Assembly: GCA_016926735.1 (NCBI GenBank) | Contig: JAFGOA010000171.1 | Coordinates: 1 to 58,205, forward strand | Direction: 5' to 3' | Length of the DNA: 58,205 nucleotides | Source of the DNA: Promethearchaeota archaeon | GTDB lineage: Archaea; Asgardarchaeota; Lokiarchaeia; Sigyniarchaeales; SOKP01 | Part shown: positions 1 through 58,205 of the stretch, piece after piece | Position numbering within the stretch: position 1 is the first letter of the stretch | Layout: every line of letters begins with the position of its first letter | Program-made: the position numbers and the translations under genes | Notes under the pieces: generated by a model | The model's input: only the letters and a program-made list of their open reading frames with translations | What the model was told of the DNA's origin: nothing | Database searches by the model: none

Positions 1-46
1 AATTAAATATTTAATTTTTTAAATTAAAATAAAGTCGAATAAAAAA

Positions 47-781
47 ATGACTGAAATTAAACAGAACGCTATAGAATTAAATGATATTTCAAAATCCTAC
101 ATTACTGGTGAGATTAAAGTTATAGCTCTGGACAATATAAAATTAATTGTAAAAACAGGTGAAAAACTTGCTGTATTAGGGCCTTCTGGCTCTGGAAAAA
201 CTACGCTTCTTAACCTTCTTGGAGGAATTACAAATCCTGATTTGGAGAAAGGAAAACTTAGAATATTTCATGAGGAGATACAGAATTATAAATTAAAAGA
301 GTTAAATAATTATAGAAAAACTCGAATTGGATTTATATTTCAATTTTTTAATCTTTTTCCAACATTAACAGCTTTAGAAAATGTTATAATAGGATGTGAA
401 CTCCTCTTAGAGAAGAGAGAAAATTCAATTAATATTTATAAAATTGCAAAAGAATATCTGGAAAAGGTTGGTTTGGGGAAGAGATTAAATCATTATCCTT
501 CCCAACTTAGTGGCGGAGAACAACAAAGAGTCGCAATAGCAAGAGCTTTAGTAAAAATTCCTTTTATTGGTAAAAATTTTCTTCTTTTATTAGATGAACC
601 TACAGGAAATTTAGATTCAAATACAAGTAAGAAAATAATAACACTTATAGGAGATTTAAATGAAAAAGAAGGGATAACATGTATATTAGTAACTCATGAT
701 GAACCCTTGGCAAAACTTTTTGCTTCAAGAATTGTTCATTTGGAAAATGGTAAAATTATCAATGATAATGGTGATCTTTAA
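47..781 (+). CDS. ABC transporter ATP-binding protein, MacB/LolD/FtsE type
   Basis: Predicted ATPase that drives the adjacent FtsX-like permease at the inner face of the membrane. Seen: Walker A GPSGSGKT at residues 45-52, Q-loop near 98-100, signature LSGGEQQR at 154-161 and Walker B plus D-loop LLLLDEPTGNLD at 179-190, all intact. The 244-residue length is normal for this family, which typically moves lipids, lipoproteins, peptides or drugs, or acts mechanically on envelope proteins. The stop codon touches the TTG start of the permease, so the two form one translation-coupled unit. The substrate cannot be told from sequence. Confidence 0.93.
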   Translation: MTEIKQNAIELNDISKSYITGEIKVIALDNIKLIVKTGEKLAVLGPSGSGKTTLLNLLGGITNPDLEKGKLRIFHEEIQNYKLKELNNYRKTRIGFIFQFFNLFPTLTALENVIIGCELLLEKRENSINIYKIAKEYLEKVGLGKRLNHYPSQLSGGEQQRVAIARALVKIPFIGKNFLLLLDEPTGNLDSNTSKKIITLIGDLNEKEGITCILVTHDEPLAKLFASRIVHLENGKIINDNGDL

Positions 782-3283
782 TTGGATTTTTTATTAAAAA
801 AAGCATATCGAGATTTTAATAAATTAGGTTGGCGCAAATATCTAATTTTAGGTGTTATATCTTTATGCATTGGAGGAAGTCTTGCTATTAATTATACAAT
901 CTCCGCAAGTTTGCCCATGATAGACTCATATTTTAACAGTGCTAATCATGCAGACTATACTTATCAATTTAATGATAATTCTTGGATTAATTCGTCTCAG
1001 TTTAATGAAATTAAAAATATTCCTGAAATAGATAAATGTACTGGACGACTTATATGGTCTACTTCAATAAAATTAGCAGGACAACAAGATTGGAAGTATG
1101 TTTTATTAATTGGATTAAATAGTACTATTGATTCTCCAGAGGTTTATAAATATTTTATCAGATCAGGAGAAAATTTTAATCAAGGAAGTAATAACTTAAG
1201 TGCAGTAATAGACAATAGCTTTTTTGAAAAAAATCAGTTAGAATTAAATCAAATCTTAAATATTACTAGTTTAAATAATGCTTCTGTTCAGATTACGGGC
1301 ACGTTTAATTCACCAGAATTTTTACTTCCCGTAAGTAATCCAGAATTTATTCTACCCCTTGAAGGTTCAATGGGAATTATTTATTTACCTCAGAAAACAT
1401 TAAAAACCTATATCATTGATCATTATACATATTTGAACAATACAACTCCAGTTAATTATGATTCTCAAATCCTTTATCTCAATCTAATAGACTATAACAA
1501 TATTGCTTTAACATTTAAAGAAGATATTTCTTTAAAAAATGGAGATATAGCAGTCCAAGATTATATCAAAAATAATATGGGACTTGATATTTATGAAGCT
1601 AAGAATTTCTATGAATCGTTTCCATATAGTTATATAAAAGCTGATTTAGGCGAATCTAGTGAATTCATGTGGATTATTCAGATTTTTATTGCATTAACAG
1701 GTATTTTAGTTATATATGTTGTTTTTAATCGATATACGCATACACAAAAACAACAAACAGGCATTCTTGAAGCTTTAGGCTATTCAAAAAAGCAAATATA
1801 TCAATATTATTCAATTATTATGATAATTATTTATTCTATTTCCATACCAATTGGAATTATGATAGGATTTTCAATTGGATATATAATGATAAATGTATTG
1901 CTAACTGAAATGGCGAATATGCATTTTTTTGAATTTGGATTTCTTTTTTTACCAGAAGTTATGTACATAGGACTAATAACTGGAGGATTAATAATATTTT
2001 TAAGTGTATATCTTCCTGTGAGGAAAATTGCTAAAAAAGATACAAGTAAACTTATTTATCAAAAACTTGAACTTAAATATAAGAAAAAACAAAAAATACG
2101 ATTTAATAGAAATAATATTAAGAAAATTTCACAAAAATTACCTTTTAAAAATGCATTTAGGAATAAAAAAAGAATAGTATTCTCATTATTAGCAATTACA
2201 TTCTCACTATTAATTGTAACATCCACTCAATGTATGTTAGATAGTATGTTCTCAAATATCGATACTACATTTAATAACCCAAATGCTTCAGGGAATCCAC
2301 CTGTTGAGAATTGGGATTTGAATGTTCAATTTCAAGACAGTGTTAATAAATCATATTTTGATTCATTAGTTGATAAAATAGAGAATATTATAGGCATTCA
2401 AAATTCATTGGTATATACAAAAGGGATAGGAATAGCTGAAGGAAAAGAAAATAGGTCATTACTTATAATAGGGATGGATCTGAATAATAGCAATATTCAT
2501 AATTTTAAATGGAAAACTAAAATAAGAGAAGATATATACCCATTAGCAGATAATGAAATCATAATTTCTTCTGTCGAAGCTACTAAATTAGGTAAAAATA
2601 TAGGAGATATATTGATAATAAGAAATAGTACAGATCAAATTACATCATTAGAAATTGTAGGAATTCATAGAGATTTAACACTTATCACTTATATTTCAGA
2701 AACATTAGGTAAAATATTATTTCATTCCTCAATAAATCTAGTTGATGGAATATATTTGTCATTAGATTCAGGAGCAGATAAAGAAAATGTAAAAGAACAA
2801 ATTTATAACTTAGGGAATATAGAAGTTATTTTTGATTCTGAAGAAATGGGTAAAGCAAGCACAGATTATATTGAAAATTTTTTCTCAGTTTTCTATGTTC
2901 TTATCTATTATACTTTAGCTGTTGTCTTAATTATTCTAATATATAATTCTATAATGAATATTTATGATAAAAATTATGAATTTGGAATTTTACGATCTCT
3001 TGGATATTCAAAACGAAATATAGGAAAAATGATTTTTATTGAAAATTTAATACAAACTACAATCCCAATTATATTGACATTGATTTTTACCTATCCATTG
3101 TCATTTGAACTGATGTCTATTTATGAATCAAATTTTCCTTTGGATGTAAGTTTTGGACCATTGACTATTATATTTGCAATTATCCCCGCCTTACTAATGA
3201 GTATTTTAGGCTCTTTTATAGCCTTAAGAGTAGTATATAAGAAAACCCTTTATGAACAAGTACAAACAAGCTACGTAGGATAA
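782..3283 (+). CDS. FtsX-like ABC permease (MacB family)
   Basis: Membrane partner of the preceding ATPase. The 833 residues fit the duplicated FtsX layout: an N-terminal helix near 20-40, a large extracytoplasmic domain, three helices around 290-415, then a second helix-domain-three-helix unit from about 465 to the C terminus. Both units carry the cytoplasmic EALGYS or RSLGYS signature that follows the first core helix of FtsX domains. The start is TTG directly after the TAA of the ATPase gene, with GGTG at 771-774 inside the last ATPase codons as ribosome-binding site. Cargo is unknown. Confidence 0.9.
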   Translation: MDFLLKKAYRDFNKLGWRKYLILGVISLCIGGSLAINYTISASLPMIDSYFNSANHADYTYQFNDNSWINSSQFNEIKNIPEIDKCTGRLIWSTSIKLAGQQDWKYVLLIGLNSTIDSPEVYKYFIRSGENFNQGSNNLSAVIDNSFFEKNQLELNQILNITSLNNASVQITGTFNSPEFLLPVSNPEFILPLEGSMGIIYLPQKTLKTYIIDHYTYLNNTTPVNYDSQILYLNLIDYNNIALTFKEDISLKNGDIAVQDYIKNNMGLDIYEAKNFYESFPYSYIKADLGESSEFMWIIQIFIALTGILVIYVVFNRYTHTQKQQTGILEALGYSKKQIYQYYSIIMIIIYSISIPIGIMIGFSIGYIMINVLLTEMANMHFFEFGFLFLPEVMYIGLITGGLIIFLSVYLPVRKIAKKDTSKLIYQKLELKYKKKQKIRFNRNNIKKISQKLPFKNAFRNKKRIVFSLLAITFSLLIVTSTQCMLDSMFSNIDTTFNNPNASGNPPVENWDLNVQFQDSVNKSYFDSLVDKIENIIGIQNSLVYTKGIGIAEGKENRSLLIIGMDLNNSNIHNFKWKTKIREDIYPLADNEIIISSVEATKLGKNIGDILIIRNSTDQITSLEIVGIHRDLTLITYISETLGKILFHSSINLVDGIYLSLDSGADKENVKEQIYNLGNIEVIFDSEEMGKASTDYIENFFSVFYVLIYYTLAVVLIILIYNSIMNIYDKNYEFGILRSLGYSKRNIGKMIFIENLIQTTIPIILTLIFTYPLSFELMSIYESNFPLDVSFGPLTIIFAIIPALLMSILGSFIALRVVYKKTLYEQVQTSYVG

Positions 3284-3339
3284 TTAATTTCAATATATAT
3301 GAATCTACCTAAAATTTTTGTTCTTTAGAGTGTAATAGA

Positions 3340-3362
3340 TTCATATTCTCTTTTTTTTTTTG
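3340..3362 (+). terminator. T-rich tract after the ABC operon
   Basis: A run of eleven T bases preceded by CTC follows the permease gene, with no convincing hairpin. Archaeal RNA polymerase commonly terminates at such U-tracts, so this is a plausible terminator for the operon. The rest of the 3284-3574 gap is featureless A/T. Confidence 0.35.
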
Positions 3363-3574
3363 ATATAAAATTAGATTTTATAGAATTTAATTATTATCTA
3401 TACTGTTTTTGTATTCCTTAAATAGAAAAGTTAATAATTAGAATATATTTTGGAATTTTATTATCAATTTTCAATAAAATATTTTAAATCTTAAATAATT
3501 TTATTTAAAACTATTCTGTAAAACAATTAATAAAAAATAAGATAAAAATTTATGATTATAATGTTCGAAATATC

Positions 3575-4639
3575 TTAACATTTAAGATGAGCAGGTATTT
3601 TCTTCATAATATTTTTTATATTGTCTGTAATAAATAAATTACCTATTAATGTTTTTAATTCATCAAAATTTTCATTTATTTTAATTTTGTCACTTAAAAC
3701 GGATAATCTAGCAAGAGATTCTTTTATATCAATTGGAAGTGGTGAAGCATCTGAAGTACCAAATGCATTAACAAGAGAACTCATAATTTTATCATAATCC
3801 ATTTTAGAAATTTTATTATCGAGCATATTTATTACAGTATGATGTAATATCTTTTGAAATTCTAATTCAGAATGTATATAGTGCATTTTTGTACTAATTT
3901 GTTGATACATATTTATTAATTTTGGATGCATAATTTTATCACTCACTTGAAGAATATAATCGGAATTATTCTCCATTCTGTTAATATTTGACTTTATTTT
4001 TTTATATAGGTTAAACCAGTCATCTGAATTTAAATTATCTTTCTTATAAATGTCTATTAATTTGATGATATCATCATAAATCAATGCTATTTCTTTATCA
4101 AGTAAAATTTTCTCCGTGACAAAAGCTCCACTAAGTCCTAATGTCATCATTTGGATTTTTCCAATTTGTAATCTAGACATCATTTTATATTTTAAAATTG
4201 GAGGAATGCTTTTAAATCCTAAATTTTCTCCGCAATTAATACATGGACCAATATTAGCTAGTAATTCAAAATTATCTTTTCCACATGTGTGAATTTCTGG
4301 AATTTTTTCATTAAATAATCTTTTAAATCCACATTCATAGCATTCCCAGCAATCACAATTAACACATAAAAAAAATTTTGTTTCTATTTTAGATTTTCCA
4401 CATACAGCACATTTTTCATATGTTGTCACTTGTTTTGAATCAAATTCATCAAGTGCATCTATTTTAGATTCATCAAAAACACCAATCCGATAATTTTTAT
4501 TATTACCTTGAGGATTAAGTGTTGCAAGATCTTTATATCCTTTATTTTTTAATTTTTGAACTATTTTATTTGCTTGTTCTTGAGTATTTGCTGTTTTTAA
4601 TATTTTAATCCAAGGCTCTATTGGTAACATAAATATCAT
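3575..4639 (-). CDS. SPOR-like plus multi-cysteine zinc-finger protein
   Basis: I do not recognise this 354-residue protein as a whole. Residues about 9-55 look like a SPOR-type alpha/beta repeat (a WIKILKTA strand, an amphipathic helix, then a short strand), a fold that often binds glycan strands. Residues 77-136 hold many cysteines (77, 80, 92, 95, 97, 100, 103, 119, 133, 136) in CxxC pairs and should bind two or more zinc ions, in a RING- or B-box-like arrangement. The remaining 200 residues look helical. A second ATG lies three codons inside (MLPIEP) and could be the start. No membrane segment is obvious. Confidence 0.7.
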   Translation of the reverse strand: MIFMLPIEPWIKILKTANTQEQANKIVQKLKNKGYKDLATLNPQGNNKNYRIGVFDESKIDALDEFDSKQVTTYEKCAVCGKSKIETKFFLCVNCDCWECYECGFKRLFNEKIPEIHTCGKDNFELLANIGPCINCGENLGFKSIPPILKYKMMSRLQIGKIQMMTLGLSGAFVTEKILLDKEIALIYDDIIKLIDIYKKDNLNSDDWFNLYKKIKSNINRMENNSDYILQVSDKIMHPKLINMYQQISTKMHYIHSELEFQKILHHTVINMLDNKISKMDYDKIMSSLVNAFGTSDASPLPIDIKESLARLSVLSDKIKINENFDELKTLIGNLFITDNIKNIMKKIPAHLKC

Positions 4640-4877
4640 ATTTAATTTTGTGTTATAAATTTTAAGGTATATTTTTTTGACTAAAAAAAATTATATCAGG
4701 ATAAAAATAAGTAATAAACTTTGGAATTTTATTATTAAAATTCAAAAAAATTTTGTATAAATAATTTAAAGGTTATATGAAAATGATATCAACTAAGATT
4801 GTAAAAATCTCGTTGTTGCTATAAAAATTATACCTTAAAACTTATATAAAGATATTTAACTATTCTAAATAGCAAAA

Positions 4878-7184
4878 ATGAAAAAATCAAAATCAATTCT
4901 ATTTCTTCTTTTTTTATTTAATATTATTTTTTTATCCTCAAATATAAGCATACTTAATTATTCAAATAATCGAAATATTTCAATATCGATGATAAATCTT
5001 CCTGATAATAATCCAAATAAGAATTGGAATAATGGATCAAGTAATTCTCCCGATATTGTTATAGATAATAATAATGAAATACATATGGTTTGGTCTGATA
5101 ATACAGAGGGCATTTGGGGTGATGATTATGAAATTATGTATGAAAAGATTGAAGATCAATCCAGTGGGAAAAACACAAGAATTATCTCCGATGGATATCA
5201 AGGAGGGTATTTCAATTGGGGTAATAGTTCCGCTCCTGAAATAGAAATAGATCATAATGGTAAATTTCATGTAGTTTGGATGGATAATTCTGAAGGAATA
5301 TGGACCAATGGACCTTATGATTATGAAATTATGTATGCATCATCTGAAGATGGTATTTTATGGTCAAATGCTACAGTTATTTCAGATGGATTCAATGGAA
5401 TATATTGGAATAATGATGGCAGTTTAAGTCCAGATATTGCTATAGACTCTAATAATAAGATCCATGTAGTATGGAATGATTGGACGGAAGGTCCATGGGG
5501 TACTGATTCTGAAATAATGTATGCATCGTCTTCAGATGGAGTCACATGGTCAAATATTACTATAACATCTGACGGATTTAATGGAACCTATTGGAACAAT
5601 GGATTGAGTTCACAACCATCAATAGTTATCGATAATTCTGATATGATTCATATTGTATGGGATGATGATACACATGGAATATGGGGAGATGATTATGAAA
5701 TTATGTATGCATCATCTGAAGATGGTATTTTATGGTCAAATGCTACAGTTATATCTGATGATGAGACTTATTGGAATAATGGAAATAGTATAAATCCAGC
5801 TATAACCACAGATGTTAATGAAAATATTCATGTAGTATGGCAAGATAATACTGAGGGGGTATGGGATACTGATTCTAAAATAATGTATTGTAGTTTCATA
5901 CAAAGTATAGGATGGTCAAATGCTACTGTGATATCAGATGGATATGGGGGATATTATTGGAATAATGGTACTAGTGAATATCCTTCGATAGCTATTGATG
6001 AGTATAATATAATACATGTAGTATGGTCTGATGATACTGATGGAATATGGGGAAATGATAAAGAAATCATGTATACATCATCTTTAAATGGAGTCACATG
6101 GTTAAATGCTACAGTTATTTCAGAGGAATTTAATAGTGTTTATTGGAATAATGGTGATAGTAAAAATCCCTCGATTGCTATTGATGATTCTAATATGATA
6201 CATGTAGTTTGGTCTGATGATACTGATGGAAAATGGGGAAATGATAAAGAAATCATGTATACATCATCTTTAGAGGGTATAATTTGGTCTAATATTAGTA
6301 TTTTATCTGATCAGCTTGTTTCTATTAATACTCAAGCAATTTATGAATTATATTTTATATTTAATTTAATCATTTCCTTGATACTTCTTGGATGTATATT
6401 TATTCTATCTTTGCTAAAAAAGTTATCAAGAAAAAACAATAAGTCGATTTATTACACAGAAATTCTCGATATTTCCTCTATTCTTATTTCAAGTACACTA
6501 GCAATACCACAAATTTATCAAATCAATTATAATTCATCTATAATCTTTGATAAAACACCAATAGATCTCTTTATTTTTTTATTTCCTTATATTATACTCT
6601 TATTATCTATTATAATAATACTGATTTCTATAATCTCATTAGTTATTTCATTAGATGAATATTATTCTTATATTAGAAGAAAGACTAATCAATATAAAAA
6701 ACATCCAAAACTGAATTTTGATGATATTTTTAAAAATAAAAATAGAGAGAAAATAATTAAGCTGATTCTATCAGAACCAGGAATTCATCATAATGATTTA
6801 CGCAGACGATGTGATTTATATCCTAATCAAATAAATTGGCATTTAAATATCTTATTAGAATATGGTATAATTAAAAAGGATAAAATAAATAATTATACAA
6901 TTTTCTATCCAAATATTCAAGAAGTATCTTCAAAAATAATAACAAAAAAATTAATTAAATCTAAAACCACCCTTGATATACTAAATTTGATTGAAGAACA
7001 ACCAGGAATAAAACCTTCTTCTTTAGGAAGAGATCTGGAATTAAAAAAAACTACCATCTCCTATCATATCAATAAATTAAAAAGAAAAAATATAATAAAA
7101 ACGATTAGAGAAGGAAGGGAATTAAAATTATTTACTTTGGAAAATTGTTCAAAAAATGAACCACAAATGTTTTTATATGACTAA
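4878..7184 (+). CDS. Membrane-anchored seven-bladed BNR propeller with C-terminal tandem winged-helix domains
   Basis: Probable one-protein transmembrane transcription sensor. Residues 1-25 form a signal sequence. Residues about 45-480 hold seven repeats of 60-66 residues, each with a YWNNG start, an IHVVWxD strand and an Asp-box (SxDGxxWSN), as in sialidase/BNR propellers. Hydrophobic segments follow near 488-512, 529-547 and 561-592. Residues about 621-677 and 696-755 are two winged-helix domains of ArsR/MarR style (LSEPGIHHNDLRRR; EEQPGIKPSSLGRD). This topology puts the propeller outside and the DNA-binding part inside. It lies 57 bp before a paralogous surface protein, its likely partner or target. 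The ligand is unknown. Confidence 0.85.
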   Translation: MKKSKSILFLLFLFNIIFLSSNISILNYSNNRNISISMINLPDNNPNKNWNNGSSNSPDIVIDNNNEIHMVWSDNTEGIWGDDYEIMYEKIEDQSSGKNTRIISDGYQGGYFNWGNSSAPEIEIDHNGKFHVVWMDNSEGIWTNGPYDYEIMYASSEDGILWSNATVISDGFNGIYWNNDGSLSPDIAIDSNNKIHVVWNDWTEGPWGTDSEIMYASSSDGVTWSNITITSDGFNGTYWNNGLSSQPSIVIDNSDMIHIVWDDDTHGIWGDDYEIMYASSEDGILWSNATVISDDETYWNNGNSINPAITTDVNENIHVVWQDNTEGVWDTDSKIMYCSFIQSIGWSNATVISDGYGGYYWNNGTSEYPSIAIDEYNIIHVVWSDDTDGIWGNDKEIMYTSSLNGVTWLNATVISEEFNSVYWNNGDSKNPSIAIDDSNMIHVVWSDDTDGKWGNDKEIMYTSSLEGIIWSNISILSDQLVSINTQAIYELYFIFNLIISLILLGCIFILSLLKKLSRKNNKSIYYTEILDISSILISSTLAIPQIYQINYNSSIIFDKTPIDLFIFLFPYIILLLSIIIILISIISLVISLDEYYSYIRRKTNQYKKHPKLNFDDIFKNKNREKIIKLILSEPGIHHNDLRRRCDLYPNQINWHLNILLEYGIIKKDKINNYTIFYPNIQEVSSKIITKKLIKSKTTLDILNLIEEQPGIKPSSLGRDLELKKTTISYHINKLKRKNIIKTIREGRELKLFTLENCSKNEPQMFLYD

Positions 7185-7241
7185 CTTTGGTTTAATTAAT
7201 AATTTTTGAATTAGTAAAAAAGAAAAAAAGAAATAACAAAA

Positions 7242-9593
7242 ATGAAGAAATCTAAAAACATAATCTATTCTATTATATTGTTAACCATTATTGTAATAAA
7301 TATCATTAATTTAATTGGATTTTGTAATAATTCAATTTCTAATGAAGAAACACAAAATACTTTTGAGAAAAAAATAAGTTCAATTGAAGTTTCTCCCTTT
7401 ACTGTAATATCTGATGGATATTTAGATTTATATTGGAATGAATATGAATGTGAAAATCCATCAATTATAATGGATAGCACAGGTAAATTTCATTCAGTAT
7501 GGGACTGCAGTATATATATTAACGAACAATATCAGCATGAAATATTGTATGCATCTTCTGATGATGGAATTTCATGGTCTAATATTACAATTGTCTCTAA
7601 TGATTATACTAATTGGAACAGTGGATGGAGTGAATACCCAGATATTGCTGTTGATTCTAATGATAAAATTCATATTGTATGGGATGATGATACAGATGGG
7701 GCATGGGGTACTGATTCTGAAATAATGTATGTTTCTAATGATGGTTCAGGATGGTCAAATGCTACTATAATATCAGATGGATATAGTGGATATTATTGGA
7801 ATAATGGTGACAGTGTTGTTCCAAAAATTGTTATAGATTCCAATGATAAAATTCATGTTATATGGCAAGATGATACAGAAGGAATATGGGGTGGTGGATA
7901 TCATACAGACATTGAATTAATGGATGTATCCTCAGTAGATGGATTTACATGGTCAAATGCTACTGTTATTTCAGATGGATATAGTGGATTTTACTGGAAA
8001 ACAGGGATAATTCGTCATTATGCAATTACATTAGATAATAATAATAATAATATCTATGTTATATGGACTCATTCAGATAGCATAGGTGATTCAACAACTA
8101 CGGATATGTTTGTAACTTATAAGGAGAGTATTGGATGGTCAAATGTAACTCTATTATCTACTGTGGGTATTCAAACATCTTATAGTAGAATTTCTAATCC
8201 CGATATTGTAGCGGATAATGAGGGAATTATTCATATAGTAACAAATCAATTTTCTGGTGGTAACAATCTATTATGTTATATCTCTTATTCAGAAGCACAA
8301 GGATGGAGTGACCCTAAGGTAATTCCAACGGATTTACACGATCCATGGTCTTATGATGATCTTCATATTAAACAATCAATAGATGTTGATTCTTATGGGA
8401 CAATACATATTGTTTATGTAGATGTATATTTACAAATATCTGGTGGCCATACTAGCAGATATGTTAATTATCTTGCTTATAATAATAATTCTGGTCTTCT
8501 TGAAAATGAGGCAGTATCAAATTCTTTTTTTGATATGAATGATGCATATCTTGATCCATCTATTGAGGTCAATTCAGATGGTTCTGCATATGTTGTATGG
8601 ATTGATCCTACGATTGGTCCTTGGACTGGTCAATATAATGAAAAAGAAGTATTTTTTTCTTCAATATATCACAACCCCAATTTGGATAATCCTGAAGATA
8701 TAACATATGAACAAGATATGACAGGGTATTCAATAACTTGGACTCCTACAGGTGTTAATCCACATAATTATACTATTAAAAATGGAGAAAATATTATTCA
8801 ATCAGGTAATTGGACTAATGATATTCCTATTGATATTGATGTTGACGGATTAAGTTATGGTTTATATACATATACAATTAATGTTACAAATAAACAAGGG
8901 AGATATTTTACAGATTCTGTAAATGTAAATGTTTTAGAACCTCTTAACCCAGAAATATCTGAACCTTTAGATCTTACATTTGAAGAAGGTGAAACTGATC
9001 GTTCTATCTTTTGGACAGCAACAGATCTAAATGCAAATAATTATACAATATCAAATAGTACACATTTTATTCAGACAGGAGATTGGACTTCTGGAACCCC
9101 TATTGAATTGAAATTAGGATCAATAAAACAAGGAATACATAATTATGAAATTGAAATTTTTGACAAAGGAAGTCATTCATCAATAGATTCTGTAGTGGTA
9201 GATGTATCACCTCCATTAAAACCTGATTTAACTCAGCCAGAGAATATTACATATGTTCAAAATAGTATAGGTAATAGCATTTCATGGACAGGATTTGACC
9301 TCTTCCCAGATGATTATATAATCACCAGAAATGCATCATATGCAGATAGTGGAAATTGGGATTCAGAACACCCTATTATTCTAGAGATAGATGGGTTACC
9401 TGAAGGATTATATATCTATGAAATATCTATCTATGATAGAGCTAGACATGTAGAGACAAATTCTGTATGGGTCTTAGTTACTCCTGATAATCAAGAAGGA
9501 AAGGGAATATCTCTTGGTTATTCGGCTATAATAATCAGTATAATAAGCATTATTGGAATTGTGTATTATACTAAGAGAAAACTTATTAAATAA
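7242..9593 (+). CDS. Cell-surface BNR propeller protein with three beta-sandwich repeats and a C-terminal anchor
   Basis: Paralogue of the preceding gene in its propeller half, without the DNA-binding part. A signal peptide spans residues 1-26. Seven propeller-like units span about 45-480; the first three are clear (YWNxG, Asp-box SSDDGISW) and the last four are diverged. Three related domains of about 92 residues follow from about 480, 570 and 662, each with an NYTI or DYII strand, a GNW/GDW turn and a YTINV-type last strand, like Ig/PKD-type surface domains. One membrane helix (about 755-776) and a basic tail end the protein, the usual archaeal surface anchor. Probably made together with the upstream sensor. 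Confidence 0.85.
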   Translation: MKKSKNIIYSIILLTIIVINIINLIGFCNNSISNEETQNTFEKKISSIEVSPFTVISDGYLDLYWNEYECENPSIIMDSTGKFHSVWDCSIYINEQYQHEILYASSDDGISWSNITIVSNDYTNWNSGWSEYPDIAVDSNDKIHIVWDDDTDGAWGTDSEIMYVSNDGSGWSNATIISDGYSGYYWNNGDSVVPKIVIDSNDKIHVIWQDDTEGIWGGGYHTDIELMDVSSVDGFTWSNATVISDGYSGFYWKTGIIRHYAITLDNNNNNIYVIWTHSDSIGDSTTTDMFVTYKESIGWSNVTLLSTVGIQTSYSRISNPDIVADNEGIIHIVTNQFSGGNNLLCYISYSEAQGWSDPKVIPTDLHDPWSYDDLHIKQSIDVDSYGTIHIVYVDVYLQISGGHTSRYVNYLAYNNNSGLLENEAVSNSFFDMNDAYLDPSIEVNSDGSAYVVWIDPTIGPWTGQYNEKEVFFSSIYHNPNLDNPEDITYEQDMTGYSITWTPTGVNPHNYTIKNGENIIQSGNWTNDIPIDIDVDGLSYGLYTYTINVTNKQGRYFTDSVNVNVLEPLNPEISEPLDLTFEEGETDRSIFWTATDLNANNYTISNSTHFIQTGDWTSGTPIELKLGSIKQGIHNYEIEIFDKGSHSSIDSVVVDVSPPLKPDLTQPENITYVQNSIGNSISWTGFDLFPDDYIITRNASYADSGNWDSEHPIILEIDGLPEGLYIYEISIYDRARHVETNSVWVLVTPDNQEGKGISLGYSAIIISIISIIGIVYYTKRKLIK

Positions 9594-9901
9594 TTTTTAT
9601 TCTTATTTTTACATTTTAAATATATTAGGGCAATTTTAATTACATTATTAGATTTAATAAGAATTTGAAAAATTATGTTTGAATTTAGATTAGAATTAAT
9701 TTGTATGACTCTCCTTGTATCATTTCTTTGTTTAGTAGTTTCAAATAGTCTGCAAATAGAACTTAAATAAACTAATTTACTTTCTTCAGATAGAATTGGC
9801 AATTCTATGTGATAATAGACTTCTATATTATTTTCCTTATTTTTATGTCTGAGAAAATATCTTTTTAATGCTAAAATTCTATTTTTATCATATATATTCA
9901 A
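9566..9901 (-). CDS. Uncertain 111-residue ORF, possibly a gene fragment
   Basis: The first 65 codons read like real protein (charged, with YYHIELPILSEESKLVY), but the last 45 are basic and low in complexity, and the 3' end overlaps the 3' end of the convergent surface-protein gene by 28 bp. This fits either a small unknown protein or a truncated gene that runs into its neighbour. No domain is recognised and no clear ribosome-binding site precedes the ATG. Confidence 0.3.
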   Translation of the reverse strand: MNIYDKNRILALKRYFLRHKNKENNIEVYYHIELPILSEESKLVYLSSICRLFETTKQRNDTRRVIQINSNLNSNIIFQILIKSNNVIKIALIYLKCKNKNKNYLISFLLV

Positions 9902-10016
9902 TATTTTATGATCTTGGATAATATTTAAAAATTTTTATTAAATTTCAATAATATATTTTGGAAATTTACGAGAAATTGTAACGATTTATGAATAATTTAA
10001 AGGTTGAAAAGTAAAG

Positions 10017-10025
10017 CTTTATATT
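10017..10025 (+). promoter_or_regulatory. TATA-like box of the PadR gene
   Basis: TTTATATTT fits an archaeal TATA element. Transcription would begin about 25 bp downstream, near 10045, within the tandem palindrome at 10041-10071, so a protein bound there should block initiation. Confidence 0.45.
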
Positions 10026-10040
10026 TACGAAAAAATAATA

Positions 10041-10071
10041 TACCAGTGACTGGTAGTTCCAGTGACTGGTA
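10041..10071. promoter_or_regulatory. Tandem palindromic operator, two copies 18 bp apart
   Basis: TACCAGTGACTGGTA at 10041-10055 is an exact inverted repeat with 7-base arms around a central G. Its core CCAGTGACTGG recurs at 10059-10069 inside TTCCAGTGACTGGTA. The 18-bp spacing places two protein dimers nearly on one DNA face. The site lies at the expected transcription start of the PadR gene, so autorepression by that regulator is the simplest reading (inference). Confidence 0.75.
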
Positions 10072-10109
10072 TTTGATATTCAAATAAAATAAATCAAAGT
10101 TGATATAAA

Positions 10110-10700
10110 ATAGTTGAAGAATACACAAAAAGTTATGAAAAAGTAATTAAAAAGAACTTTGCAACAATTTTTATTCTTTCTATTCTCAAAGACGGGGCTT
10201 GTCACGGATACAAAATAAATAATAGAATAAGAAAACGTACATTAGGAATGTGGAATCCAAAAGCATCAAGTTTGTACTGGATTTTAAAAAAACAAAGAGA
10301 AATGGGCTTAATAAAACTCGTATTTCAAAAGAAGAACGAAAGAAATAAAAAAGTATATGAAATTACCGATAAAGGAAAAGAAACATTGAGACGTATGATT
10401 AAAAGTCAAAAAAAAATAAGAATGGCTTACGAAAACTTCTTGAAATTATCATCAGAACATATTTTTCCTTTTGATTCAGAAGATTTAGAATATTTTGATA
10501 ATATATTGAATTATCAAATATTTTCAGATATAATTAAATCAGAAAAGGATAATTCGGAAGCGACTTATAAAAAAAAAATCCATCTTCTAAATCTTCAAAA
10601 AGAAAATATTATGATAGTTCGAGATAGATTGAATAATTATATTGAAAAAATAGATGAAATAACTCAAAAATTTAAACAAGAATCAATGAACTTAAATTAA
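10110..10700 (+). CDS. PadR-family transcriptional regulator, apparent ATA start
   Basis: Winged-helix regulator. The PadR N-terminal domain reads from the F-A-T-I-F-I-L-S-I-L-K-D-G segment through GYKINNRI, the SSLYWILKKQREMGLI recognition region and a KVYEITDKGKE wing; the rest is a helical dimerisation arm. The first in-frame ATG (10248) would cut off half of the HTH, while the frame stays open and PadR-like back to a TGA at 10101. No ATG, GTG or TTG fits in that stretch; ATA at 10110 (then V-E-E-Y-T-K) is the best candidate. It likely controls itself and the following frameshifted gene through the tandem palindrome upstream. The inducer is unknown. Confidence 0.85.
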   Translation: MVEEYTKSYEKVIKKNFATIFILSILKDGACHGYKINNRIRKRTLGMWNPKASSLYWILKKQREMGLIKLVFQKKNERNKKVYEITDKGKETLRRMIKSQKKIRMAYENFLKLSSEHIFPFDSEDLEYFDNILNYQIFSDIIKSEKDNSEATYKKKIHLLNLQKENIMIVRDRLNNYIEKIDEITQKFKQESMNLN

Positions 10701-10741
10701 GAATATCAAGTAGCATAAAAACAAAAAAAAGGTGATCTATT

Positions 10742-11045
10742 ATAGCTAAAAATGAACTCTTTATAACAGTGACTTTTTAAAAGGATATCCCTTAACTATA
10801 AAAAACGAGTTTATGAAATCTTAAACCAATTAAAAATCCCTTTAATAGACGAGAGAGTATATGATAAAGTAAATATAAATATTGGAGATGCTTTGGCAAC
10901 TGTGATTTTTCGATTTGAAGAAGATGAATCTATCATTCAAGGTTTTCTTAGTCTTGCAGAATATTTTCGTACAATTGTTATAAAAAGGAAGGACGAATTT
11001 TTTATTCCTCTTCCTTCAATTTTATTTCGGTTAATTAATACATAG
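10742..11045 (+). pseudogene. PadR-operon partner gene, 100 codons, one-base frameshift
   Basis: The gene begins 41 bp after the PadR gene. GGTG at 10731-10734 is followed after seven bases by ATA, which would read M-A-K-N-E-L-F-I-T-V-T-F. The frame then hits TAA at 10778 in GACTTTTTAAAAGG. Removing one T continues into a second open stretch (K-R-I-S-L-N-Y-K-K-R-V-Y-E-I-L-N-Q-L) that runs to TAG at 11043. The joined protein has about 100 residues, alpha/beta in character, with no recognised family. It is either a recent frameshift, a programmed shift on the T5A4 run, or an assembly indel. Confidence 0.55.
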
Positions 11046-11046
11046 A

Positions 11047-11081
11047 TTTTTTTTTCTATCTTTTTCTTTTTTTTTCTTTAA
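11047..11081 (+). terminator. T-rich terminator tract
   Basis: Several T runs of 5 to 9 bases separated by single A or C bases directly follow the PadR operon. This is typical of archaeal U-tract termination; no stem is needed. Confidence 0.4.
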
Positions 11082-11138
11082 TCAAAATTATAATACCATC
11101 CAAGAAGTATTTTAAAACTATTTTTAGACTCCTTTTTC

Positions 11139-11654
11139 TTACTCTCGTGCTTTTAAATAATTTCTTATAAATTGTACTCTGTCTCTGATATATTTGTGTT
11201 CATGATTTTCACATTTCTTTAGTAAATATTCTGCTTCTTTTTCATCAATAAGATATTCCCAAAGTAATTGATCCAAAACACCTATTCCCCATCCCCTAAC
11301 ATTTTCATCATCTAAAAACTCCTCAATCCATTTAAATGCCATAGGATGAGCAATATGTTTAATAAGCCATACAGCATCCATAGCTCTCTGATCTTTTGAG
11401 GTTTTATATATACTATATGCATACTCCGTAGCAGTTGAAGATTTAATATATCTAAGAATGCTTATTATAACGCCTTCTCCTTCTTTATGCTCCAAATAAT
11501 AATCTACCATTTTCTTAATTTCATTTTTATCTAAAATTAATTCTAAAGCATCTCGTGCAATAAAAGTCCCATCAAATTCATGTGTTTTCTTTCCAGAAGA
11601 ATCATATTTAAGACTTCCTGCTTGAATTCCTAGTTCTTTCCAATTATACTTCAT
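11139..11654 (-). CDS. HEAT-repeat-like helical protein
   Basis: A soluble protein of 171 residues made of paired amphipathic helices, with HEAT-like features such as DAVWLIKHIAHPMAFKWIEEFL and DDENVRGWGIGVLDQLLWEYLID. The N-terminal 30 residues are different (KYDSSGKKTHEFDGTFIARDALE). Such small HEAT proteins are common among bacterial and archaeal immunity-like and scaffold proteins, but no specific role can be assigned. It is divergent from the gene at 11719, with 64 bp of shared promoter space. Confidence 0.65.
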   Translation of the reverse strand: MKYNWKELGIQAGSLKYDSSGKKTHEFDGTFIARDALELILDKNEIKKMVDYYLEHKEGEGVIISILRYIKSSTATEYAYSIYKTSKDQRAMDAVWLIKHIAHPMAFKWIEEFLDDENVRGWGIGVLDQLLWEYLIDEKEAEYLLKKCENHEHKYIRDRVQFIRNYLKARE

Positions 11655-11718
11655 AGAGAATTACAATTTTTCTTATCTAAATATATTAATCTAAATTTCC
11701 ATTAATATATTATATATT

Positions 11719-12333
11719 ATGTCGATTAATCCAACTGTGAAAATAGCACCTGATGATGTTGTTCGATATTTATTATATCAACAATTTTATTATGGAGGAG
11801 ATCGTATTTATGGACGTACAAAGGATCAATTTGAATACATTAAAAACTCTGGTAAAGCAATTGAAAGATTTTATATACTTATTACAGATCCCATAAATTT
11901 AATTGATGAGGAAAATCTTGAGAAATATCTGGAATTTTTTAATAACCAAATCCACATTATTCCAATAAAAGCTATAATGGATAAATATCTTGATTATAAG
12001 AATAATTTCAATCTTGAGATGGACAGAAAGATGACACTTTCAGTTGTTATTGGTGAATGTCTTACTCAAATTCATACTGACTGTTTTAATAAAACTATCA
12101 ATCATTTTATTGATTTTATAATAGAAAAAAGGAAATTAAAAAATCCCCAAAAACAGGAAATTAAAAAAAAAATTGAATCTTTATATTGTAGAAGTAATCC
12201 CTCTATTGGAATGCTTTATAGTCTAAGTTTCATGAATTTTATTGCTGAAAAATCGGGTTACGACTCAATTTCAAAAAAATGTCAAGAATTATTGATAAAA
12301 AACTATAATATTCTTTTAGATATTATTGAATGA
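11719..12333 (+). CDS. Hypothetical protein, 204 residues, helical
   Basis: I recognise no family. The sequence is soluble and mainly helical, with a motif-like start (APDDVVRYLLYQQFYYGGDRIYGRTKDQF) and a lysine-rich stretch near residues 140-150. The ATG lies just after an A/T-rich divergent promoter region. It ends with a TGA, showing that UGA is a normal stop codon in this genome, which matters for the convergent selenoprotein gene that follows. Confidence 0.65.
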   Translation: MSINPTVKIAPDDVVRYLLYQQFYYGGDRIYGRTKDQFEYIKNSGKAIERFYILITDPINLIDEENLEKYLEFFNNQIHIIPIKAIMDKYLDYKNNFNLEMDRKMTLSVVIGECLTQIHTDCFNKTINHFIDFIIEKRKLKNPQKQEIKKKIESLYCRSNPSIGMLYSLSFMNFIAEKSGYDSISKKCQELLIKNYNILLDIIE

Positions 12334-12477
12334 GAGATTATTTTATGGAATACCCTCTATAGTTCAAATTTTTAAAAAATTTCTTTATATAATCTCTTAA
12401 TTTTGTTTTAGTAAAGTGTGGCTAACTTAAAGGAATAAAATGTCATTATGATTTTCAATTATATTCCCACTAAATCC

Positions 12478-12960
12478 CTATTTATTTATTTTTTTTAATT
12501 CATCAATAATCTCTTTATTTTCAGGAATATCATGCATGTTGTCACTATAATACGCATATCTTATAATTCCATGTTTATCAATAATTATTAATCCAGGCAT
12601 TCTTCCCATTTTCAGAATTTTTATTTCTTGCCTTAAAATTTTAGCTATGTTTTTTTTTTTATCATAAAAAATTGGAAATACTCTAGCATATTTTTGTTGC
12701 ATTTTTACAGCATTTGTTTTGTTATCAACTAAAATGGGGTATAAAAATGTGTCAAGTTCTTTAAATTTCTGAAAATCTTTTCTTAAGTGAACTAGATGTC
12801 TTTTACAATATGGTCAATATATACTCCTTAAAAGAATTATAACAATATTTTTTTTATTTAGTAAACTCTTGATATTAATAAGTTCTCCATTTGTATTTGG
12901 CAATTCAAATTCCTGTATCCTTGTCCCTACTAATTGAAATTTATCTTTAATCTTAATCAC
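12478..12960 (-). CDS. Peroxiredoxin-like selenoprotein (AhpC/TSA family), Sec at codon 49
   Basis: Thiol/selenol peroxidase. From GTG at 12960 the frame reads as a full AhpC/TSA-family protein of 160 residues: F-E-L-P-N-T-N-G-E-L strand, the hydrophobic VIILLRS strand, then Y-(TGA)-P-Y-C-K-R-H-L, and a C-terminal GLIIIDKHGIIRYAYY strand typical of the redoxin fold. The only stop inside is the TGA at 12814-12816, exactly where the family has its peroxidatic Cys in a W/Y-C-P-Y-C-R/K motif, giving U-P-Y-C. Selenocysteine coding is established for Lokiarchaeota. An annotation starting at the internal ATG (12702) would lose the active site. No convincing SECIS was recognised by eye. Confidence 0.82.
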
Positions 12961-13340
12961 CTTAATAAATTTACTTATGAAATAGAGGATATTATTATAT
13001 CTAAAATCTATTTTTATAAAAAATAGATGGTTCTTTATAAATAAATTAGCTATAAAATAGTAAAATTTCTCTTAGATATTTTATATCTTTAGCTAAATAT
13101 AATTAAATAAATGGATATGAAATAAAATTGGTTATAACTATAATAATCTTAGCTAATGCTTTTTAAATTTAATAAATGAAAGATATTTTTCAGTATAAGT
13201 TATTTATTTTCGAATTTCTTAAATTCTGTTTTTCATTAATGATTAATGATTAAAATTCATGAATTCATGAATAAGAAAGTATATAATTCACTTATTCATA
13301 TCTTCAGTAAAAAATCTTTAAAAAGAGAAGAGAATTACCT
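12961..13340. other. Intergenic region with divergent promoters and regulator operator
   Basis: No coding signal is visible. The left part is the leader of the selenoprotein gene on the minus strand. The right part carries TTAATGATTAATGATTAAA direct repeats (about 13236-13254) and the 18-bp palindrome at 13255-13272, ahead of the HTH/GyrI gene. Confidence 0.5.
13255..13272. promoter_or_regulatory. 18-bp perfect palindrome, candidate operator
   Basis: ATTCATGAATTCATGAAT equals its own reverse complement and is also a tandem pair of ATTCATGAAT-like half-sites. It lies 68 bp before the ATG of the ArsR/GyrI-like regulator, beside TTAATGATTAATGATTA repeats. Autoregulation is the simplest inference. 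Confidence 0.6.
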
Positions 13341-14243
13341 ATGATAGAACAATCTTTCAACAATGATGATGATATGAAGCATTTTATTTTAGATTCCTTG
13401 GATGAATTAATAGCACTACTAAGAATAGTGGATCATCCTCAAAGAATAAGAATATTAACATTATTAGTTACCGAATCAGCACAATTTAGCGAGCTGGAGC
13501 GATTAACAAAACTCAAAAAAAGTGCTTTAGGTAATCATCTTAGCATTTTGATAAGTAAAAATCTTATAAAAAAGGAACAAAGAGGATTATATAAAATAAG
13601 AAAGGAAGGGAGATTTATTTTAGAAGCTATTGCCAAGAGTTATCTTGAAATAAAAAAATTAGAAGAAGAAAGATTGCTCAAAACAAAAGCCTTGATAAAG
13701 AAATATACAAGAAATGTAGGTAAAAAAATGAATGTTAATAAAATTGAAAATTCTTCTCTCCAAAGAATTGAGGATATGAAAGTAGAAATTGTTATATTAA
13801 AACCAATGAGAGTAGTAAGTTTTCACGAAATAGGTGAAAATCCTGAATTTAAAGTTTTAGAAAAATTAATAAATTGGGCTAAACCAAAAGGATTGCTTAA
13901 AAATCGAGAATTAAATCCAATTTTTGGTTTTAATAATCCTAATCCATTAGAAGGAAAAAAAGAATATGGATATGAATTATGGCTTGTTATTGATGAAGAG
14001 ATGCAGGTATTCGACGATGTAATAATAAAAGAGGTTGAAGGAGGGAAATTTGCGGTTACAAGATGCGAAGTCAGAGGGAATCCAGAAATAATTCCTAAAA
14101 CTTGGGAAAATTTAGCGAAATGGGTGCAAAAAAGCAATTATCGTTATGGAGGACCCTATTGGTATGAAAAATATATTGTTCAAATTGAATCAATTATTGA
14201 AAATGTGAATTTCACATTAGAACTCTATTTCCCCATAGTTTAG
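13341..14243 (+). CDS. ArsR-type HTH regulator with GyrI-like effector-binding domain
   Basis: Residues about 20-85 form an ArsR-like winged helix (IVDHPQRIRILTLLV, then SELERLTKLKKSALGNHLSIL as recognition region, wing LIKKEQRGLYKI). After a helical linker, residues about 138-298 resemble the GyrI/BmrR small-molecule-binding fold (MRVVSFHEIGENPEF, then GYELWLVIDEEM, then EVEGGKFAVTRCEVRG). Such proteins sense hydrophobic or cationic ligands. The order HTH then GyrI is common in archaea. A perfect palindrome upstream suggests it regulates itself. Ligand and other targets are unknown. Confidence 0.88.
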   Translation: MIEQSFNNDDDMKHFILDSLDELIALLRIVDHPQRIRILTLLVTESAQFSELERLTKLKKSALGNHLSILISKNLIKKEQRGLYKIRKEGRFILEAIAKSYLEIKKLEEERLLKTKALIKKYTRNVGKKMNVNKIENSSLQRIEDMKVEIVILKPMRVVSFHEIGENPEFKVLEKLINWAKPKGLLKNRELNPIFGFNNPNPLEGKKEYGYELWLVIDEEMQVFDDVIIKEVEGGKFAVTRCEVRGNPEIIPKTWENLAKWVQKSNYRYGGPYWYEKYIVQIESIIENVNFTLELYFPIV

Positions 14244-14310
14244 AAACCAATAGATATACTCTAATGGAATATATATAAAAATTTTTTTTTCTTTTTCAAA
14301 TCATCAATAA

Positions 14311-14421
14311 TTATTTATTGTTTGGAAATAAGGAATTATTTGCCTCATCAAGTCGCTCATCTGTGAAAGAATTTGCATAATCAAAAATTACATTATCAAT
14401 TTCCAGAGGATGTATCGTTTT
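14311..14421 (-). pseudogene. C-terminal gene remnant
   Basis: An open stretch of about 35 codons between a TAG (14422-14424) and a TAA (14311-14313) reads like a real protein end (E-I-D-N-V-I-F-D-Y-A-N-S-F-T-D-E-R-L-D) but has no start codon. It may be the leftover tail of a lost gene. The family is not identified. Confidence 0.35.
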
Positions 14422-14502
14422 CTATATAATAATATGTTTCTCATTATTTAATTTATGATTATTATTATAAAATTTTTATATTAGAAAAAGATCTTATCAT
14501 TT

Positions 14503-14691
14503 ATGAGTAAAAAATATGAAAAAAAAGTCAATCATATTAAAGAAAATAAAAAAGAGCATGATCAGCACCACTCAAACAGAGGGAGTTCAAAAATAGATAT
14601 AAGAAATGGATCAAAATTTTCAGTAAAAAAGGAAAAAAAAAATCTTAAAAATATGAAAAAAAAACTCGAACGTAGTAAGAAAATTTGGTAA
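14503..14691 (+). CDS. Small basic protein, 62 residues, uncertain
   Basis: ATG-started, lysine/histidine-rich and low in complexity, without hydrophobic segments. It could be a nucleic-acid-binding small protein or chance coding in A-rich DNA. The A/T-rich upstream stretch is promoter-like. No family is recognised. Confidence 0.3.
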   Translation: MSKKYEKKVNHIKENKKEHDQHHSNRGSSKIDIRNGSKFSVKKEKKNLKNMKKKLERSKKIW

Positions 14692-14731
14692 ATCATCTAA
14701 AAAATAGATTTTTGCGGGTTTACAGTTTGAA

Positions 14732-14920
14732 ATGGATTCAGATCCTATGATTTTAGAATTAGAAGAAAAAATAGAACCTAAGTCAGAAGGTAATAACTAC
14801 TCATTTTTATTGTTTATAAACTCTCAAAAAAAAAAAGTTAAAAATTATATAAAGGATAATTATAATTTTCTTTTTAGCATAATAAATAATATTCTATATT
14901 TTCATGAGGCCTCATATTGA
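14732..14920 (+). CDS. Small ORF overlapping the start of the condensation-domain gene, uncertain
   Basis: The 62 codons have an acidic start (M-D-S-D-P-M-I-L-E-L-E-E) and an aromatic, hydrophobic end. Its TGA overlaps the TTG start of the next gene (TATTGA), an arrangement that would allow translational coupling. No homologue is recognised; it may be only an upstream ORF. Confidence 0.3.
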   Translation: MDSDPMILELEEKIEPKSEGNNYSFLLFINSQKKKVKNYIKDNYNFLFSIINNILYFHEASY

Positions 14921-16212
14921 TAAGAAAATTATCTAATGTTGAAAAAGACATCTTTAGAAAAAAAAATAACAAACCAATTTTCTTTGCTACAGTAGCTAGA
15001 ATTATACCAAAAATAAAGAAAGAAAATTTTGTTAAATTACTTCCAAAATTATCAAATAAATATCCCTTATTCTCAGTTCGTGTGAATTATGATGATAAAA
15101 GACAACCATTTTTTTCTAATACAAATGTTGCAGATTTTAATATACAAACAATTATAGGCAAAGAAGATAATGATTGGGTAAATATTGTAGAAAATGATTT
15201 AATGATTCCATTTTCATTAAATAAAGGTCCCTATGTGCGTTTTATATTAATACAATTTAATGAATTTACTGATTTAATTATCACTTTTCATCATGGTATC
15301 TCTGATGGATTATCTGCGATTCTTATACTTAGAGATATAGTAATCCTTTTAGATAATCCTACTATAGAGTTAAATAATAACCCAATAATTCCCTTTTTTA
15401 CAGATTTAATCCCAAATAAAATAAAAGATTACATAATAAATATTTCAAAAAAAGAATTGGAAAAAGGCTTAAATTCTTACAAAAAAAGAGAGTTTACAAA
15501 TGAAATTATTGATATGATAAAACCATTCAAATATATATTAATAGCATGGTCATTATCAAGAGAGCAAACTCAAGCATTAATTATTCGAGCAAGAGAAGAA
15601 AAGACATCTGTACATAGTGCATTAAATGTTGCATTCTTGAGAGCATTTGCACAATTTTATGGAATAAATGAAAATTGGAAAAGAATATTACAAAGCCCAA
15701 TAAATTTTCGACCTTTTTTATCCAAAGGTGTTGAAAATGCACTTGGATTGTTTGTTAGTATAATTAGAATAAATGTTAATTGTTCTCTTAAACGAAATTT
15801 TTGGGATATTGCCAGAGAAATTAAAAATAAAATATAAAAAAAAATTAATTCAAAAGAATTCTTTGCTGATTATATCATACCCGAATATATAACAAAAAAC
15901 TATTCTGATAACGAAAATGCTATTTATGCTATAAATAAAAGAATGAAAGAAATGCTCAAAATGGATTATGAATTCTCTCTATCAAATATAGGCAGAATAA
16001 CTTCTTTAAATAACACTAGCAATTTTAAAATTAAATCTATTAATGGTCCTATATTTAGTGCACATGATAAAGAAAAAATAGTTGGTGTTAATACATTTGA
16101 AGGAATTATGAATATTACTCTTATTTTTAGAGATATAACACTAAATCTTACATCTGGTGAAAGAATTAAACAATTAGCAATGAATGAATTAAATAGAGCA
16201 ATAAATCAATAA
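14917..16212 (+). pseudogene. Condensation/alcohol-acetyltransferase-like protein interrupted by one TAA
   Basis: Acyltransferase of the chloramphenicol-acetyltransferase-like superfamily. The HHGISDG catalytic motif is at residues 125-131, with typical flanking strands and a C-terminal segment (L-S-N-I-G-R-I) found in this family. The reading frame is the same from 14917 to 16212, about 431 codons, and only codon 307 (TAA, 15835-15837) interrupts it. The TTG start follows GAGG at a good distance. Because both halves keep frame, a nonsense mutation is more likely than an indel. If not an error, the product is a truncated, probably inactive enzyme or two split chains. Confidence 0.75.
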
Positions 16213-16508
16213 TTATTTACAAAAATAAATTATGTTTTTTTATAAATTTTCCAGAGAATATTAAAGTGACTGTAATCGTCTAGATGAGAATCAAAATTGG
16301 TTAGATTTATAAAAACACTTTTGATGATATTAATTGATTTTTAGATAATTATATTTTTATCTGAATTTATTCTTAAAATAGTTATATCATTAAAATCAGA
16401 GAAGATGAATATATATTATAATAAAAAAAAGAAAATAATCTCTAAGTGTACTTTAAAGATATTAATGAAATCTCATAAAATTGGTCATATCTATAAATTT
16501 TTAATAAT

Positions 16509-17342
16509 TTGAATTATTTAAAAGAATTAATGTCTCTTGATTTTTTTGAATTAGATAAAAAAGATAAATATAGATTCCGAATATTGTTATATTTTTTAGC
16601 ACTAATAATTATTTATCTAATCTTGTTTATTATAGCTCTTATACCTCTTTTAAAATATCCTGAATTAGAAATTGGGATAAATCAAACAAGAGATCTTTTA
16701 TATGAAATTGTAAATATATGTGGTATTTTCTTACTTTTTAAATTTCTGTGGCTATTTTTATGTTTTTTTTCTGTTGATAGTGATAAGATTATAAAACATA
16801 ATATACGGGATAAAGATGCAGTAAAATTTTTTAATGAAAATATAAAGATTTTAAAATTACAATATATAAACCTAAAAAAAATAATATTTCTTTTTTCCTA
16901 TAAAAAAAATCGTAATGAGTATCATAAAAAAAAAATTGAACAACTCAGAGAAATCCAAAATGACTTTTTAAGACTGATAAATGAAAATAATATGAAATAT
17001 AACTTGAAATTTGGAGATATTATATTTAAAGAGAACCCTATCACTGAAAATCAACAACGTATATTTAATTTAGTTATTGCAGCGAGAACAATTTATTACA
17101 ATAGAAAAGCATTTAGTCAAACAATATTAGTTATTGCAAGCCATATAATAGATCTAGGTTTTAGTTTTGTTTTATTCTCTGTCTCATTATCTCTAAATTC
17201 TATTATTCTATTTATTGTAGTTTCGGTTGTTAATATTATTGCTATATTTTGGTGGATGTTGATTATAAAACAAAATCTTAGACTCAAGGAACATGCATAT
17301 GTGATTATGGGTGGAATTATTGATCGAATGAAGGTATTATGA
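16509..17342 (+). CDS. Membrane protein with four predicted helices and a cytoplasmic middle domain
   Basis: Unknown function. Hydrophobic segments lie near residues 22-48, 63-89, 203-225 and 229-250, separated by a charged, helical domain of about 110 residues (ILKLQYINLKKIIFLFSYKKNRNEYHKKK). This bipartite layout resembles SLATT-type and related two-plus-two-helix proteins, but I see no diagnostic motif. The start is TTG without a strong ribosome-binding site. It converges with the TIR gene, 121 bp apart. Confidence 0.6.
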   Translation: MNYLKELMSLDFFELDKKDKYRFRILLYFLALIIIYLILFIIALIPLLKYPELEIGINQTRDLLYEIVNICGIFLLFKFLWLFLCFFSVDSDKIIKHNIRDKDAVKFFNENIKILKLQYINLKKIIFLFSYKKNRNEYHKKKIEQLREIQNDFLRLINENNMKYNLKFGDIIFKENPITENQQRIFNLVIAARTIYYNRKAFSQTILVIASHIIDLGFSFVLFSVSLSLNSIILFIVVSVVNIIAIFWWMLIIKQNLRLKEHAYVIMGGIIDRMKVL

Positions 17343-17463
17343 ATTCTTTAAAAAAAAGGTCAAATCAATTCTCAATATAATTTTTGTATAATTTATCAAT
17401 CGCTAAATTAATCTCTCTGCATTATGGGTAAATTAAATTTCCCTTTACCAATTGAGTTTTTAA

Positions 17464-18279
17464 TTAGATTCTTTTCATGATTAGATCATAAATTGCCTGA
17501 ATATTTTTCGCCATATTACTTGTATCAAATTCAACACCCAATCTTGAGCGTAGAATCGTTGGAATATCTTCTTTATCCAAAAAGACGGGAATTATAGGTT
17601 TTCCTATAGATTCTGCTGAGGTCCATTCACTTTCAACGGCTTTTGATTCAGATGCATTCCTTGAGCAGAATAAAAGAACCACATCACACTTACCTAAGTT
17701 ATCATTCATGTATTTCACAATATTATCTTTCATATCCTCTTGCCAATAAAGCACATCACCAATATCATCATAAGAGGCTAATTCATAGGCTATTCTCGAT
17801 ATTTTGTATAAAATAGCATCTTTAGTGGAATAACTAATGAAAATTAGAAGACCTTCTTCTTGTTCTTTCTTAATGAGTAGAGAATGCTTTATCTCTTCTA
17901 CTATCTTCACATCCAAAGAATTTCTTATCAATTTATGAGTTGGTTTTATCCCTGCTTTTGCTGTTGATGAAGCCCATGACAATTGATATTGATTATATAC
18001 TTTCAATTTTCCATCTTCTATCTCAAAATGAACCCAGAATTCATATTTGCGCTCAACATCTGGAATATTTTTTATTTCAAATTGGTATATATTATTATCT
18101 GATATCTTTACAAATTCAATTCTATAAATATTCTGAGGATTAAAATACCAAAATCTAATTTTTGAAATATTATTTATCACATCTTGAAGGAAACTTTTAA
18201 GGTCAGCCGGTACTTGGTCGATTGTTTCCAGTAATTGCTCATTAAATAATTTTGATTTAAATTTCAAAGGGTGATTCAC
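17464..18279 (-). CDS. TIR-domain protein with unknown N-terminal domain
   Basis: The C-terminal TIR domain (about 144-271) shows box 1 LIFISYSTKD, the central strand DVVLLFCSRNA and the S-x-W-x-x-x-E helix, where Glu223 is a candidate catalytic residue of NAD-cleaving TIRs. The N-terminal 135 residues form a separate alpha/beta domain with a beta-rich core (RIEFVKISDNN, KYEFWVHFEIEDGKLKV) that I cannot name and that may be the sensor. TIR proteins in prokaryotes usually act as NADase effectors in phage defence. No partner gene adjoins, so this would be a single-gene system. Confidence 0.85.
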   Translation of the reverse strand: MNHPLKFKSKLFNEQLLETIDQVPADLKSFLQDVINNISKIRFWYFNPQNIYRIEFVKISDNNIYQFEIKNIPDVERKYEFWVHFEIEDGKLKVYNQYQLSWASSTAKAGIKPTHKLIRNSLDVKIVEEIKHSLLIKKEQEEGLLIFISYSTKDAILYKISRIAYELASYDDIGDVLYWQEDMKDNIVKYMNDNLGKCDVVLLFCSRNASESKAVESEWTSAESIGKPIIPVFLDKEDIPTILRSRLGVEFDTSNMAKNIQAIYDLIMKRI

Positions 18280-18552
18280 CTTTTCTTTCTATATGTTAAA
18301 AAATATTTTTAAAAAATAATAACAAAAAGAGCAAATAAGTTTATTGGAAAAATCATAATTTTCTTATTGAATCCAAAATAATCTGGGAATTAAGGAATTA
18401 TATTTCTAGAAGTGAAACAGTTAAAATATTAACTTCCTAGTATCAATAATTTTTGCGTAGCAATTTTAAGAAAAATTAAAATATATTTAAAAGGATTTTA
18501 TTACTTTAAATTATTTTATCAATAATATAAATATATAACCACACAAAAAAGG

Positions 18553-19281
18553 ATGAAAATCAAAATAAAAAAAATCTTTCAAGTATTGTTTATTTATACC
18601 TTATTAATATATAATCTCTCAGGTTGCATTTCATCAGTATTATCAATTTCAACTGAACAAGATGAAATGAATGATGTAGTTTGTTGGGATCAATCAATTA
18701 ATAAAAAATCTTACTCAAGTGAATATGATTATTTAGATATAATTGAAATCTCAATAAATGGACAGATAATTAATATAACCTTTTTAGGAGATTTAGCTGA
18801 TTTTGGTGATAATTGTAGCCTTAGACTAAGTTTTTACGAATTCTTTGATCTTAATTCCTTTTTAAATTTAACCGATCCCTATCAATATCCATTTTATGAC
18901 CTTTATTTTGGTTATACAGCAGATATATTTGGAAGTTTAATGTATAGATTAAATGATTCAGAAACTATGTATTGGAATGGTACTGATTTTGAATCAGAAT
19001 ATCATTCAATTACATCTAATTTTACTATTACTCAATATTCAATAATATACGAAATTAGCATATTTGCTTTCAACCTATCAGATATTACAATATTTTATGC
19101 GCAATCTCATTACTATAATTCAACTCATTCAATGGCAGATTTTGCTCCTGAAATTTATAATTGGTGGATTTATGATAGATCATCAAGATTCACAATCCCA
19201 AGCTATGAATTATTTAGCTTGATAGGAGCAATATGTATTGTATCAATTGTGTTAATAAACAAAAACCGAAAAAACAAATGA
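18553..19281 (+). CDS. Secreted surface protein with C-terminal membrane anchor
   Basis: A signal sequence (residues 1-30) contains a lipobox-like LSGC at 22-25, so Cys25 could be lipid-modified. The middle is a beta-rich, N-glycosylation-rich domain (several NxT/S sites) that begins with a DEMNDVV acidic motif and contains a paired-strand LDIIEISINGQIINITFLGDL segment. A single helix near 217-236 and a basic tail end the protein. The layout matches other archaeal anchored surface proteins in this window. Function unknown. Confidence 0.65.
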   Translation: MKIKIKKIFQVLFIYTLLIYNLSGCISSVLSISTEQDEMNDVVCWDQSINKKSYSSEYDYLDIIEISINGQIINITFLGDLADFGDNCSLRLSFYEFFDLNSFLNLTDPYQYPFYDLYFGYTADIFGSLMYRLNDSETMYWNGTDFESEYHSITSNFTITQYSIIYEISIFAFNLSDITIFYAQSHYYNSTHSMADFAPEIYNWWIYDRSSRFTIPSYELFSLIGAICIVSIVLINKNRKNK

Positions 19282-19334
19282 TTAAAATTATATTTTAAAA
19301 AGCTCTAAATTAAAATATTTTCTTTTTTAATTGA

Positions 19335-19353
19335 ATCAACATGAAATAACTGA
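19335..19353 (-). repeat. Dispersed motif CAGTTATTTCA, copy 1
   Basis: The reverse strand reads TTCAGTTATTTCATGTTGAT, differing at one core base from the other four copies. It sits in the convergent gap between the surface-protein and Fpg-like genes. Confidence 0.45.
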
Positions 19354-19444
19354 ATTTTAATTTTTATATATTTAATTCATGCAAATAGTCATTGAGTTAA
19401 CAAAAGATCGTGAATTAGAGAGATATTAATTTTATTGAAATTAT

Positions 19445-20287
19445 TTATTCCTCTAAAACTTGACAAGAAGGACAAAAGTAAATAGCACCTCCAAGATATT
19501 GTTGTTTTTTTATTGAAGTAGTACAAACAGGACAAGGAGTGCCAACTGATTTACTATGCATAATTCTTGGATATCTACCATAATTATTAAATATATCCCT
19601 CTCGCAATCTCTTCCTCCTAGTTTTACCATTTTAGAAAGTTCATTTCGAGTTGTATCATACAGTAATTTAAGTTCCTCTTTTTTCAATGATTTTATCTCT
19701 CTTTTAGGATGAATTTTAGATAAAAAGAAAATATCCTGAATTACTCCATTTCCGATTCCTTTTAATCCTGGTTCTGAAATGAAAAATTTCTTTACACTAC
19801 ATTTCTTTTTATTGGATATTTTCTGTAATAATTCATTAAAAATATTGAATGTAAATTCTTCTGAAAGTGGATCAATTTTATTAAACTGAATATGAGGATG
19901 TTTATCAATTTTATTGGAGGCAATTAATCTTACTTCTCCCCATCCACTTATCGTTACTGTCATATAAGTTTGATCAGTGAATTCCAATAACAGTTGATGT
20001 TTTGGAGGAATAGTTTTATCATGTTTATGATAAAGAATTCTCTCTCCACCACATCCTAGACTTAAAAAATAGTCACGATCTAATTGAATAAGAATAATAT
20101 TTCCATTTGACTTGCTTTCTGTAATTTTTTTTCCTTTAAGGAGAGATGAGAATTCTTCATCTGAATATTCTCCAATAAAAGCAAATCTATGAGGATTTTG
20201 ACCTCTAATAGCAGATTTTATAGATTTTCCTATAAGTGTTTCATTAATCTGTTTAGATATTACAATTGCTTCAGGTAATTCTATCAT
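19445..20287 (-). CDS. Fpg/Nei-family DNA-glycosylase-like protein lacking the catalytic Pro
   Basis: Structure-wise an Fpg/Nei protein of 280 residues: N-terminal beta-sandwich, helix-two-turn-helix with FISEPGLKGIGNGVIQDI, and a C-terminal zinc finger with Cys 252, 255, 272 and 275. The enzyme family needs Pro as the first residue after Met removal (MPELPE); here it is MIELPE, and the zinc-finger arginine that usually stabilises the flipped base is also replaced (GGAIYFC). A MIELPE-type subgroup exists in other organisms, so this is probably a conserved variant with altered chemistry or a binding role rather than damage. Convergent with the upstream surface gene. Confidence 0.85.
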   Translation of the reverse strand: MIELPEAIVISKQINETLIGKSIKSAIRGQNPHRFAFIGEYSDEEFSSLLKGKKITESKSNGNIILIQLDRDYFLSLGCGGERILYHKHDKTIPPKHQLLLEFTDQTYMTVTISGWGEVRLIASNKIDKHPHIQFNKIDPLSEEFTFNIFNELLQKISNKKKCSVKKFFISEPGLKGIGNGVIQDIFFLSKIHPKREIKSLKKEELKLLYDTTRNELSKMVKLGGRDCERDIFNNYGRYPRIMHSKSVGTPCPVCTTSIKKQQYLGGAIYFCPSCQVLEE

Positions 20288-20397
20288 TGATAAGTTATGT
20301 ATTATTATTCTTTAAAAAAATTAATGATCTTATAAATAGAAAAGAGTATAATGGAATATATGTATCCACGTAAAACAATTATTGGTATTTAAAAATA

Positions 20398-20784
20398 TCA
20401 TTCTTTTAACATAAATTCAATTCTTTTCAATTCATCCCTAAGTTCCTTTTTTCGCTTTTCTACCTCTTCCTTTCTTAGTTTTATCTCATTAATATTTGGT
20501 TTTTTAAGCGGTATTACACTACTAATATCCTTTATTAAATCTTCCTTTTTATATTCTGCCATTATTTCCTTACGAGATTTTCCTCCCTTAAACTGTGGAT
20601 CATTTTTATCTGGTAGTGTCAATTTATTAAATTTATCAATCTTTTGCCTTATCGAGGATCTTATAAACTCTGATTTGGTTTGAAAGTGTAATTTAGAATA
20701 TCTCTTAATCAGATTATTTTCTTTTTCTGTAACTAAAAATTTTATTTGAACATTTCTTTTATCCTTATCATACTTTTTTGCTAT
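20398..20784 (-). CDS. Ribbon-helix-helix protein with coiled-coil C-terminus, apparent ATA start
   Basis: The first usual start codon (TTG, 20622) would give only a 74-residue coiled-coil. The frame stays open and protein-like upstream to ATA at 20784, with GGTG at 20791-20794, six bases before it; read this way the protein starts M-A-K-K-Y-D-K-D-K-R and contains a ribbon-helix-helix domain (NVQIKFLVTEKENNLIKR, then TKSEFIRSSIRQKID) at residues about 10-55. The 128-residue product would be a small DNA-binding protein like an antitoxin or plasmid-copy regulator. No toxin partner is visible. It is divergent from the acyltransferase gene. Confidence 0.65.
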   Translation of the reverse strand: MAKKYDKDKRNVQIKFLVTEKENNLIKRYSKLHFQTKSEFIRSSIRQKIDKFNKLTLPDKNDPQFKGGKSRKEIMAEYKKEDLIKDISSVIPLKKPNINEIKLRKEEVEKRKKELRDELKRIEFMLKE

Positions 20785-20930
20785 AATTTACACCTTTAAA
20801 AAATAATTGTACATAAAATGTACATATTTATAACTTTTAAAAACTAAAAATATTTATTTATAGAAAATATGAATTTTTAAATAAGCATCTAAGAGGAATG
20901 CTTAAATATAATTAAAAATATGAGAATTAA

Positions 20931-22385
20931 ATGTTTCCAGAAAATGGATATAATATAAAAACAGAGGAAAAAGGAATAAATGATTTGGTATCTGATGTTA
21001 ATGATAAAAAGCTTTCTGATAAATCTTCTGTTGGAAAACGTTTTTTCCAAATAGATTTTATAAAAACAATATGTATTATAATTGTAATTGCAGGTCATAC
21101 ACTTGATCGTTATTTTCCTCTTGAATCTTTATGGCAGATTATCCAGCCAATACCATTATTTTTATTAATTATGGGATTTAATTATGGAAATTCATTTAAG
21201 AAAAGAAACTATCATAAAATTAGCGAAATATATTCTTTTCAATATTTCAAAAGAGCATTTTGGAGATTAATTTTTCCATTACTCTTAATTAATTTAATAT
21301 GTTTTATAATTGATTTAATCTGCGTATTCTTTACAGGATGGCATGTAAATGGATGGAGTAGTACCCAAGTATCTACCTGGAGGAATGTGAGTTGGGGAGA
21401 TACAAATATAGATTATACACCAATGAATCTTTTCTATTTTCTTATTGGGGCGCCATATTTTCCTGGTCCTGGTGAATTCTATGTTGTTATAGCAATTCAA
21501 TTCATTCTGATCTTTCCCTTGATATATAAACTTTTTGATAAGAATCCTATTTTAGGTTTATTTGCTTGTTATACAATTGATTTAGGTTTCCAATTAATAG
21601 CAGGTAATGTGCCTTTAGTAAGTAATTTTTTTGACGATTATTCATTTCTATTCTGTGGAAATATCTTAAGATATATGTCCATAATAGGTTTAGGAATCTG
21701 GTTTGTTAATAACCATAATTTGTTTTCAAAAAAAAATATCTTCATAATAATATTAGCTATCCCTGCTTTATTTTTATTGATGATTGTTTATTGGGGGGAT
21801 ATTATACTTCCAGAATCATTTATTAATAGTGAATTTTTTAATTCTATTTTTACGTCACCTCCTATTGTTACTTTTGGTTATGATCTAAAAATATTTAGAA
21901 CATATCCATGGTGGGGAAAAGCAAATTTATTTACATATTTCTTCCCAGCATTCATCTTTCTATTACTTATGAAAGTCTTACCTTCTGAGTTAAATAAGGA
22001 TAAACCAAGATCACAATCCATTACACGATTCTTTGAAAAATATAGCAAACTTACATATCATATTCTTTTAGTACAAATTGTTTATTTTTTCATAAATATT
22101 CCAATTATGAATGATATAAGTATTTCGATAAATCAGAATATGTATCAAGCATTTATTCAACCTATAACAGAACCTTATGGAATAATAACATCTTGGCAAC
22201 TTACTAATAATCCAGACTTATTAAGTTTTAATGCCTCTATATGTGTATCATTAATAAAACTATTTCTAATATTTATCAATTGTTCGGCTACATTTTCTCT
22301 AGCTATAATTTTCTATAATATTGATACAGGACTTCAAAGAAATCTCAAGAAGATAAAAAGGAAAAAATATAAAAACTTTACATAG
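20931..22385 (+). CDS. Acyltransferase 3 family membrane protein
   Basis: Integral membrane O-acyltransferase candidate. After a 35-residue soluble tail, the family signature reads FQIDFIKTICIIIVIAGHTLDR (His is the conserved catalytic residue), followed by about ten hydrophobic segments over 484 residues. Such enzymes transfer acetyl or other acyl groups from the cytoplasm to sugars or lipids of the envelope. The acceptor here is unknown. The large loop with WSSTQVSTWRNVSW between helices is unusual but probably extracytoplasmic. Downstream lies the small Imm32-like gene, 68 bp away. Confidence 0.82.
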   Translation: MFPENGYNIKTEEKGINDLVSDVNDKKLSDKSSVGKRFFQIDFIKTICIIIVIAGHTLDRYFPLESLWQIIQPIPLFLLIMGFNYGNSFKKRNYHKISEIYSFQYFKRAFWRLIFPLLLINLICFIIDLICVFFTGWHVNGWSSTQVSTWRNVSWGDTNIDYTPMNLFYFLIGAPYFPGPGEFYVVIAIQFILIFPLIYKLFDKNPILGLFACYTIDLGFQLIAGNVPLVSNFFDDYSFLFCGNILRYMSIIGLGIWFVNNHNLFSKKNIFIIILAIPALFLLMIVYWGDIILPESFINSEFFNSIFTSPPIVTFGYDLKIFRTYPWWGKANLFTYFFPAFIFLLLMKVLPSELNKDKPRSQSITRFFEKYSKLTYHILLVQIVYFFINIPIMNDISISINQNMYQAFIQPITEPYGIITSWQLTNNPDLLSFNASICVSLIKLFLIFINCSATFSLAIIFYNIDTGLQRNLKKIKRKKYKNFT

Positions 22386-22453
22386 CTAGCTAATAGACAA
22401 AAATCAAAAGAATAAAAAATTATATAAATATCAAGAAATAGAGATGAATATGT

Positions 22454-22735
22454 ATGAAAGTTGGGTATAATAATATTAAAGGAATTTTAAAAATTAAAAT
22501 ATCAAAGGAGGGATATGGAGATGAAAAATGGGATTGTGTAAATATATATGGAGATCCAAAGGGATTAAAATCATTTGCTTCTGTATTAATTCAATTAGCA
22601 AAACTTAATCAAGATAAATGTGTTGGATTACCTATTGGAAATTCTGAACATATACATCTTTACCCAGAAATAGATCTCACATCAGATTCTAATTCATCAA
22701 TTTTGGGTAGACTTGATAGAAAAAAAGGTAGTTAA
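22454..22735 (+). CDS. Imm32-like small protein
   Basis: The 93 residues show the pattern of the Imm32 immunity-protein family: a GDPKGLKSFASVLIQLAKL helix, then LPIGNSEHIHLYPEIDL, a serine-rich turn and a final RLDRKKG. These proteins are usually encoded beside polymorphic toxins in bacteria. Here no toxin gene is adjacent, so it may be an orphan immunity gene or a domesticated regulator. A possible ribosome-binding site (GAGATGAAT) precedes the ATG. Confidence 0.6.
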   Translation: MKVGYNNIKGILKIKISKEGYGDEKWDCVNIYGDPKGLKSFASVLIQLAKLNQDKCVGLPIGNSEHIHLYPEIDLTSDSNSSILGRLDRKKGS

Positions 22736-22793
22736 TTAGATAAATAAAAAAAACATCTGGAAAACTTATTATTTTACATTCTAAGATAATCAT

Positions 22794-22813
22794 CGTGAAA
22801 TAACTGTTTCACG
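22794..22813. repeat. Dispersed motif, copy 2, here within a 7-bp hairpin
   Basis: CGTGAAATAACTGTTTCACG is an inverted repeat (CGTGAAA/TTTCACG, six-base loop). The minus strand carries the common motif CAGTTATTTCACGATGAT extending to 22789. This is the only fully palindromic copy. Confidence 0.55.
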
Positions 22814-22866
22814 GTATTATATATTATCTATATATTTCAAATTAACCAAAGATTTAAATGAATAGT

Positions 22867-22897
22867 AATGTATTAATTTTATTGTGATTAATACATT
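22867..22897. promoter_or_regulatory. Inverted-repeat operator of the toxin-antitoxin pair
   Basis: AATGTATTAAT (22867-22877) and ATTAATACATT (22887-22897) are exact 11-base inverted arms with a nine-base spacer, ending 8 bp before the antitoxin ATG. RHH antitoxins usually repress their own operon at such sites. Confidence 0.65.
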
Positions 22898-22905
22898 TAT
22901 TAATA

Positions 22906-23223
22906 ATGGTACTTAAAATGGCTAAAACAATAACAACACGTTTACCTGATGAAATGGTTGAGGACGTTGAAAAAATAGCAGAAATTGAGAAAATTGATAA
23001 ATCTAGTGTGATTAGAAGACTTTTAAATAAAGCCATTCCAAAATGGAAATTAGATTATGCTTCAAAATTGTACCAAGATAAGAAAATTTCTTTGGGAAAA
23101 GCAGCAGAACTTTGCTCTTTATCGATATGGGATATTTTAGAATATTTCTCAAAAAAGAAGATTCCACTTAATTATGATTTGGAAGACTTTAATGATGATT
23201 TAAAAATTGTGGATGAGTTATGA
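22906..23223 (+). CDS. RHH/UPF0175 antitoxin
   Basis: Residues 5-45 form a ribbon-helix-helix domain (TITTRLPDEMVEDVEKIAEIEK, then SSVIRRLLNKAI). The following segment (KLYQDKKISLGKAAELCSLSIWDILEYFSKKKIPLNY) is the UPF0175 helix-turn-helix motif. These proteins pair with DUF3368 PIN-like toxins in archaea and bacteria. The stop overlaps the toxin start (ATGA), and an exact inverted repeat lies directly upstream. A second ATG at 22918 (M-A-K-T-I-T-T-R) could be the true start. Confidence 0.88.
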   Translation: MVLKMAKTITTRLPDEMVEDVEKIAEIEKIDKSSVIRRLLNKAIPKWKLDYASKLYQDKKISLGKAAELCSLSIWDILEYFSKKKIPLNYDLEDFNDDLKIVDEL

Positions 23224-23723
23224 ATGATTATACTATTATATCAGATACAACACCCGTATTAGCATTTATTAAAAAGAATGAAATAGATATCTTAAAAAAA
23301 CTATTTAACAGGATATTTATCCCAAAAGCAGTTTATGATGAAATATTAAATACACCAAAAGATCTAGGAAATGAAGCGAGAATTCTACAGGATGAACTGA
23401 AAAAAAAATGGATTATAATAATTGAAATCAAATCATTAAAATATTCCGACTTAGGGTTAGGAAAGGGTGAAAATGAAGCTATTAATTTATGTATGGAATA
23501 CGAAAAGCCTTTATTACTAATTGATGAAAAAAAAGGACGAAATATTGCAAAATCTTTAAATATAAAATTATTAGGAACTCTTGGAATTTTAAATTTAATA
23601 AAGAAAAAAGATTTAAAAAATACTGATGAACTTACTAAAAACATCAATCTACTTGTTAAAAAAGGATTTTATCTTTCTAGTGAGGTAATTCTAAGTTTTA
23701 TAGATAATTTAAAAAATAAATAG
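23220..23723 (+). CDS. DUF3368 PIN-like toxin
   Basis: PIN-superfamily ribonuclease candidate. Seen: ISDTTPVLAFIKKNEIDILKKLF at the N terminus with the first acidic residue, FIPKAVYDEIL with a conserved Glu, GLGKGENEAINLC with the third acidic position, and LLLIDEKKGRNIAKSLNIKLLGTLGIL with the last. This is the DUF3368 pattern, 167 residues as usual. Its start overlaps the UPF0175 antitoxin stop by four bases, the standard type II toxin-antitoxin arrangement. All acidic residues appear intact, so it should be active. Confidence 0.88.
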   Translation: MNDYTIISDTTPVLAFIKKNEIDILKKLFNRIFIPKAVYDEILNTPKDLGNEARILQDELKKKWIIIIEIKSLKYSDLGLGKGENEAINLCMEYEKPLLLIDEKKGRNIAKSLNIKLLGTLGILNLIKKKDLKNTDELTKNINLLVKKGFYLSSEVILSFIDNLKNK

Positions 23724-23735
23724 AATAATGTTTCT

Positions 23736-23753
23736 CAGTTATTTCACGTGGAT
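23736..23753 (+). repeat. Dispersed motif, copy 3
   Basis: CAGTTATTTCACGTGGAT lies in the convergent gap between the toxin gene and the ferric-reductase-like gene, and is preceded by TTTCT as in copy 5. Confidence 0.5.
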
Positions 23754-23815
23754 CTATATATTCTGAGAAATCTTCTCTATATTGAAGTTTTATTTTTTTA
23801 ATTTAAATTCTTAAA

Positions 23816-24409
23816 TTATTTCTTTTTCATTTTAATTTTTAAATATCTTTTATATAGCAATGTAAGAATTACAAGTGAAGAAAAAATGGTAAAAGTAATA
23901 AAGATGAATGGATCTTGAAAATCAGTCCCAATTAGTGCACCATGAATATAAGCGAATAATATAGCAATATAATTTAATGAATGTAAATATCTCCATATTT
24001 TTGAGATTTTTTTTCTTAAAATTACAGCAACTATAGCAAGATATATCAGAATTAAAGCAGGTCTTCCTGCTAATTTCCAAAAATCGATCCAAGGATAAAA
24101 GATAGGTATAAAGACCGTGATATCCAATTGTTCAATTGCAAACGCTATTGGATGAATAGTAACAAGGATTAATCCTAAAATTGAGTATATATGATGTATT
24201 TTTATAAATGTCTTTCCAAATATCTTATAGATCTTTGGAAGATATAATGTTAAAATTGTGGCAATGAATAAACATATGAAACCATATAAAGCAGCAAACC
24301 TAATTATACCATCAAAAATATTTTCAGATGGGAGTATCTTTATTATTAATAAAATTATCACTAAAATGTTACCTATAATTAATAATATTCTATTTCTTTT
24401 TGTAGACAT
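23816..24409 (-). CDS. Ferric-reductase-like transmembrane protein (haem-binding)
   Basis: Six hydrophobic segments over 197 residues. Histidines lie in two helices at the spacing expected for bis-haem ligation: IHHIYSILGLILVTIHP and WRYLHSLNYIAILFAYIHG. This is the core of the ferric reductase / MsrQ / NOX membrane domain, without a flavin or NAD domain. It probably passes electrons across the membrane to or from a partner that is not adjacent here. It converges with the toxin gene; start ATG at 24409. Confidence 0.8.
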   Translation of the reverse strand: MSTKRNRILLIIGNILVIILLIIKILPSENIFDGIIRFAALYGFICLFIATILTLYLPKIYKIFGKTFIKIHHIYSILGLILVTIHPIAFAIEQLDITVFIPIFYPWIDFWKLAGRPALILIYLAIVAVILRKKISKIWRYLHSLNYIAILFAYIHGALIGTDFQDPFIFITFTIFSSLVILTLLYKRYLKIKMKKK

Positions 24410-24713
24410 ATATTTAATTAGGTTATATGAGAATATAAATTTTCATTTATAGGAAATCTGTAATGTTATAAAGAAAATATCCCAATGTGGAGATATAAAG
24501 AAAATTTTTGGTATCATTATCTGATTCTTGAATACTTCAGTTATTTCACGATGATCACCTTAAGTGCGGATATCTCATCTTATCACATGCTTTTTTAATT
24601 TCTATAATAATATCTATAATTGATTATAGAAGTATATTAAAGATTCTGCATAAAATTAATAAATTTAGACGATCTATTTATTATTTTTAAAACTAAGAGG
24701 TAATTGAAAAATA
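24410..24713. other. Divergent intergenic region holding dispersed-motif copy 4
   Basis: Separates the ferric-reductase-like and surface-protein genes. It contains A/T-rich promoter-like stretches for both strands and the CAGTTATTTCACGATGAT motif near its centre. No ORF is supported. Confidence 0.5.
24538..24555 (+). repeat. Dispersed motif, copy 4
   Basis: CAGTTATTTCACGATGAT matches copy 2 over all 18 positions. It lies between divergent genes, so it is not tied to gene ends only. Confidence 0.5.
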
Positions 24714-25589
24714 ATGAGAATAGGAAAAAAAGATAATAAAAAAATATTTAAGAAAATTACCTTATTAACTATTCTTATATTCGTTATCTTATCGCAAAAA
24801 ATATATTCTTCAAAAGGTAATGGGATGGTTGTCGAATATGATGGTTCTGCAGGATTCTGTCCTTTAGGAGATAACAATTTTACTTTAGCAAATGCCGATA
24901 TTTTATATGATATAGATACTCATGATTATCCTTATACCTTTGATCTAGAGATATATGCAAATTATACAGTTTACAATCCAGATGATGCCGTAAATGTAAC
25001 ATTTGCAGCACCATTTCCGCAATATTCCTCATATTATGAGAATATATCAATAATAGTGGGAAATCATACTATTCCTTATTGTATAGAAGATCCAGAAGCA
25101 TATAAAGATGATAATATAGATCTATATTATTTAACTTGGTGGGATACCTCTTTTTTAATTTTTAATATAAGTCTTCCTAAAAATGATTCAATAGAGGTAA
25201 AATATGAATTAATCTCGATTAATAATCCTTTTCATGGTAATATACAATCAATAACATATGGTCTATTTACAGCTCATTTTTGGAACGAAATTCTTCATGA
25301 AAGAATTGAATTTCATGTCAATGGTACTTATCCAAATAAATATAAAGAACAATTATATGGATATCCGGAAATTAATTGTACAATTGAAAATCATGAGAAT
25401 ACAAGAAGTTATATTTGGGAATGGTATAATAACAACCTTAGTCCAGATGTTATGGATGTTTTTATTTTCTATGAATTTTATTATATTCATCCTACATACA
25501 TTCTTATGTGGATTATAGGTGTATCTGGTGCTCTTATTTTCATATATTTGATTTATTATCTTTTAAAACCAAAAAAATACAAAAGATAA
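24714..25589 (+). CDS. Secreted surface protein, paralogue of the gene at 57011
   Basis: Signal sequence at residues 1-31, a beta-rich ectodomain with several N-glycosylation sites and a single helix near 264-284 with a lysine-rich tail. The ectodomain shares a recognisable pattern with the protein at 57011: a Y-D-x-(S/T) start, NADILYD versus NATILYK, ANYTVYNP versus ANYTIYNP, then APFP, and late FTAHFWNEILHERIEFHV versus YTADSWNEISYERIEYQV. A small lineage-specific family of anchored surface proteins; function unknown. GAGGT precedes the ATG by 14 bases. Confidence 0.75.
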   Translation: MRIGKKDNKKIFKKITLLTILIFVILSQKIYSSKGNGMVVEYDGSAGFCPLGDNNFTLANADILYDIDTHDYPYTFDLEIYANYTVYNPDDAVNVTFAAPFPQYSSYYENISIIVGNHTIPYCIEDPEAYKDDNIDLYYLTWWDTSFLIFNISLPKNDSIEVKYELISINNPFHGNIQSITYGLFTAHFWNEILHERIEFHVNGTYPNKYKEQLYGYPEINCTIENHENTRSYIWEWYNNNLSPDVMDVFIFYEFYYIHPTYILMWIIGVSGALIFIYLIYYLLKPKKYKR

Positions 25590-25654
25590 ATTAATTATAC
25601 ATAAGTATTTATAATTCATTTGGATATGTTAACTGTTTCATGAAGACTTTTAAG

Positions 25655-26284
25655 TTACTTTGAATGGATTTTTTCAAAAAATTCATCTGGATCAGTTATA
25701 CCAGAGGTAAGTAGACTATATTCTTTTGATATATTTAATTCTTTACTTGATTCTTCTAAAATCTGTTGATTTAATTCTTCTTGAAATCTCATCCAACAAC
25801 CTAAAGCATCTGTAAAATCTTGCCATCCTCCATATACAAGTTTACTTAGAATAAAGTCTTCTTTTGAGGCAATCCAACACTCTATTCCAAATAATTTCTC
25901 TCTCACTCTTCTTTTTAAAGCTAAAGGGCCAATTCGTTTGTATTTTGAGGGATTATTTTTTTCTATAATATGATTATCAATTCTAGTTGTTTCAGTTTTG
26001 TCAAGATATTGGATTATCTTAGTTTCTTCAGCCAGTTTTTCTGTAGCATTCCAATCTTGTATTGGTAAAAAATTAAAATCTTTAATAATATTGATAAATT
26101 CTTTAATTGTTAGGCCTGAATTAAATATATCTACAACAATATCTATATCTCGAGTGATTCTAAAATCAGAATAAAGATTAACTAAAATTCCTCCTACAAA
26201 ATAATACTTAATTTTTTCTTGTTTCTCCAGAGACTCAATTAAATCAACAACTTGTAACAATGTATTTTTATATGTACTTTCCAA
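25655..26284 (-). CDS. Nucleotidyltransferase-fold protein (AbiEii/DUF6036-like)
   Basis: The N-terminal region has the minimal nucleotidyltransferase pattern: YYFVGGILVNLYSDFRITRDIDIVVD, i.e. a GG motif followed by DxD, and later a lysine-containing strand SKEDFILSKLVYGG typical of AbiEii-like and DUF6036 proteins. Such proteins act as toxins or tRNA/protein modifiers in type IV toxin-antitoxin systems. The TTG start directly abuts the TAA of the upstream 77-codon gene, so the two are coupled, the second being the likely partner. A C-terminal fragment of a paralogue survives at 40955. Confidence 0.75.
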   Translation of the reverse strand: MESTYKNTLLQVVDLIESLEKQEKIKYYFVGGILVNLYSDFRITRDIDIVVDIFNSGLTIKEFINIIKDFNFLPIQDWNATEKLAEETKIIQYLDKTETTRIDNHIIEKNNPSKYKRIGPLALKRRVREKLFGIECWIASKEDFILSKLVYGGWQDFTDALGCWMRFQEELNQQILEESSKELNISKEYSLLTSGITDPDEFFEKIHSK

Positions 26285-26518
26285 TTATTTCTTCCCTCTT
26301 ATTTTATCATGAAATTTATACATATTAATAATAAGTTGTTTTCTGGTTAAACTTGGATTTCTTTTTTTTTCTAATTGTATATAGTCATTTAGATTAATCT
26401 CATATAATTCGAGAAAGAGATTCTCAAGTTTTTCTAATTTAGTGTTTTTCATATATTGAATTCTACCTTTAAAATCTCTAGCATTTTTCCGATATATTTT
26501 ATCTTCTTTTAGAATCAT
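26285..26518 (-). CDS. Small partner protein of the nucleotidyltransferase
   Basis: Highly charged 77-residue helical protein. The C-terminal half (YEINLNDYIQLEKKRNPSLTRKQLI) could wrap a partner. No family recognised. Position as first gene of a two-gene unit with a nucleotidyltransferase-fold protein suggests an antitoxin-like role, by analogy only. Confidence 0.6.
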   Translation of the reverse strand: MILKEDKIYRKNARDFKGRIQYMKNTKLEKLENLFLELYEINLNDYIQLEKKRNPSLTRKQLIINMYKFHDKIRGKK

Positions 26519-26899
26519 GATAATAATAAATATATTTTATTAATTTGTAGAAATCTTATATCTAAGTAATAAATAAAGATTATATCTATTATATTTATTT
26601 ATAAAATTATAAAATATGATATGAATTTTAATTTAAAAATCTGGAAACTTTTTTTTAAAATTTTATAAATTTTATATATATTTCAATTTAAAAGTACTTC
26701 TCAGTTATTTCACGTTGATTTTCCATTAAAATTACTGTATTTTCCATGAAGAATAATTTTATTTTTAAAATTATTTTACTAAATTTAGATTAATTTAATT
26801 ATCTACAGATAATTCTTCCCAACTAAACATATACTTACAGATTAAAGCTTTTTTGAATTAAATCTTTTTTTACCAATAGATATTCTAAATATTGAACCA
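26519..26899. other. Intergenic region with dispersed-motif copy 5
   Basis: Mostly A/T without a supported gene. The motif is near the middle. From about 26850 the frame of the ICMT-like gene is already open (after a TAA), so part of this stretch may encode its N terminus. Confidence 0.4.
26702..26719 (+). repeat. Dispersed motif, copy 5
   Basis: CAGTTATTTCACGTTGAT, preceded by TTCT as in copy 3. It matches the consensus CAGTTATTTCACGNNGAT completely. Confidence 0.5.
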
Positions 26900-27256
26900 T
26901 TGAAATATATTGGTGGAATATTAGTAATAATTGGAGATCTCCTATTCCTCATAGCTTATATAAAGCTTAATTCTTTGAAAAATTCAGTAAATAAATTTGA
27001 CTCAGCTAAATTAATAACAACAGGAATATATGCAATCTCCAGAAATCCTATTTATCTTGCATTACACACAATAACAATAGGATTTACTTTAATAATTCCA
27101 ACATGGATAACATTCGTATGTATTGTAATCTTTATTATTAATTTTCATTTAAGAATTAAGTTAGAAGAAAAAGAATTAGAAGAAACATTTGGAAAGGATT
27201 ATATTGAATATAAGAAAAAAGTACTCAAATATATCGGTCGAAGAATTAAGAATTAA
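26900..27256 (+). CDS. ICMT/phospholipid-methyltransferase-like membrane protein, short
   Basis: Shows the core of the isoprenylcysteine carboxyl methyltransferase superfamily: KLITTGIYAISRNPIYLAL for SAM binding, two hydrophobic helices, then EEKELEETFGKDYIEYKKKV. At 118 residues from TTG it lacks part of the first membrane helices. The frame is open further upstream (S-F-F-E-L-N-L-F-L-P-I-D-I-L-N) and looks family-like, so the real start may be a rarer codon before 26900. The substrate could be a lipid or a small molecule. Convergent with a second member of the superfamily. Confidence 0.75.
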   Translation: MKYIGGILVIIGDLLFLIAYIKLNSLKNSVNKFDSAKLITTGIYAISRNPIYLALHTITIGFTLIIPTWITFVCIVIFIINFHLRIKLEEKELEETFGKDYIEYKKKVLKYIGRRIKN

Positions 27257-27441
27257 ATGAAATCTCTTCTATTTTTTACTATATTTAGAAACACTCTGTT
27301 TTTTTCTTTCAAAAAAAGAAGAAAAAACCTCTATAAATAATTTCTCAAAAAAAATTATTTTCATTATTTGGATTGGAATAATTCTGTTAAATTAACATAC
27401 TTGTTTTATATACAAAATGATAAATAGCTATTTTGAAACAA

Positions 27442-27939
27442 TTATAATTTTTCTTTGTATTTTCTAAAATTTGGGAATATTGCATTTAAATTTTTTTTAT
27501 AATGGACATATAATTCACCGAATTGATTCAAACAATACATTTCCTCCTTTCTAATTAGTATTCGAAATATTATATAATATATTATAGGGATAAAAAATAG
27601 AATATAACTATTAAATAAGAGTACAATTCCAGGAGTCATAAATAAGATAAAAGATGAATAAAGTGGATGTCTGATATATGCATATATCCCATGTGTAACA
27701 AGCCTTGATTCTGAATGAGCTTTATTTATTATTTTTAAAGTTTTAATATATATAATGAAACCAAGCATCAATAAAATAATTCCAATAATAATCGTGTAAA
27801 AGGGATTAATTAGTAATTGAAAGGTTGGAAAAAAATAAAAATGAATGATTGTAAATAAAACTATAAAGGGTAATAAATATAAAATCATTTTAGGGCTAAC
27901 ACCCCATTTTGACATTTTTTTTTTACTTTTTATTTTCAT
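27442..27939 (-). CDS. ICMT-like membrane methyltransferase
   Basis: 165 residues with about four hydrophobic segments and the superfamily motifs RLVTHGIYAYIRHPLYSSF and EEMYCLNQFGELYVHYKKNL. Related to, but not a close copy of, the gene at 26900, with which it converges. SAM-dependent methylation of a lipid-soluble substrate is expected. Specific substrate unknown. The ATG start lies in an A/T-rich leader with no clear ribosome-binding site. Confidence 0.82.
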   Translation of the reverse strand: MKIKSKKKMSKWGVSPKMILYLLPFIVLFTIIHFYFFPTFQLLINPFYTIIIGIILLMLGFIIYIKTLKIINKAHSESRLVTHGIYAYIRHPLYSSFILFMTPGIVLLFNSYILFFIPIIYYIIFRILIRKEEMYCLNQFGELYVHYKKNLNAIFPNFRKYKEKL

Positions 27940-28038
27940 TTCTATTTCTTTTACAATTTTAATCTTTGAAAATTCTATTAATTATAATAAATATTTCTAT
28001 TATAATATCATATCTTAACGTTTAAATTGAAGAAGTAT

Positions 28039-28974
28039 TCAGAGCGAACATGAACTCTTTTGAATAATCTCTAACGCTGCAATAGTACCATCTGCTACAG
28101 CAGTTGTAATTTGATTAAACTTTTTAACACGTATATCTCCAATAGCATAAACATTTTTCAGATTAGTAATGCAATTTTCGTCAGTTGGAATATATCCTCG
28201 TTCATCAATATGTATTCCTGAATTTTTCAACCATTCACTATTGGGTTTCATTCCTACAAAAATAAATAATGCATCTCTCTTAATTTTAACAATCTCCTTG
28301 GTATCTAAGTTTTCTGCAGTTATAATCATTTTATTACCATCTCGTTCAAATTTTAGGGATTCATGGTTCCAGATCATAGCTACATTTTTATGACACATGA
28401 CTTGGTCAACGGTACATTTCTCTGCTCTAAGATTATGAAAACCATGATGAATAAATGTAATTGAATTAACATATTTTAGGAGAACTAAACTCTCATTCAT
28501 TGCTGTATCTCCTGCACCTATTACAGCTATGTCTTTTCCAGAATAAAAGTCTCCGTCACAAGCAGCGCAATAGTGAATTCCACAACCTTTAAATTCTTGC
28601 TCACCCGGCAAATTTAATCTGCGTGGACTGATTCCTGTAGCAATAATAATGTTTTCGGATTCAAATTTTTCATCATTATCAACTTCAATCCATTTCAAAT
28701 CATCCTTAAAATTATAATCAGTTATTTCTATTGCTAATTCGAATTTAGCACCAAATGACTTTGCTTGATTGAACATTCTCTTGGTAAGATCTAATCCGGA
28801 GATTGGTTCTGGAAATCCGGGATAATTTGCAACTAAATAAGTATTTTTAACTGTACCCCCCGCAGGAGCGGATTCATCAATTACTAAAACTGATAATGTA
28901 CCACGAGCCGCAAATATTGCGGCTGCAATGCCTGCAGGACCTGCACCTATAATGATTACATCGTATTTTATCAT
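28039..28974 (-). CDS. trxB: Thioredoxin reductase (FAD/NAD(P)H-dependent)
   Basis: Two nucleotide-binding domains: FAD site GAGPAG at residues 10-15 and NAD(P)H-domain site GAGDTA at 153-158, with the redox pair CAACDG at 136-139 between them and the final FAD motif YAIGDIRVKKFNQITTAVADG near the C terminus. Length 311 is normal. It should reduce a thioredoxin-fold partner, probably the protein encoded 88 bp upstream on the same strand. The unit has an inverted repeat (29451-29464) upstream that is shared with two other units of the island. Confidence 0.93.
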   Translation of the reverse strand: MIKYDVIIIGAGPAGIAAAIFAARGTLSVLVIDESAPAGGTVKNTYLVANYPGFPEPISGLDLTKRMFNQAKSFGAKFELAIEITDYNFKDDLKWIEVDNDEKFESENIIIATGISPRRLNLPGEQEFKGCGIHYCAACDGDFYSGKDIAVIGAGDTAMNESLVLLKYVNSITFIHHGFHNLRAEKCTVDQVMCHKNVAMIWNHESLKFERDGNKMIITAENLDTKEIVKIKRDALFIFVGMKPNSEWLKNSGIHIDERGYIPTDENCITNLKNVYAIGDIRVKKFNQITTAVADGTIAALEIIQKSSCSL

Positions 28975-29061
28975 TCTTAGACTCTCTTTAAAAGGTACTT
29001 CATTATATTTTTTTAAATGCCGTTACAACCATTATAATCTTATTATAAATTACAAACGTTA

Positions 29062-29415
29062 TTAAAAACATTCATTTATTTTTGCTTTTATTGATTTTAC
29101 ATCTTGAATTGAAGAAGTTGCTCCAACAACTTTTCCATTTTTATAATAGATTGTGAATGGAAGACCCATAAAGAGTTGACATTCTGGTAATTCTCGAATA
29201 ATTGATGCTCCGGGTACATCAAATGGCATAACAACAAATTTAATATCTAAATAATTTTCTTTTTCTTTCAAAACTTCAAAAGCCCCATAAACAGGTAAGC
29301 ACATGGGACCGTTTCGACCACAACTTATTATAACTTTCTCATTTGTGTTAATTAAATTCTCTACTTCTGATTCTGTTTGAACCTCTTCGAGTGATGATTC
29401 TAAATATTTCGGCAT
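29062..29415 (-). CDS. Thioredoxin-fold protein with CGRNGPMC motif
   Basis: Thioredoxin-like fold: a KVIISCGRNGPMCLPVYGAFEVLKE strand-helix with Cys32 and Cys39, a KFVVMPFDVPG strand, then GLPFTIYYKNGKVV where the cis-Pro precedes the fourth strand. The active site is C-x6-C instead of CxxC, so its redox chemistry differs from normal thioredoxin; it could be a peroxidase reductant or metalloid-related redoxin. First gene of an operon with thioredoxin reductase, its likely electron donor. Confidence 0.82.
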   Translation of the reverse strand: MPKYLESSLEEVQTESEVENLINTNEKVIISCGRNGPMCLPVYGAFEVLKEKENYLDIKFVVMPFDVPGASIIRELPECQLFMGLPFTIYYKNGKVVGATSSIQDVKSIKAKINECF

Positions 29416-29450
29416 TTTCTTTTTCTACTTTAATTGATATTTAATAATTA

Positions 29451-29464
29451 TGAATAATTATTCT
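29451..29464. promoter_or_regulatory. Inverted repeat TGAATA-N2-TATTCT, shared operator 1
   Basis: Thirteen of 14 bases match the repeat upstream of the NifU-like and thioredoxin genes. It lies 36 bp before the ATG of the thioredoxin-fold gene, so it overlaps the likely promoter. Confidence 0.6.
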
Positions 29465-29611
29465 AAATTATTAACTATTTATTAAATTAGACTTTTTTTG
29501 TATATGATAATTTAGGTGAATATATTTCAGTTGTTGTAAAAATCGGAATATTAAATGCTAATAAAAAAATCTGATTTGCTAATAGGTAAATTTTCCGGAT
29601 TAAGGTGAACT

Positions 29612-29935
29612 ATGAAGAAAGCTGGTAGAATTGTTTATTTTATTAGATTAACGGAATATATATTTATAATTTATCATTCATATGTAAAATTAACTAAAAA
29701 GGGTCGAGAACTCGGAAATGAGTTAATGAGGCACTCTCAACTCTTTGAATTATTATTAGTAAGAGAATTAGATTTAACACCCAAAGAAGCTCGAATTGAA
29801 GCTGATAAATTTAATCTACTTTTATCTTGTAAAACTATTGATAAAATTTGTAGTAAATATGGACATCCTAAAACTTGTCCATGTGGCATAGAAATACTTG
29901 AATCTAAAAATTGTCTATGTAAAAAAAAATTTTAA
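29612..29935 (+). CDS. DtxR-like protein without the DNA-binding domain
   Basis: Residues 25-95 match the dimerisation and metal-binding region of DtxR/MntR-type regulators: VKLTKKGRELGNELMRHSQLFELLLVRELDLTPKEARIEADKFNLLLS, then HPKTCPCG. The N-terminal winged helix is missing; only 24 residues precede the wing. A good ribosome-binding site (GGTG, four bases before ATG) suggests the short form is translated. The tail carries five cysteines. It could be a decayed regulator or a metal-binding modulator. It is divergent from the thioredoxin/TrxB operon. Confidence 0.7.
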   Translation: MKKAGRIVYFIRLTEYIFIIYHSYVKLTKKGRELGNELMRHSQLFELLLVRELDLTPKEARIEADKFNLLLSCKTIDKICSKYGHPKTCPCGIEILESKNCLCKKKF

Positions 29936-30034
29936 TTACTACTAGTTTAAAAATATATACCATATTTAGATGGAATAAAAAAGAAAGAATAATTTCTATT
30001 TCTTTTTAAGGAATATTCTATATAGATTTTTTAT

Positions 30035-30150
30035 CAATTATAGCAAAAGAAAACACCCTCCTTTAGGTGTGAGTAGTTCAACATATCCTCATTAGGTAAA
30101 CCTATCATTTTACTTTCAATTGCTTTTTTTTGATTATAAGGATGAAATTA
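30035..30150 (-). pseudogene. C-terminal gene remnant
   Basis: An open frame from just after a TAA reads F-H-P-Y-N-Q-K-K-A-I-E-S-K-M-I-G-L-P-N and ends V-F-F-C-Y-N before TGA TAA. It looks like the end of a lost protein and has no plausible start. The family is not identified. Confidence 0.3.
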
Positions 30151-30181
30151 ATATCAATATTTGTGGGGAATTATAGTTCAA

Positions 30182-30586
30182 TCATTCATGAAAGTCACAA
30201 TTATAGCATATTTCTTTCAGAATTGGAATAAATGTTTTAAATCTTCCAACTTCATATGGTGAAAAATTATTTCCGAATGTCTCAATAAATTTAGATGCTA
30301 CTTTATTTCCTTGTTTTTTCCAGAAATCAACTGAATCATCTTTATCTACTAATAGAATAACATAGATTAGATTATATGGAACTAATATGCAATTATGACC
30401 CCTTTCTCCGATAGTTGATATCAATACAACTGTACCAATGTTTAATTCTTTTGAAATATTTTGCATAGCTGAAAGAAATCCAGTAAAAATATCTGAATGT
30501 TCTGATTTAAAGGGTGTAGATTCTTCTCGGTAATCCAGTAGTTTTACTCCTGATTTAGCATCTTGGATTAAAATTATATCTAACAT
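30182..30586 (-). CDS. Longin/roadblock-like small protein (Asgard type)
   Basis: 134 residues alternating strands and helices in the order of profilin-like folds: LDIILIQDAKSGVKLLDYRE hairpin, DIFTGFLSAMQNISKEL helix, TVVLISTIGERGHNCILVPYNLIYVILLVDKDDS strands, then a long C-terminal helix. This arrangement is shared by longin and roadblock-type domains that partner with small GTPases and are abundant in Asgard archaea. No GTPase gene is near. Assignment rests on fold pattern, not on a unique motif. Confidence 0.6.
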   Translation of the reverse strand: MLDIILIQDAKSGVKLLDYREESTPFKSEHSDIFTGFLSAMQNISKELNIGTVVLISTIGERGHNCILVPYNLIYVILLVDKDDSVDFWKKQGNKVASKFIETFGNNFSPYEVGRFKTFIPILKEICYNCDFHE

Positions 30587-30850
30587 ATCTAATCTTATTA
30601 AAATATTAAAAGAAAAAACTAATTATTAATAGTTAATAGTATAATTAAACTATATCGAAACTAATTCTTTTAATAATTTTGTTGAAGATATTCTTTTTTT
30701 AAAGAAATCATATATCTAACCAAATAATGCGTTTGAGAGCTTATATTCCGTATAACATAGTAATTATCCTAACCAATATAAAAAAAAAGAATTAACATTA
30801 ATCCTTAAATATAAATTAAAATTATTTACCGTAAAAATAAGGACAAAATA

Positions 30851-31342
30851 ATGCCTATTTGTACAAAATGCAAAAATAGACTTGAAGTTTCTCAACTTGA
30901 AGAAATTGACGATATTTTAATATGTCATTCTTGCTTATATGAAAAATCGAAACCATTTAAAATCTTTCCTATAGGATTTGTAGAGAATGAATTAGCGAGA
31001 GGTTTAAATTTTGGATTGAAAGGAAATAAATCAAATATTTCTAAAATTCATCTCTTTGAATCTCAAAAACAGTTTCTTTATAAATTAGAAGATGAAAAAT
31101 GGATAATGATTGTTTATTATTTTCATAAACCACGTAATATTCGCTCTGTTTTTCCAAGAGGGTTAGATAATAAAAATGTAGGAATTTTCGCGACTCGAAC
31201 GCCAGATAGATTATCTCGTATTGGGATTTCAAATGTAGAATTAATAAAAATAGAAGATCTTATTTTATTTGTTAAAAATCTTGACGCAATAAACGAAACA
31301 CCAGTTTTAGATATTAAATTAGGAGAAAAATCAAGATGGTAA
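30851..31342 (+). CDS. Zinc-ribbon plus TrmO/TsaA-like tRNA methyltransferase domain
   Basis: The N-terminal 35 residues form a zinc ribbon (CTKC, then CHSC). The rest matches the UPF0066/TsaA family, whose bacterial member TrmO methylates N6 of t6A37 in tRNA: KIFPIGFVEN, then YKLEDEKWIMIVYYFHKP, then GIFATRTPDRLSRIGISNVELIKIE and VLDIKL. The RTPxRxxxIG signature is intact. The fusion to a zinc ribbon is unusual; it may bind tRNA. The LRR gene starts 32 bp downstream on the same strand. Confidence 0.8.
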   Translation: MPICTKCKNRLEVSQLEEIDDILICHSCLYEKSKPFKIFPIGFVENELARGLNFGLKGNKSNISKIHLFESQKQFLYKLEDEKWIMIVYYFHKPRNIRSVFPRGLDNKNVGIFATRTPDRLSRIGISNVELIKIEDLILFVKNLDAINETPVLDIKLGEKSRW

Positions 31343-31374
31343 ATTAGAAATAATTAATTAAATTTTTATTTTTA

Positions 31375-31956
31375 ATGTCTGTAGAAGTGTTTAAAAATAA
31401 AATTGAAGTTATAGATAATAATCTCTATTTAGGAAATTTAGGTATTAAAGATATCTCTCAAATTAAAGGTTTAGAAAAATTAACTGAACTTAAGAATCTT
31501 AATTTATTTAATAATAAGATTATTAACATACAACACTTAGAATCTTTACAAAATCTTGAAAAATTAAATTTATATGGAAACTTAATAAAAGAAATTTCAG
31601 GTCTTGATAATTTATGTAATTTAAAAATCTTGTATCTTTCTAATAATCAAATTAAATATATTAAAAATCTTGATTCTCTCCATAATTTAGAAATTCTATC
31701 TTTTGAAGATAATATGATTGAGAAAATTGAAGGATTATCTATATTACATAATTTAAAAGAATTGAATTTATTTGGGAATCAAATAAAAATAATTCAAGGA
31801 ATTGAATCTCTTAATAATTTAACCAAATTAAGAATAGGGCAAAATTTAATACCTAAAGATGTATTGGAAGAATGTGGAGGTATTGATGAGAGAGGCTATG
31901 CTAAAAACCCCATAAAATTTGTTGATTATTCTTCCACAAAGAAAGTAAAAAATTAA
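31375..31956 (+). CDS. Leucine-rich-repeat protein, SDS22-like
   Basis: About six 22-residue leucine-rich repeats of the SDS22 type (LEKLNLYGNLIKEISGLDNL, LKILYLSNNQIKYIKNLDSL) fill residues 30-165. A short N-terminal strand and a C-terminal cap with KFVDYSS complete it. No signal peptide, so it is cytoplasmic and probably a protein-binding adaptor. SDS22-like LRR proteins are typical of eukaryotes and common in Asgard archaea. Likely co-transcribed with the TrmO-like gene. Confidence 0.88.
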   Translation: MSVEVFKNKIEVIDNNLYLGNLGIKDISQIKGLEKLTELKNLNLFNNKIINIQHLESLQNLEKLNLYGNLIKEISGLDNLCNLKILYLSNNQIKYIKNLDSLHNLEILSFEDNMIEKIEGLSILHNLKELNLFGNQIKIIQGIESLNNLTKLRIGQNLIPKDVLEECGGIDERGYAKNPIKFVDYSSTKKVKN

Positions 31957-32160
31957 GTCCTATATCATGAAATAGATCTCTTAAAACTATAATGAATAAT
32001 AAACCTATCATATAATCGTAATTCTACTGAAAAAAATATTTTTCTATAAACGTAAATATTAATATTTCGCTAAATTAATTCTTTTAAATTATCTTAAACA
32101 TTTATATGAATAATAAAATTTTTACATATATGAATTAATTTATAACAATAAAGAGAATCA

Positions 32161-32883
32161 ATGAATTTAATAAAATTAACTATCTTAATTGATGATTTAA
32201 ATGAATCTGAACCAGGTTATGTATTATCTTATGGCTTTTCTGTTCTAATTGAAATCGAGGATAAAAAAATATTATTTGATACAGGTACTAATGTAGAGCC
32301 GTTGTTAAAAAATCTCAAGAAATTTGGGCTTAGGCCATCTTCAATTAATGCATTGATTTTATCACATAACCATTATGATCATACAGATGGTACTTTTGGG
32401 ATTTTACCAGAGAATTATGATTTACCTGTATATGTTCACAAAGATTGGAATGTACCTGTAAAATATCAGGGAAAAACGATCCCTAAAAAAAATTTAATAA
32501 TAAATAAAAAAGGAAGGGCAATTGAAGAACTCCAAGGTATTTTTTTAACCGATTCATATTTTTCCTCAGATTATGGGGGAATATATGAGCAAGCCTGTTA
32601 TATTAAGACAAAAGATGCATATATTCTACTATGTGGATGTTGCCATCCGGGATTAAATAATTTTCTGAAAGATAGAAAAAAATTATTTTTTCCTTTAAAT
32701 TCTAAATTGCATTTGATAGGTGGAATGCATAGCTTTGCATTTACAGAACAACAAGCTGTAGAATTAAATCCATTTATTAAATCGGTTATATTATGTCATT
32801 GTAGTATAAAGATTGATGTATTTCAAAAACAATTTGGAGAAAAATGCGAATTAGGTGTTGTAGGAAAAACTTTGATATTTTAG
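32161..32883 (+). CDS. Metallo-beta-lactamase-fold hydrolase
   Basis: MBL fold with the metal motif SHNHYDHTDG (His69, His71, Asp73, His74), an upstream LFDTGTN strand, CGCCHPGL with another ligand His and late LIGGMHSF and ILCHCS motifs. This pattern belongs to the family annotated in archaea as 7,8-dihydropterin-6-methyl-4-(beta-D-ribofuranosyl)aminobenzene-5'-phosphate synthase, part of methanopterin synthesis, but many members have other roles. Length 240 is typical. Monocistronic. Confidence 0.85.
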   Translation: MNLIKLTILIDDLNESEPGYVLSYGFSVLIEIEDKKILFDTGTNVEPLLKNLKKFGLRPSSINALILSHNHYDHTDGTFGILPENYDLPVYVHKDWNVPVKYQGKTIPKKNLIINKKGRAIEELQGIFLTDSYFSSDYGGIYEQACYIKTKDAYILLCGCCHPGLNNFLKDRKKLFFPLNSKLHLIGGMHSFAFTEQQAVELNPFIKSVILCHCSIKIDVFQKQFGEKCELGVVGKTLIF

Positions 32884-33014
32884 TTCTAAGAAATTAAAAT
32901 ATTTTGTAGTTTTTAATTGGTTTTGAATTTTTTATTTAATTTCATAAAAATCAAGAAAATTAATTTTAAAAAGGAATTAGCTATGAATATAATTAATTAT
33001 AAATTAATTATTTA

Positions 33015-33380
33015 TCAATTTTTTCTATATCTTCTTCCAGATTTTTTGCTTTTTCTATAATCATAAATAAATTTAATTATTCGAAGGATTATTGCAACTA
33101 ATGCACTTATAGCCGCCCAAATCCATGCATTTTCCCACCAATTAGGTTCTGAATCATTTAATACTTGAATTATTATATTATTAAACTGACAAGAGTTATT
33201 TAGATCTATATTGATACTCATTATTCTATGATATTTTAAATATATAAAATTGTCATACGAAGGATCTAATAATTTGAATTTAGCAATATTTTGAACTAAA
33301 ATAAAACTAAAAAAAAATGATATCAGGAGTATAGAATAAATTAAAATGTTATATTCGGATTTATTTAGTTCTTCTTTCAA
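33015..33380 (-). CDS. Two-helix membrane protein, unknown
   Basis: Helices near residues 12-31 and 85-106 flank an extracellular domain of about 50 residues. The tail is basic (KSKKSGRRYRKN), so the C terminus is cytoplasmic. The WWENAWIWAAISALVAIIL segment resembles the anchor of archaeal surface proteins. No family recognised. Confidence 0.6.
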   Translation of the reverse strand: MKEELNKSEYNILIYSILLISFFFSFILVQNIAKFKLLDPSYDNFIYLKYHRIMSINIDLNNSCQFNNIIIQVLNDSEPNWWENAWIWAAISALVAIILRIIKFIYDYRKSKKSGRRYRKN

Positions 33381-33582
33381 TATAGTTGTTTATCCTTTCT
33401 TTTGATTGGATTATATAGTAGTTATAATTATTTAAAATTATATTTTTCTATCAATGAGAATAGAAAATGTTGTAGAATCAGATGAAAATCTAAGATTCTT
33501 TATCAGCAAGAGCCATCCATCCTTTGATTAAGCAAATTAAAAAGATATTCTTCTTTCTTTTTTTTCATTATAATAATGCGAT

Positions 33583-33735
33583 TTAAAAAGAAATTTCGAG
33601 AATTAACTTCTTTTTTTCCTTTGGAATATCGCTTAATGCATTAATAAAGCCCATATTAATGTTAGTAAGAACTGTGCTCATTATTTTATTTAATCGAATT
33701 TCTTTCTCGTTTATTTGTAATTTGACTTCTGTCAT
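33583..33735 (-). CDS. Conserved-looking 50-residue protein
   Basis: A complete small ORF from ATG with pattern MTEVKLQINEKEIRLNKIM, TVLTNINMGFINALSDIP and a KKKLILEIS end: strand, helix, strand. This resembles a family of tiny archaeal proteins in which a VKLxVNGKEIxLN start is followed by a NxxxGxxxSLK helix. Codon use looks real. It is easily missed because of its length. Role unknown. Confidence 0.6.
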   Translation of the reverse strand: MTEVKLQINEKEIRLNKIMSTVLTNINMGFINALSDIPKEKKKLILEISF

Positions 33736-33802
33736 ATCAAATATGAATTTTTAATTTTACTTAATTTTAACTTATTTTCAAATACAATTCTTGAAACTTT
33801 TA

Positions 33803-34222
33803 TTAATTGATTTCAGGTATAATGGCCTTATTTGGACAATTTTTGAAGCATTCTAAACATTTAGAGCATTCAGAAAAATTTTCTTCTTGGAATTTGATCG
33901 ATTCTTTTCCTTTTTCATTCTTCTGGAGTTCAAAAAGATTTTTAGAGCAAAAACCATTATTTAGACAAATCTTGCAAAGATTACATTTTTTTGAATCAAT
34001 TAAAAATCCTTTTAATCGTCCTTCCTTAATAGAAATAACTTCGATTGCTCCATGTTCACAAACTTCAACACACTTTAAACATCCCTTACATTTATCATAA
34101 TCTACATAGCGCATTGAATTTCTAAAAAATACTGCTTTCGGATGGCAACTATACATGCATTTTAGACATCTAATACATAAATTGGGATTAATACTAATTG
34201 GAAAAAATTTTTCATTATTCAT
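33803..34222 (-). CDS. Polyferredoxin with four 4Fe-4S motifs
   Basis: Four cysteine clusters lie at residues 16/19/22/26, 45/48/51/55, 80/83/86/92 and 119/122/125/129. Motifs 1, 2 and 4 are standard CxxCxxCxxxC; motif 3 has five residues before the last Cys and lacks the usual Pro. No other domain and no signal peptide, so it is a cytoplasmic electron carrier. The start is 27 bp after the stop of the CooC-like ATPase gene, and the two probably work together. Confidence 0.88.
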   Translation of the reverse strand: MNNEKFFPISINPNLCIRCLKCMYSCHPKAVFFRNSMRYVDYDKCKGCLKCVEVCEHGAIEVISIKEGRLKGFLIDSKKCNLCKICLNNGFCSKNLFELQKNEKGKESIKFQEENFSECSKCLECFKNCPNKAIIPEIN

Positions 34223-34249
34223 ATAAATTAATAATCCCCTCTATATCTT

Positions 34250-35029
34250 TTAAGATAATATCTTTTTAAAGATTCGTTTCGCCTTATTATAAGCTTCATT
34301 GTTGTTTGGCAAATCTAAAAGATTTTTACCAAATAAATTATATTTCATAATTTCTGAGTTTTCGGGGATCAATCCTAATAATTTGATTCTTATTTCAGTT
34401 AGCATTTTAACTTTTTCTTTAAGCATATACCAATTATTATCTAAAAACTTATTTCCTAAAACCCAGTAATTTTGAAAATTCAAAGTTACTTCTTTTGATA
34501 TATCTAATATTTGTTTTAACGTATGGAAGGACATTTTACTCGGATCTACTACTATAATCAAATCAGACACATCCTTTGTCGTTTTTCGGGCAAAATGTTC
34601 TAAACCAGCAGGAGTATCCACCAAAACAAGATCATAAGCCTCTGAAATAATATCAAAAGCATTTTTTAAAACATTATTTACACTACAATAGCAACCTTCA
34701 CCCTCAGTTCGACCCATTTCTATTAAGTCAAAATTCTTAAAATGGAGTAAACAATTAAAAATTTCAGCTTCAATAGCTTGTTTACTATCCTTATAAGGGG
34801 CAAGCATCTTCATTTTGATTCTTTTCATGATTTCATGCATTTTACCCCCTATAGTATTTTCAAAATGCACGTTCTTGCCCACTAAATCCACAACATTTGC
34901 ATCCGGATCTGCATCTATAACCAAGATTTTATTATAGTTTCCATTCTGGATCAAAAATTTTAAACAAAGAACTAATGAAGTTGTTTTTCCAACTCCGCCT
35001 TTTCCTGTGAATGCTATGGATCTATACAT
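34250..35029 (-). CDS. CooC-like MinD/ParA-family ATPase
   Basis: P-loop TGKGGVGKTT at residues 8-17 with the deviant Walker A lysine, switch region DTPAGLEH at 138-145 and the CYC motif at 113-115 (EGCYCSVNNVL). The CxC and AGLEH motifs are those of CooC, the nickel-inserting ATPase for CO dehydrogenase, and related maturation proteins for metal enzymes. 259 residues, as usual. It heads a pair with the polyferredoxin. No CO dehydrogenase is in the window, so its client is unknown. Confidence 0.88.
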   Translation of the reverse strand: MYRSIAFTGKGGVGKTTSLVLCLKFLIQNGNYNKILVIDADPDANVVDLVGKNVHFENTIGGKMHEIMKRIKMKMLAPYKDSKQAIEAEIFNCLLHFKNFDLIEMGRTEGEGCYCSVNNVLKNAFDIISEAYDLVLVDTPAGLEHFARKTTKDVSDLIIVVDPSKMSFHTLKQILDISKEVTLNFQNYWVLGNKFLDNNWYMLKEKVKMLTEIRIKLLGLIPENSEIMKYNLFGKNLLDLPNNNEAYNKAKRIFKKILS

Positions 35030-35186
35030 TATATTTCCATTCTCTCTTTTTGTATTTTTTCTAATATTTAATAGATATAATCTGATATCTCTGTTTCTAT
35101 TATCGTCTAAGTCTGGTTACTTATATTTATAAAATATTAAGATATTTTAAAATGATTAGAAGGATTAAGTGGAATCATGAAATTGT

Positions 35187-35744
35187 TTAATCATCCGAAA
35201 TTTTTATCTGATTTAGATTAAAAATTTGATTACTCAATTTTTGAATATTCTTCAATGCTTCTTCATCTTTCGAAACATCCCCTTCTCGGAAGCCAAAGCC
35301 GATCACTCCAGGAATCTTATTTAAATTAAGCCGTGATAAATATCCTTCCATCTCATTAATACCTCCACCAAGGTCCCGCCGTCCAACGATAATATAGCTA
35401 CCGATTTTTCCTTGTAATTGTCCTTTCCTTAAATGCCAAGTTCTTTCCATGAAAGCTCTCATGTAGGAAGTAACTCCACCCATAAAAATAGGACTCCCTA
35501 AAATAATGACCAAGGCTTCCCTAAGTTTAAGATAGAGAGATTGCATGTCATCTTTAATGGAACATTCCTCGTTTTCCATACAATAATAACATTCCTTACA
35601 TGAACTAATATCATATTCTTTTAGATATATCTTTTCAGTTTTAAACCCTTTTGTCAACATATCTAAAAGGGTATCCATTAAAAACACGGTATTACCATTT
35701 TTTCGGGGTGATCCAATAATTCCGATTACTTTTTTCTTTTCCAT
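35187..35744 (-). CDS. Iron-sulfur flavoprotein / NADPH-dependent FMN reductase family
   Basis: Flavodoxin-like fold with FMN-phosphate loop GSPRKNGNT at 11-19, followed by cysteines 49, 52, 55 and 61 in the compact CxxCxxCxxxxxC motif that binds a 4Fe-4S cluster in archaeal Isf proteins, and the ILGSPIFMGGVTSYMRAFMERT flavin-binding stretch. 185 residues. Isf proteins pass electrons from ferredoxin to O2, peroxide or quinones and are common in anaerobes. Lies in line with the thioredoxin gene 46 bp upstream, probably one operon. Confidence 0.88.
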   Translation of the reverse strand: MEKKKVIGIIGSPRKNGNTVFLMDTLLDMLTKGFKTEKIYLKEYDISSCKECYYCMENEECSIKDDMQSLYLKLREALVIILGSPIFMGGVTSYMRAFMERTWHLRKGQLQGKIGSYIIVGRRDLGGGINEMEGYLSRLNLNKIPGVIGFGFREGDVSKDEEALKNIQKLSNQIFNLNQIKISDD

Positions 35745-35790
35745 TATTATTTCCAGATATTAAATCCTGTTCGTTTAAAACATGAATCAC

Positions 35791-36135
35791 TTACATCTGC
35801 TCAATTATTTTTTTTAATATTATTTCTCCGGTTGCTCCAATCATAACACCTCTATTAACTAAGGTTTCTCCATGAATTTTAATGTCTTTATCTAATAATT
35901 TTCCGTCCTTGAAAAATAGTAGAGTTGGTACAGCATAGACATTCAATATTTGACTTAATTCATGATTTTCATCGATATTAATCTTTATTAATTCTATAAA
36001 CCCTTCATCTCTAAACTTTTCTAAAACGGGTGTTAGTAGTTTACAAGGTCCACACCAATCAGAAGATATGTCTACTATGAGTTTTCCTTTATTAGAGCCA
36101 TCAATACCATATTGCCTTAATTCTTTTATATCCAT
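35791..36135 (-). CDS. Thioredoxin
   Basis: Classic thioredoxin fold: KLIVDISSDWCGPCKLLTPVLEKF with the active site WCGPC at 27-31, the KINIDENHELSQILNVYAVPTLLFFKDGK stretch with cis-Pro, and a C-terminal helix. The insertion IKIHGETLVNRGVMIGATGE near the end replaces the short loop of standard thioredoxins. 114 residues. Starts 46 bp downstream of a TGAATA-N2-TATTCA inverted repeat and precedes the Fe-S flavoprotein gene. Confidence 0.92.
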   Translation of the reverse strand: MDIKELRQYGIDGSNKGKLIVDISSDWCGPCKLLTPVLEKFRDEGFIELIKINIDENHELSQILNVYAVPTLLFFKDGKLLDKDIKIHGETLVNRGVMIGATGEIILKKIIEQM

Positions 36136-36180
36136 ATGATGACCTATGATTTTATTTTCAACGATCTTATCTTATTATAT

Positions 36181-36210
36181 TGAATAAATATTCATGATCG
36201 AATAATCATG
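36181..36210. promoter_or_regulatory. Inverted repeat TGAATA-N2-TATTCA, shared operator 2, plus CATGAT/ATCATG arms
   Basis: TGAATAAATATTCA at 36181-36194 matches the shared operator. Immediately adjoining, CATGAT (36193-36198) and ATCATG (36205-36210) form a second inverted repeat. Both lie directly upstream of the thioredoxin gene. Confidence 0.6.
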
Positions 36211-36534
36211 TAATTAAAAGAATATTCTCTTTTAAGTATTTTGAATAATCATTCAGAAAAAATTTTATACTAAAAATTAGATGATCCGCTTCTAACAAAT
36301 TTAACATAATCAGCATTACCCTCATTGACCTTATTACCCGCTTCATTTCGACGATAATTTTATTTTTGGGAAAATAATTCTTTCTTTCGTTAGCAAAATT
36401 TGTCATTTTTTATAATTAATAATATGTGCATTGATAATTACAAGTCTTTGAAGGAACGGGATCAGTTTCAAATGACTTTCATACTTTCTTGATGGGAACA
36501 GATTCATAAACATTTTTCATGATTACATTATTCA

Positions 36535-36936
36535 CTAAAAATAATGATGATCATGATGCTCATCTGCTTCTGAATGAATCTTTTCAACACCATATCCTTT
36601 ACCTCCTCCTGGAGAACATAGACTTTTACCACCTTCAAGCGTTCCATCTAATATTTTTTTAATAACGTTCTTTATTTTCCCGGTTATTCCCAAAATAACC
36701 TCTATTCCATATTGGTTGAAAAATTGTATGGCTCTCGGACCCATTCCTCCCGTAATCATAATACTTGCACCTTGCTCGTGCACGAATTTTGGGATAGAAC
36801 CAACTTCATGTCCAGGATTGGGAAGTATTTTTTCTTGAACTATTTCATTGTTTTCTATTGTTAAAAATGTAAATTCAGGTGCTCGTCCAAAGTGAGCACA
36901 TATTTCATCTCCATCAGTACTAATGGCAACTTTAAT
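36535..36936 (-). CDS. NifX/NifB-associated family protein (dinitrogenase Fe-Mo cofactor domain), apparent ATT start
   Basis: 133 residues when read from ATT at 36936: K-V-A-I-S-T-D-G-D-E-I start, CAHFGRAPEF, GGMGPRAIQFFNQYGIEVI, then a glycine-rich CSPGGGKGYG and a histidine tail HDHH. This is the COG1433 fold that binds Fe-Mo or other metal clusters. An ATG-only call (36783) would lose the first 51 residues. GGAGGTG at 36945-36951 sits eight bases from ATT, and TAA lies just upstream in frame. A one-base error in the adjacent A9 run would instead put the GTG in frame. Confidence 0.85.
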   Translation of the reverse strand: MKVAISTDGDEICAHFGRAPEFTFLTIENNEIVQEKILPNPGHEVGSIPKFVHEQGASIMITGGMGPRAIQFFNQYGIEVILGITGKIKNVIKKILDGTLEGGKSLCSPGGGKGYGVEKIHSEADEHHDHHYF

Positions 36937-37003
36937 TTTTTTTTCACCTCCTTAAAATTTTACAATAGATAATTTATGTAATATAATTAATATTTTTATT
37001 ATT

Positions 37004-37492
37004 TCATTTGTTTCTGACGGGTTTATATTGATTTTTATAAATTTCAATAGTATGTTTTAATGTTCTTATTGCTAATTCGGCACAATGTTTATGATCCTCG
37101 GGGAGACCTTTTAATGCTTTATCGATGTCTTCTGCTGTTAGTTTTTCTGCATAGTCCAAAGGTTTTTCTTCAATTAAAAGCATTGTTTGACATGCGGCAG
37201 CAAAAGAAGCCCTACACCCATTTGTGATAAAGTTTGCTTTTTCAATTTTATCTCCATTTATTTTTAAAAAAAATTCCATTGAATCTCCACAGGGACCCTC
37301 ATAAGAATGTGATACTGTTATTTCTTCATCAGGCAGCTTACCCCATTTCTGAGGATTATGAAATAAGTTTATAATATACTTATTATATTCTTCTAAATCC
37401 TTTTCTTTTAAGTCTCCTTGAAGTTTTTTTATAAAATCATTAGATTTATTTTTAGACACGTCTTTTGAACCAATTTTAATTCTTTTATCCAT
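37004..37492 (-). CDS. NifU/IscU-like Fe-S scaffold protein
   Basis: The three cluster-ligand cysteines of the IscU fold are present: GPCGDSMEF (Cys68), TNGCRAS (Cys93) and HKHCAELA (Cys137). The preceding 50 residues are an extra helical N-terminal part (NPQKWGKLPDEE is common in anaerobe homologues). It should assemble or carry Fe-S clusters for the neighbouring Fe-S proteins. It begins 51 bp downstream of the best copy of the shared palindrome. No NifS/IscS gene is in the window. Confidence 0.88.
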   Translation of the reverse strand: MDKRIKIGSKDVSKNKSNDFIKKLQGDLKEKDLEEYNKYIINLFHNPQKWGKLPDEEITVSHSYEGPCGDSMEFFLKINGDKIEKANFITNGCRASFAAACQTMLLIEEKPLDYAEKLTAEDIDKALKGLPEDHKHCAELAIRTLKHTIEIYKNQYKPVRNK

Positions 37493-37542
37493 GATAGATT
37501 TTCTTCTTAATCATGGAAATTTATATATTATTTTAATTAATC

Positions 37543-37558
37543 ATGAATAATTATTCAT
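37543..37558. promoter_or_regulatory. 16-bp perfect palindrome, shared operator 3
   Basis: ATGAATAATTATTCAT equals its reverse complement and contains TGAATA-N2-TATTCA. It lies 51 bp upstream of the NifU-like gene. The shape resembles ArsR/SmtB-type metal-responsive sites (family knowledge); the binding protein is not identified. Confidence 0.65.
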
Positions 37559-37644
37559 TATGTATATTAATATTTTTTTAATCTTATAATAGCTTTAAGG
37601 TGAGATATAATTCGCTTGATATTGTAAGAATGAGATGGAACTAT

Positions 37645-37758
37645 TTAAGAATCATCTAAGATCGTTCCAATAATACGATTATTATCAATATCCATTGTTA
37701 AAATGAAAATAAATAAAAGATTTTTAAATTTAGAGAATATGATATAAATTTCTTTCAT
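37645..37758 (-). CDS. Possible 37-residue ORF
   Basis: ATG-started ORF with a hydrophobic centre and an acidic end (L-T-M-D-I-D-N-N-R-I-I-G-T-I-L-D-D-S) inside the 37493-37843 gap. The ending looks protein-like, so it may be a small protein or a fragment. Nothing else in that gap except the palindrome. Confidence 0.3.
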   Translation of the reverse strand: MKEIYIIFSKFKNLLFIFILTMDIDNNRIIGTILDDS

Positions 37759-37843
37759 ATGTAAGACTATAAGGTTATATTTGTTTTAATTACAAAAAAA
37801 GAAAAAAAAGAAAATATTTGGATAATTTAACTACAATATAAAA

Positions 37844-40075
37844 TTATAATACTATTCCTCCATCAACAATATCCCAATTATAATTATCTTTAAGATATTG
37901 TCTTGCATCAGCAGCAGCTCCCAAGCTATATTTTGACCCACCAGCAACAAAACGTACGTCAAATTGTAGAGAGGGTAAACTTGCCCATCCTATTAATAAA
38001 CTATCATAATTTACCGTAGATAAAGTGACATATCTAAACATATTATCCATGTTTGAAACACTAGAAATATTCCAACTCCCAATATTTTGATCAAAAGAAG
38101 AAGCTTCTGAGAACATATAACTCATATCGGTAACATAAGAAACACTCCAATTCCCGATATCTTGGTTAAAAGAAGAAGCTTCTGAGAACATATAACTCAT
38201 ATCTGTAACACTAGAAACACTCCAATTCCCGATATCTTGGTTAAAAGAAGAAGCTCCTGAGAACATATGATTCATATCTGTAACATTAGAAACAGTCCAA
38301 TTCCCGATATCTTGGTTAAAATCCCAAGCTTCTGAGAACATATGATTCATATCTGTAACATTGGAAACAGTCCAATTCCCGATATCTTGGTTAAAGTCAT
38401 AAGCAGCAGTGAACATATAACTCATATCTAAAACATTGGAAATATTCCACTTATCGAGAGGTTGATTGAAATAATGAGCCTCTCTGAATAAACTAGCCAT
38501 ATTTGTAACACTAGATACAGTCCAATTTCCAATATCTTGGTCGAAGGAGGTTGCAAAGTAGAACATAGCTTCCATGCTTTCAACATTGGATACATTCCAG
38601 TTTCCGATAGATTGATTGAAGTAAAAAGTATCAGAAAACATATAACTCATATCTATAACATTGGAAACATTCCATTTATCAAGAGGTTGATTGAAATAAT
38701 AAGCCTGATGGAACATATGTCTCATATCTATAACATTGGAAACATTCCATTTATTGATATTTTGATTGAAGGATTGAGCCCTATAGAACATACCGTACAT
38801 AATCTCAACTCCTGAGACATTCCAATCACCAATAGGTTGGTTAAAGTCATAAGCACTAGCGAACATATTACTCATATCGATAACATGGGAAACAGTCCAA
38901 TTTTCGATATTTTGGTTGAAATCACTAGCACCGGCAAATAATCCACTCATATCTCTAACATTGGAAACATCCCATCCACCTATAGATTGATTAAAAGAAG
39001 TAGCTAAATAAAACATACTATTCATGTTTTCAACGCTGGAAACATCCCATTCTCCAATATTTTGGTTGAAATCAGAAGCTCTTTCGAACATATTACTCAT
39101 GTCTGTAACACTGAAAACAGTCCAATTTCCAATATCTTGGTTAAAAGAAAGAGCTAAATTGAACATATTATTCATATCTAAAACATTAGATACATTCCAA
39201 TTTCCTATATCCTCATTAAAGTTATCAGCAGAAAAGAACATATAACTCATATCTGTAACGTTAGAAACATCCCAACTATTCATATTTCCAGAATTACCAA
39301 GAAAATTACATCCTCTAAAGGCTTGATAGAGTGTAGTTGTCCCTGTTAGGTCTAAAGTATCTGTAGCAGTGATATTTAAATTATAACATCCATAGAAATA
39401 GCTACCAGAATTTCCTAATCTTAAATCACCCCATTGTTGAATTTTAAGTAATTTAATCCAATCACCTCCATCATTAAATCTCCATCCAATCAAAGTACCA
39501 TCGATTCTAATCGTGTATACTCCTATTGAAGTATATGTATGAGTTACTTCATCTTGATCCCAGTTTGTAATTGTATCAGCAGTTCCATCGCCCCAAATCA
39601 CTGTAAAATTATAGATTCCACTTGATTCCAATGGTAATTTAACCTGATGCTCATTAGTAGACTCTGTACTTGTCCTATATGTATCCCATATTGAAACAAA
39701 AGATGATCCAGACTCTATTGCATCAACGACGAATGAAACTGATGCTGTCCCAATATTTCCAGCTGAATCATTTGCCCATGCAGTTATAGTATTCAAACCT
39801 TCACTAAATGTAATGGAATGTGGGGACGTATAAGTTACATTCGAGCCATCATTCCATTTATACCAGATAGTATCGATTGCGATATTATCTAACGCTGAAA
39901 TCTCTAATAATTGACTAGCATCATAATAAGTGGTGCTTATAGGACTATTTATTTCTATTGTTGGATTTATTGTATCCTTCTTTTCAATAGGTAAAAGTAG
40001 TACTACACCAATAATAATAGAACTTATAGCAATGATTGATGTTATGAATATTGCTATAATTTTTTTATTAATCAT
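37844..40075 (-). CDS. Large surface protein with 16 DUF285 (BspA-like) repeats
   Basis: A single N-terminal hydrophobic segment (residues 5-30) anchors or exports the protein. An Ig-like domain follows at about 37-118 ([15 protein letters not shown] ... [17 protein letters not shown]), then a PKD-like stretch with [14 protein letters not shown]. From about 265 to 670 run sixteen repeats of 25 residues on the pattern [25 protein letters not shown], typical of DUF285 surface proteins of mycoplasmas and other host-attached microbes. The last repeats are nearly identical at DNA level (38060-38400), so copy number probably varies. Likely adhesion. Confidence 0.92.
38060..39285 (-). repeat. 75-bp tandem repeat array inside the DUF285 gene
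   Basis: Sixteen units of 75 bp in frame encode the 25-residue repeats. Units at 38100-38400 are the most alike, older ones to the right are diverged, which suggests recent expansion at the 3' end of the gene. Confidence 0.85.
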
Positions 40076-40583
40076 TATATTCTAACACCAATATATAATT
40101 TGTTATTAAATTTCAATTTAAATACTAATTATATATTTTTTTTATTTATTAATAATTGTTAAAATTAAATAATTCTTAAAAAAGAATAAGGTATAATTTT
40201 CGCCCTATTTCTTAAAAGGATTGGATAATAGAGACAATTTTTTGTAATATTTTATATTTTATCTAATTAATATCTCTTCAGCTCAAATTCTAACTCAAAC
40301 TATAAAATTGAACTATCTATTTTATGTGAAATTATATGTCTCAGGAGATATTTTTTTTAATTTGGTAAAAATAAACTATCAAAAATAGAAATAATATTAA
40401 AAAAAATGGGTAAATAATATTTGGGTATAATCTATATAAATCAGTTCTTAGGGATTTTACAAATAATATTATATAAAATAGTTCGAAAACTACACCTTAA
40501 ATCTTTATATTTGGATAGATTTTTATCATGTAAAAAATACTCTAAAAAAATAAAACATTATAAAAGAGTTGTTCTAATAAAAT
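40076..40583. other. Intergenic region, 508 bp
   Basis: A/T-rich spacer between divergent genes. I see a TATA-like stretch (TTTATATTTGG, about 40504) for the gene at 40584 and promoter-like A/T for the DUF285 gene near 40090-40150. No supported ORF or repeat. Confidence 0.4.
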
Positions 40584-40808
40584 ATGTCTAATAAACAAAA
40601 TACAAAAAAATCAAAAATGGGAGCTGCAACTAAAATAGGAATTGCGATATCATTAGGAATTTCATTTGGTGCTATTCTCGCAGTTATATTTGGGTTAATT
40701 TTCGACAACATGAGTATTGGTATAATAGTTACAGTATCAATAGGAGTTGCGATTGGTCCATCAATTGGGCTTGTTATAGATCAAAGCAAACAATCTCATC
40801 ATAAGTAA
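40584..40808 (+). CDS. Small glycine-rich two-helix membrane protein
   Basis: 74 residues: a charged start (MSNKQNTKKSK), two hydrophobic helices rich in Gly, Ala and Ile (about 15-38 and 44-64) and a short polar tail with histidines. The even, small-residue pattern (GIAISLGISFGAILAVIFG, then GVAIGPSIGLVI) resembles glycine-zipper small membrane proteins. Function unknown. Confidence 0.65.
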   Translation: MSNKQNTKKSKMGAATKIGIAISLGISFGAILAVIFGLIFDNMSIGIIVTVSIGVAIGPSIGLVIDQSKQSHHK

Positions 40809-40954
40809 AAAGCCTCTTTATTATTTTTATTAAAAATTAACACAAATAAATCTTTTTTTTTTTGGATAAGTCTATAAAATTTGGATGAATTTAGAAAAGG
40901 AGAATTATCTTTAGCCTAATTTGGATAACTAATCCTTTCACAAAGGGTTAATAT

Positions 40955-41056
40955 CTATTCTGATTGTATTTTTTCAGAAGATTTATCTGGATCTAAAATA
41001 CCAGAAATAAGGAGATTATATTCTTTTGATATTTTGAGTTGTTTACTTGAATCTTC
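40955..41056 (-). pseudogene. C-terminal remnant of a nucleotidyltransferase paralogue
   Basis: The minus strand encodes EDSSKQLKISKEYNLLISGI and ends EKIQSE before TAG. It matches the last 32 residues of the nucleotidyltransferase at 25655 (EESSKELNISKEYSLLTSGI ... EKIHSK) at most positions. A TAA precedes it and nothing else of the gene is left, so a second copy of that toxin-like gene was lost here. Confidence 0.75.
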
Positions 41057-41131
41057 TTAAAGATATTAATTTGGATTATATTTTCTTCTACTTAATTCTT
41101 TTAATCTCTAAATTATTTAATTCTATTTATA

Positions 41132-41380
41132 TTATTCAAAAGTGATATTTCTCAGAACATCTTCTAATAAGATTTTTCGATCATTGGGTGTTAAAGCAAG
41201 CATTTCTTTAATAAAAAGTTGTTTTTCTTCATTATCCTGCCATTTAATTTGATTTACTTTATTAAAGAAATCCTTCTCTAATAAGGTTATTATTATCTCT
41301 TTTGATTTATCTAGTCTCTCAATGAAATATTTCTCTTTAAAAAGTTCTATTAGATGATTATTTTTATATTCCATTTTCAT
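41132..41380 (-). CDS. Small hypothetical protein, 82 residues
   Basis: Charged helical protein (FKEKYFIERLDKSKEIIITLLEK, then ALTPNDRKILLEDVLRNI). It lies directly upstream, on the same strand, of the nucleotidyltransferase remnant at 40955. Its position mirrors that of the small partner gene before the intact nucleotidyltransferase at 25655, but the sequences are not clearly related. Confidence 0.5.
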   Translation of the reverse strand: MKMEYKNNHLIELFKEKYFIERLDKSKEIIITLLEKDFFNKVNQIKWQDNEEKQLFIKEMLALTPNDRKILLEDVLRNITFE

Positions 41381-41820
41381 AGTTGTCTTTCAATATCTCT
41401 TATTTTAATTCTCTATTCTTTTTATTCTTTCAAATTTTTAATAGTTCTTTTCAATTTTATCCTACTTTTTTTTAAAATATTCAATTTCATAATCTTTCTG
41501 ATACTTACATATTCTTTATGAATTATACGCTAGAAAGGAGTATTAGATTTCTCTTTTCTACCATGGTATTTAATTGGTTATTTAATAATCTTCTCTAGGA
41601 TAATTTGCCTATTAGTAATAAAATTAATCATTTTCTAAATATAAATATTTTGTATAAAATCTTAATATTCTCTGACTTAAGAAAATAAAAGACATTTCTT
41701 AATTGAAATACTTGTTTTTTATGATTAGAGAATGTTTGAAAATAGGAAATATATCCTATAGAAGATTTAGATATAAATAAACATAATTTTAATAATAATT
41801 GATAAATTTAATCAAGTAGA
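41381..41820. other. Intergenic region, 440 bp
   Basis: No gene supported. AGATATAAATAAAC near 41768 is a good TATA element for the glycosylase gene, about 50 bp before its ATG. The left two-thirds is T-rich without clear signals. Confidence 0.4.
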
Positions 41821-42390
41821 ATGAATAAAAAGCGATGTTGGAAAACGGAAGATACCCTAATGATCAAATACCACGATGAAGAATGGGGAAATCCTATTCA
41901 TGATGATACAAAATTATATGAATTTTTGATATTAGAAGGAGTTCAAGCAGGATTATCATGGCAGACTATATTAAATCGAAGAGAAAACTATCGAATTGCT
42001 TTTGATCAATTTGACTATAGGAAAATTGCACTTTATGATGAAGATAAGATTAATTTATTACTAAACGATAGAGAAATAATTAGAAATAGTTTGAAAATTA
42101 ATGCTGCTGTTATAAATGCTAAAGCATTTCTCAAAATTCAAAAGCAATATGGAAGTTTTGATAAATATCTTTGGAGTTTTACTGAGAATAAACCAATAAT
42201 TAATGAATATAAAGATTTTAAAGATGTCCCTTCAAAAACAGAATTATCAGAAACTATCAGTAAGGATTTAAGAAAAAAAGGATTTAAATTTGTTGGTCCA
42301 ACAATTATATATGCATTCATGCAAGCAATAGGAATGGTAAATGATCATTTAGTTTATTGTTATAGATATCATGAGATAAATAAGAAATAA
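41821..42390 (+). CDS. tag: DNA-3-methyladenine glycosylase I
   Basis: Base-excision repair of N3-methyladenine. The Tag fold is complete: RCWKTEDTLMIKYHDEEWG with zinc ligands Cys6 and His18, EFLILEGVQAGLSWQTIL with the catalytic-site Glu39, LRKKGFKFVGPTIIYAFMQAIGMVNDH and zinc ligands His176 and Cys180. Length 189 is normal. Tag is mainly bacterial, so this is probably an acquired gene. Monocistronic with its own TATA-like box. Confidence 0.95.
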   Translation: MNKKRCWKTEDTLMIKYHDEEWGNPIHDDTKLYEFLILEGVQAGLSWQTILNRRENYRIAFDQFDYRKIALYDEDKINLLLNDREIIRNSLKINAAVINAKAFLKIQKQYGSFDKYLWSFTENKPIINEYKDFKDVPSKTELSETISKDLRKKGFKFVGPTIIYAFMQAIGMVNDHLVYCYRYHEINKK

Positions 42391-42442
42391 TCCCATATGA
42401 ATCAAAGGGATGATTAAAAAGATTTAAAATTATAAGGTTATA

Positions 42443-42901
42443 TTAAAATAACTTCACAATCTCTTGTAGGGTTATCCTCAATCTCATTTGGTTTTCTATA
42501 AAAAATTCTTTAAACCATGGCAATATATCATCCGGAATCGTTAAGACAGCATTTTCCTTTTTATCTTCTCTAAGGAAAATCAAACTAATTATATAAAACT
42601 TTTTAAGAGTGTCATTTATCATTTGTAAAGAAAAATATGGGATATCAGCTATTTTCACCTTATCTATGATTTCTTTTCTCCCTGTTTTAGAGATAAGAGA
42701 TATAAAATAGATACATAAATCAGATAAAGATTTAAACAAATCTATTATAAAATTTTTCTTACTCATTGATTGATCTAATAATTCAACCAATCGCTGTTTA
42801 TCCAATCTTCCATAACCCGAGATTTTCAAATTCATACATATCGCCTTTAGTTCATCTATCGTATATTGGTTTAAAATATCACGTAATTTCATATTTATCA
42901 C
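42443..42901 (-). CDS. SAP/Rho-N-like domain protein, unknown
   Basis: The first 45 residues (LRDILNQYTIDELKAICMNLKISGYGRLDKQRLVELLDQ) match the SAP / Rho-N helix-extended-helix fold, which binds nucleic acids. The remaining 105 residues are helical with some hydrophobic stretches and no known motif. A GTG start gives M-I-N-M-K-L; ATG three codons in (42892) is the more likely start, with GGAAGTG upstream. Overlaps the preceding small ORF by 23 bp. Confidence 0.65.
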   Translation of the reverse strand: MINMKLRDILNQYTIDELKAICMNLKISGYGRLDKQRLVELLDQSMSKKNFIIDLFKSLSDLCIYFISLISKTGRKEIIDKVKIADIPYFSLQMINDTLKKFYIISLIFLREDKKENAVLTIPDDILPWFKEFFIENQMRLRITLQEIVKLF

Positions 42902-43004
42902 TTCCTAATTTAATTAACGGTTTTATAAAATAATTTTCCATTAATTCAGATAAGAAAATGAGTCTCAAATAAATTAGTTTATGTTTAGTCTTTTCTTCAG
43001 ACAT
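42879..43004 (-). CDS. Possible 41-residue upstream protein
   Basis: An ATG preceded by AGGAAGG opens a 41-codon frame (M-S-E-E-K-T-K-H-K-L-I-Y-L-R-L-I-F-L-S-E-L) that ends inside the next gene. It has a better ribosome-binding site than that gene, so it may be a coupled leader or small protein. Confidence 0.4.
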   Translation of the reverse strand: MSEEKTKHKLIYLRLIFLSELMENYFIKPLIKLGSDKYEIT

Positions 43005-43080
43005 TCCTTCCTAAAATTCAATCATAATTACTCAAGAAAATCCCTCCCTTTACATTATCAGGTATTTTTTTTTAGAAATT

Positions 43081-43764
43081 TTAATTTTTAAATTTTCCAA
43101 AAAAAAACTCCATAGCAATAATTTCTGCATCTCTTATATGTTTATTTACAGCAGATATGCTTATTCCAAAATGATCTGCTATTTTCTTAGAAGATATCTT
43201 TTTTGGGGAGTTAAAAAATCCATTTTTAGCAGCATATGTAGAGATCTCTTTTTGTCGTTTTGTGAAATTAGGAAATGCTGCAGAATATGGACCAATAATA
43301 CTATCGATATTTTTAATATTATTAATATCTGTTATACTTATTATTTGAAAAGATTCAGTAAATTTTTCGATTGTATTATATAATTTTGAGATATAATCTT
43401 CATGTGATATCAAGTTAATAAGTAATACTTCTTGAGAGATATAGATTGGAAAGATTAAAGCCCAAGGTCCAGAATCAATAATAGGAAAAAATCCCGTGGA
43501 ACTATTCTGGTACATTATACATATAATCTCATCATCAGTTTGCTCAATAATTTGAAAAGTTTCTGGATTAAATCTACTCTTTACCTCAAATATTAAATTA
43601 TGCATAGAATCGGGGTTAAATTTAATTCGTTGAAGCGAAAAGAATTGATTTTGAGAATATTGAAAGGCTTTTAATATTTCAACTGATTTTAACTCTTTAA
43701 ATAATTCTGAAAATCCTATATGTTCTAGGAAATTACCTGAAATTTGTAATCTAATAATTTTCAT
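43081..43764 (-). CDS. Bat-type HTH (HTH_10) transcriptional regulator
   Basis: The C terminus (about residues 165-227) is the bacterio-opsin activator HTH: FTKRQKEISTYAAKNGFFNSPKKISSKKIADHFGISISAVNKHIRDAE. The N-terminal 160 residues form an alpha/beta sensor-like region (KIIRLQISGNFLEHIGFSELFKEL, IIEQTDDEIICIMYQNS) typical of this archaeal family. Such proteins control metabolic or stress genes. A GC-rich palindrome lies 55 bp upstream of its start. Confidence 0.88.
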   Translation of the reverse strand: MKIIRLQISGNFLEHIGFSELFKELKSVEILKAFQYSQNQFFSLQRIKFNPDSMHNLIFEVKSRFNPETFQIIEQTDDEIICIMYQNSSTGFFPIIDSGPWALIFPIYISQEVLLINLISHEDYISKLYNTIEKFTESFQIISITDINNIKNIDSIIGPYSAAFPNFTKRQKEISTYAAKNGFFNSPKKISSKKIADHFGISISAVNKHIRDAEIIAMEFFFGKFKN

Positions 43765-43818
43765 AACTTATTTTAATTCCTTATATTTAAATGTTAAAAT
43801 AAAATCCAATATTTATTA

Positions 43819-43832
43819 GTTGCGATCGCAAC
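43819..43832. promoter_or_regulatory. GC-rich 14-bp palindrome GTTGCGATCGCAAC
   Basis: An exact palindrome with eight G/C bases in otherwise A/T sequence, between the divergent Bat-type regulator (start 43764) and the epimerase gene. Candidate operator for the regulator. Confidence 0.6.
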
Positions 43833-43992
43833 CATATCATTGATTAATTTGAATTAATATAATTTTATCATAAGGAATTATATGTTCTAAGGGATTGAGG
43901 GAATAATTTTATAAAAATAAGGTAAATATTATTCAGTTCTATTGAGTTCTAAAACGATTCCTTATAATATATTAAATTTAAAGGGTGTTAAA

Positions 43993-44964
43993 TTGAAGAT
44001 TTTATTAACTGGAGCTTTTGGAATTGTGGGATTGAAGGTTTTAGATAATTTAGTAAAAGAAAACGATGAAATTAAGTGTTTTGATATTAAAACTCATGAA
44101 AATTGGCTAAAATCTAAAAAATATAAGAAAAGAGTAAATATCTATTGGGGAGATATCCAAAATAAAAGGGATTTAAAAGAAGCTATGGAGGATATAGATA
44201 TAGTAATTCATTTAGCAGCAATTATTCCACCATTAGCAGATAAAAATCCAAATCTTGCTAAAAATGTAAATATCGGTGGAACTAATAATCTAATTGAAGT
44301 TATGGAATCACAAAATAGAAAACCAAGATTAATCTATACATCTTCTATAGCAATTTATGGTGATCGTCGTAATAATCCATTAATTTTCATTACAGATTGT
44401 CCTAATCCTAATCGAAATGATCTATATGCTCAGCAAAAATTAGAATGTGAAAAATTAATAAAGAAATCGAATTTAGATTGGGTAATTTTCCGTTTAACCT
44501 ATATAGTATCTCTAAATAAGCTAAAAATGGATCCATTAATGTTTGAGATGCCTCTCGAGACAAAAATCGAAATTTGTGATGCTAATGATGTTGGTCTTGC
44601 TATAGCTAATGCTATAAAATCCAAGAATATATGGAAAAAAGTATTTCATATTGCTGGAGGGGAAAAATGCAGAACAACCTATAAAGAATATCTTGAAAAT
44701 ATGTTTGAAATTTTTGGTTTAGGTAAAAAAGCATTGGTAGAAGAAGCTTTTAGTAAAAACGAATTTCATTGTGGTTATATGGACACTGCAGAAAGCCAAT
44801 TCCTTCTGCATTATCAAAACTATTCTCTTGAAAATTATTATGAAGATGTTAAGCAGAAACTTAGATTTCTTTCATTTTTTATCAAAATTTTTCGTTATTT
44901 TGCTTTAAATAGTATACTTCATAAATCAAAATATTATCAAGAATTTATCAAAAGTAAAAGATAG
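43993..44964 (+). CDS. NAD-dependent epimerase/dehydratase (SDR superfamily)
   Basis: Extended SDR enzyme. Reads M-K-I-L-L-T-G-A-F-G-I-V-G from TTG at 43993, with GGGTG five bases before it; an upstream TTG at 43942 is also in frame but has no ribosome-binding site. Motifs: TGAFGIVG (NAD), DIVIHLAAIIPP, YTSSIAIYG and YAQQKLECEKL, so the Tyr-x3-Lys pair is diverged (Lys follows at +4). Substrate is probably a nucleotide sugar or steroid-like alcohol. C terminus is extended by a hydrophobic helix (FLSFFIKIFRYFALNSIL). Confidence 0.82.
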   Translation: MKILLTGAFGIVGLKVLDNLVKENDEIKCFDIKTHENWLKSKKYKKRVNIYWGDIQNKRDLKEAMEDIDIVIHLAAIIPPLADKNPNLAKNVNIGGTNNLIEVMESQNRKPRLIYTSSIAIYGDRRNNPLIFITDCPNPNRNDLYAQQKLECEKLIKKSNLDWVIFRLTYIVSLNKLKMDPLMFEMPLETKIEICDANDVGLAIANAIKSKNIWKKVFHIAGGEKCRTTYKEYLENMFEIFGLGKKALVEEAFSKNEFHCGYMDTAESQFLLHYQNYSLENYYEDVKQKLRFLSFFIKIFRYFALNSILHKSKYYQEFIKSKR

Positions 44965-45032
44965 TATTTTTATTGGGAATTTTGAGTTTTATTATCAAGT
45001 AGTTATCATAAAAAAAAATAAAAATTTTATAT

Positions 45033-47192
45033 TTATTTAACTAAATCTGATATAGCCTTTTCAATTGATGAATATCCTAACTCATTGCTCAATCTAGAAA
45101 TCATATCTCTTGCATGTTTCTTATGAATTGGGGCAAATGCCAATTCTATCCCAGAGTAATCTGATAAATAAACTAATCCTATTTTTAGAGCTCTTTTTTT
45201 ATTTCCAAGTTTTTCATTGCAAAACATTGCTCTATATGTTACCTTATCTGCATTAGCTCTTATATTTACAAATAATAATCCTTCTAGCGCTAAATCATAC
45301 CAATATATAGCATTCTTCCAATCCTTACAGCGATCATAGAACCCACCCAAAGCTTCAGGAATGGGGGGCAAAGTTGCTTCAGTAACTTTTCCTTCTGTTT
45401 CTTTTAATGAAGATTTTACCGCATATTCAGCAAGTTCTAAATCATCTCCTGCTTCTGCTAGTTGAGTCAGATTTGAGAAAATTAATTGACGATAAGATGA
45501 ATTAAAATTGTTTATTTCTTCAATAATTGGATTATAGATCTCTCGGATCTTTTTATAAACATTTAAAGGAAATTTATAAGTAAGATAATCTGCTTCTTCC
45601 GCGGTAAATGCTTTATTTTCCTCACCAAATTTACCTTTCATTAATTGCATCCAAATAGCTGCTATTCCTAATTCTAATTTTGCTAATACCTTTTTATCAC
45701 AATTTAAAGAAGAACAACGCTTAAGTATATCATCAAATTGATTTCTAATTATTTTATCAATTTCCTCCATAGTAGAAGAATCATCTATTTTGTTATCTAT
45801 AAGAGTATGTATCTCTTTAATATCTTCATCGGAAAGCAATTTATTTGTCTCTTTAAGAATTTCTTTTCCAGATAAATAAAGTATGGAAAGTATTAAAGCA
45901 TCTATACCCTCTTCAAAATATTCTTCTTCTATGTTGAGAATCGATTCAATGAGAAGTTTCAATACTGGTCGTATATTAAAAACTCCCTTTCGTCGTTTTT
46001 CTTCTGGAGTAACTTTTTTTTCTTTTTTAGCCATAATTTCAGTTATTTTCTTTTGATATTCAGCATATTGAAGTTCTCCACTAGTTAATTTTGCCATTAG
46101 TTCTGTAATTTGTTGATTATAATCCATTTGAAGATCTACATTTTGTTTTGTTTCTTTCCATCCGTCTTTCAAATAATTCTGCCATTCTTTGCTATAATTT
46201 TGTATATCAGTTAGCGTAAGACCATAAATATATGGTAAAGGCATTCCTTCTATCCAATTATCTAGCCATATCTTACGCTTTTCTGTTAAATGCTTAAATT
46301 CTTTATCAGACTCTTCTCTATCTAAAGATGTGAGGTTTTTATTATCAATTCCCTTTTTATTAATAATTTCAATTAAAGTGATAGGTAATTCCCCAGTAGT
46401 GAATCTAAATGAATCTATTGGAATAATTTCCTTTAAAGGAGGTCCTTCTTTTTCTCCAGGGCGAATATTCCACATAATTCCCTTAATCATAGGAGATGAT
46501 TTTTCCCAAAAAGTTCTATAATTATTGTGGAGGTAATCCCAACCAGAATACCCAAGGAAAAGACATTCATATTTACTTAATAAATATCTGAAAACCTCTG
46601 CTTTTGGTATTGAAAATCCTTTTGATGTCTTATATTGACTCGCAATAGATACTATTGTATCAGGACGTTCAACTGTACCATGAATTTTAAGAAGAGTATT
46701 TTCTGGAAAATTAGATGTTTTATAATCACTAAATTCTCTATTTGTAACAACTAAATTATAGCTTACCCCCTCGCTTTCAAGCGCTTCTTCAAGAAATCGA
46801 TCAAAATTGGTTGTTATTATTGAATGAATCTTTTTATTTTTCATGAGACGAGCAAGAGCAGTATGAGCCATATTGGGGCGTCCCTCTTGTAATACATTAA
46901 AAACTTCATAAAATCTATTACCTAAAATCGCAGAATAATTCTCAAATATTTCCTCAGGTTGACGATTAATTTTAAAATCAAGATCTCCCATCTCTTTTAT
47001 CTCTTTTACTTGTGTAACTTTAGCAAAGAATGAATCTAATAATTCTTGGGTTAATGTCCACCATGAAGGAGCACATGTAGGAGCGGGTATTGATAGACCT
47101 GCACCAACAAATACTATGATAGGATTCTCTAAAGATTTAATTAATTCATCTTCTGTTGAACCCTTAATATCATAAGGAATCAGTTTTGACAA
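45033..47192 (-). CDS. SIR2-domain protein with long helical C-terminus
   Basis: Residues about 20-290 are a SIR2_2-type NAD-binding domain: VFVGAGLSIPAP at 27-38, ITTNFDRFLEEAL at 126-138, KIHGTVERPD with the catalytic His171, and LFLGYSGWD at 211-219. After a linker, residues about 400-719 are helical and TPR-like (DWKNAIYWYDLALEGLLFVN, RALKIGLVYLSDY). Similar SIR2-plus-helical-array proteins are NAD-depleting effectors in anti-phage defence. It stands alone, so sensing is probably done by the C-terminal array. 719 residues. Confidence 0.88.
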   Translation of the reverse strand: MSKLIPYDIKGSTEDELIKSLENPIIVFVGAGLSIPAPTCAPSWWTLTQELLDSFFAKVTQVKEIKEMGDLDFKINRQPEEIFENYSAILGNRFYEVFNVLQEGRPNMAHTALARLMKNKKIHSIITTNFDRFLEEALESEGVSYNLVVTNREFSDYKTSNFPENTLLKIHGTVERPDTIVSIASQYKTSKGFSIPKAEVFRYLLSKYECLFLGYSGWDYLHNNYRTFWEKSSPMIKGIMWNIRPGEKEGPPLKEIIPIDSFRFTTGELPITLIEIINKKGIDNKNLTSLDREESDKEFKHLTEKRKIWLDNWIEGMPLPYIYGLTLTDIQNYSKEWQNYLKDGWKETKQNVDLQMDYNQQITELMAKLTSGELQYAEYQKKITEIMAKKEKKVTPEEKRRKGVFNIRPVLKLLIESILNIEEEYFEEGIDALILSILYLSGKEILKETNKLLSDEDIKEIHTLIDNKIDDSSTMEEIDKIIRNQFDDILKRCSSLNCDKKVLAKLELGIAAIWMQLMKGKFGEENKAFTAEEADYLTYKFPLNVYKKIREIYNPIIEEINNFNSSYRQLIFSNLTQLAEAGDDLELAEYAVKSSLKETEGKVTEATLPPIPEALGGFYDRCKDWKNAIYWYDLALEGLLFVNIRANADKVTYRAMFCNEKLGNKKRALKIGLVYLSDYSGIELAFAPIHKKHARDMISRLSNELGYSSIEKAISDLVK

Positions 47193-47525
47193 TTCTATTC
47201 ATATCCTTTTTTTTGAATTTTCAATAATAATGATATTTCTTAGATATTAATATATCTACTTTTTCGAACTTTTACATAAATCGAGCAATATTTTGTTATA
47301 GAGCTATAATTAGTCGTGTAACGAATTATCAAACAATATAAAAATTTAAAAAAAATCCATATCAACATAAAATATGTAAAATATACAATAGGAATCATTA
47401 TTTTGAAATTGAAGGAGTTTTCAATAAATATCTTTTTATATAGGATATAAGAGCATAATTTAAGTACAAATATTAATTTTTAATTATAATAAAGTTCTTA
47501 TTTATATTTTATTTGATAATAGAAT
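47193..47525. other. Divergent intergenic region, 333 bp
   Basis: Separates the SIR2 gene and the histidine kinase. A/T-rich, with TATA-like stretches on both sides (for example TTTTTATATAGG near 47430). No supported ORF. Confidence 0.4.
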
Positions 47526-48473
47526 ATGATAAAAATCTCTAGATATTTTGTTATAATAATTGGCGCTGCTATATGTTTGTTATATTGGTTTTTTGAAGCA
47601 TTAATACACAATATAGTATATGGATATTCACATAATATTTTCGAACATATTATATATTTAAGTAGTGCTGAATTAACTCCTCGCGTTTTATTTATGACAA
47701 TTATTCTAATTAATTGTATTATTCTTCAATATTACATAAATAGATTAAAATCAACACAGGAAAATCTTAATGATACCTATGATCAATTAGAAGTACTTAA
47801 TAATATATTTATTCATGATTTATCTAATATTTTTCAAGTAATTCATACATCAGTTTCATATCTTCATCAATTTTCAAAGGGTGAAAATATCAATATCAAA
47901 AATGATGAACTAGTTGAAATGATTTTGAAACAAGATATCAAGGCGAAAATGCTTATATCAAATATGGTTAGTTTTACAAAATTAAAATTTGCTCCTATTC
48001 TCAATTCAATTGATATACAAAATCTTTTATATGACTCAACTAATTTTATCAAAAATAATTTATTAGATAAAAGCATTAAGATTGAATTGCCACATATCGA
48101 TGATAACCTTTATGTAAAAGCTAATGATTTATTGACAAATGTATTTGAAAATGTATTGTATAATGCTGTAAAACATAATAAGAATGACCAAATAGAGATT
48201 GATATTAATATTTCAAAAGAAAATATAGATAAAGTAATATATTTAAAAATAGAGTTTAAGGATAATGGAATAGGAATTCCAGATGAACAAAAAAAAAAAA
48301 TTTTTCAAGAAACTAAATTTATAAGAGATCGTTCTAATGGTATGGGATTTGGATTATCTCTAATAAAAAAAGTTCTATCTTATTATAAAGGATATATAAA
48401 AGTTGAGGATAAGATTCCGGGAAAGTATTCAGAAGGTAGTAATTTTATTGTATATCTCCCAGAAGAGATTTAA
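47526..48473 (+). CDS. Membrane sensor histidine kinase, orphan
   Basis: Two N-terminal helices (about 7-27 and 54-72) enclose a short loop of 26 residues, so sensing is probably within the membrane. The phospho-acceptor is His97 in IFIHDLSNIFQ. The ATPase domain has N-box NVFENVLYNAVKHN (206-219), DNGIGIP (246-252) and GMGFGLSL (272-279). No response regulator is adjacent. Orphan kinases of the HDLxN type are frequent in archaea. Confidence 0.92.
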   Translation: MIKISRYFVIIIGAAICLLYWFFEALIHNIVYGYSHNIFEHIIYLSSAELTPRVLFMTIILINCIILQYYINRLKSTQENLNDTYDQLEVLNNIFIHDLSNIFQVIHTSVSYLHQFSKGENINIKNDELVEMILKQDIKAKMLISNMVSFTKLKFAPILNSIDIQNLLYDSTNFIKNNLLDKSIKIELPHIDDNLYVKANDLLTNVFENVLYNAVKHNKNDQIEIDINISKENIDKVIYLKIEFKDNGIGIPDEQKKKIFQETKFIRDRSNGMGFGLSLIKKVLSYYKGYIKVEDKIPGKYSEGSNFIVYLPEEI

Positions 48474-48598
48474 TTTAAATTAAAAAATTTTATAATTTAA
48501 TTTTATTTTTTTTAGATATTGAATAACATGATTTATTTTTAATGCCTAAATCTTATTAATAGATAATTTTAATTATACACGATATGTTTATCTAATTC

Positions 48599-49708
48599 AT
48601 GGAAGGAATTAAGTTTGGAACCCAATTATTTTATTCAAATTCGTATGATTTTGTTAGAAAGAAAGTTAGACAAGCATATAAGGAGAATTGGGATTCCATT
48701 TGGTTACCAGATCATCTAAGTGGAATTCCTGGGGGAGCAATTGACGATTTTTTAAGCTTATGGCCAATGTTTGGATCTTTTGCTGAAATAGCTAAGGGAA
48801 AGATCTTAGGATCATCTGTAACTGATCCTCATAGACTTCATCCCGCTGTATTAGCTCAAATTGCTACAACAATTAATCATATAACTGACTCCAAATTTAT
48901 CTTAGGTATAGGTGCGGGAGAGGGAATGAATCTAAAAGCATATAATATAAATTCAGAACATGCCCTCACTAAAATAAGAGAGTCAATAGAAATAATGAAA
49001 TTATTTTGGACAAAAGGTAAAAGAGTAACATATAATGGCAAATATTTTCAAATTAATAAAGCTATTTTGCTACCAAAACCAATAAAAGAAATACCTATAT
49101 GGATTGCCGCAAATGGACCTAAAACAATAGAAATGACGGCCGAATTAGGTGATGGTTGGATTCCATTGGGATTATTTCCAGAGGTTTATAAATCAGGAAA
49201 AGATAAAATAATCAAAATAATAGAAAGAAAAGAACGTGTTTTATCTAAATTTGTATTTGGAGCCTTTTTAAGGATATATATTAATGATGATGAATCTAAA
49301 ATAAGGGAACAGATAGATATAACGAAATATAGTCTTATGACCCAACCTCAATTTATAAAGGAATTAGGACTCTGGAAAACCCAATTTGATGATATTTTTT
49401 ATGATGCAACAGGGTATGATAATAATGAGATGAGTCTGCTTAAAATTGATCGAGAAGATATCAAAAGATTTGATTTTGGAAAATTAAAACCCATTTTTGA
49501 AGATATTCCGAATGAAATTATACGAGAAAACGTTTTGATTGGAACTAAAGAAGAAATTATTAAAAAAATCCAAAAATTTATTGAAGCCGGAACTCAATAT
49601 TTCGTTTTTGAGGTAGTGAATGGTGCTTCTGGTAAGAATTTCCCCTTTACTTATTGGGATGTTTCAAAAATAATTAGTAATGAAATTATTCCAGAATTTA
49701 TTTTATAA
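48599..49708 (+). CDS. LLM-class (luciferase-like) F420-dependent oxidoreductase
   Basis: TIM-barrel flavin/F420 enzyme. Signatures: the KFGTQLFYSNSYDFVRKKV start, WDSIWLPDHL, GSSVTDPHRLHPAVLAQIATTINHIT, FILGIGAGEGMNLKAYN and PIWIAANGPKTIEMTAELGDGWIP. These match archaeal F420-dependent members near methylene-tetrahydromethanopterin reductase and F420-dependent sugar or alcohol dehydrogenases. 369 residues, longer than Mer. The electron carrier F420 is inferred from family. Confidence 0.88.
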   Translation: MEGIKFGTQLFYSNSYDFVRKKVRQAYKENWDSIWLPDHLSGIPGGAIDDFLSLWPMFGSFAEIAKGKILGSSVTDPHRLHPAVLAQIATTINHITDSKFILGIGAGEGMNLKAYNINSEHALTKIRESIEIMKLFWTKGKRVTYNGKYFQINKAILLPKPIKEIPIWIAANGPKTIEMTAELGDGWIPLGLFPEVYKSGKDKIIKIIERKERVLSKFVFGAFLRIYINDDESKIREQIDITKYSLMTQPQFIKELGLWKTQFDDIFYDATGYDNNEMSLLKIDREDIKRFDFGKLKPIFEDIPNEIIRENVLIGTKEEIIKKIQKFIEAGTQYFVFEVVNGASGKNFPFTYWDVSKIISNEIIPEFIL

Positions 49709-49776
49709 TATATTGTTATTTTTTGATTATGCATATTAAAAATCAATAGATTGATTCAAAAAAAAAAGAAAGTAAT

Positions 49777-50823
49777 TTAAATCTTAAATCCGCAATAACC
49801 ACAAAACTTACTATTGATTTTATTCTCAAAACCGCAATATGAGCAAATTTTTGGTATTTGTTTTTCTATAACCTTGTTTATATTCTGAGGAGAATCTTTG
49901 GGGGGTAATTGATCTATTTTCATTACTTGTTGACTATTTTTCTTTGATGCTACATGTGAACTACTAGCAGCAACTCCAAGAGTAACTATTGGGGCAATTG
50001 GTACATAATAAAAAAGTTTATATATAAATCCTGAATTTTTTTTTTTTTTCCTTAATCCACCACCGTCAAAAATACCACCAACACCGCCTATATCAAGATC
50101 GATGTCTCCTTGCGCATCTAGAATTATTAATGCAATAGTTCCTATAATGATTCCTATTAATACTAAAGAAAGTAAGAAAATAAGCGATACCCGCATTAAA
50201 AATAGCATCCATGAGTTTTTTTTATAATTTCCGCTAACTTTAGCACTATATATCGTAATTAATATAAGTACGTAAAATGAAATTAAACCAGAGGCTATTA
50301 AATAATAAATATTATCATCCAGTTTAAAGAAAATATTAAATAAAACTACAGGTCCCGCAGTCATGATAAAAGAGAGTATAATTTGTAATATACGAGTATT
50401 TTTAGAATAGTAATATCTTCCTAAAATACCTGTTAATAAAAAAATAACTGTAAAAGGAATTATACCAACACAGAAGACAATATAAAGAAATCCAGAGAAT
50501 CTCATAACATATAATAGTAATGTTGGGATTATACCTGAAGTAAATGATAACCCTAGATATAAAACAAAAGCAGAAGAATTATGTCCTTTTAAAGAGAGAT
50601 ATATCGCGGGAATGAATAATATTATTGGAAAGACTATTCCAAGGGCATACAAAGTTGGAGCGGACATTATTGTAAAAATATATTCATATTCTACTAAAAA
50701 ACCAAAAATATAACATGAAAATGTCCAGATAGCACAACTTATGAAAAGATATGGTATAATTTTTCGCACTAATAAGCGCCTATCATACATATTCATTTTA
50801 GATTTTATTTTTGAATCTACCAT
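49777..50823 (-). CDS. Polytopic membrane protein with C-terminal zinc ribbon
   Basis: About seven hydrophobic segments fill residues 15-240. A soluble part with poly-Gly (GGVGGIFDGGGLRKKKKN) and one more short hydrophobic stretch follows, and the end is a zinc ribbon ICSYCGFENKINSKFCGYCGFKI with four cysteines. Membrane protein plus zinc ribbon is common in archaeal proteins of unknown role. No partner evident. Confidence 0.75.
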   Translation of the reverse strand: MVDSKIKSKMNMYDRRLLVRKIIPYLFISCAIWTFSCYIFGFLVEYEYIFTIMSAPTLYALGIVFPIILFIPAIYLSLKGHNSSAFVLYLGLSFTSGIIPTLLLYVMRFSGFLYIVFCVGIIPFTVIFLLTGILGRYYYSKNTRILQIILSFIMTAGPVVLFNIFFKLDDNIYYLIASGLISFYVLILITIYSAKVSGNYKKNSWMLFLMRVSLIFLLSLVLIGIIIGTIALIILDAQGDIDLDIGGVGGIFDGGGLRKKKKNSGFIYKLFYYVPIAPIVTLGVAASSSHVASKKNSQQVMKIDQLPPKDSPQNINKVIEKQIPKICSYCGFENKINSKFCGYCGFKI

Positions 50824-51007
50824 TTTTCCACCTTTAAGACTATATTTCTATATTTGTTTTTAAGGATAATTAAAATTTACTGAAAGGTGTAGATTTATGA
50901 TCTAAATTTTTTATTTCCAATTTAATTTTAAGTAGAATGAATTACAAAGATTAAAAATAAGTCTCAAATAAGAAGTAAATAGGCATTCTTATCATTAGAT
51001 CTAATTT

Positions 51008-51499
51008 TTAATGATGAGAATGGTCATGATCACAACCACAACCACACATATGCTCGGGATCAGACTCACAACCTGTTTCAAGAATTTTAATTTTAAAGTT
51101 TAATATTTTACCTGCCATTGGATGATTTAAATCAATTGTACAAGTTTCTTTTTCAACTTTTTTAATGCTAGCAGGAATAGGATGACCATGTGAATTCATT
51201 ATCATTATCATCATGCTTTCTTTTGGTTCTTGATCTTTTGGAAAACTGTCTTTTGGAATCATTTGAAGTAATCCGTCCTTATATTCTCCATATGCTTCAA
51301 AAGGTTGTAATTTAATATTATATTCCTCTCCAATGACTTTTCCAACAACAGATTTATCAAAACCAGGAATAATCTGTCCTGCTCCAACCTCAAACTTTAG
51401 AGGAATATTTCCATTATTTTTAGTACTATCAAAAATAGTACCATCTTCAAAAGTTCCAACATATTCGACTTTAATTATATCGCCATTTTTAATTTCCAT
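51008..51499 (-). CDS. FKBP-type peptidyl-prolyl isomerase, SlyD-like
   Basis: Folding helper. FKBP strands and active-site residues are clear: IKVEYVGTFEDGTIFDST, FEVGAGQIIPGFDKSVVG, then an insert-in-flap domain with FEAYGEYKDG and NHPMAGKILNFKIKI, as in archaeal short FKBPs and SlyD. The C terminus (CESDPEHMCGCGCDHDHSHH) is rich in Cys and His and should bind nickel or other metals, like SlyD. ATG at 51499 is the likely start; an upstream TTG (51508) is less likely. Confidence 0.93.
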   Translation of the reverse strand: MEIKNGDIIKVEYVGTFEDGTIFDSTKNNGNIPLKFEVGAGQIIPGFDKSVVGKVIGEEYNIKLQPFEAYGEYKDGLLQMIPKDSFPKDQEPKESMMIMIMNSHGHPIPASIKKVEKETCTIDLNHPMAGKILNFKIKILETGCESDPEHMCGCGCDHDHSHH

Positions 51500-51649
51500 A
51501 ATTCTCAATTTATTAATTTAGTATTTAATACTTAATTTCTTCTTAATATTTTAAATAAATGATTAAATAAGTATTTCTCCTTTATTTCCAACAATTACTA
51601 AACATATTCATTTTTAATTTTGAGGAATTTTTTCTTTTTATTGTAAAAA

Positions 51650-52312
51650 ATGGACTCAAATTTATTTATATATTCAATGGGTATATTGTCATTTATAATG
51701 GTATTATTTGATAATTTATATGGAATAGGTAAAAATGAAGTTAATAGAGCATCTCAAGTTTTAGCTGATGCTTTTTCAAAAGATCCTATTTGGAGTGTGC
51801 TTATTAAAGATTATTTTGATAAAGGAAAAAAAGCAGATTTGATATATCAAACTCCTGTTAGATATTCATTAAAATATGGTAGTGTATTTTCTACTTCAAA
51901 AAATTTTGAAGGGATAATTGCATTTTATCCGGGGGATAAGGATATGACAGGATGGAGAATAATCTGGAGTGCAGCAATTATTTCTACTCTTAAAATAGGA
52001 ATGAAATTTGGTAAAATATTATTAGAAGTATTTAAACCAATGAGAGAAGATAAAAAAAAACTTGATATAGATCCATATATATATGTAGGTATTCTTGGAG
52101 TATTAAGAAAATATCAAGGTCAAGGTTTTGGAGGAAAATTATTGAGAGCGCTGATAGAGAAATCAGAAAATGAAGGAAAAGCAATTTATCTCGAAACTGA
52201 AACTGAGGAGAATGTAAAAATGTATGAGAAATTTGGATTTAATGTTATAAAAGAGATTACTCTTCCTATTTTAGAATTACCAATGTGGGAAATGGTTAGA
52301 TATTGTAGTTAA
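51650..52312 (+). CDS. GNAT-family N-acetyltransferase
   Basis: C-terminal acetyl-CoA site: YIYVGILGVLRKYQGQGFGGKLLRALIEKSENEGKAIYLETE, then EENVKMYEKFGFNVIKE. The N-terminal 35 residues contain a hydrophobic stretch (LFIYSMGILSFIMVLFDNLYG) that could be a membrane anchor or a mis-set start; the next plausible GNAT start is around KNEVNRASQVLADAF. Resembles the GNAT subgroup with ADAFSKDPIW. Substrate unknown. Confidence 0.85.
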   Translation: MDSNLFIYSMGILSFIMVLFDNLYGIGKNEVNRASQVLADAFSKDPIWSVLIKDYFDKGKKADLIYQTPVRYSLKYGSVFSTSKNFEGIIAFYPGDKDMTGWRIIWSAAIISTLKIGMKFGKILLEVFKPMREDKKKLDIDPYIYVGILGVLRKYQGQGFGGKLLRALIEKSENEGKAIYLETETEENVKMYEKFGFNVIKEITLPILELPMWEMVRYCS

Positions 52313-52334
52313 AGTGAGAATTTCAGGATTAAAA

Positions 52335-53078
52335 CTATTGAATTCTTAAATCTAGTGTTAATCCATTAAATTTTAGCCACTCTTTCATCTTTTTATAATC
52401 AGGAAAAAGGGATTCTACTTTATTCCAAAATTTGGTAGAGTGATTAGGTACTTCAATATGAGCTAATTCATGTACGATCACATAATCAATTACATCCACA
52501 GGAGCCATAATTATTCTCCAATTAAAAATTAATCTTTTATCACTAGTACATGTCCCCCATCGTATCTTATAATCCCTAACTTTAATTTCTTTTGGTTTAT
52601 CATCTAAATACTTAAGATATTTTCCAATACGGTTTTTTATGACATTTAGAGCTTTTTTTTTATACCATTTTACAAGAATTTGTTTTATTTTTTCAAATCT
52701 TTCTTTTTTAGAAAGATTCTTGTTGATATAGATATTTAGAACTCTTGATGAAAAGGAAATTTTAGGATATTTTTGTTCTATTGGATAGATTTTCAATGTG
52801 ATCAATTTATTTTTTAGGAGAAACGTGTTTCCACTAATAATCTCATCTTTTAAAGGATCTGGAAGGATAACTTGTTTATTTTTTTCAATAACCTTTGTAA
52901 TCCATTGTCTTTTTTTATAAATAATTGTATTTATTTTGTCTAAATCTAATTGGTAAGGAACTCTGACTATAACTAAGCCATTAGGCTTTACGCTAATACC
53001 CACTGTTTTTCGGTTTGTTCTAATAATATTATAGGTAATAGAGTTATCTCCAAGATCAATAGTATTTATATCTATCAT
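52335..53078 (-). CDS. YgjP/DUF45-type metal-dependent protease
   Basis: Zincin fold of the SprT/YgjP group: HELAH at residues 203-207 with the third ligand His213 in PNHSTKFW, preceded by the DYKIRWGTCTSDKRLIFNWRIIMAP segment that marks this family. The N-terminal half has the RTNRKTVGISVKPNGLVIVRVP strand pattern. 247 residues. Often found with restriction-modification or stress genes; here it is alone, ending close to the end of the GNAT gene. Confidence 0.92.
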   Translation of the reverse strand: MIDINTIDLGDNSITYNIIRTNRKTVGISVKPNGLVIVRVPYQLDLDKINTIIYKKRQWITKVIEKNKQVILPDPLKDEIISGNTFLLKNKLITLKIYPIEQKYPKISFSSRVLNIYINKNLSKKERFEKIKQILVKWYKKKALNVIKNRIGKYLKYLDDKPKEIKVRDYKIRWGTCTSDKRLIFNWRIIMAPVDVIDYVIVHELAHIEVPNHSTKFWNKVESLFPDYKKMKEWLKFNGLTLDLRIQ

Positions 53079-53368
53079 TATAATTATTCCACTCCTTTTT
53101 AAAATATTAAAAAATCATTTCTTATTCAATCTTTTTATTAAGGGAAAAGAAATTATTATTATATTCAGGATACCTTCATTATCCTTATTTTTAGTCGATC
53201 AATATAATTAAATCGAACTGAATAAGCAAGGTATATTCTTTAGAAGGAAAATTAATAGAAAAAGAAATTAAAATCATATATTTTAAAGATAGAAAGTTTA
53301 AATAAAATCTAAAAAATTAATTCCTATAAAATTTTGAACATAATGAAAAAATCAAAAAGGTTTAATAT

Positions 53369-53740
53369 ATGTCTAAAGAAAATGAAATGTTAGAAGAATT
53401 GATAAAAATTAGAGAAGCACTCGCACCAACTCCGCCACCTCAAGAAGAGAGGAAGGGGTTAATAAATGAATTCAAAGATTTTATAAAAAAATATAAAGTA
53501 ATGGGATTAGCAGTTGCTTTTATCATGGGTATTTATCTTGGAGCACTTATAAAATCACTCGTTGATAATTTGATTATGCCTATTGTTGAGATTTTCTTGC
53601 CAGAAGATTTAAATTGGGAATCATTAGCATTAGGTCCATTTAGATATGGAGCTTTTATAGGAGATCTAATAACTTTCGTAATAGTAGCTTTTGTAATATT
53701 CTTATTAGTTAAATTTACAACCAGAATAGGTATCGAATAA
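53369..53740 (+). CDS. mscL: Large-conductance mechanosensitive channel
   Basis: Osmotic safety valve. The MscL core reads FKDFIKKYKVMGLAVAFIMG with helix 1 at about 43-69, DNLIMPIV, a short periplasmic loop (EDLNWESLALGPFRYGAFIGD) and helix 2 at about 95-116. The usual C-terminal helical bundle is cut short, and an extra N-terminal segment of about 30 residues with a TPPP stretch is present. Still likely functional, since the pore helices are complete. MscL occurs in many archaea. Confidence 0.93.
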   Translation: MSKENEMLEELIKIREALAPTPPPQEERKGLINEFKDFIKKYKVMGLAVAFIMGIYLGALIKSLVDNLIMPIVEIFLPEDLNWESLALGPFRYGAFIGDLITFVIVAFVIFLLVKFTTRIGIE

Positions 53741-53813
53741 CTCTATTTTTAGTTTTATTTTTTTTCCTTTTTAATTATATTCAGGAAAAAAAAAGATAAT
53801 TTGAAAAAAGGTA

Positions 53814-54066
53814 TTATCCATCCTTTTTATTTAAAAAGTTAGTAAGGATTGTTACTAAAGTATTTGCAAAGATAGCTGCACCTGTCATTAGTATAGTCCT
53901 TGTTTTGAATTGTTTTGTAGTGAAGGATTGTATTTGATGCGTTTCTATAATAATATCCTTATCCCTTAAATTACTTTTTAAGAGTTTATTATCTATGGAA
54001 ACGAAGTTTATTTTTCCAATAAATAATTCAAATTCAGATCCATCTTTAAGGATTATTTTTAAACAT
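53814..54066 (-). pseudogene. Small protein gene with one-base frameshift near its start
   Basis: The minus-strand frame reads KIILKDGSEFELFIGKINFV, then ETHQIQSFTTKQFKTRTILM, a hydrophobic helix (MTGAAIFANTLVTILTNFL) and KKDG before TAA. ATG at 54066 followed by FK is in another frame and joins this stretch only if one A is removed from the A5 run at about 54054-54058. The alternative is an ATA start within the open frame. Roughly 84 residues, unknown. Confidence 0.45.
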
Positions 54067-54243
54067 TATTTTCACGAATATTATAAATTCCTATCGTTAT
54101 TTTCTTATAGAAAATCTAATGAAATTAAAGAGATTATTCTTAAATGATTTTCAGACTCTGGTAATTGAATAATTATAAAAAAGATGATTATTATTAAGGA
54201 TATTAATTTGAAATATAACTCATCACACATTAAGGGAATTTAG

Positions 54244-55425
54244 ATGGCAAAAAAAAATAAATTTATAGGACAGTTTGTAGATGAAATGTATGGTGTTATC
54301 ATTGGTTTGGGTATTGCAAATATTTTATTCCAAGAAGCATTTGAACCAAGTTCAGTACTTCAGATATTTACAATTTTTATCATAACCTATGTGATTTTAA
54401 CATATTGGTGGGATTGGGCAGAATATGTATCAACAGAAGTATATAGTACAAAACGAGAATTAATCATTGATTTTATGATTTTATTTGTAATGGAACTTTT
54501 TTATGTATTCTATAGTAACCTTCTTTATTTAGCTATTGCTTTTTGTGTTTTAGGGATATGCGATTTTATATGGGTTTCGAATTTTATTTACGAAACACGA
54601 CGAGAAGGGGATTTTTCTATAAGACCTGTAATCTATCTTCTTGAAAAATTAATTTGTATATCAATCTATATCTCCTCATTTATTTTCTGTCTCTATTTAG
54701 AAAATCAAATTTTGATAAAAGATTTTGCAGAATTAAATAAATGGATTCAGTCTTTTAGTGTGCTTATCGCATTTTTAATGGTAAGGAAAGTGGGATTCAA
54801 CCATATAAGAGGTGAAAAATTTTTTTTTTTCCCAGCTGAGATTGAAGATGCAAAAGATATTATTGACATAAATGAGTCATATTTAAGGCAATATAATAAT
54901 AAATTGGGTTTCTTATTAGGCAAATTAGATTATAATGAATTATTAGAAATAATACGCTGTGATCATAAAACTTTTTTTGTAGCAAAAGGAGAAGATAAAG
55001 AATTTCTAGGTTATGTTAAAATTGACGAACATATTGAAGATGATATACTAAAAGATGTTAAATGGAATTGGATTGATAAAAATAACAAAAATGATTTTGA
55101 AAGATTTCAGTATATTTATATTAGTCAATTAGCTATTAAAAAAGAATCATCAAGGAAAGGAATTGGAAAATTTATTTATGAAACCTTATTTAAGAAGTAT
55201 CCTGATAGAAATTTTGTAGCTTTTGTAGCTAAAGAACCATATTTAAATAGAGCTTCAAGAGAATTTCATGAATCATTGGGATTTGATAAAGTAGGTATTT
55301 TCAAAAGAAAGCGATATTTAGAAGTTGATAATTTTGAGTCTTATTTTTTCTATAAGGAAAAACTAATTGAACCAAAAAAAATGCCTTTCCTTAAAAAAAT
55401 TCATAATGAGATAAAAAAGGACTAA
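54244..55425 (+). CDS. Polytopic membrane domain fused to GNAT acetyltransferase
   Basis: The N-terminal 200 residues form about six membrane helices with FVDEMYGVIIGLGIANILF at the start (a TMEM175-like DxxxG/VIxIxxT arrangement is possible but weak). The C-terminal 180 residues are a GNAT domain: FVAKGEDKEFLGYVKI, then YISQLAIKKESSRKGIGKFIYETLF with the acetyl-CoA loop, and ASREFHESLGFDKVG. The junction lies in a T-rich run (RGEKFFFFPAE). A membrane-tethered acetyltransferase is unusual. Function unknown. Confidence 0.8.
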   Translation: MAKKNKFIGQFVDEMYGVIIGLGIANILFQEAFEPSSVLQIFTIFIITYVILTYWWDWAEYVSTEVYSTKRELIIDFMILFVMELFYVFYSNLLYLAIAFCVLGICDFIWVSNFIYETRREGDFSIRPVIYLLEKLICISIYISSFIFCLYLENQILIKDFAELNKWIQSFSVLIAFLMVRKVGFNHIRGEKFFFFPAEIEDAKDIIDINESYLRQYNNKLGFLLGKLDYNELLEIIRCDHKTFFVAKGEDKEFLGYVKIDEHIEDDILKDVKWNWIDKNNKNDFERFQYIYISQLAIKKESSRKGIGKFIYETLFKKYPDRNFVAFVAKEPYLNRASREFHESLGFDKVGIFKRKRYLEVDNFESYFFYKEKLIEPKKMPFLKKIHNEIKKD

Positions 55426-55555
55426 TTCTTTATTCTCTTTTTTTTTAATATTTAGAACTCGATAAATTCATAAAAAGAGTTTAGACTTTATTCTAAAATT
55501 ATTTAAATTAACTATTCTTTTAAAGTCTTAAAATTAACTTTAGAGGGGAAGAAGT

Positions 55556-56068
55556 ATGGCGAGAAAAAATACTTATAAAACTATAGTTATATTAGCAGGT
55601 TTTACAATTGCAATAGTCATTATATTAGGAGTTATAATTCCAGATATGGGATGGTGGAATCTTACTTATAAAAGTGGTATTATTACGTGGGAATATGATT
55701 TAAATGCATTTGGTTTTTTTACATCGACTAACGGAGAATCTGAATTTTTAGGAGATTATCTAATTCTTTTACCAGGATTAATGGTATTAATTGGGGCAAT
55801 CTTTATTTCATTAGGAGCAATAAAAGAAAATAAAGGAATAACAATATTATCAGGATTTATTGTAATATTTGGGATAATTCTCTTTTGTGTAGGTTTGAGT
55901 ACAAATGATGATTGGGAGGATCTCAATATTTTAATTGATTTTTTATCAGGAAGCGATAATCTTGTCTTTTGGGGATCTCTTGGAGATTTTTCATGGGGGT
56001 TATCAATTGGATTTTATTTAAGTGTTATTTGCGCAGGAATCGCTATAGTTAGTTCTTTTTATATGTAA
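55556..56068 (+). CDS. Four-helix membrane protein, unknown
   Basis: Helices near 9-30, 68-90, 93-113 and 146-169; the loop after helix 1 is about 35 residues (WWNLTYKSGIITWEYDLNAFGFFTST) and extracytoplasmic. GAGGGGAAG precedes the ATG, a strong ribosome-binding site. Resembles archaeal four-helix proteins of the DUF998-like or tetraspan type only in layout. Confidence 0.65.
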   Translation: MARKNTYKTIVILAGFTIAIVIILGVIIPDMGWWNLTYKSGIITWEYDLNAFGFFTSTNGESEFLGDYLILLPGLMVLIGAIFISLGAIKENKGITILSGFIVIFGIILFCVGLSTNDDWEDLNILIDFLSGSDNLVFWGSLGDFSWGLSIGFYLSVICAGIAIVSSFYM

Positions 56069-56106
56069 TTAAGCAATACGAAATTATAATATTCTCTTTT
56101 TTTTAA

Positions 56107-56826
56107 TTATTTAGAATTTGTCCACCAATAAGGAATATCCAAATTTTGAATTTCATCAGAAATATATAACCATATTTTATTTTTATAAATTGTAAATATA
56201 AATCCATTTAAAAATAATGGCCAATCTTTTTCAGGAGGGATACCAAACCAGCCCATTCGAAGAGCTAAAAGAAGGATATCATGAGTAATATGAATATCTA
56301 TTCTTTTTTGATCTGTATTATTTGTAGCATTCCATATCGTTTTAGCAGCTTCTTTACAATATTTTTCAAAGGATTGTATTTGTTCTGAAGAATAATATCC
56401 AGCAACCCATTTTTTCAAGAAATGGATAATTGATGAATTAAAAGTCTCACTTATAATAAATTCTCCACTAGCACCTATGTCATATAATGGTTTAAATGTA
56501 CCCATAATCTCAAAATTATTACTTTTTTCTTTATATCCATTCACTATTGCTTCTACTGTTTCTTTGCAACGAGGAGAAATACTATGATATAATCTAATAA
56601 ATCTATTTATTGGAAGAGCATTTCCAAATCTATTGGCAATTTCTATACCATTAGGCGTTAATCTCATTTTAATCATTTTTTTAATATCTCTAGTATCTCC
56701 TCTTTGAGAGTGTCGTATTAAAAGAATTAAATTTGCTTCTTTAGGAAATTCTTCAATAATATTTATCAGTTTTCTAGCATTTAATGCCCAAGAAGCATTA
56801 TTCCATATTTCTTTTGAATCCATCAT
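56107..56826 (-). CDS. Histidine-phosphatase-superfamily protein
   Basis: LLIRHSQRGDT carries the RHG-type catalytic motif (here RHSQR) and LTPNGIEIANRFGNAL follows as in the superfamily. YHSISPRCKETVEAI contains the second Arg and HITHDILLLALRMG the distal catalytic His with Asp. 239 residues, acid-phosphatase-like branch. Cytoplasmic, as no signal peptide is seen. Substrate unknown. Confidence 0.85.
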   Translation of the reverse strand: MMDSKEIWNNASWALNARKLINIIEEFPKEANLILLIRHSQRGDTRDIKKMIKMRLTPNGIEIANRFGNALPINRFIRLYHSISPRCKETVEAIVNGYKEKSNNFEIMGTFKPLYDIGASGEFIISETFNSSIIHFLKKWVAGYYSSEQIQSFEKYCKEAAKTIWNATNNTDQKRIDIHITHDILLLALRMGWFGIPPEKDWPLFLNGFIFTIYKNKIWLYISDEIQNLDIPYWWTNSK

Positions 56827-57010
56827 AGTATTTATTATTTTTATAGTTGTTAAATAAGTAGTTAAGTCCTAAATAATCTTAATTCTAACTAATTATTGCT
56901 AAACATTAAATTTTTTTATTAAGAAAAGATCAAAAGATTAATAAATGTGATTGATACATTATTATTTATTATCTTATTATTGATAATTTAATAAAAAATA
57001 TCTTTTGTGG

Positions 57011-57865
57011 ATGAAAATGTTAATTTTTAAAAAAAAAATATTTGCTTTGGGAATGATTTTAATATCTTTTTTCTCTTTTAGTAGAGTAAATAATATATTG
57101 GCAAATCCTGCTATGCCCAATTATGATTCAACTGGAACAATAGGACCTTTTCCAATAACAAACAATAATTGTACTATAAAAAATGCAACTATACTATATA
57201 AAGTATATTGTTCTGATCGACATGACTATAGTCTAACAATTGATGCTAATTATACAATATATAATCCAAATTCAACATTAGAGGCTACAATATTAGCACC
57301 TTTTCCAGATTCCGTGATGTGTGATTTAATTTCCGTTTATTCAGATAATCCCTTTCAAGCTCTCGATTATGAGATTAAATACGATTGGGATTATCCAGAA
57401 TATGATCAATATCTTTCAGTGGTTTATTCTATGATTTTAAAGAGTAACATTACTTTACCTGAAAATAATACATTTAAATTATGTTACTACATAGATTATA
57501 GTTATATATTTTTATCAGCTAATCGTGAGGAGATATTTTATTGGTTATATACTGCTGATTCTTGGAATGAAATATCATATGAAAGAATTGAATACCAAGT
57601 TTATGGATTACAACCTGATTATTTTTCTGATAATGAATACATGGAGATTATAAATCATACAAATTATATAAGTTATATCTGGACATGGAATAATCAATCA
57701 ATTGACGTTAATTCTGTTTATATTGGATATGGGAGTAATAGAGGAATAGGAACAGATACCTTATTGTCATATTTACTTATTATTCAAACAGGAATATTTT
57801 CTATAGTAATTAAAACTATAATAAATAAAAAAAAAAAGAAAGGAGTTAGAATCTGTACCAATTGA
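57011..57865 (+). CDS. Secreted surface protein, paralogue of the gene at 24714
   Basis: Signal sequence at the start (LIFKKKIFALGMILISFFSFS), beta-rich ectodomain with many N-glycosylation sites, and a C-terminal helix (LLSYLLIIQTGIFSIVIKTII) with a lysine-rich tail. It shares domain pattern with the protein at 24714. ATG at 57011 is preferred to TTG two codons upstream. Function unknown; a lineage-specific anchored family. Confidence 0.72.
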   Translation: MKMLIFKKKIFALGMILISFFSFSRVNNILANPAMPNYDSTGTIGPFPITNNNCTIKNATILYKVYCSDRHDYSLTIDANYTIYNPNSTLEATILAPFPDSVMCDLISVYSDNPFQALDYEIKYDWDYPEYDQYLSVVYSMILKSNITLPENNTFKLCYYIDYSYIFLSANREEIFYWLYTADSWNEISYERIEYQVYGLQPDYFSDNEYMEIINHTNYISYIWTWNNQSIDVNSVYIGYGSNRGIGTDTLLSYLLIIQTGIFSIVIKTIINKKKKKGVRICTN

Positions 57866-57881
57866 TTTCTAATAATATATT

Positions 57882-58205
57882 TTAAGGAGTGATACTGGAG
57901 ACTCTCCAGACACCATCTTCTTTTTTGAGAGAAATTGGTTTATTCTTAACGGAAGCACCATCATCAGCTTTGAAAAATAATTTAACTTGTGTATCAGTAT
58001 TTGTAGTTACTTTTTTAGTTTCTTCAGGAGAAAATACATATTTTCTTCCATTCATAGTTTTCCACCAAGAATTGACCATTCTTTCAAGCCATTGCATATC
58101 TCCTCTTTTACCACCTCTCCAACAATCGTTACATAAAGTGTCTAAAAAGAGATCAAAATTCTCATTCATAGAACCTAAGTTTAAAGCCAAATGAGCTACT
58201 GCTGC
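57882..58205 (-). CDS. Partial protein, C-terminal part only, unknown
   Basis: The frame is open to the window edge (A-A-V-A-H-L-A-L-N-L), so the start lies outside. The visible part has a DTLCNDCWRGGKRGDMQWLE motif with two cysteines, a tryptophan-rich helix (MVNSWWKTMNGRKYVFSPEE), and a beta end with VKLFFKADDG and DGVWRVSSITP, like small secreted SnoaL/NTF2-like or lumazine-type cone domains. Family not named with confidence. Confidence 0.7.
   Translation of the reverse strand, partial: AAVAHLALNLGSMNENFDLFLDTLCNDCWRGGKRGDMQWLERMVNSWWKTMNGRKYVFSPEETKKVTTNTDTQVKLFFKADDGASVKNKPISLKKEDGVWRVSSITP

Follow-up and report, generated by a model that had tools for sequence, protein, structure and literature searches.

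Bacterial regulators of the ToxR/CadC type carry a cytoplasmic winged helix, a transmembrane (TM) segment, and an outside sensor in one chain; they have one OmpR-type winged helix, one TM segment, and no propeller. In Bacteroidetes, HTCS proteins place two seven-bladed propellers outside the cell and connect them across the membrane to a DNA-binding domain; their genes lie beside the surface-protein genes that they control and occur as many paralogues per genome (PMC3243724). The HTCS domains are Reg_prop, YYY, a histidine kinase, a receiver, and a DNA-binding domain of a different type from that described below (PMC3243724). ArnR and ArnR1 of Sulfolobus are membrane-bound one-component regulators that act on surface structures via promoter sites; each has one N-terminal HTH, a HAMP and a membrane-near sensor domain, and two C-terminal TM helices, with no propeller outside the cell (PMC6396743).

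The window analyzed here is the whole 58,205-nucleotide contig JAFGOA010000171.1 of a Promethearchaeota archaeon of the Lokiarchaeia (assembly GCA_016926735.1, genome G000). A preliminary description, made from the DNA letters, had proposed that the product of one gene in this window combines, in a single chain, a signal peptide, seven propeller units, about three membrane helices, and two winged helices. The open reading frame, Pfam, an AlphaFold model, and fold searches all bear this out (Table 1), and we refer to the protein as the sensor. Its propeller is built from seven repeats of ~62 aa that start with WNNG (W50, 112, 177, 239, 299, 361, and 423). Against the Asp-box consensus S-x-D-x-G-x-T-W, five of the seven repeats carry a degenerate version, S-S-x-x-G-x-x-W; no Pfam BNR model matched the propeller at E 0.1, and NCBIfam gave no match either. 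The AlphaFold model, made from an eight-row alignment (mean pLDDT 68, blades mostly 70-93, winged helices ~80), has seven blades (56-464), helices at 467-516, 524-553, and 561-607, and two winged helices; when the C-terminal part was modelled alone (pLDDT 79), the arrangement was unchanged. Three Pfam matches fall within the last 150 residues, namely PF24266 (58.5 bits versus a curated cut-off of 31, E 6.9e-16, aa 621-679), PF13412 (E 3.6e-16, aa 695-741), and PF01022 (E 2.3e-6), and fold searches liken the winged helices to ArsR/MarR-type domains (Z ~10-11). PADLOC hits (Csa3, CARF) reflect shared winged helices only, and a role in defence was set aside.

The charges near the predicted membrane helices (N-terminus +3, loop 517-531 +1, loop 551-566 -1, segment 600-620 +5) fit a predicted topology with the propeller outside and the winged helices inside. 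Fold and charges thus agree with the earlier claim that the C-terminal domains are winged helices that lie in the cytoplasm, the propeller being extracellular. A sensor or input part and a DNA-binding output are present in one chain; Pfam gave no match to a histidine kinase or receiver, and the model leaves no space between helix 3 and winged helix 1. On this predicted architecture the sensor would be a membrane-bound one-component regulator, and by score it is a member of PF24266. The preliminary description had considered the class undescribed, and we likewise found no account of a propeller-to-tandem-winged-helix protein in the literature searched (subscription papers outside its scope).

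Table 1. Coordinates of the sensor gene, its predicted parts and operator sites, and related genes at other loci
Feature	Sequence	Position	Strand	Basis or remark
Propeller-3TM-tandem winged-helix sensor/regulator, 768 aa	window	4878-7184	+	ORF, Pfam, AlphaFold
Signal peptide or signal anchor, aa 1-25	window	4878-4952	+	hydropathy; model helix 2-21
Seven-bladed propeller, aa 50-480, predicted extracellular	window	5025-6317	+	repeats, model, PDB match
Membrane helix 1, aa 486-517	window	6333-6428	+	hydropathy, model; counterpart of the C-terminal helix in stand-alone propeller proteins
Membrane helix 2, aa 524-553	window	6447-6536	+	models; hydropathy moderate
Membrane helix 3, extends into cytoplasm, aa 561-607	window	6558-6698	+	models
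Winged helix 1, aa 621-678, PF24266 HTH_HVO_0163_N	window	6738-6911	+	Pfam, model, fold search
Winged helix 2, aa 685-753, PF13412/PF01022	window	6930-7136	+	Pfam, model, fold search
Predicted operator and BRE/TATA, TTGTTCAAAAAATGAACCACAAATGTTTTTATA, in 3' end of sensor gene, 65 bp before ATG 7242	window	7145-7177	+	matrix 18.8 bits
Propeller paralogue, 783 aa, anchored in the membrane at its C-terminus, PKD-like domain(s) present; predicted target	window	7242-9593	+	
Weak operator-like site, AAAATTATACCTTAAAACTTATATAA, directly before sensor-gene TATA box	window	4817-4849	+	matrix -8.8, not significant alone
Weak operator-like site before divergent gene 3575-4639	window	4651-4683	-	matrix -13.5, not significant alone
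Predicted operator and TATA, best match in window, ~73 bp before 74-aa two-helix ORF 40584-40808	window	40479-40511	+	23.0 bits
ICMT/PEMT-like protein and two-helix regulator operon, operator motif ahead	L046	826-2238		equivalents in g2, g6, g8
ICMT/PEMT-like protein and two-helix regulator operon, operator motif ahead	L096	5197-6573		equivalents in g2, g6, g8
Beta-helix/PKD fusion	L086 (G013)	3195-6152		
Beta-helix/PKD fusion	L087 (G013)	188-3304		
Beta-helix/PKD fusion	L088 (G013)	3278-7921		
Two-gene form, propeller receptor	L028 (G000:C144)	2841-5382		
Two-gene form	L035 (G000:C153)	8019-11019		
Two-gene form	L094 (G013:C186)	3049-5785		
Two-gene form, longer version	L083 (G054:C11)	6726-11342		

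We read the sensor, with a probability of roughly 0.7, as a membrane-spanning one-component regulator that was made by fusion and controls surface- and secreted-protein genes, including the adjacent gene at 7242. Outside the cell, the seven-bladed propeller would bind a surface or environmental ligand, the three membrane helices would relay the signal inward, and the two cytoplasmic winged helices would bind a predicted ~23-bp operator that abuts the BRE/TATA of surface- and secreted-protein genes, 7242 among them. The protein would have arisen in one Lokiarchaeal genus, where a propeller with one C-terminal membrane helix was joined to a two-helix tandem winged-helix regulator, two parts that are separate in relatives. 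What the computation shows is the architecture and its recurrence, independent fusions, the link between motif and regulator operon in other genera, and the motif before surface genes here.

A search for proteins of the same architecture, proposed with the preliminary description, returned nine fused copies in two genomes. Five are in this genome (C222, the locus described here; C41, twice; C158; and C91) and four are in a sister genome of the same genus (G001: C130, C217, C93, and C102); a genome scan with a tight alignment (A3) gave only eight loci. Since it recurs five and four times in two genomes, the architecture is neither chance nor an assembly error. None of the other Asgard genomes among the 227 searched (four candidates per genome scored; up to 18 for 58 genomes) held the fused architecture, which is likely absent outside the genus.

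The gene downstream of the sensor gene is 46% identical to the sensor propeller over 350 aa and has a signal segment and a C-terminal helix (755-777), as anticipated for a paralogous propeller with a surface anchor. The further idea that a propeller-only paralogue always adjoins did not survive: among eight fused-gene loci, it is true for C222 and C41 only. A broader rule holds, namely that a gene beside the sensor gene nearly always encodes a secreted or surface protein, of one kind or another (9 of 10 loci, two of the ten being without a propeller; chance ~0.001 against a crude background). These neighbors encode a propeller-anchor paralogue at C222 and C41, a beta-helix protein at C158, LamG-like proteins at C91 and C102, an alpha/beta hydrolase at C167, and a dockerin/TSP3 protein at C217 of G001.

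Several gene arrangements were noted alongside. The protein adjoining the sensor at C217 of G001 (L066 130-4665) is a secreted protein of 1512 aa with a dockerin type I domain and a TSP3 repeat. Upstream of the sensor gene, the window encodes an ordinary MacB/LolCDE-type ABC transporter pair, an ATPase and an FtsX permease (47-3283). Both genomes of the genus encode a core regulator of 420 aa, with one membrane helix, and ahead of it a small, conserved signal-peptide/anchor protein of ~222 aa (L027 4083-6064, L071 2624-4613). The end of contig C103 (L026) and the start of C192 (L031) of G000 probably adjoin, which places a regulator divergent from a propeller-anchor gene; the same divergent pair is seen intact in C256 of G001 (L069), 214 bp apart.

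By inspection, the string AAAGTRYACCTYAAA is common to the upstream regions of several sensor and surface genes in the genus. A search of 58 related genomes for exact sites gave 18 here and 6 in the sister genome, versus 1 and 1 for reversed controls. In this genome, a signal-peptide or sensor gene lies downstream of the exact sites at 11 of 16 loci (background 9 of 43). A looser motif with one mismatch allowed was genome-wide no commoner than its reversed control, and so only exact or matrix-scored sites were used. Palindromic operators in intergenic regions were considered and dropped, the arm lengths lying inside the shuffled range.

In three other genera (g2, g6, and g8), the motif TTGTTCGAAAAGTGCACCTTAAA stands ahead of a TATA box, upstream of the regulator's own operon. 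This operon encodes an ICMT/PEMT-like four-helix membrane protein followed by the two-helix regulator, and its typical site before the TATA box is TTGTTCGAAAAGTGCACCTTAAAnnTTTATAA. There are 29 exact sites outside the genus, 16 of which lie at most 4 kb upstream of a two-helix tandem winged-helix gene on the same strand, these loci being partly orthologous. The motif before the regulator operon in three genera is a pattern typical of autoregulation, and the two-helix regulator appears, from these sites, to control its own operon. The four-helix partner gene was not found in the sensor's genus with a 60-aa query run without a positive control.

A matrix was then built solely from the sites of other genera and run over 248 kb of DNA of the sensor's genus, gathered by protein similarity. 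It gave 14 matches of at least 10 bits versus none in eight shuffles, a test that is partly circular because the pattern that selected the training sites was first seen in the sensor's genus; the position of the training sites beside a regulator gene is independent of that pattern, as is the site at 7145, which does not match it. Nine of the 14 matches precede genes for sensors, propellers, or secreted proteins, at distances of 51-132 bp. For the other five, no ORF that reaches 80 aa lies within 220 bp, though one of them precedes a 74-aa ORF. The two matches that fall in the window are the sites at 7145 and 40479 (Table 1). C41 parallels the locus described here: its second sensor gene has one site at the 3' end, 77 bp before a propeller-anchor gene, and is itself preceded, at 60 bp, by another. 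As a side observation, secreted proteins with similar N-terminal parts are encoded in the window (37844-40075) and at C69 (L159 2114-4117); the copy at C69 has an exact operator, and the window copy has a weak site at 40175.

An operator-like site 65 bp ahead of ATG 7242 makes the suggestion that the first gene controls the second probably right for the sensor or for one of its paralogues, and the site supports the view that the neighbor is part of a surface-protein regulon under the sensor family. At least five paralogues share the output domain, so the site at 7145 may belong to another regulator copy; that the protein encoded at 4878-7184 itself binds there, and that it acts without leaving the membrane, are points that we infer. 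Its own promoter has a weak site only, which makes this copy at most a candidate for autoregulation; TACCTTAAA occurs only twice in the window, both times in the intergenic region upstream of the sensor gene. Site variants hint at one variant per regulator branch, since C102, C167, and C130 of G001 cluster in the tree (98/92) and all have a GTGTAC variant. EarA of Methanococcus is a winged-helix activator whose site is just upstream of BRE (PMC5512572). By analogy, activation is likelier than repression for the sensor family, because the predicted site is immediately upstream of BRE/TATA, where EarA acts. The EarA site and the predicted operator share this position relative to BRE; EarA is soluble, without a sensor part, and has another target.

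The same motif could instead be read by a separate, unlinked transcription factor with control over the regulator operon as well as the surface genes, the propeller protein being itself a target and binding other DNA. Such a factor would account for the motif near several genes that have no regulator nearby and for the weak site at the sensor's own promoter. We consider it improbable, however: the concentration of the exact motif outside the genus at the two-helix regulator operon in three genera is the usual sign of autoregulation, and the exact site is present in 17 of 20 genomes of these genera versus 2 of 36 others outside the sensor's genus (the sites being related by descent). The motif is nearly absent from the other Lokiarchaeal genera, most of which show only the 420-aa relatives.

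Control by the sensor family, the reading that we prefer, comes with a traceable origin for the sensor itself. Its two halves exist separately in other genera, as a protein of ~517 aa with a signal, a seven-bladed propeller, and one C-terminal helix, and as a two-helix regulator of 235-260 aa that carries tandem winged helices; the fused form has three helices, the one of the propeller protein plus the two of the short regulator. In a tree of winged-helix pairs, the fused proteins are not one group, and the starred branches force at least three state changes. Eight fused proteins fall inside the short-regulator clade, and the ninth (L068), which has one membrane helix ahead of its wHTH, falls in the clade of ~420-aa core regulators beside L026 and L069 (support 100/99). 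Because the fused proteins are split between two clades, a propeller was, on this tree, joined to a tandem winged-helix regulator by fusion at least twice, in addition to joining by adjacency.

This history also speaks to whether the protein signals at all. If it did not, the propeller would be an adhesin and the winged helices a chromosome tether or a vestige, a reading that accommodates the existence of stand-alone propeller-TM proteins without winged helices. It is very unlikely, given that residues of the winged helices (W654, H655, L656, Y729, K733, L734, and others) are invariant in all nine fused copies, that fusion occurred at least twice, and that this output also occurs fused to other outer domains.

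The closest solved structure to the sensor propeller is the CylK C-terminal propeller (Z 36), followed by the seven-bladed lectins PLL, PHL, CV39L, and BP39L, which are alike in fold (Z ~30, rmsd 2.4-3.2 over ~310 aligned residues) at 11-14% identity, then by integrin alpha heads (Z ~27) and sugar-cleaving propellers. The propeller is strongly acidic (72 D/E versus 11 K/R) and has a single arginine among the 445 residues at 41-485. Least credible of all is that it serves as an exported sialidase- or lyase-like enzyme rather than a sensor: its top Foldseek matches are sialidases and PL24/glycoside hydrolase propellers, a list compatible with other propeller families, but sialidase chemistry needs three arginines, and structural Z is higher for the non-catalytic PLL-type lectins than for those enzymes. 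With the arginine triad absent, sialidase chemistry is excluded, and assignment to GH33 and similar families was rejected. Given the lectins among the fold neighbors, the exclusion of sialidase chemistry, and the acidic composition of the predicted propeller, a lectin-like ligand is plausible; the propeller has the PLL-type seven-bladed lectin fold, and a shared fold alone shows no function. The glycan sensing that had been suggested for the sensor and its neighbor found no support, and a glycan as the ligand is a guess whose sole basis is fold resemblance.

The sensor is not alone in having the tandem winged-helix output, which is a module widespread among Asgard archaea and combined with interchangeable outer domains. 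First, the same output is fused to right-handed beta-helix (NosD-type) and PKD ectodomains in genome G013 (985, 1038, and 1547 aa). Second, there is a two-gene form, in which the first gene encodes a surface receptor that has a single membrane helix and a tail in the cytoplasm, and the next a soluble tandem winged-helix protein (Table 1). Homology links the receptor tails with the linker of the one-gene beta-helix proteins (clear for C144 and C153, best E 1e-6 to 1e-10; weak elsewhere), and the winged helices of those proteins are matched by the soluble regulators at E 1e-39 to 1e-49. The beta-helix/PKD fusions and two-gene forms make the sensor one member of a modular class. At G054:C11 257000-271000 (L083), giant propeller proteins (open frame 3682 aa) lie beside tandem winged-helix proteins of 730-755 aa, and the latter have an extra C-terminal domain that resembles the receptor tail in C153. 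The HTH_HVO_0163 family (PF24266) occurs in Haloferax, Methanosarcina, and Methanocaldococcus, and no paper on its function was found in the literature searched.

It is an evenly balanced proposal that the Lokiarchaeia possess a general, modular class of surface-to-promoter signalling proteins, with exchangeable receptors (propeller, beta-helix/PKD, and others) in one or two genes, tandem winged helices, branch-specific variants of a BRE-proximal operator, and surface proteins as the controlled genes. At the present locus, a propeller receptor would then directly control an anchored propeller that may bind the same ligand. The sensor and the motif before the neighboring surface-propeller gene form a testable surface-to-gene switch in a Lokiarchaeal member of the Asgard archaea, and the receptor, the predicted operator, and the target list together open Asgard surface-to-gene signalling to tests with a purified domain of 160 residues and a duplex of 33 bp. 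How one-chain membrane regulators are built can be seen from the way in which the same parts have repeatedly fused and split.

Among the described systems, the sensor is like HTCS in connecting an outside propeller to a DNA-binding domain in one chain, beside surface-protein genes and with many paralogues. It is unlike HTCS in having no Reg_prop or YYY match at E 0.1 and no phosphorelay, the propeller connecting to winged helices instead; lacking these domains, a kinase, and a receiver, it was not classed as an HTCS. It resembles ArnR as an archaeal membrane-bound one-component regulator, but assignment to ArnR/ArnR1 was rejected because the order is reversed (propeller, TM, then HTH). The domain order is likewise opposite to that of ToxR/CadC, and the sensor has tandem winged helices, three TM helices, and a propeller. 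Within the HTH_HVO_0163 family, the propeller and three-helix layout was found, among the genomes searched, only in this Lokiarchaeal genus.

Follow-up and report, generated by a model that had tools for sequence, protein, structure and literature searches.

The analysed window is the whole of contig JAFGOA010000171.1 (58,205 nucleotides, forward strand), which is contig 222 of the 3.88-Mb, 99% complete assembly GCA_016926735.1 of a Promethearchaeota archaeon of the Lokiarchaeia (genome G000). Its minus strand carries a gene, here termed prxL, with the following coding features:

12478–12960, minus strand: prxL coding sequence with a GTG start (or a nearby alternative), a TAG stop and 160 residues, selenocysteine (Sec) being residue 49
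12814–12816, minus strand: in-frame UGA read as Sec (U49), a TGA in 48 of 49 homologues
12805–12807, minus strand: TGT codon of Cys52, the second residue of the UxxC motif, aligned to the peroxidatic Cys of true peroxiredoxins

The frame runs from the GTG at 12960 through a lone in-frame TGA (12816–12814) to the TAG at 12480–12478, and U49 lies in the context LLRSIY-U-PYCKRH. Residues 11–135 match the Pfam family AhpC-TSA (PF00578; E=7.9e-20, 71.5 bits against a cut-off of 26), and Redoxin is also matched, which confirms the AhpC/TSA-type protein with a single internal TGA described in the first-pass annotation. A single-sequence AlphaFold model of the product reached a pLDDT of 43, too poor for use. 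Several window ORFs terminate in TGA and no gene-like TGA read-through frame besides prxL was found in the window; UGA is thus an ordinary stop elsewhere, in agreement with the earlier view that it is not a general sense codon.

Across 228 genomes of the phylum, protein searching found 49 PrxL homologues with at least 41% identity, 48 of which contain the in-frame TGA; every one of the 18 genes in the prxL codon alignment has TGA here. G000 itself carries a second prxL copy, 72% identical and with the same TGA. Comparison of the two copies gives a dN/dS of 0.18 ahead of the TGA and 0.17 after it, the latter value indicating that selection acts on a translated stretch beyond the UGA. The gene could still be read as a pseudogene, a Cys peroxiredoxin whose TGA arose by nonsense mutation or sequencing error, and broken tandem copies do occur near some PrxL genes (genomes G119 and G114). 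However, the identical codon in nearly all homologues and in the own-genome paralogue, together with purifying selection equally strong behind it, leaves a vanishingly small probability for this reading, which sequence conservation refutes for the family as a whole. The first-pass argument that a chance nonsense mutation was unlikely is thereby borne out.

The only close homologue without Sec (L042, genome G081) has Asp in its place (motif DLFC); it has kept Cys52 and lost the 3' RNA element described below. In the paralogues with the motifs UPYS or UPYA (L041, L045, L046 and L047) Sec is kept and the partner Cys52 is gone, so that U49 is the constant, indispensable residue; such copies suggest a one-Sec mechanism, as judged from the motifs. 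Other PrxL paralogues contain two in-frame TGA codons, giving the motifs UANU and UGHU (L050 and the tandem copies L053 and L054, which adjoin a UPYC copy); each has its own three-way-junction element, and formation of a diselenide would be possible in these proteins. Decayed or frame-broken PrxL copies were also observed (L057/L019, L016/L058 and L114). The 3' element is intact in L016 and L114, as though the RNA had outlasted the gene or the frame break were due to sequencing error.

The genome encodes SepSecS (E=5.5e-109), SelD, itself with an in-frame TGA (HGUSCKLG), EFSec, assigned by sequence (MDILNKIPVNLGLFGHIDSGKT...HRGITIDLGFTSF), and a PSTK-like protein (E=2.8e-40); the PSTK and SelB matches lie under the curated cut-offs of models built for other groups. 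A tRNA-Sec gene is located directly upstream of SepSecS (L005 183–340, G000 contig 7, plus strand). It was missed in a scan with RF01852 at E≤0.001 and was found later as a weak match beside SepSecS, the low score being explained by two inserts, one of 31 nt in the T loop and one of about 32 nt in the D loop. With the inserts removed, the tRNA has a 9-bp acceptor and a 4-bp T stem (9/4), D stem, anticodon stem and variable arm of 6 bp each, and a UCA anticodon (CUUCAAA). ARAGORN made no tRNA-Sec call even on this spliced form, and standard finders thus miss the insert-bearing gene. The length of the T-loop insert equals that reported for the Lokiarchaeal tRNA-Sec intron, 31 nt (PMC9499178), and the insert in the D arm may be a second intron. 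The absence of Sec machinery, which the first-pass annotation had named as grounds for abandoning a selenoprotein, is therefore contradicted by the Sec genes and tRNA-Sec of the same genome.

Further selenoprotein genes accompany this machinery. Sec-type VhuD with two TGA codons (CWKUGYG and GUYP) is encoded behind a Sec-containing HdrA (CSIUILGP) on each of two G000 contigs, 231 and 50 (L087 and L088), and both 3' regions contain an AUGA hairpin and a side hairpin. The nearest relative of G000 VhuD, among the 80 Lokiarchaeota/Lokiarchaeia relatives kept, is 84% identical (isolate bin106). In a phylum-wide search for the FlpD family most copies had Cys, and a closer query was used instead. A second, distant Prx-like family with the motif FF[R/I]GxxUxx[U/C] has one or two in-frame TGA codons (L059–L063 and L065–L067). 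One of its genes, L060 (genome G154, contig 10), shows a third TGA where Gly is usual (SULLIDFF), which may be a sequencing error, a sign of decay or an additional Sec.

It could be argued that the UGA of prxL is read by near-cognate suppression as Cys or Trp, the evidence for Sec in this organism coming from sequence. This is very improbable given the Sec pathway genes and tRNA-Sec of the genome, the alignment of the TGA with Cys positions of CxxC homologues, and the ordinary stop function of UGA in the rest of the window. Sec machinery, a conserved TGA, purifying selection beyond it and a conserved 3' RNA element strongly support the selenoprotein proposed from the first reading, and prxL is almost certainly a selenoprotein gene.

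The position of Sec within the active site differs from the original proposal, which placed it at the peroxidatic Cys. In an alignment with solved structures and Asgard peroxiredoxins (reference motifs PAAFSPVC of 2cx3 and YPKDNTPGC of a peroxiredoxin of the same genome), U49 falls opposite the Thr/Ser of PxxxT/SxxC, and the peroxidatic Cys column, three codons after the TGA, is occupied by Cys52. The window sequence RSIYUPYC has Arg for the Pro and Sec for the Thr of the typical peroxiredoxin site. PrxL is therefore a UxxC Prx-like oxidoreductase rather than a peroxiredoxin with a peroxidatic Sec. The comparison with Cys-containing homologues proposed at the outset did place Sec against Cys, namely the first Cys of CxxC proteins, which have Cys at both 49 and 52.

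Directly behind the prxL stop codon lies a conserved RNA element composed of the following parts:

12404–12477, minus strand: three-way-junction SECIS-like element (76.6 bits, E=7.8e-17, covariation)
12470–12476, minus strand: 5' arm of the basal helix, GATTTAG, pairing with 12405–12411 (double changes in 5 of 7 pairs)
12405–12411, minus strand: 3' arm of the basal helix, CTAAAAC (covariance model, covariation)
12432–12467, minus strand: hairpin 1, a 10-bp stem GGAATATAAT/ATTTTATTCC with the loop TGAAAATCATAATGAC (double changes in 9 of 10 pairs)
12414–12428, minus strand: side hairpin AAGT-TAGCCAC-ACTT with an invariant UAGC loop (double changes in 4 of 4 pairs, 96.7% paired)

Hairpin 1 of the window contains one T-T mismatch, and its loop ends with GA on the 5' side and UGA on the 3' side. 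The loop sequence of the side hairpin, TAGC[C/A]A, is part of a conserved segment behind the stop of Sec-PrxL genes with more than 40% identity. A covariance model was built from 34 sequences with a structure-guided alignment. When 46 distinct sequences were aligned to the model, 95.4% of cells paired, a share that fell to 56% when the partners were slid by one column; double changes occur in 18 of 21 pairs against 8.7 in shuffled alignments, none of 500 shuffles reaching 18. A plain MAFFT alignment, made without fitting to the structure, still gave double changes in 16 of 21 pairs against 7.5. All 46 matches with E<1e-6 in the 228 genomes immediately follow a PrxL gene or its remnant, the next best match having an E-value of 3.7e-4, and no such element was found behind the non-Sec homologue of G081. 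With zero false strong matches in these genomes, the model is also a practical finder of PrxL selenoprotein genes. An Rfam scan of 12300–13100 returned nothing. The GA and (U)GA that flank the hairpin 1 loop on its 5' and 3' sides occur in 27 of 46 PrxL elements against 3.0 in shuffled loops and are missing in about 40% of the elements, several clades being without them; an A-rich apical loop, GAAAA, is found in the window element and most relatives. The junction is very probably the prxL SECIS. The first-pass annotation had suggested 12340–12480 as a place to search for a SECIS; the place was right, and what lies there is not a canonical eukaryote-like SECIS but a three-way junction that lacks the AUGA_GA core.

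In the Asgard model of Huang 2024 (PMC11227280), a SECIS consists of two stems with an A-rich loop at the apex and AUGA_[G/A]A as the core, and the survey gives type I eSECIS-like as the main form for prxL. The loose published pattern, in an ungapped version rewritten here, matched 73–85% of dinucleotide-shuffled sequences and is thus not specific. A strict core, defined as RUGA, at least seven perfect pairs and NGA, was present in the first ~110 nt behind 84% of VhuD and 35% of SelD genes and none of 47 PrxL genes. Within 600 nt it was found in 69 of 82 VhuD, 28 of 43 SelD and 2 of 45 PrxL regions, the last against 3 of 135 shuffled sequences, and it was not found in the 600 nt after the window prxL. 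PrxL elements therefore lack the canonical core, and an ordinary eSECIS for PrxL was rejected, the strict core appearing only at the shuffled rate.

The prxL SECIS might nonetheless be an ordinary type I eSECIS-like element, the junction serving, for instance, as an mRNA-stability or terminator structure. This would agree with the assignment of most prxL genes to type I in the survey (PMC11227280) and with the location of the element near the transcript end, T-rich stretches then following in many species. It is nevertheless unlikely, because the strict core is missing from the 600 nt after the window gene and the loose pattern is unspecific, and because the junction abuts the stop codon, occurs only with PrxL and is missing with the non-Sec homologue; moreover, in VhuD and SelD the same three-way plan contains the eSECIS hairpin.

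Behind the VhuD and SelD genes of G000 and its relatives, the classical AUGA hairpin is joined by a basal helix and a short side hairpin (for example, CCACC-TGCGA-GGTGG, CCAAC-TGCGC-GTTGG, ATGG-GAGCA-CCAT and AACCAT-TAGCT-ATGGTT). A blind search recovered the three-way plan in 91% of VhuD, 81% of SelD and 85% of PrxL regions against 11, 10 and 13% of shuffled sequences; when the side loop had to contain GC, the figures were 80, 58 and 83% against 0.5–1.7%. The basal helix, hairpin 1 and GC-loop side hairpin that define this plan are all present in the window element. In the SelD model, double changes were found in 4 of 5 side-hairpin pairs, with helix pairing of 80% that is explained by a subset in a shifted register; for VhuD the evidence is the presence of the side hairpin rather than covariation, as the stem hardly varies within a class. 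By inspection, an AUGA core and a GC-loop side hairpin are also present in most 3' regions of the second Sec-Prx family. Since these three groups share the core and the three-way plan, a bipartite SECIS looks general in Lokiarchaea, and the PrxL element looks, from its sequence and predicted pairing, like a bipartite variant without the canonical core.

A single apical loop is attributed to Lokiarchaeal SECIS in one review. No description of the side hairpin was found in the open literature, and an earlier drawing of it may exist. Pending comparison with the 2016 paper of Mariotti, the PrxL RNA element is a new form of the known Asgard SECIS.

In summary, selection keeps the prxL UGA as a sense codon in a genome that has the Sec machinery, and a conserved junction is tied to Sec; the most plausible explanation, with a probability of about 0.88, would be a PrxL selenoprotein gene with a three-way-junction SECIS. 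The junction in the prxL mRNA would act as the SECIS, in which an L7Ae/L30e-type kink-turn binding protein may read the GA/UGA hairpin, or another structure in the PrxL variant, and the GC-loop side hairpin may be a second contact site, used perhaps by EFSec or the ribosome. Through both contacts, EFSec carrying Sec-tRNA(Sec) would reach the UGA, which lies about 340 nt upstream. The product would be a thioredoxin-fold oxidoreductase with Sec49 as the nucleophile, which Cys52 would resolve as a selenenylsulfide (UxxC), a cycle suggested by the anatomy of the active site; peroxides or disulfides would be the substrates reduced. The failure of a Lokiarchaeal SECIS in Methanococcus maripaludis (PMC11881835) counts against the assumed SECIS function.

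The eukaryotic SECIS is contacted at two regions, by eEFSec at one and by SBP2 at the other (PMC11881835). A conserved side hairpin in SECIS elements from the closest archaeal relatives of eukaryotes offers a concrete second site for testing, and it may bear on the failure in Methanococcus. Archaea are without SBP2, and we know of no archaeal SECIS-binding factor. The PrxL element suggests that the AUGA_GA core is not strictly required in Lokiarchaeal cells, which bears on the origin of the eukaryotic element. More tentatively, and with somewhat less than even odds, all Lokiarchaeal SECIS elements would be bipartite three-way junctions in which a kink-turn-type arm is combined with a GC-loop hairpin replacing SBP2 as the second site, the kink-turn of the eSECIS core being permuted in PrxL to a kink-loop at the tip of the arm.

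The archaeal box C'/D' kink-loop, marked by tandem G-A pairs beside a terminal loop, is a target of L7Ae and, like hairpin 1, consists of a stem topped by GA, a loop and UGA (compare the window loop given above). The likeness is one of sequence only, with the motif in 27 of the 46 PrxL elements; as a hypothesis, the GA/UGA loop would resemble a kink-loop in having the kink-turn strands in permuted order. The eSECIS-like elements of Lokiarchaeal VhuD/HdrA, FrhA and SelD agree with the PrxL element in their 3' UTR position next to the stop (in the window the element starts directly after the TAG), the A-rich apical loop, the basal helix and the short side hairpin with an [AU]GC loop, tested for VhuD and SelD. 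Unlike them, PrxL has no [A/G]UGA_GA quartet at the base of the stem of at least 7 bp, GA and UGA flanking the apical loop of hairpin 1 instead; the side hairpin lies outside the published model. The euryarchaeal SECIS (eaSECIS) likewise occupies the 3' UTR behind archaeal selenoprotein genes, but by inspection PrxL has neither the GAA_A bulge between two stems nor three consecutive G/C pairs, its 10-bp stem leads straight to the loop with no upper stem, and it has two hairpins where the eaSECIS has one.

At the protein level, Sec-peroxiredoxins (TxxU) and typical peroxiredoxins (PxxxTxxC) belong to the same fold family (PF00578, Redoxin), whereas Sec of the window protein stands at the T position (UxxC) and not at the peroxidatic one. 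SelL proteins are characterised by the motif UxxU, which also occurs among the PrxL paralogues; PrxL matches the SelL-related profile NF040769 weakly (E=3.1e-13) and, being UxxC, scores far under the cut-off (49.7 against 120 bits). Prx-like (PrxL) selenoproteins of Asgard archaea were reportedly described by Mariotti in 2016. The window gene agrees with them in its AhpC/TSA-like domain, its conserved UGA aligned to Cys, and its Lokiarchaeal host with a full Sec pathway (the Sec trait requiring at least three machinery genes and a selenoprotein), and differs in its three-way junction without the type I eSECIS-like core that the survey gives for prxL (PMC11227280). The UxxC Prx-like oxidoreductase family has already been reported in Asgard archaea (Huang 2024, PMC11227280), and the window gene is a new member of this known selenoprotein family, with a corrected reading of its active site.
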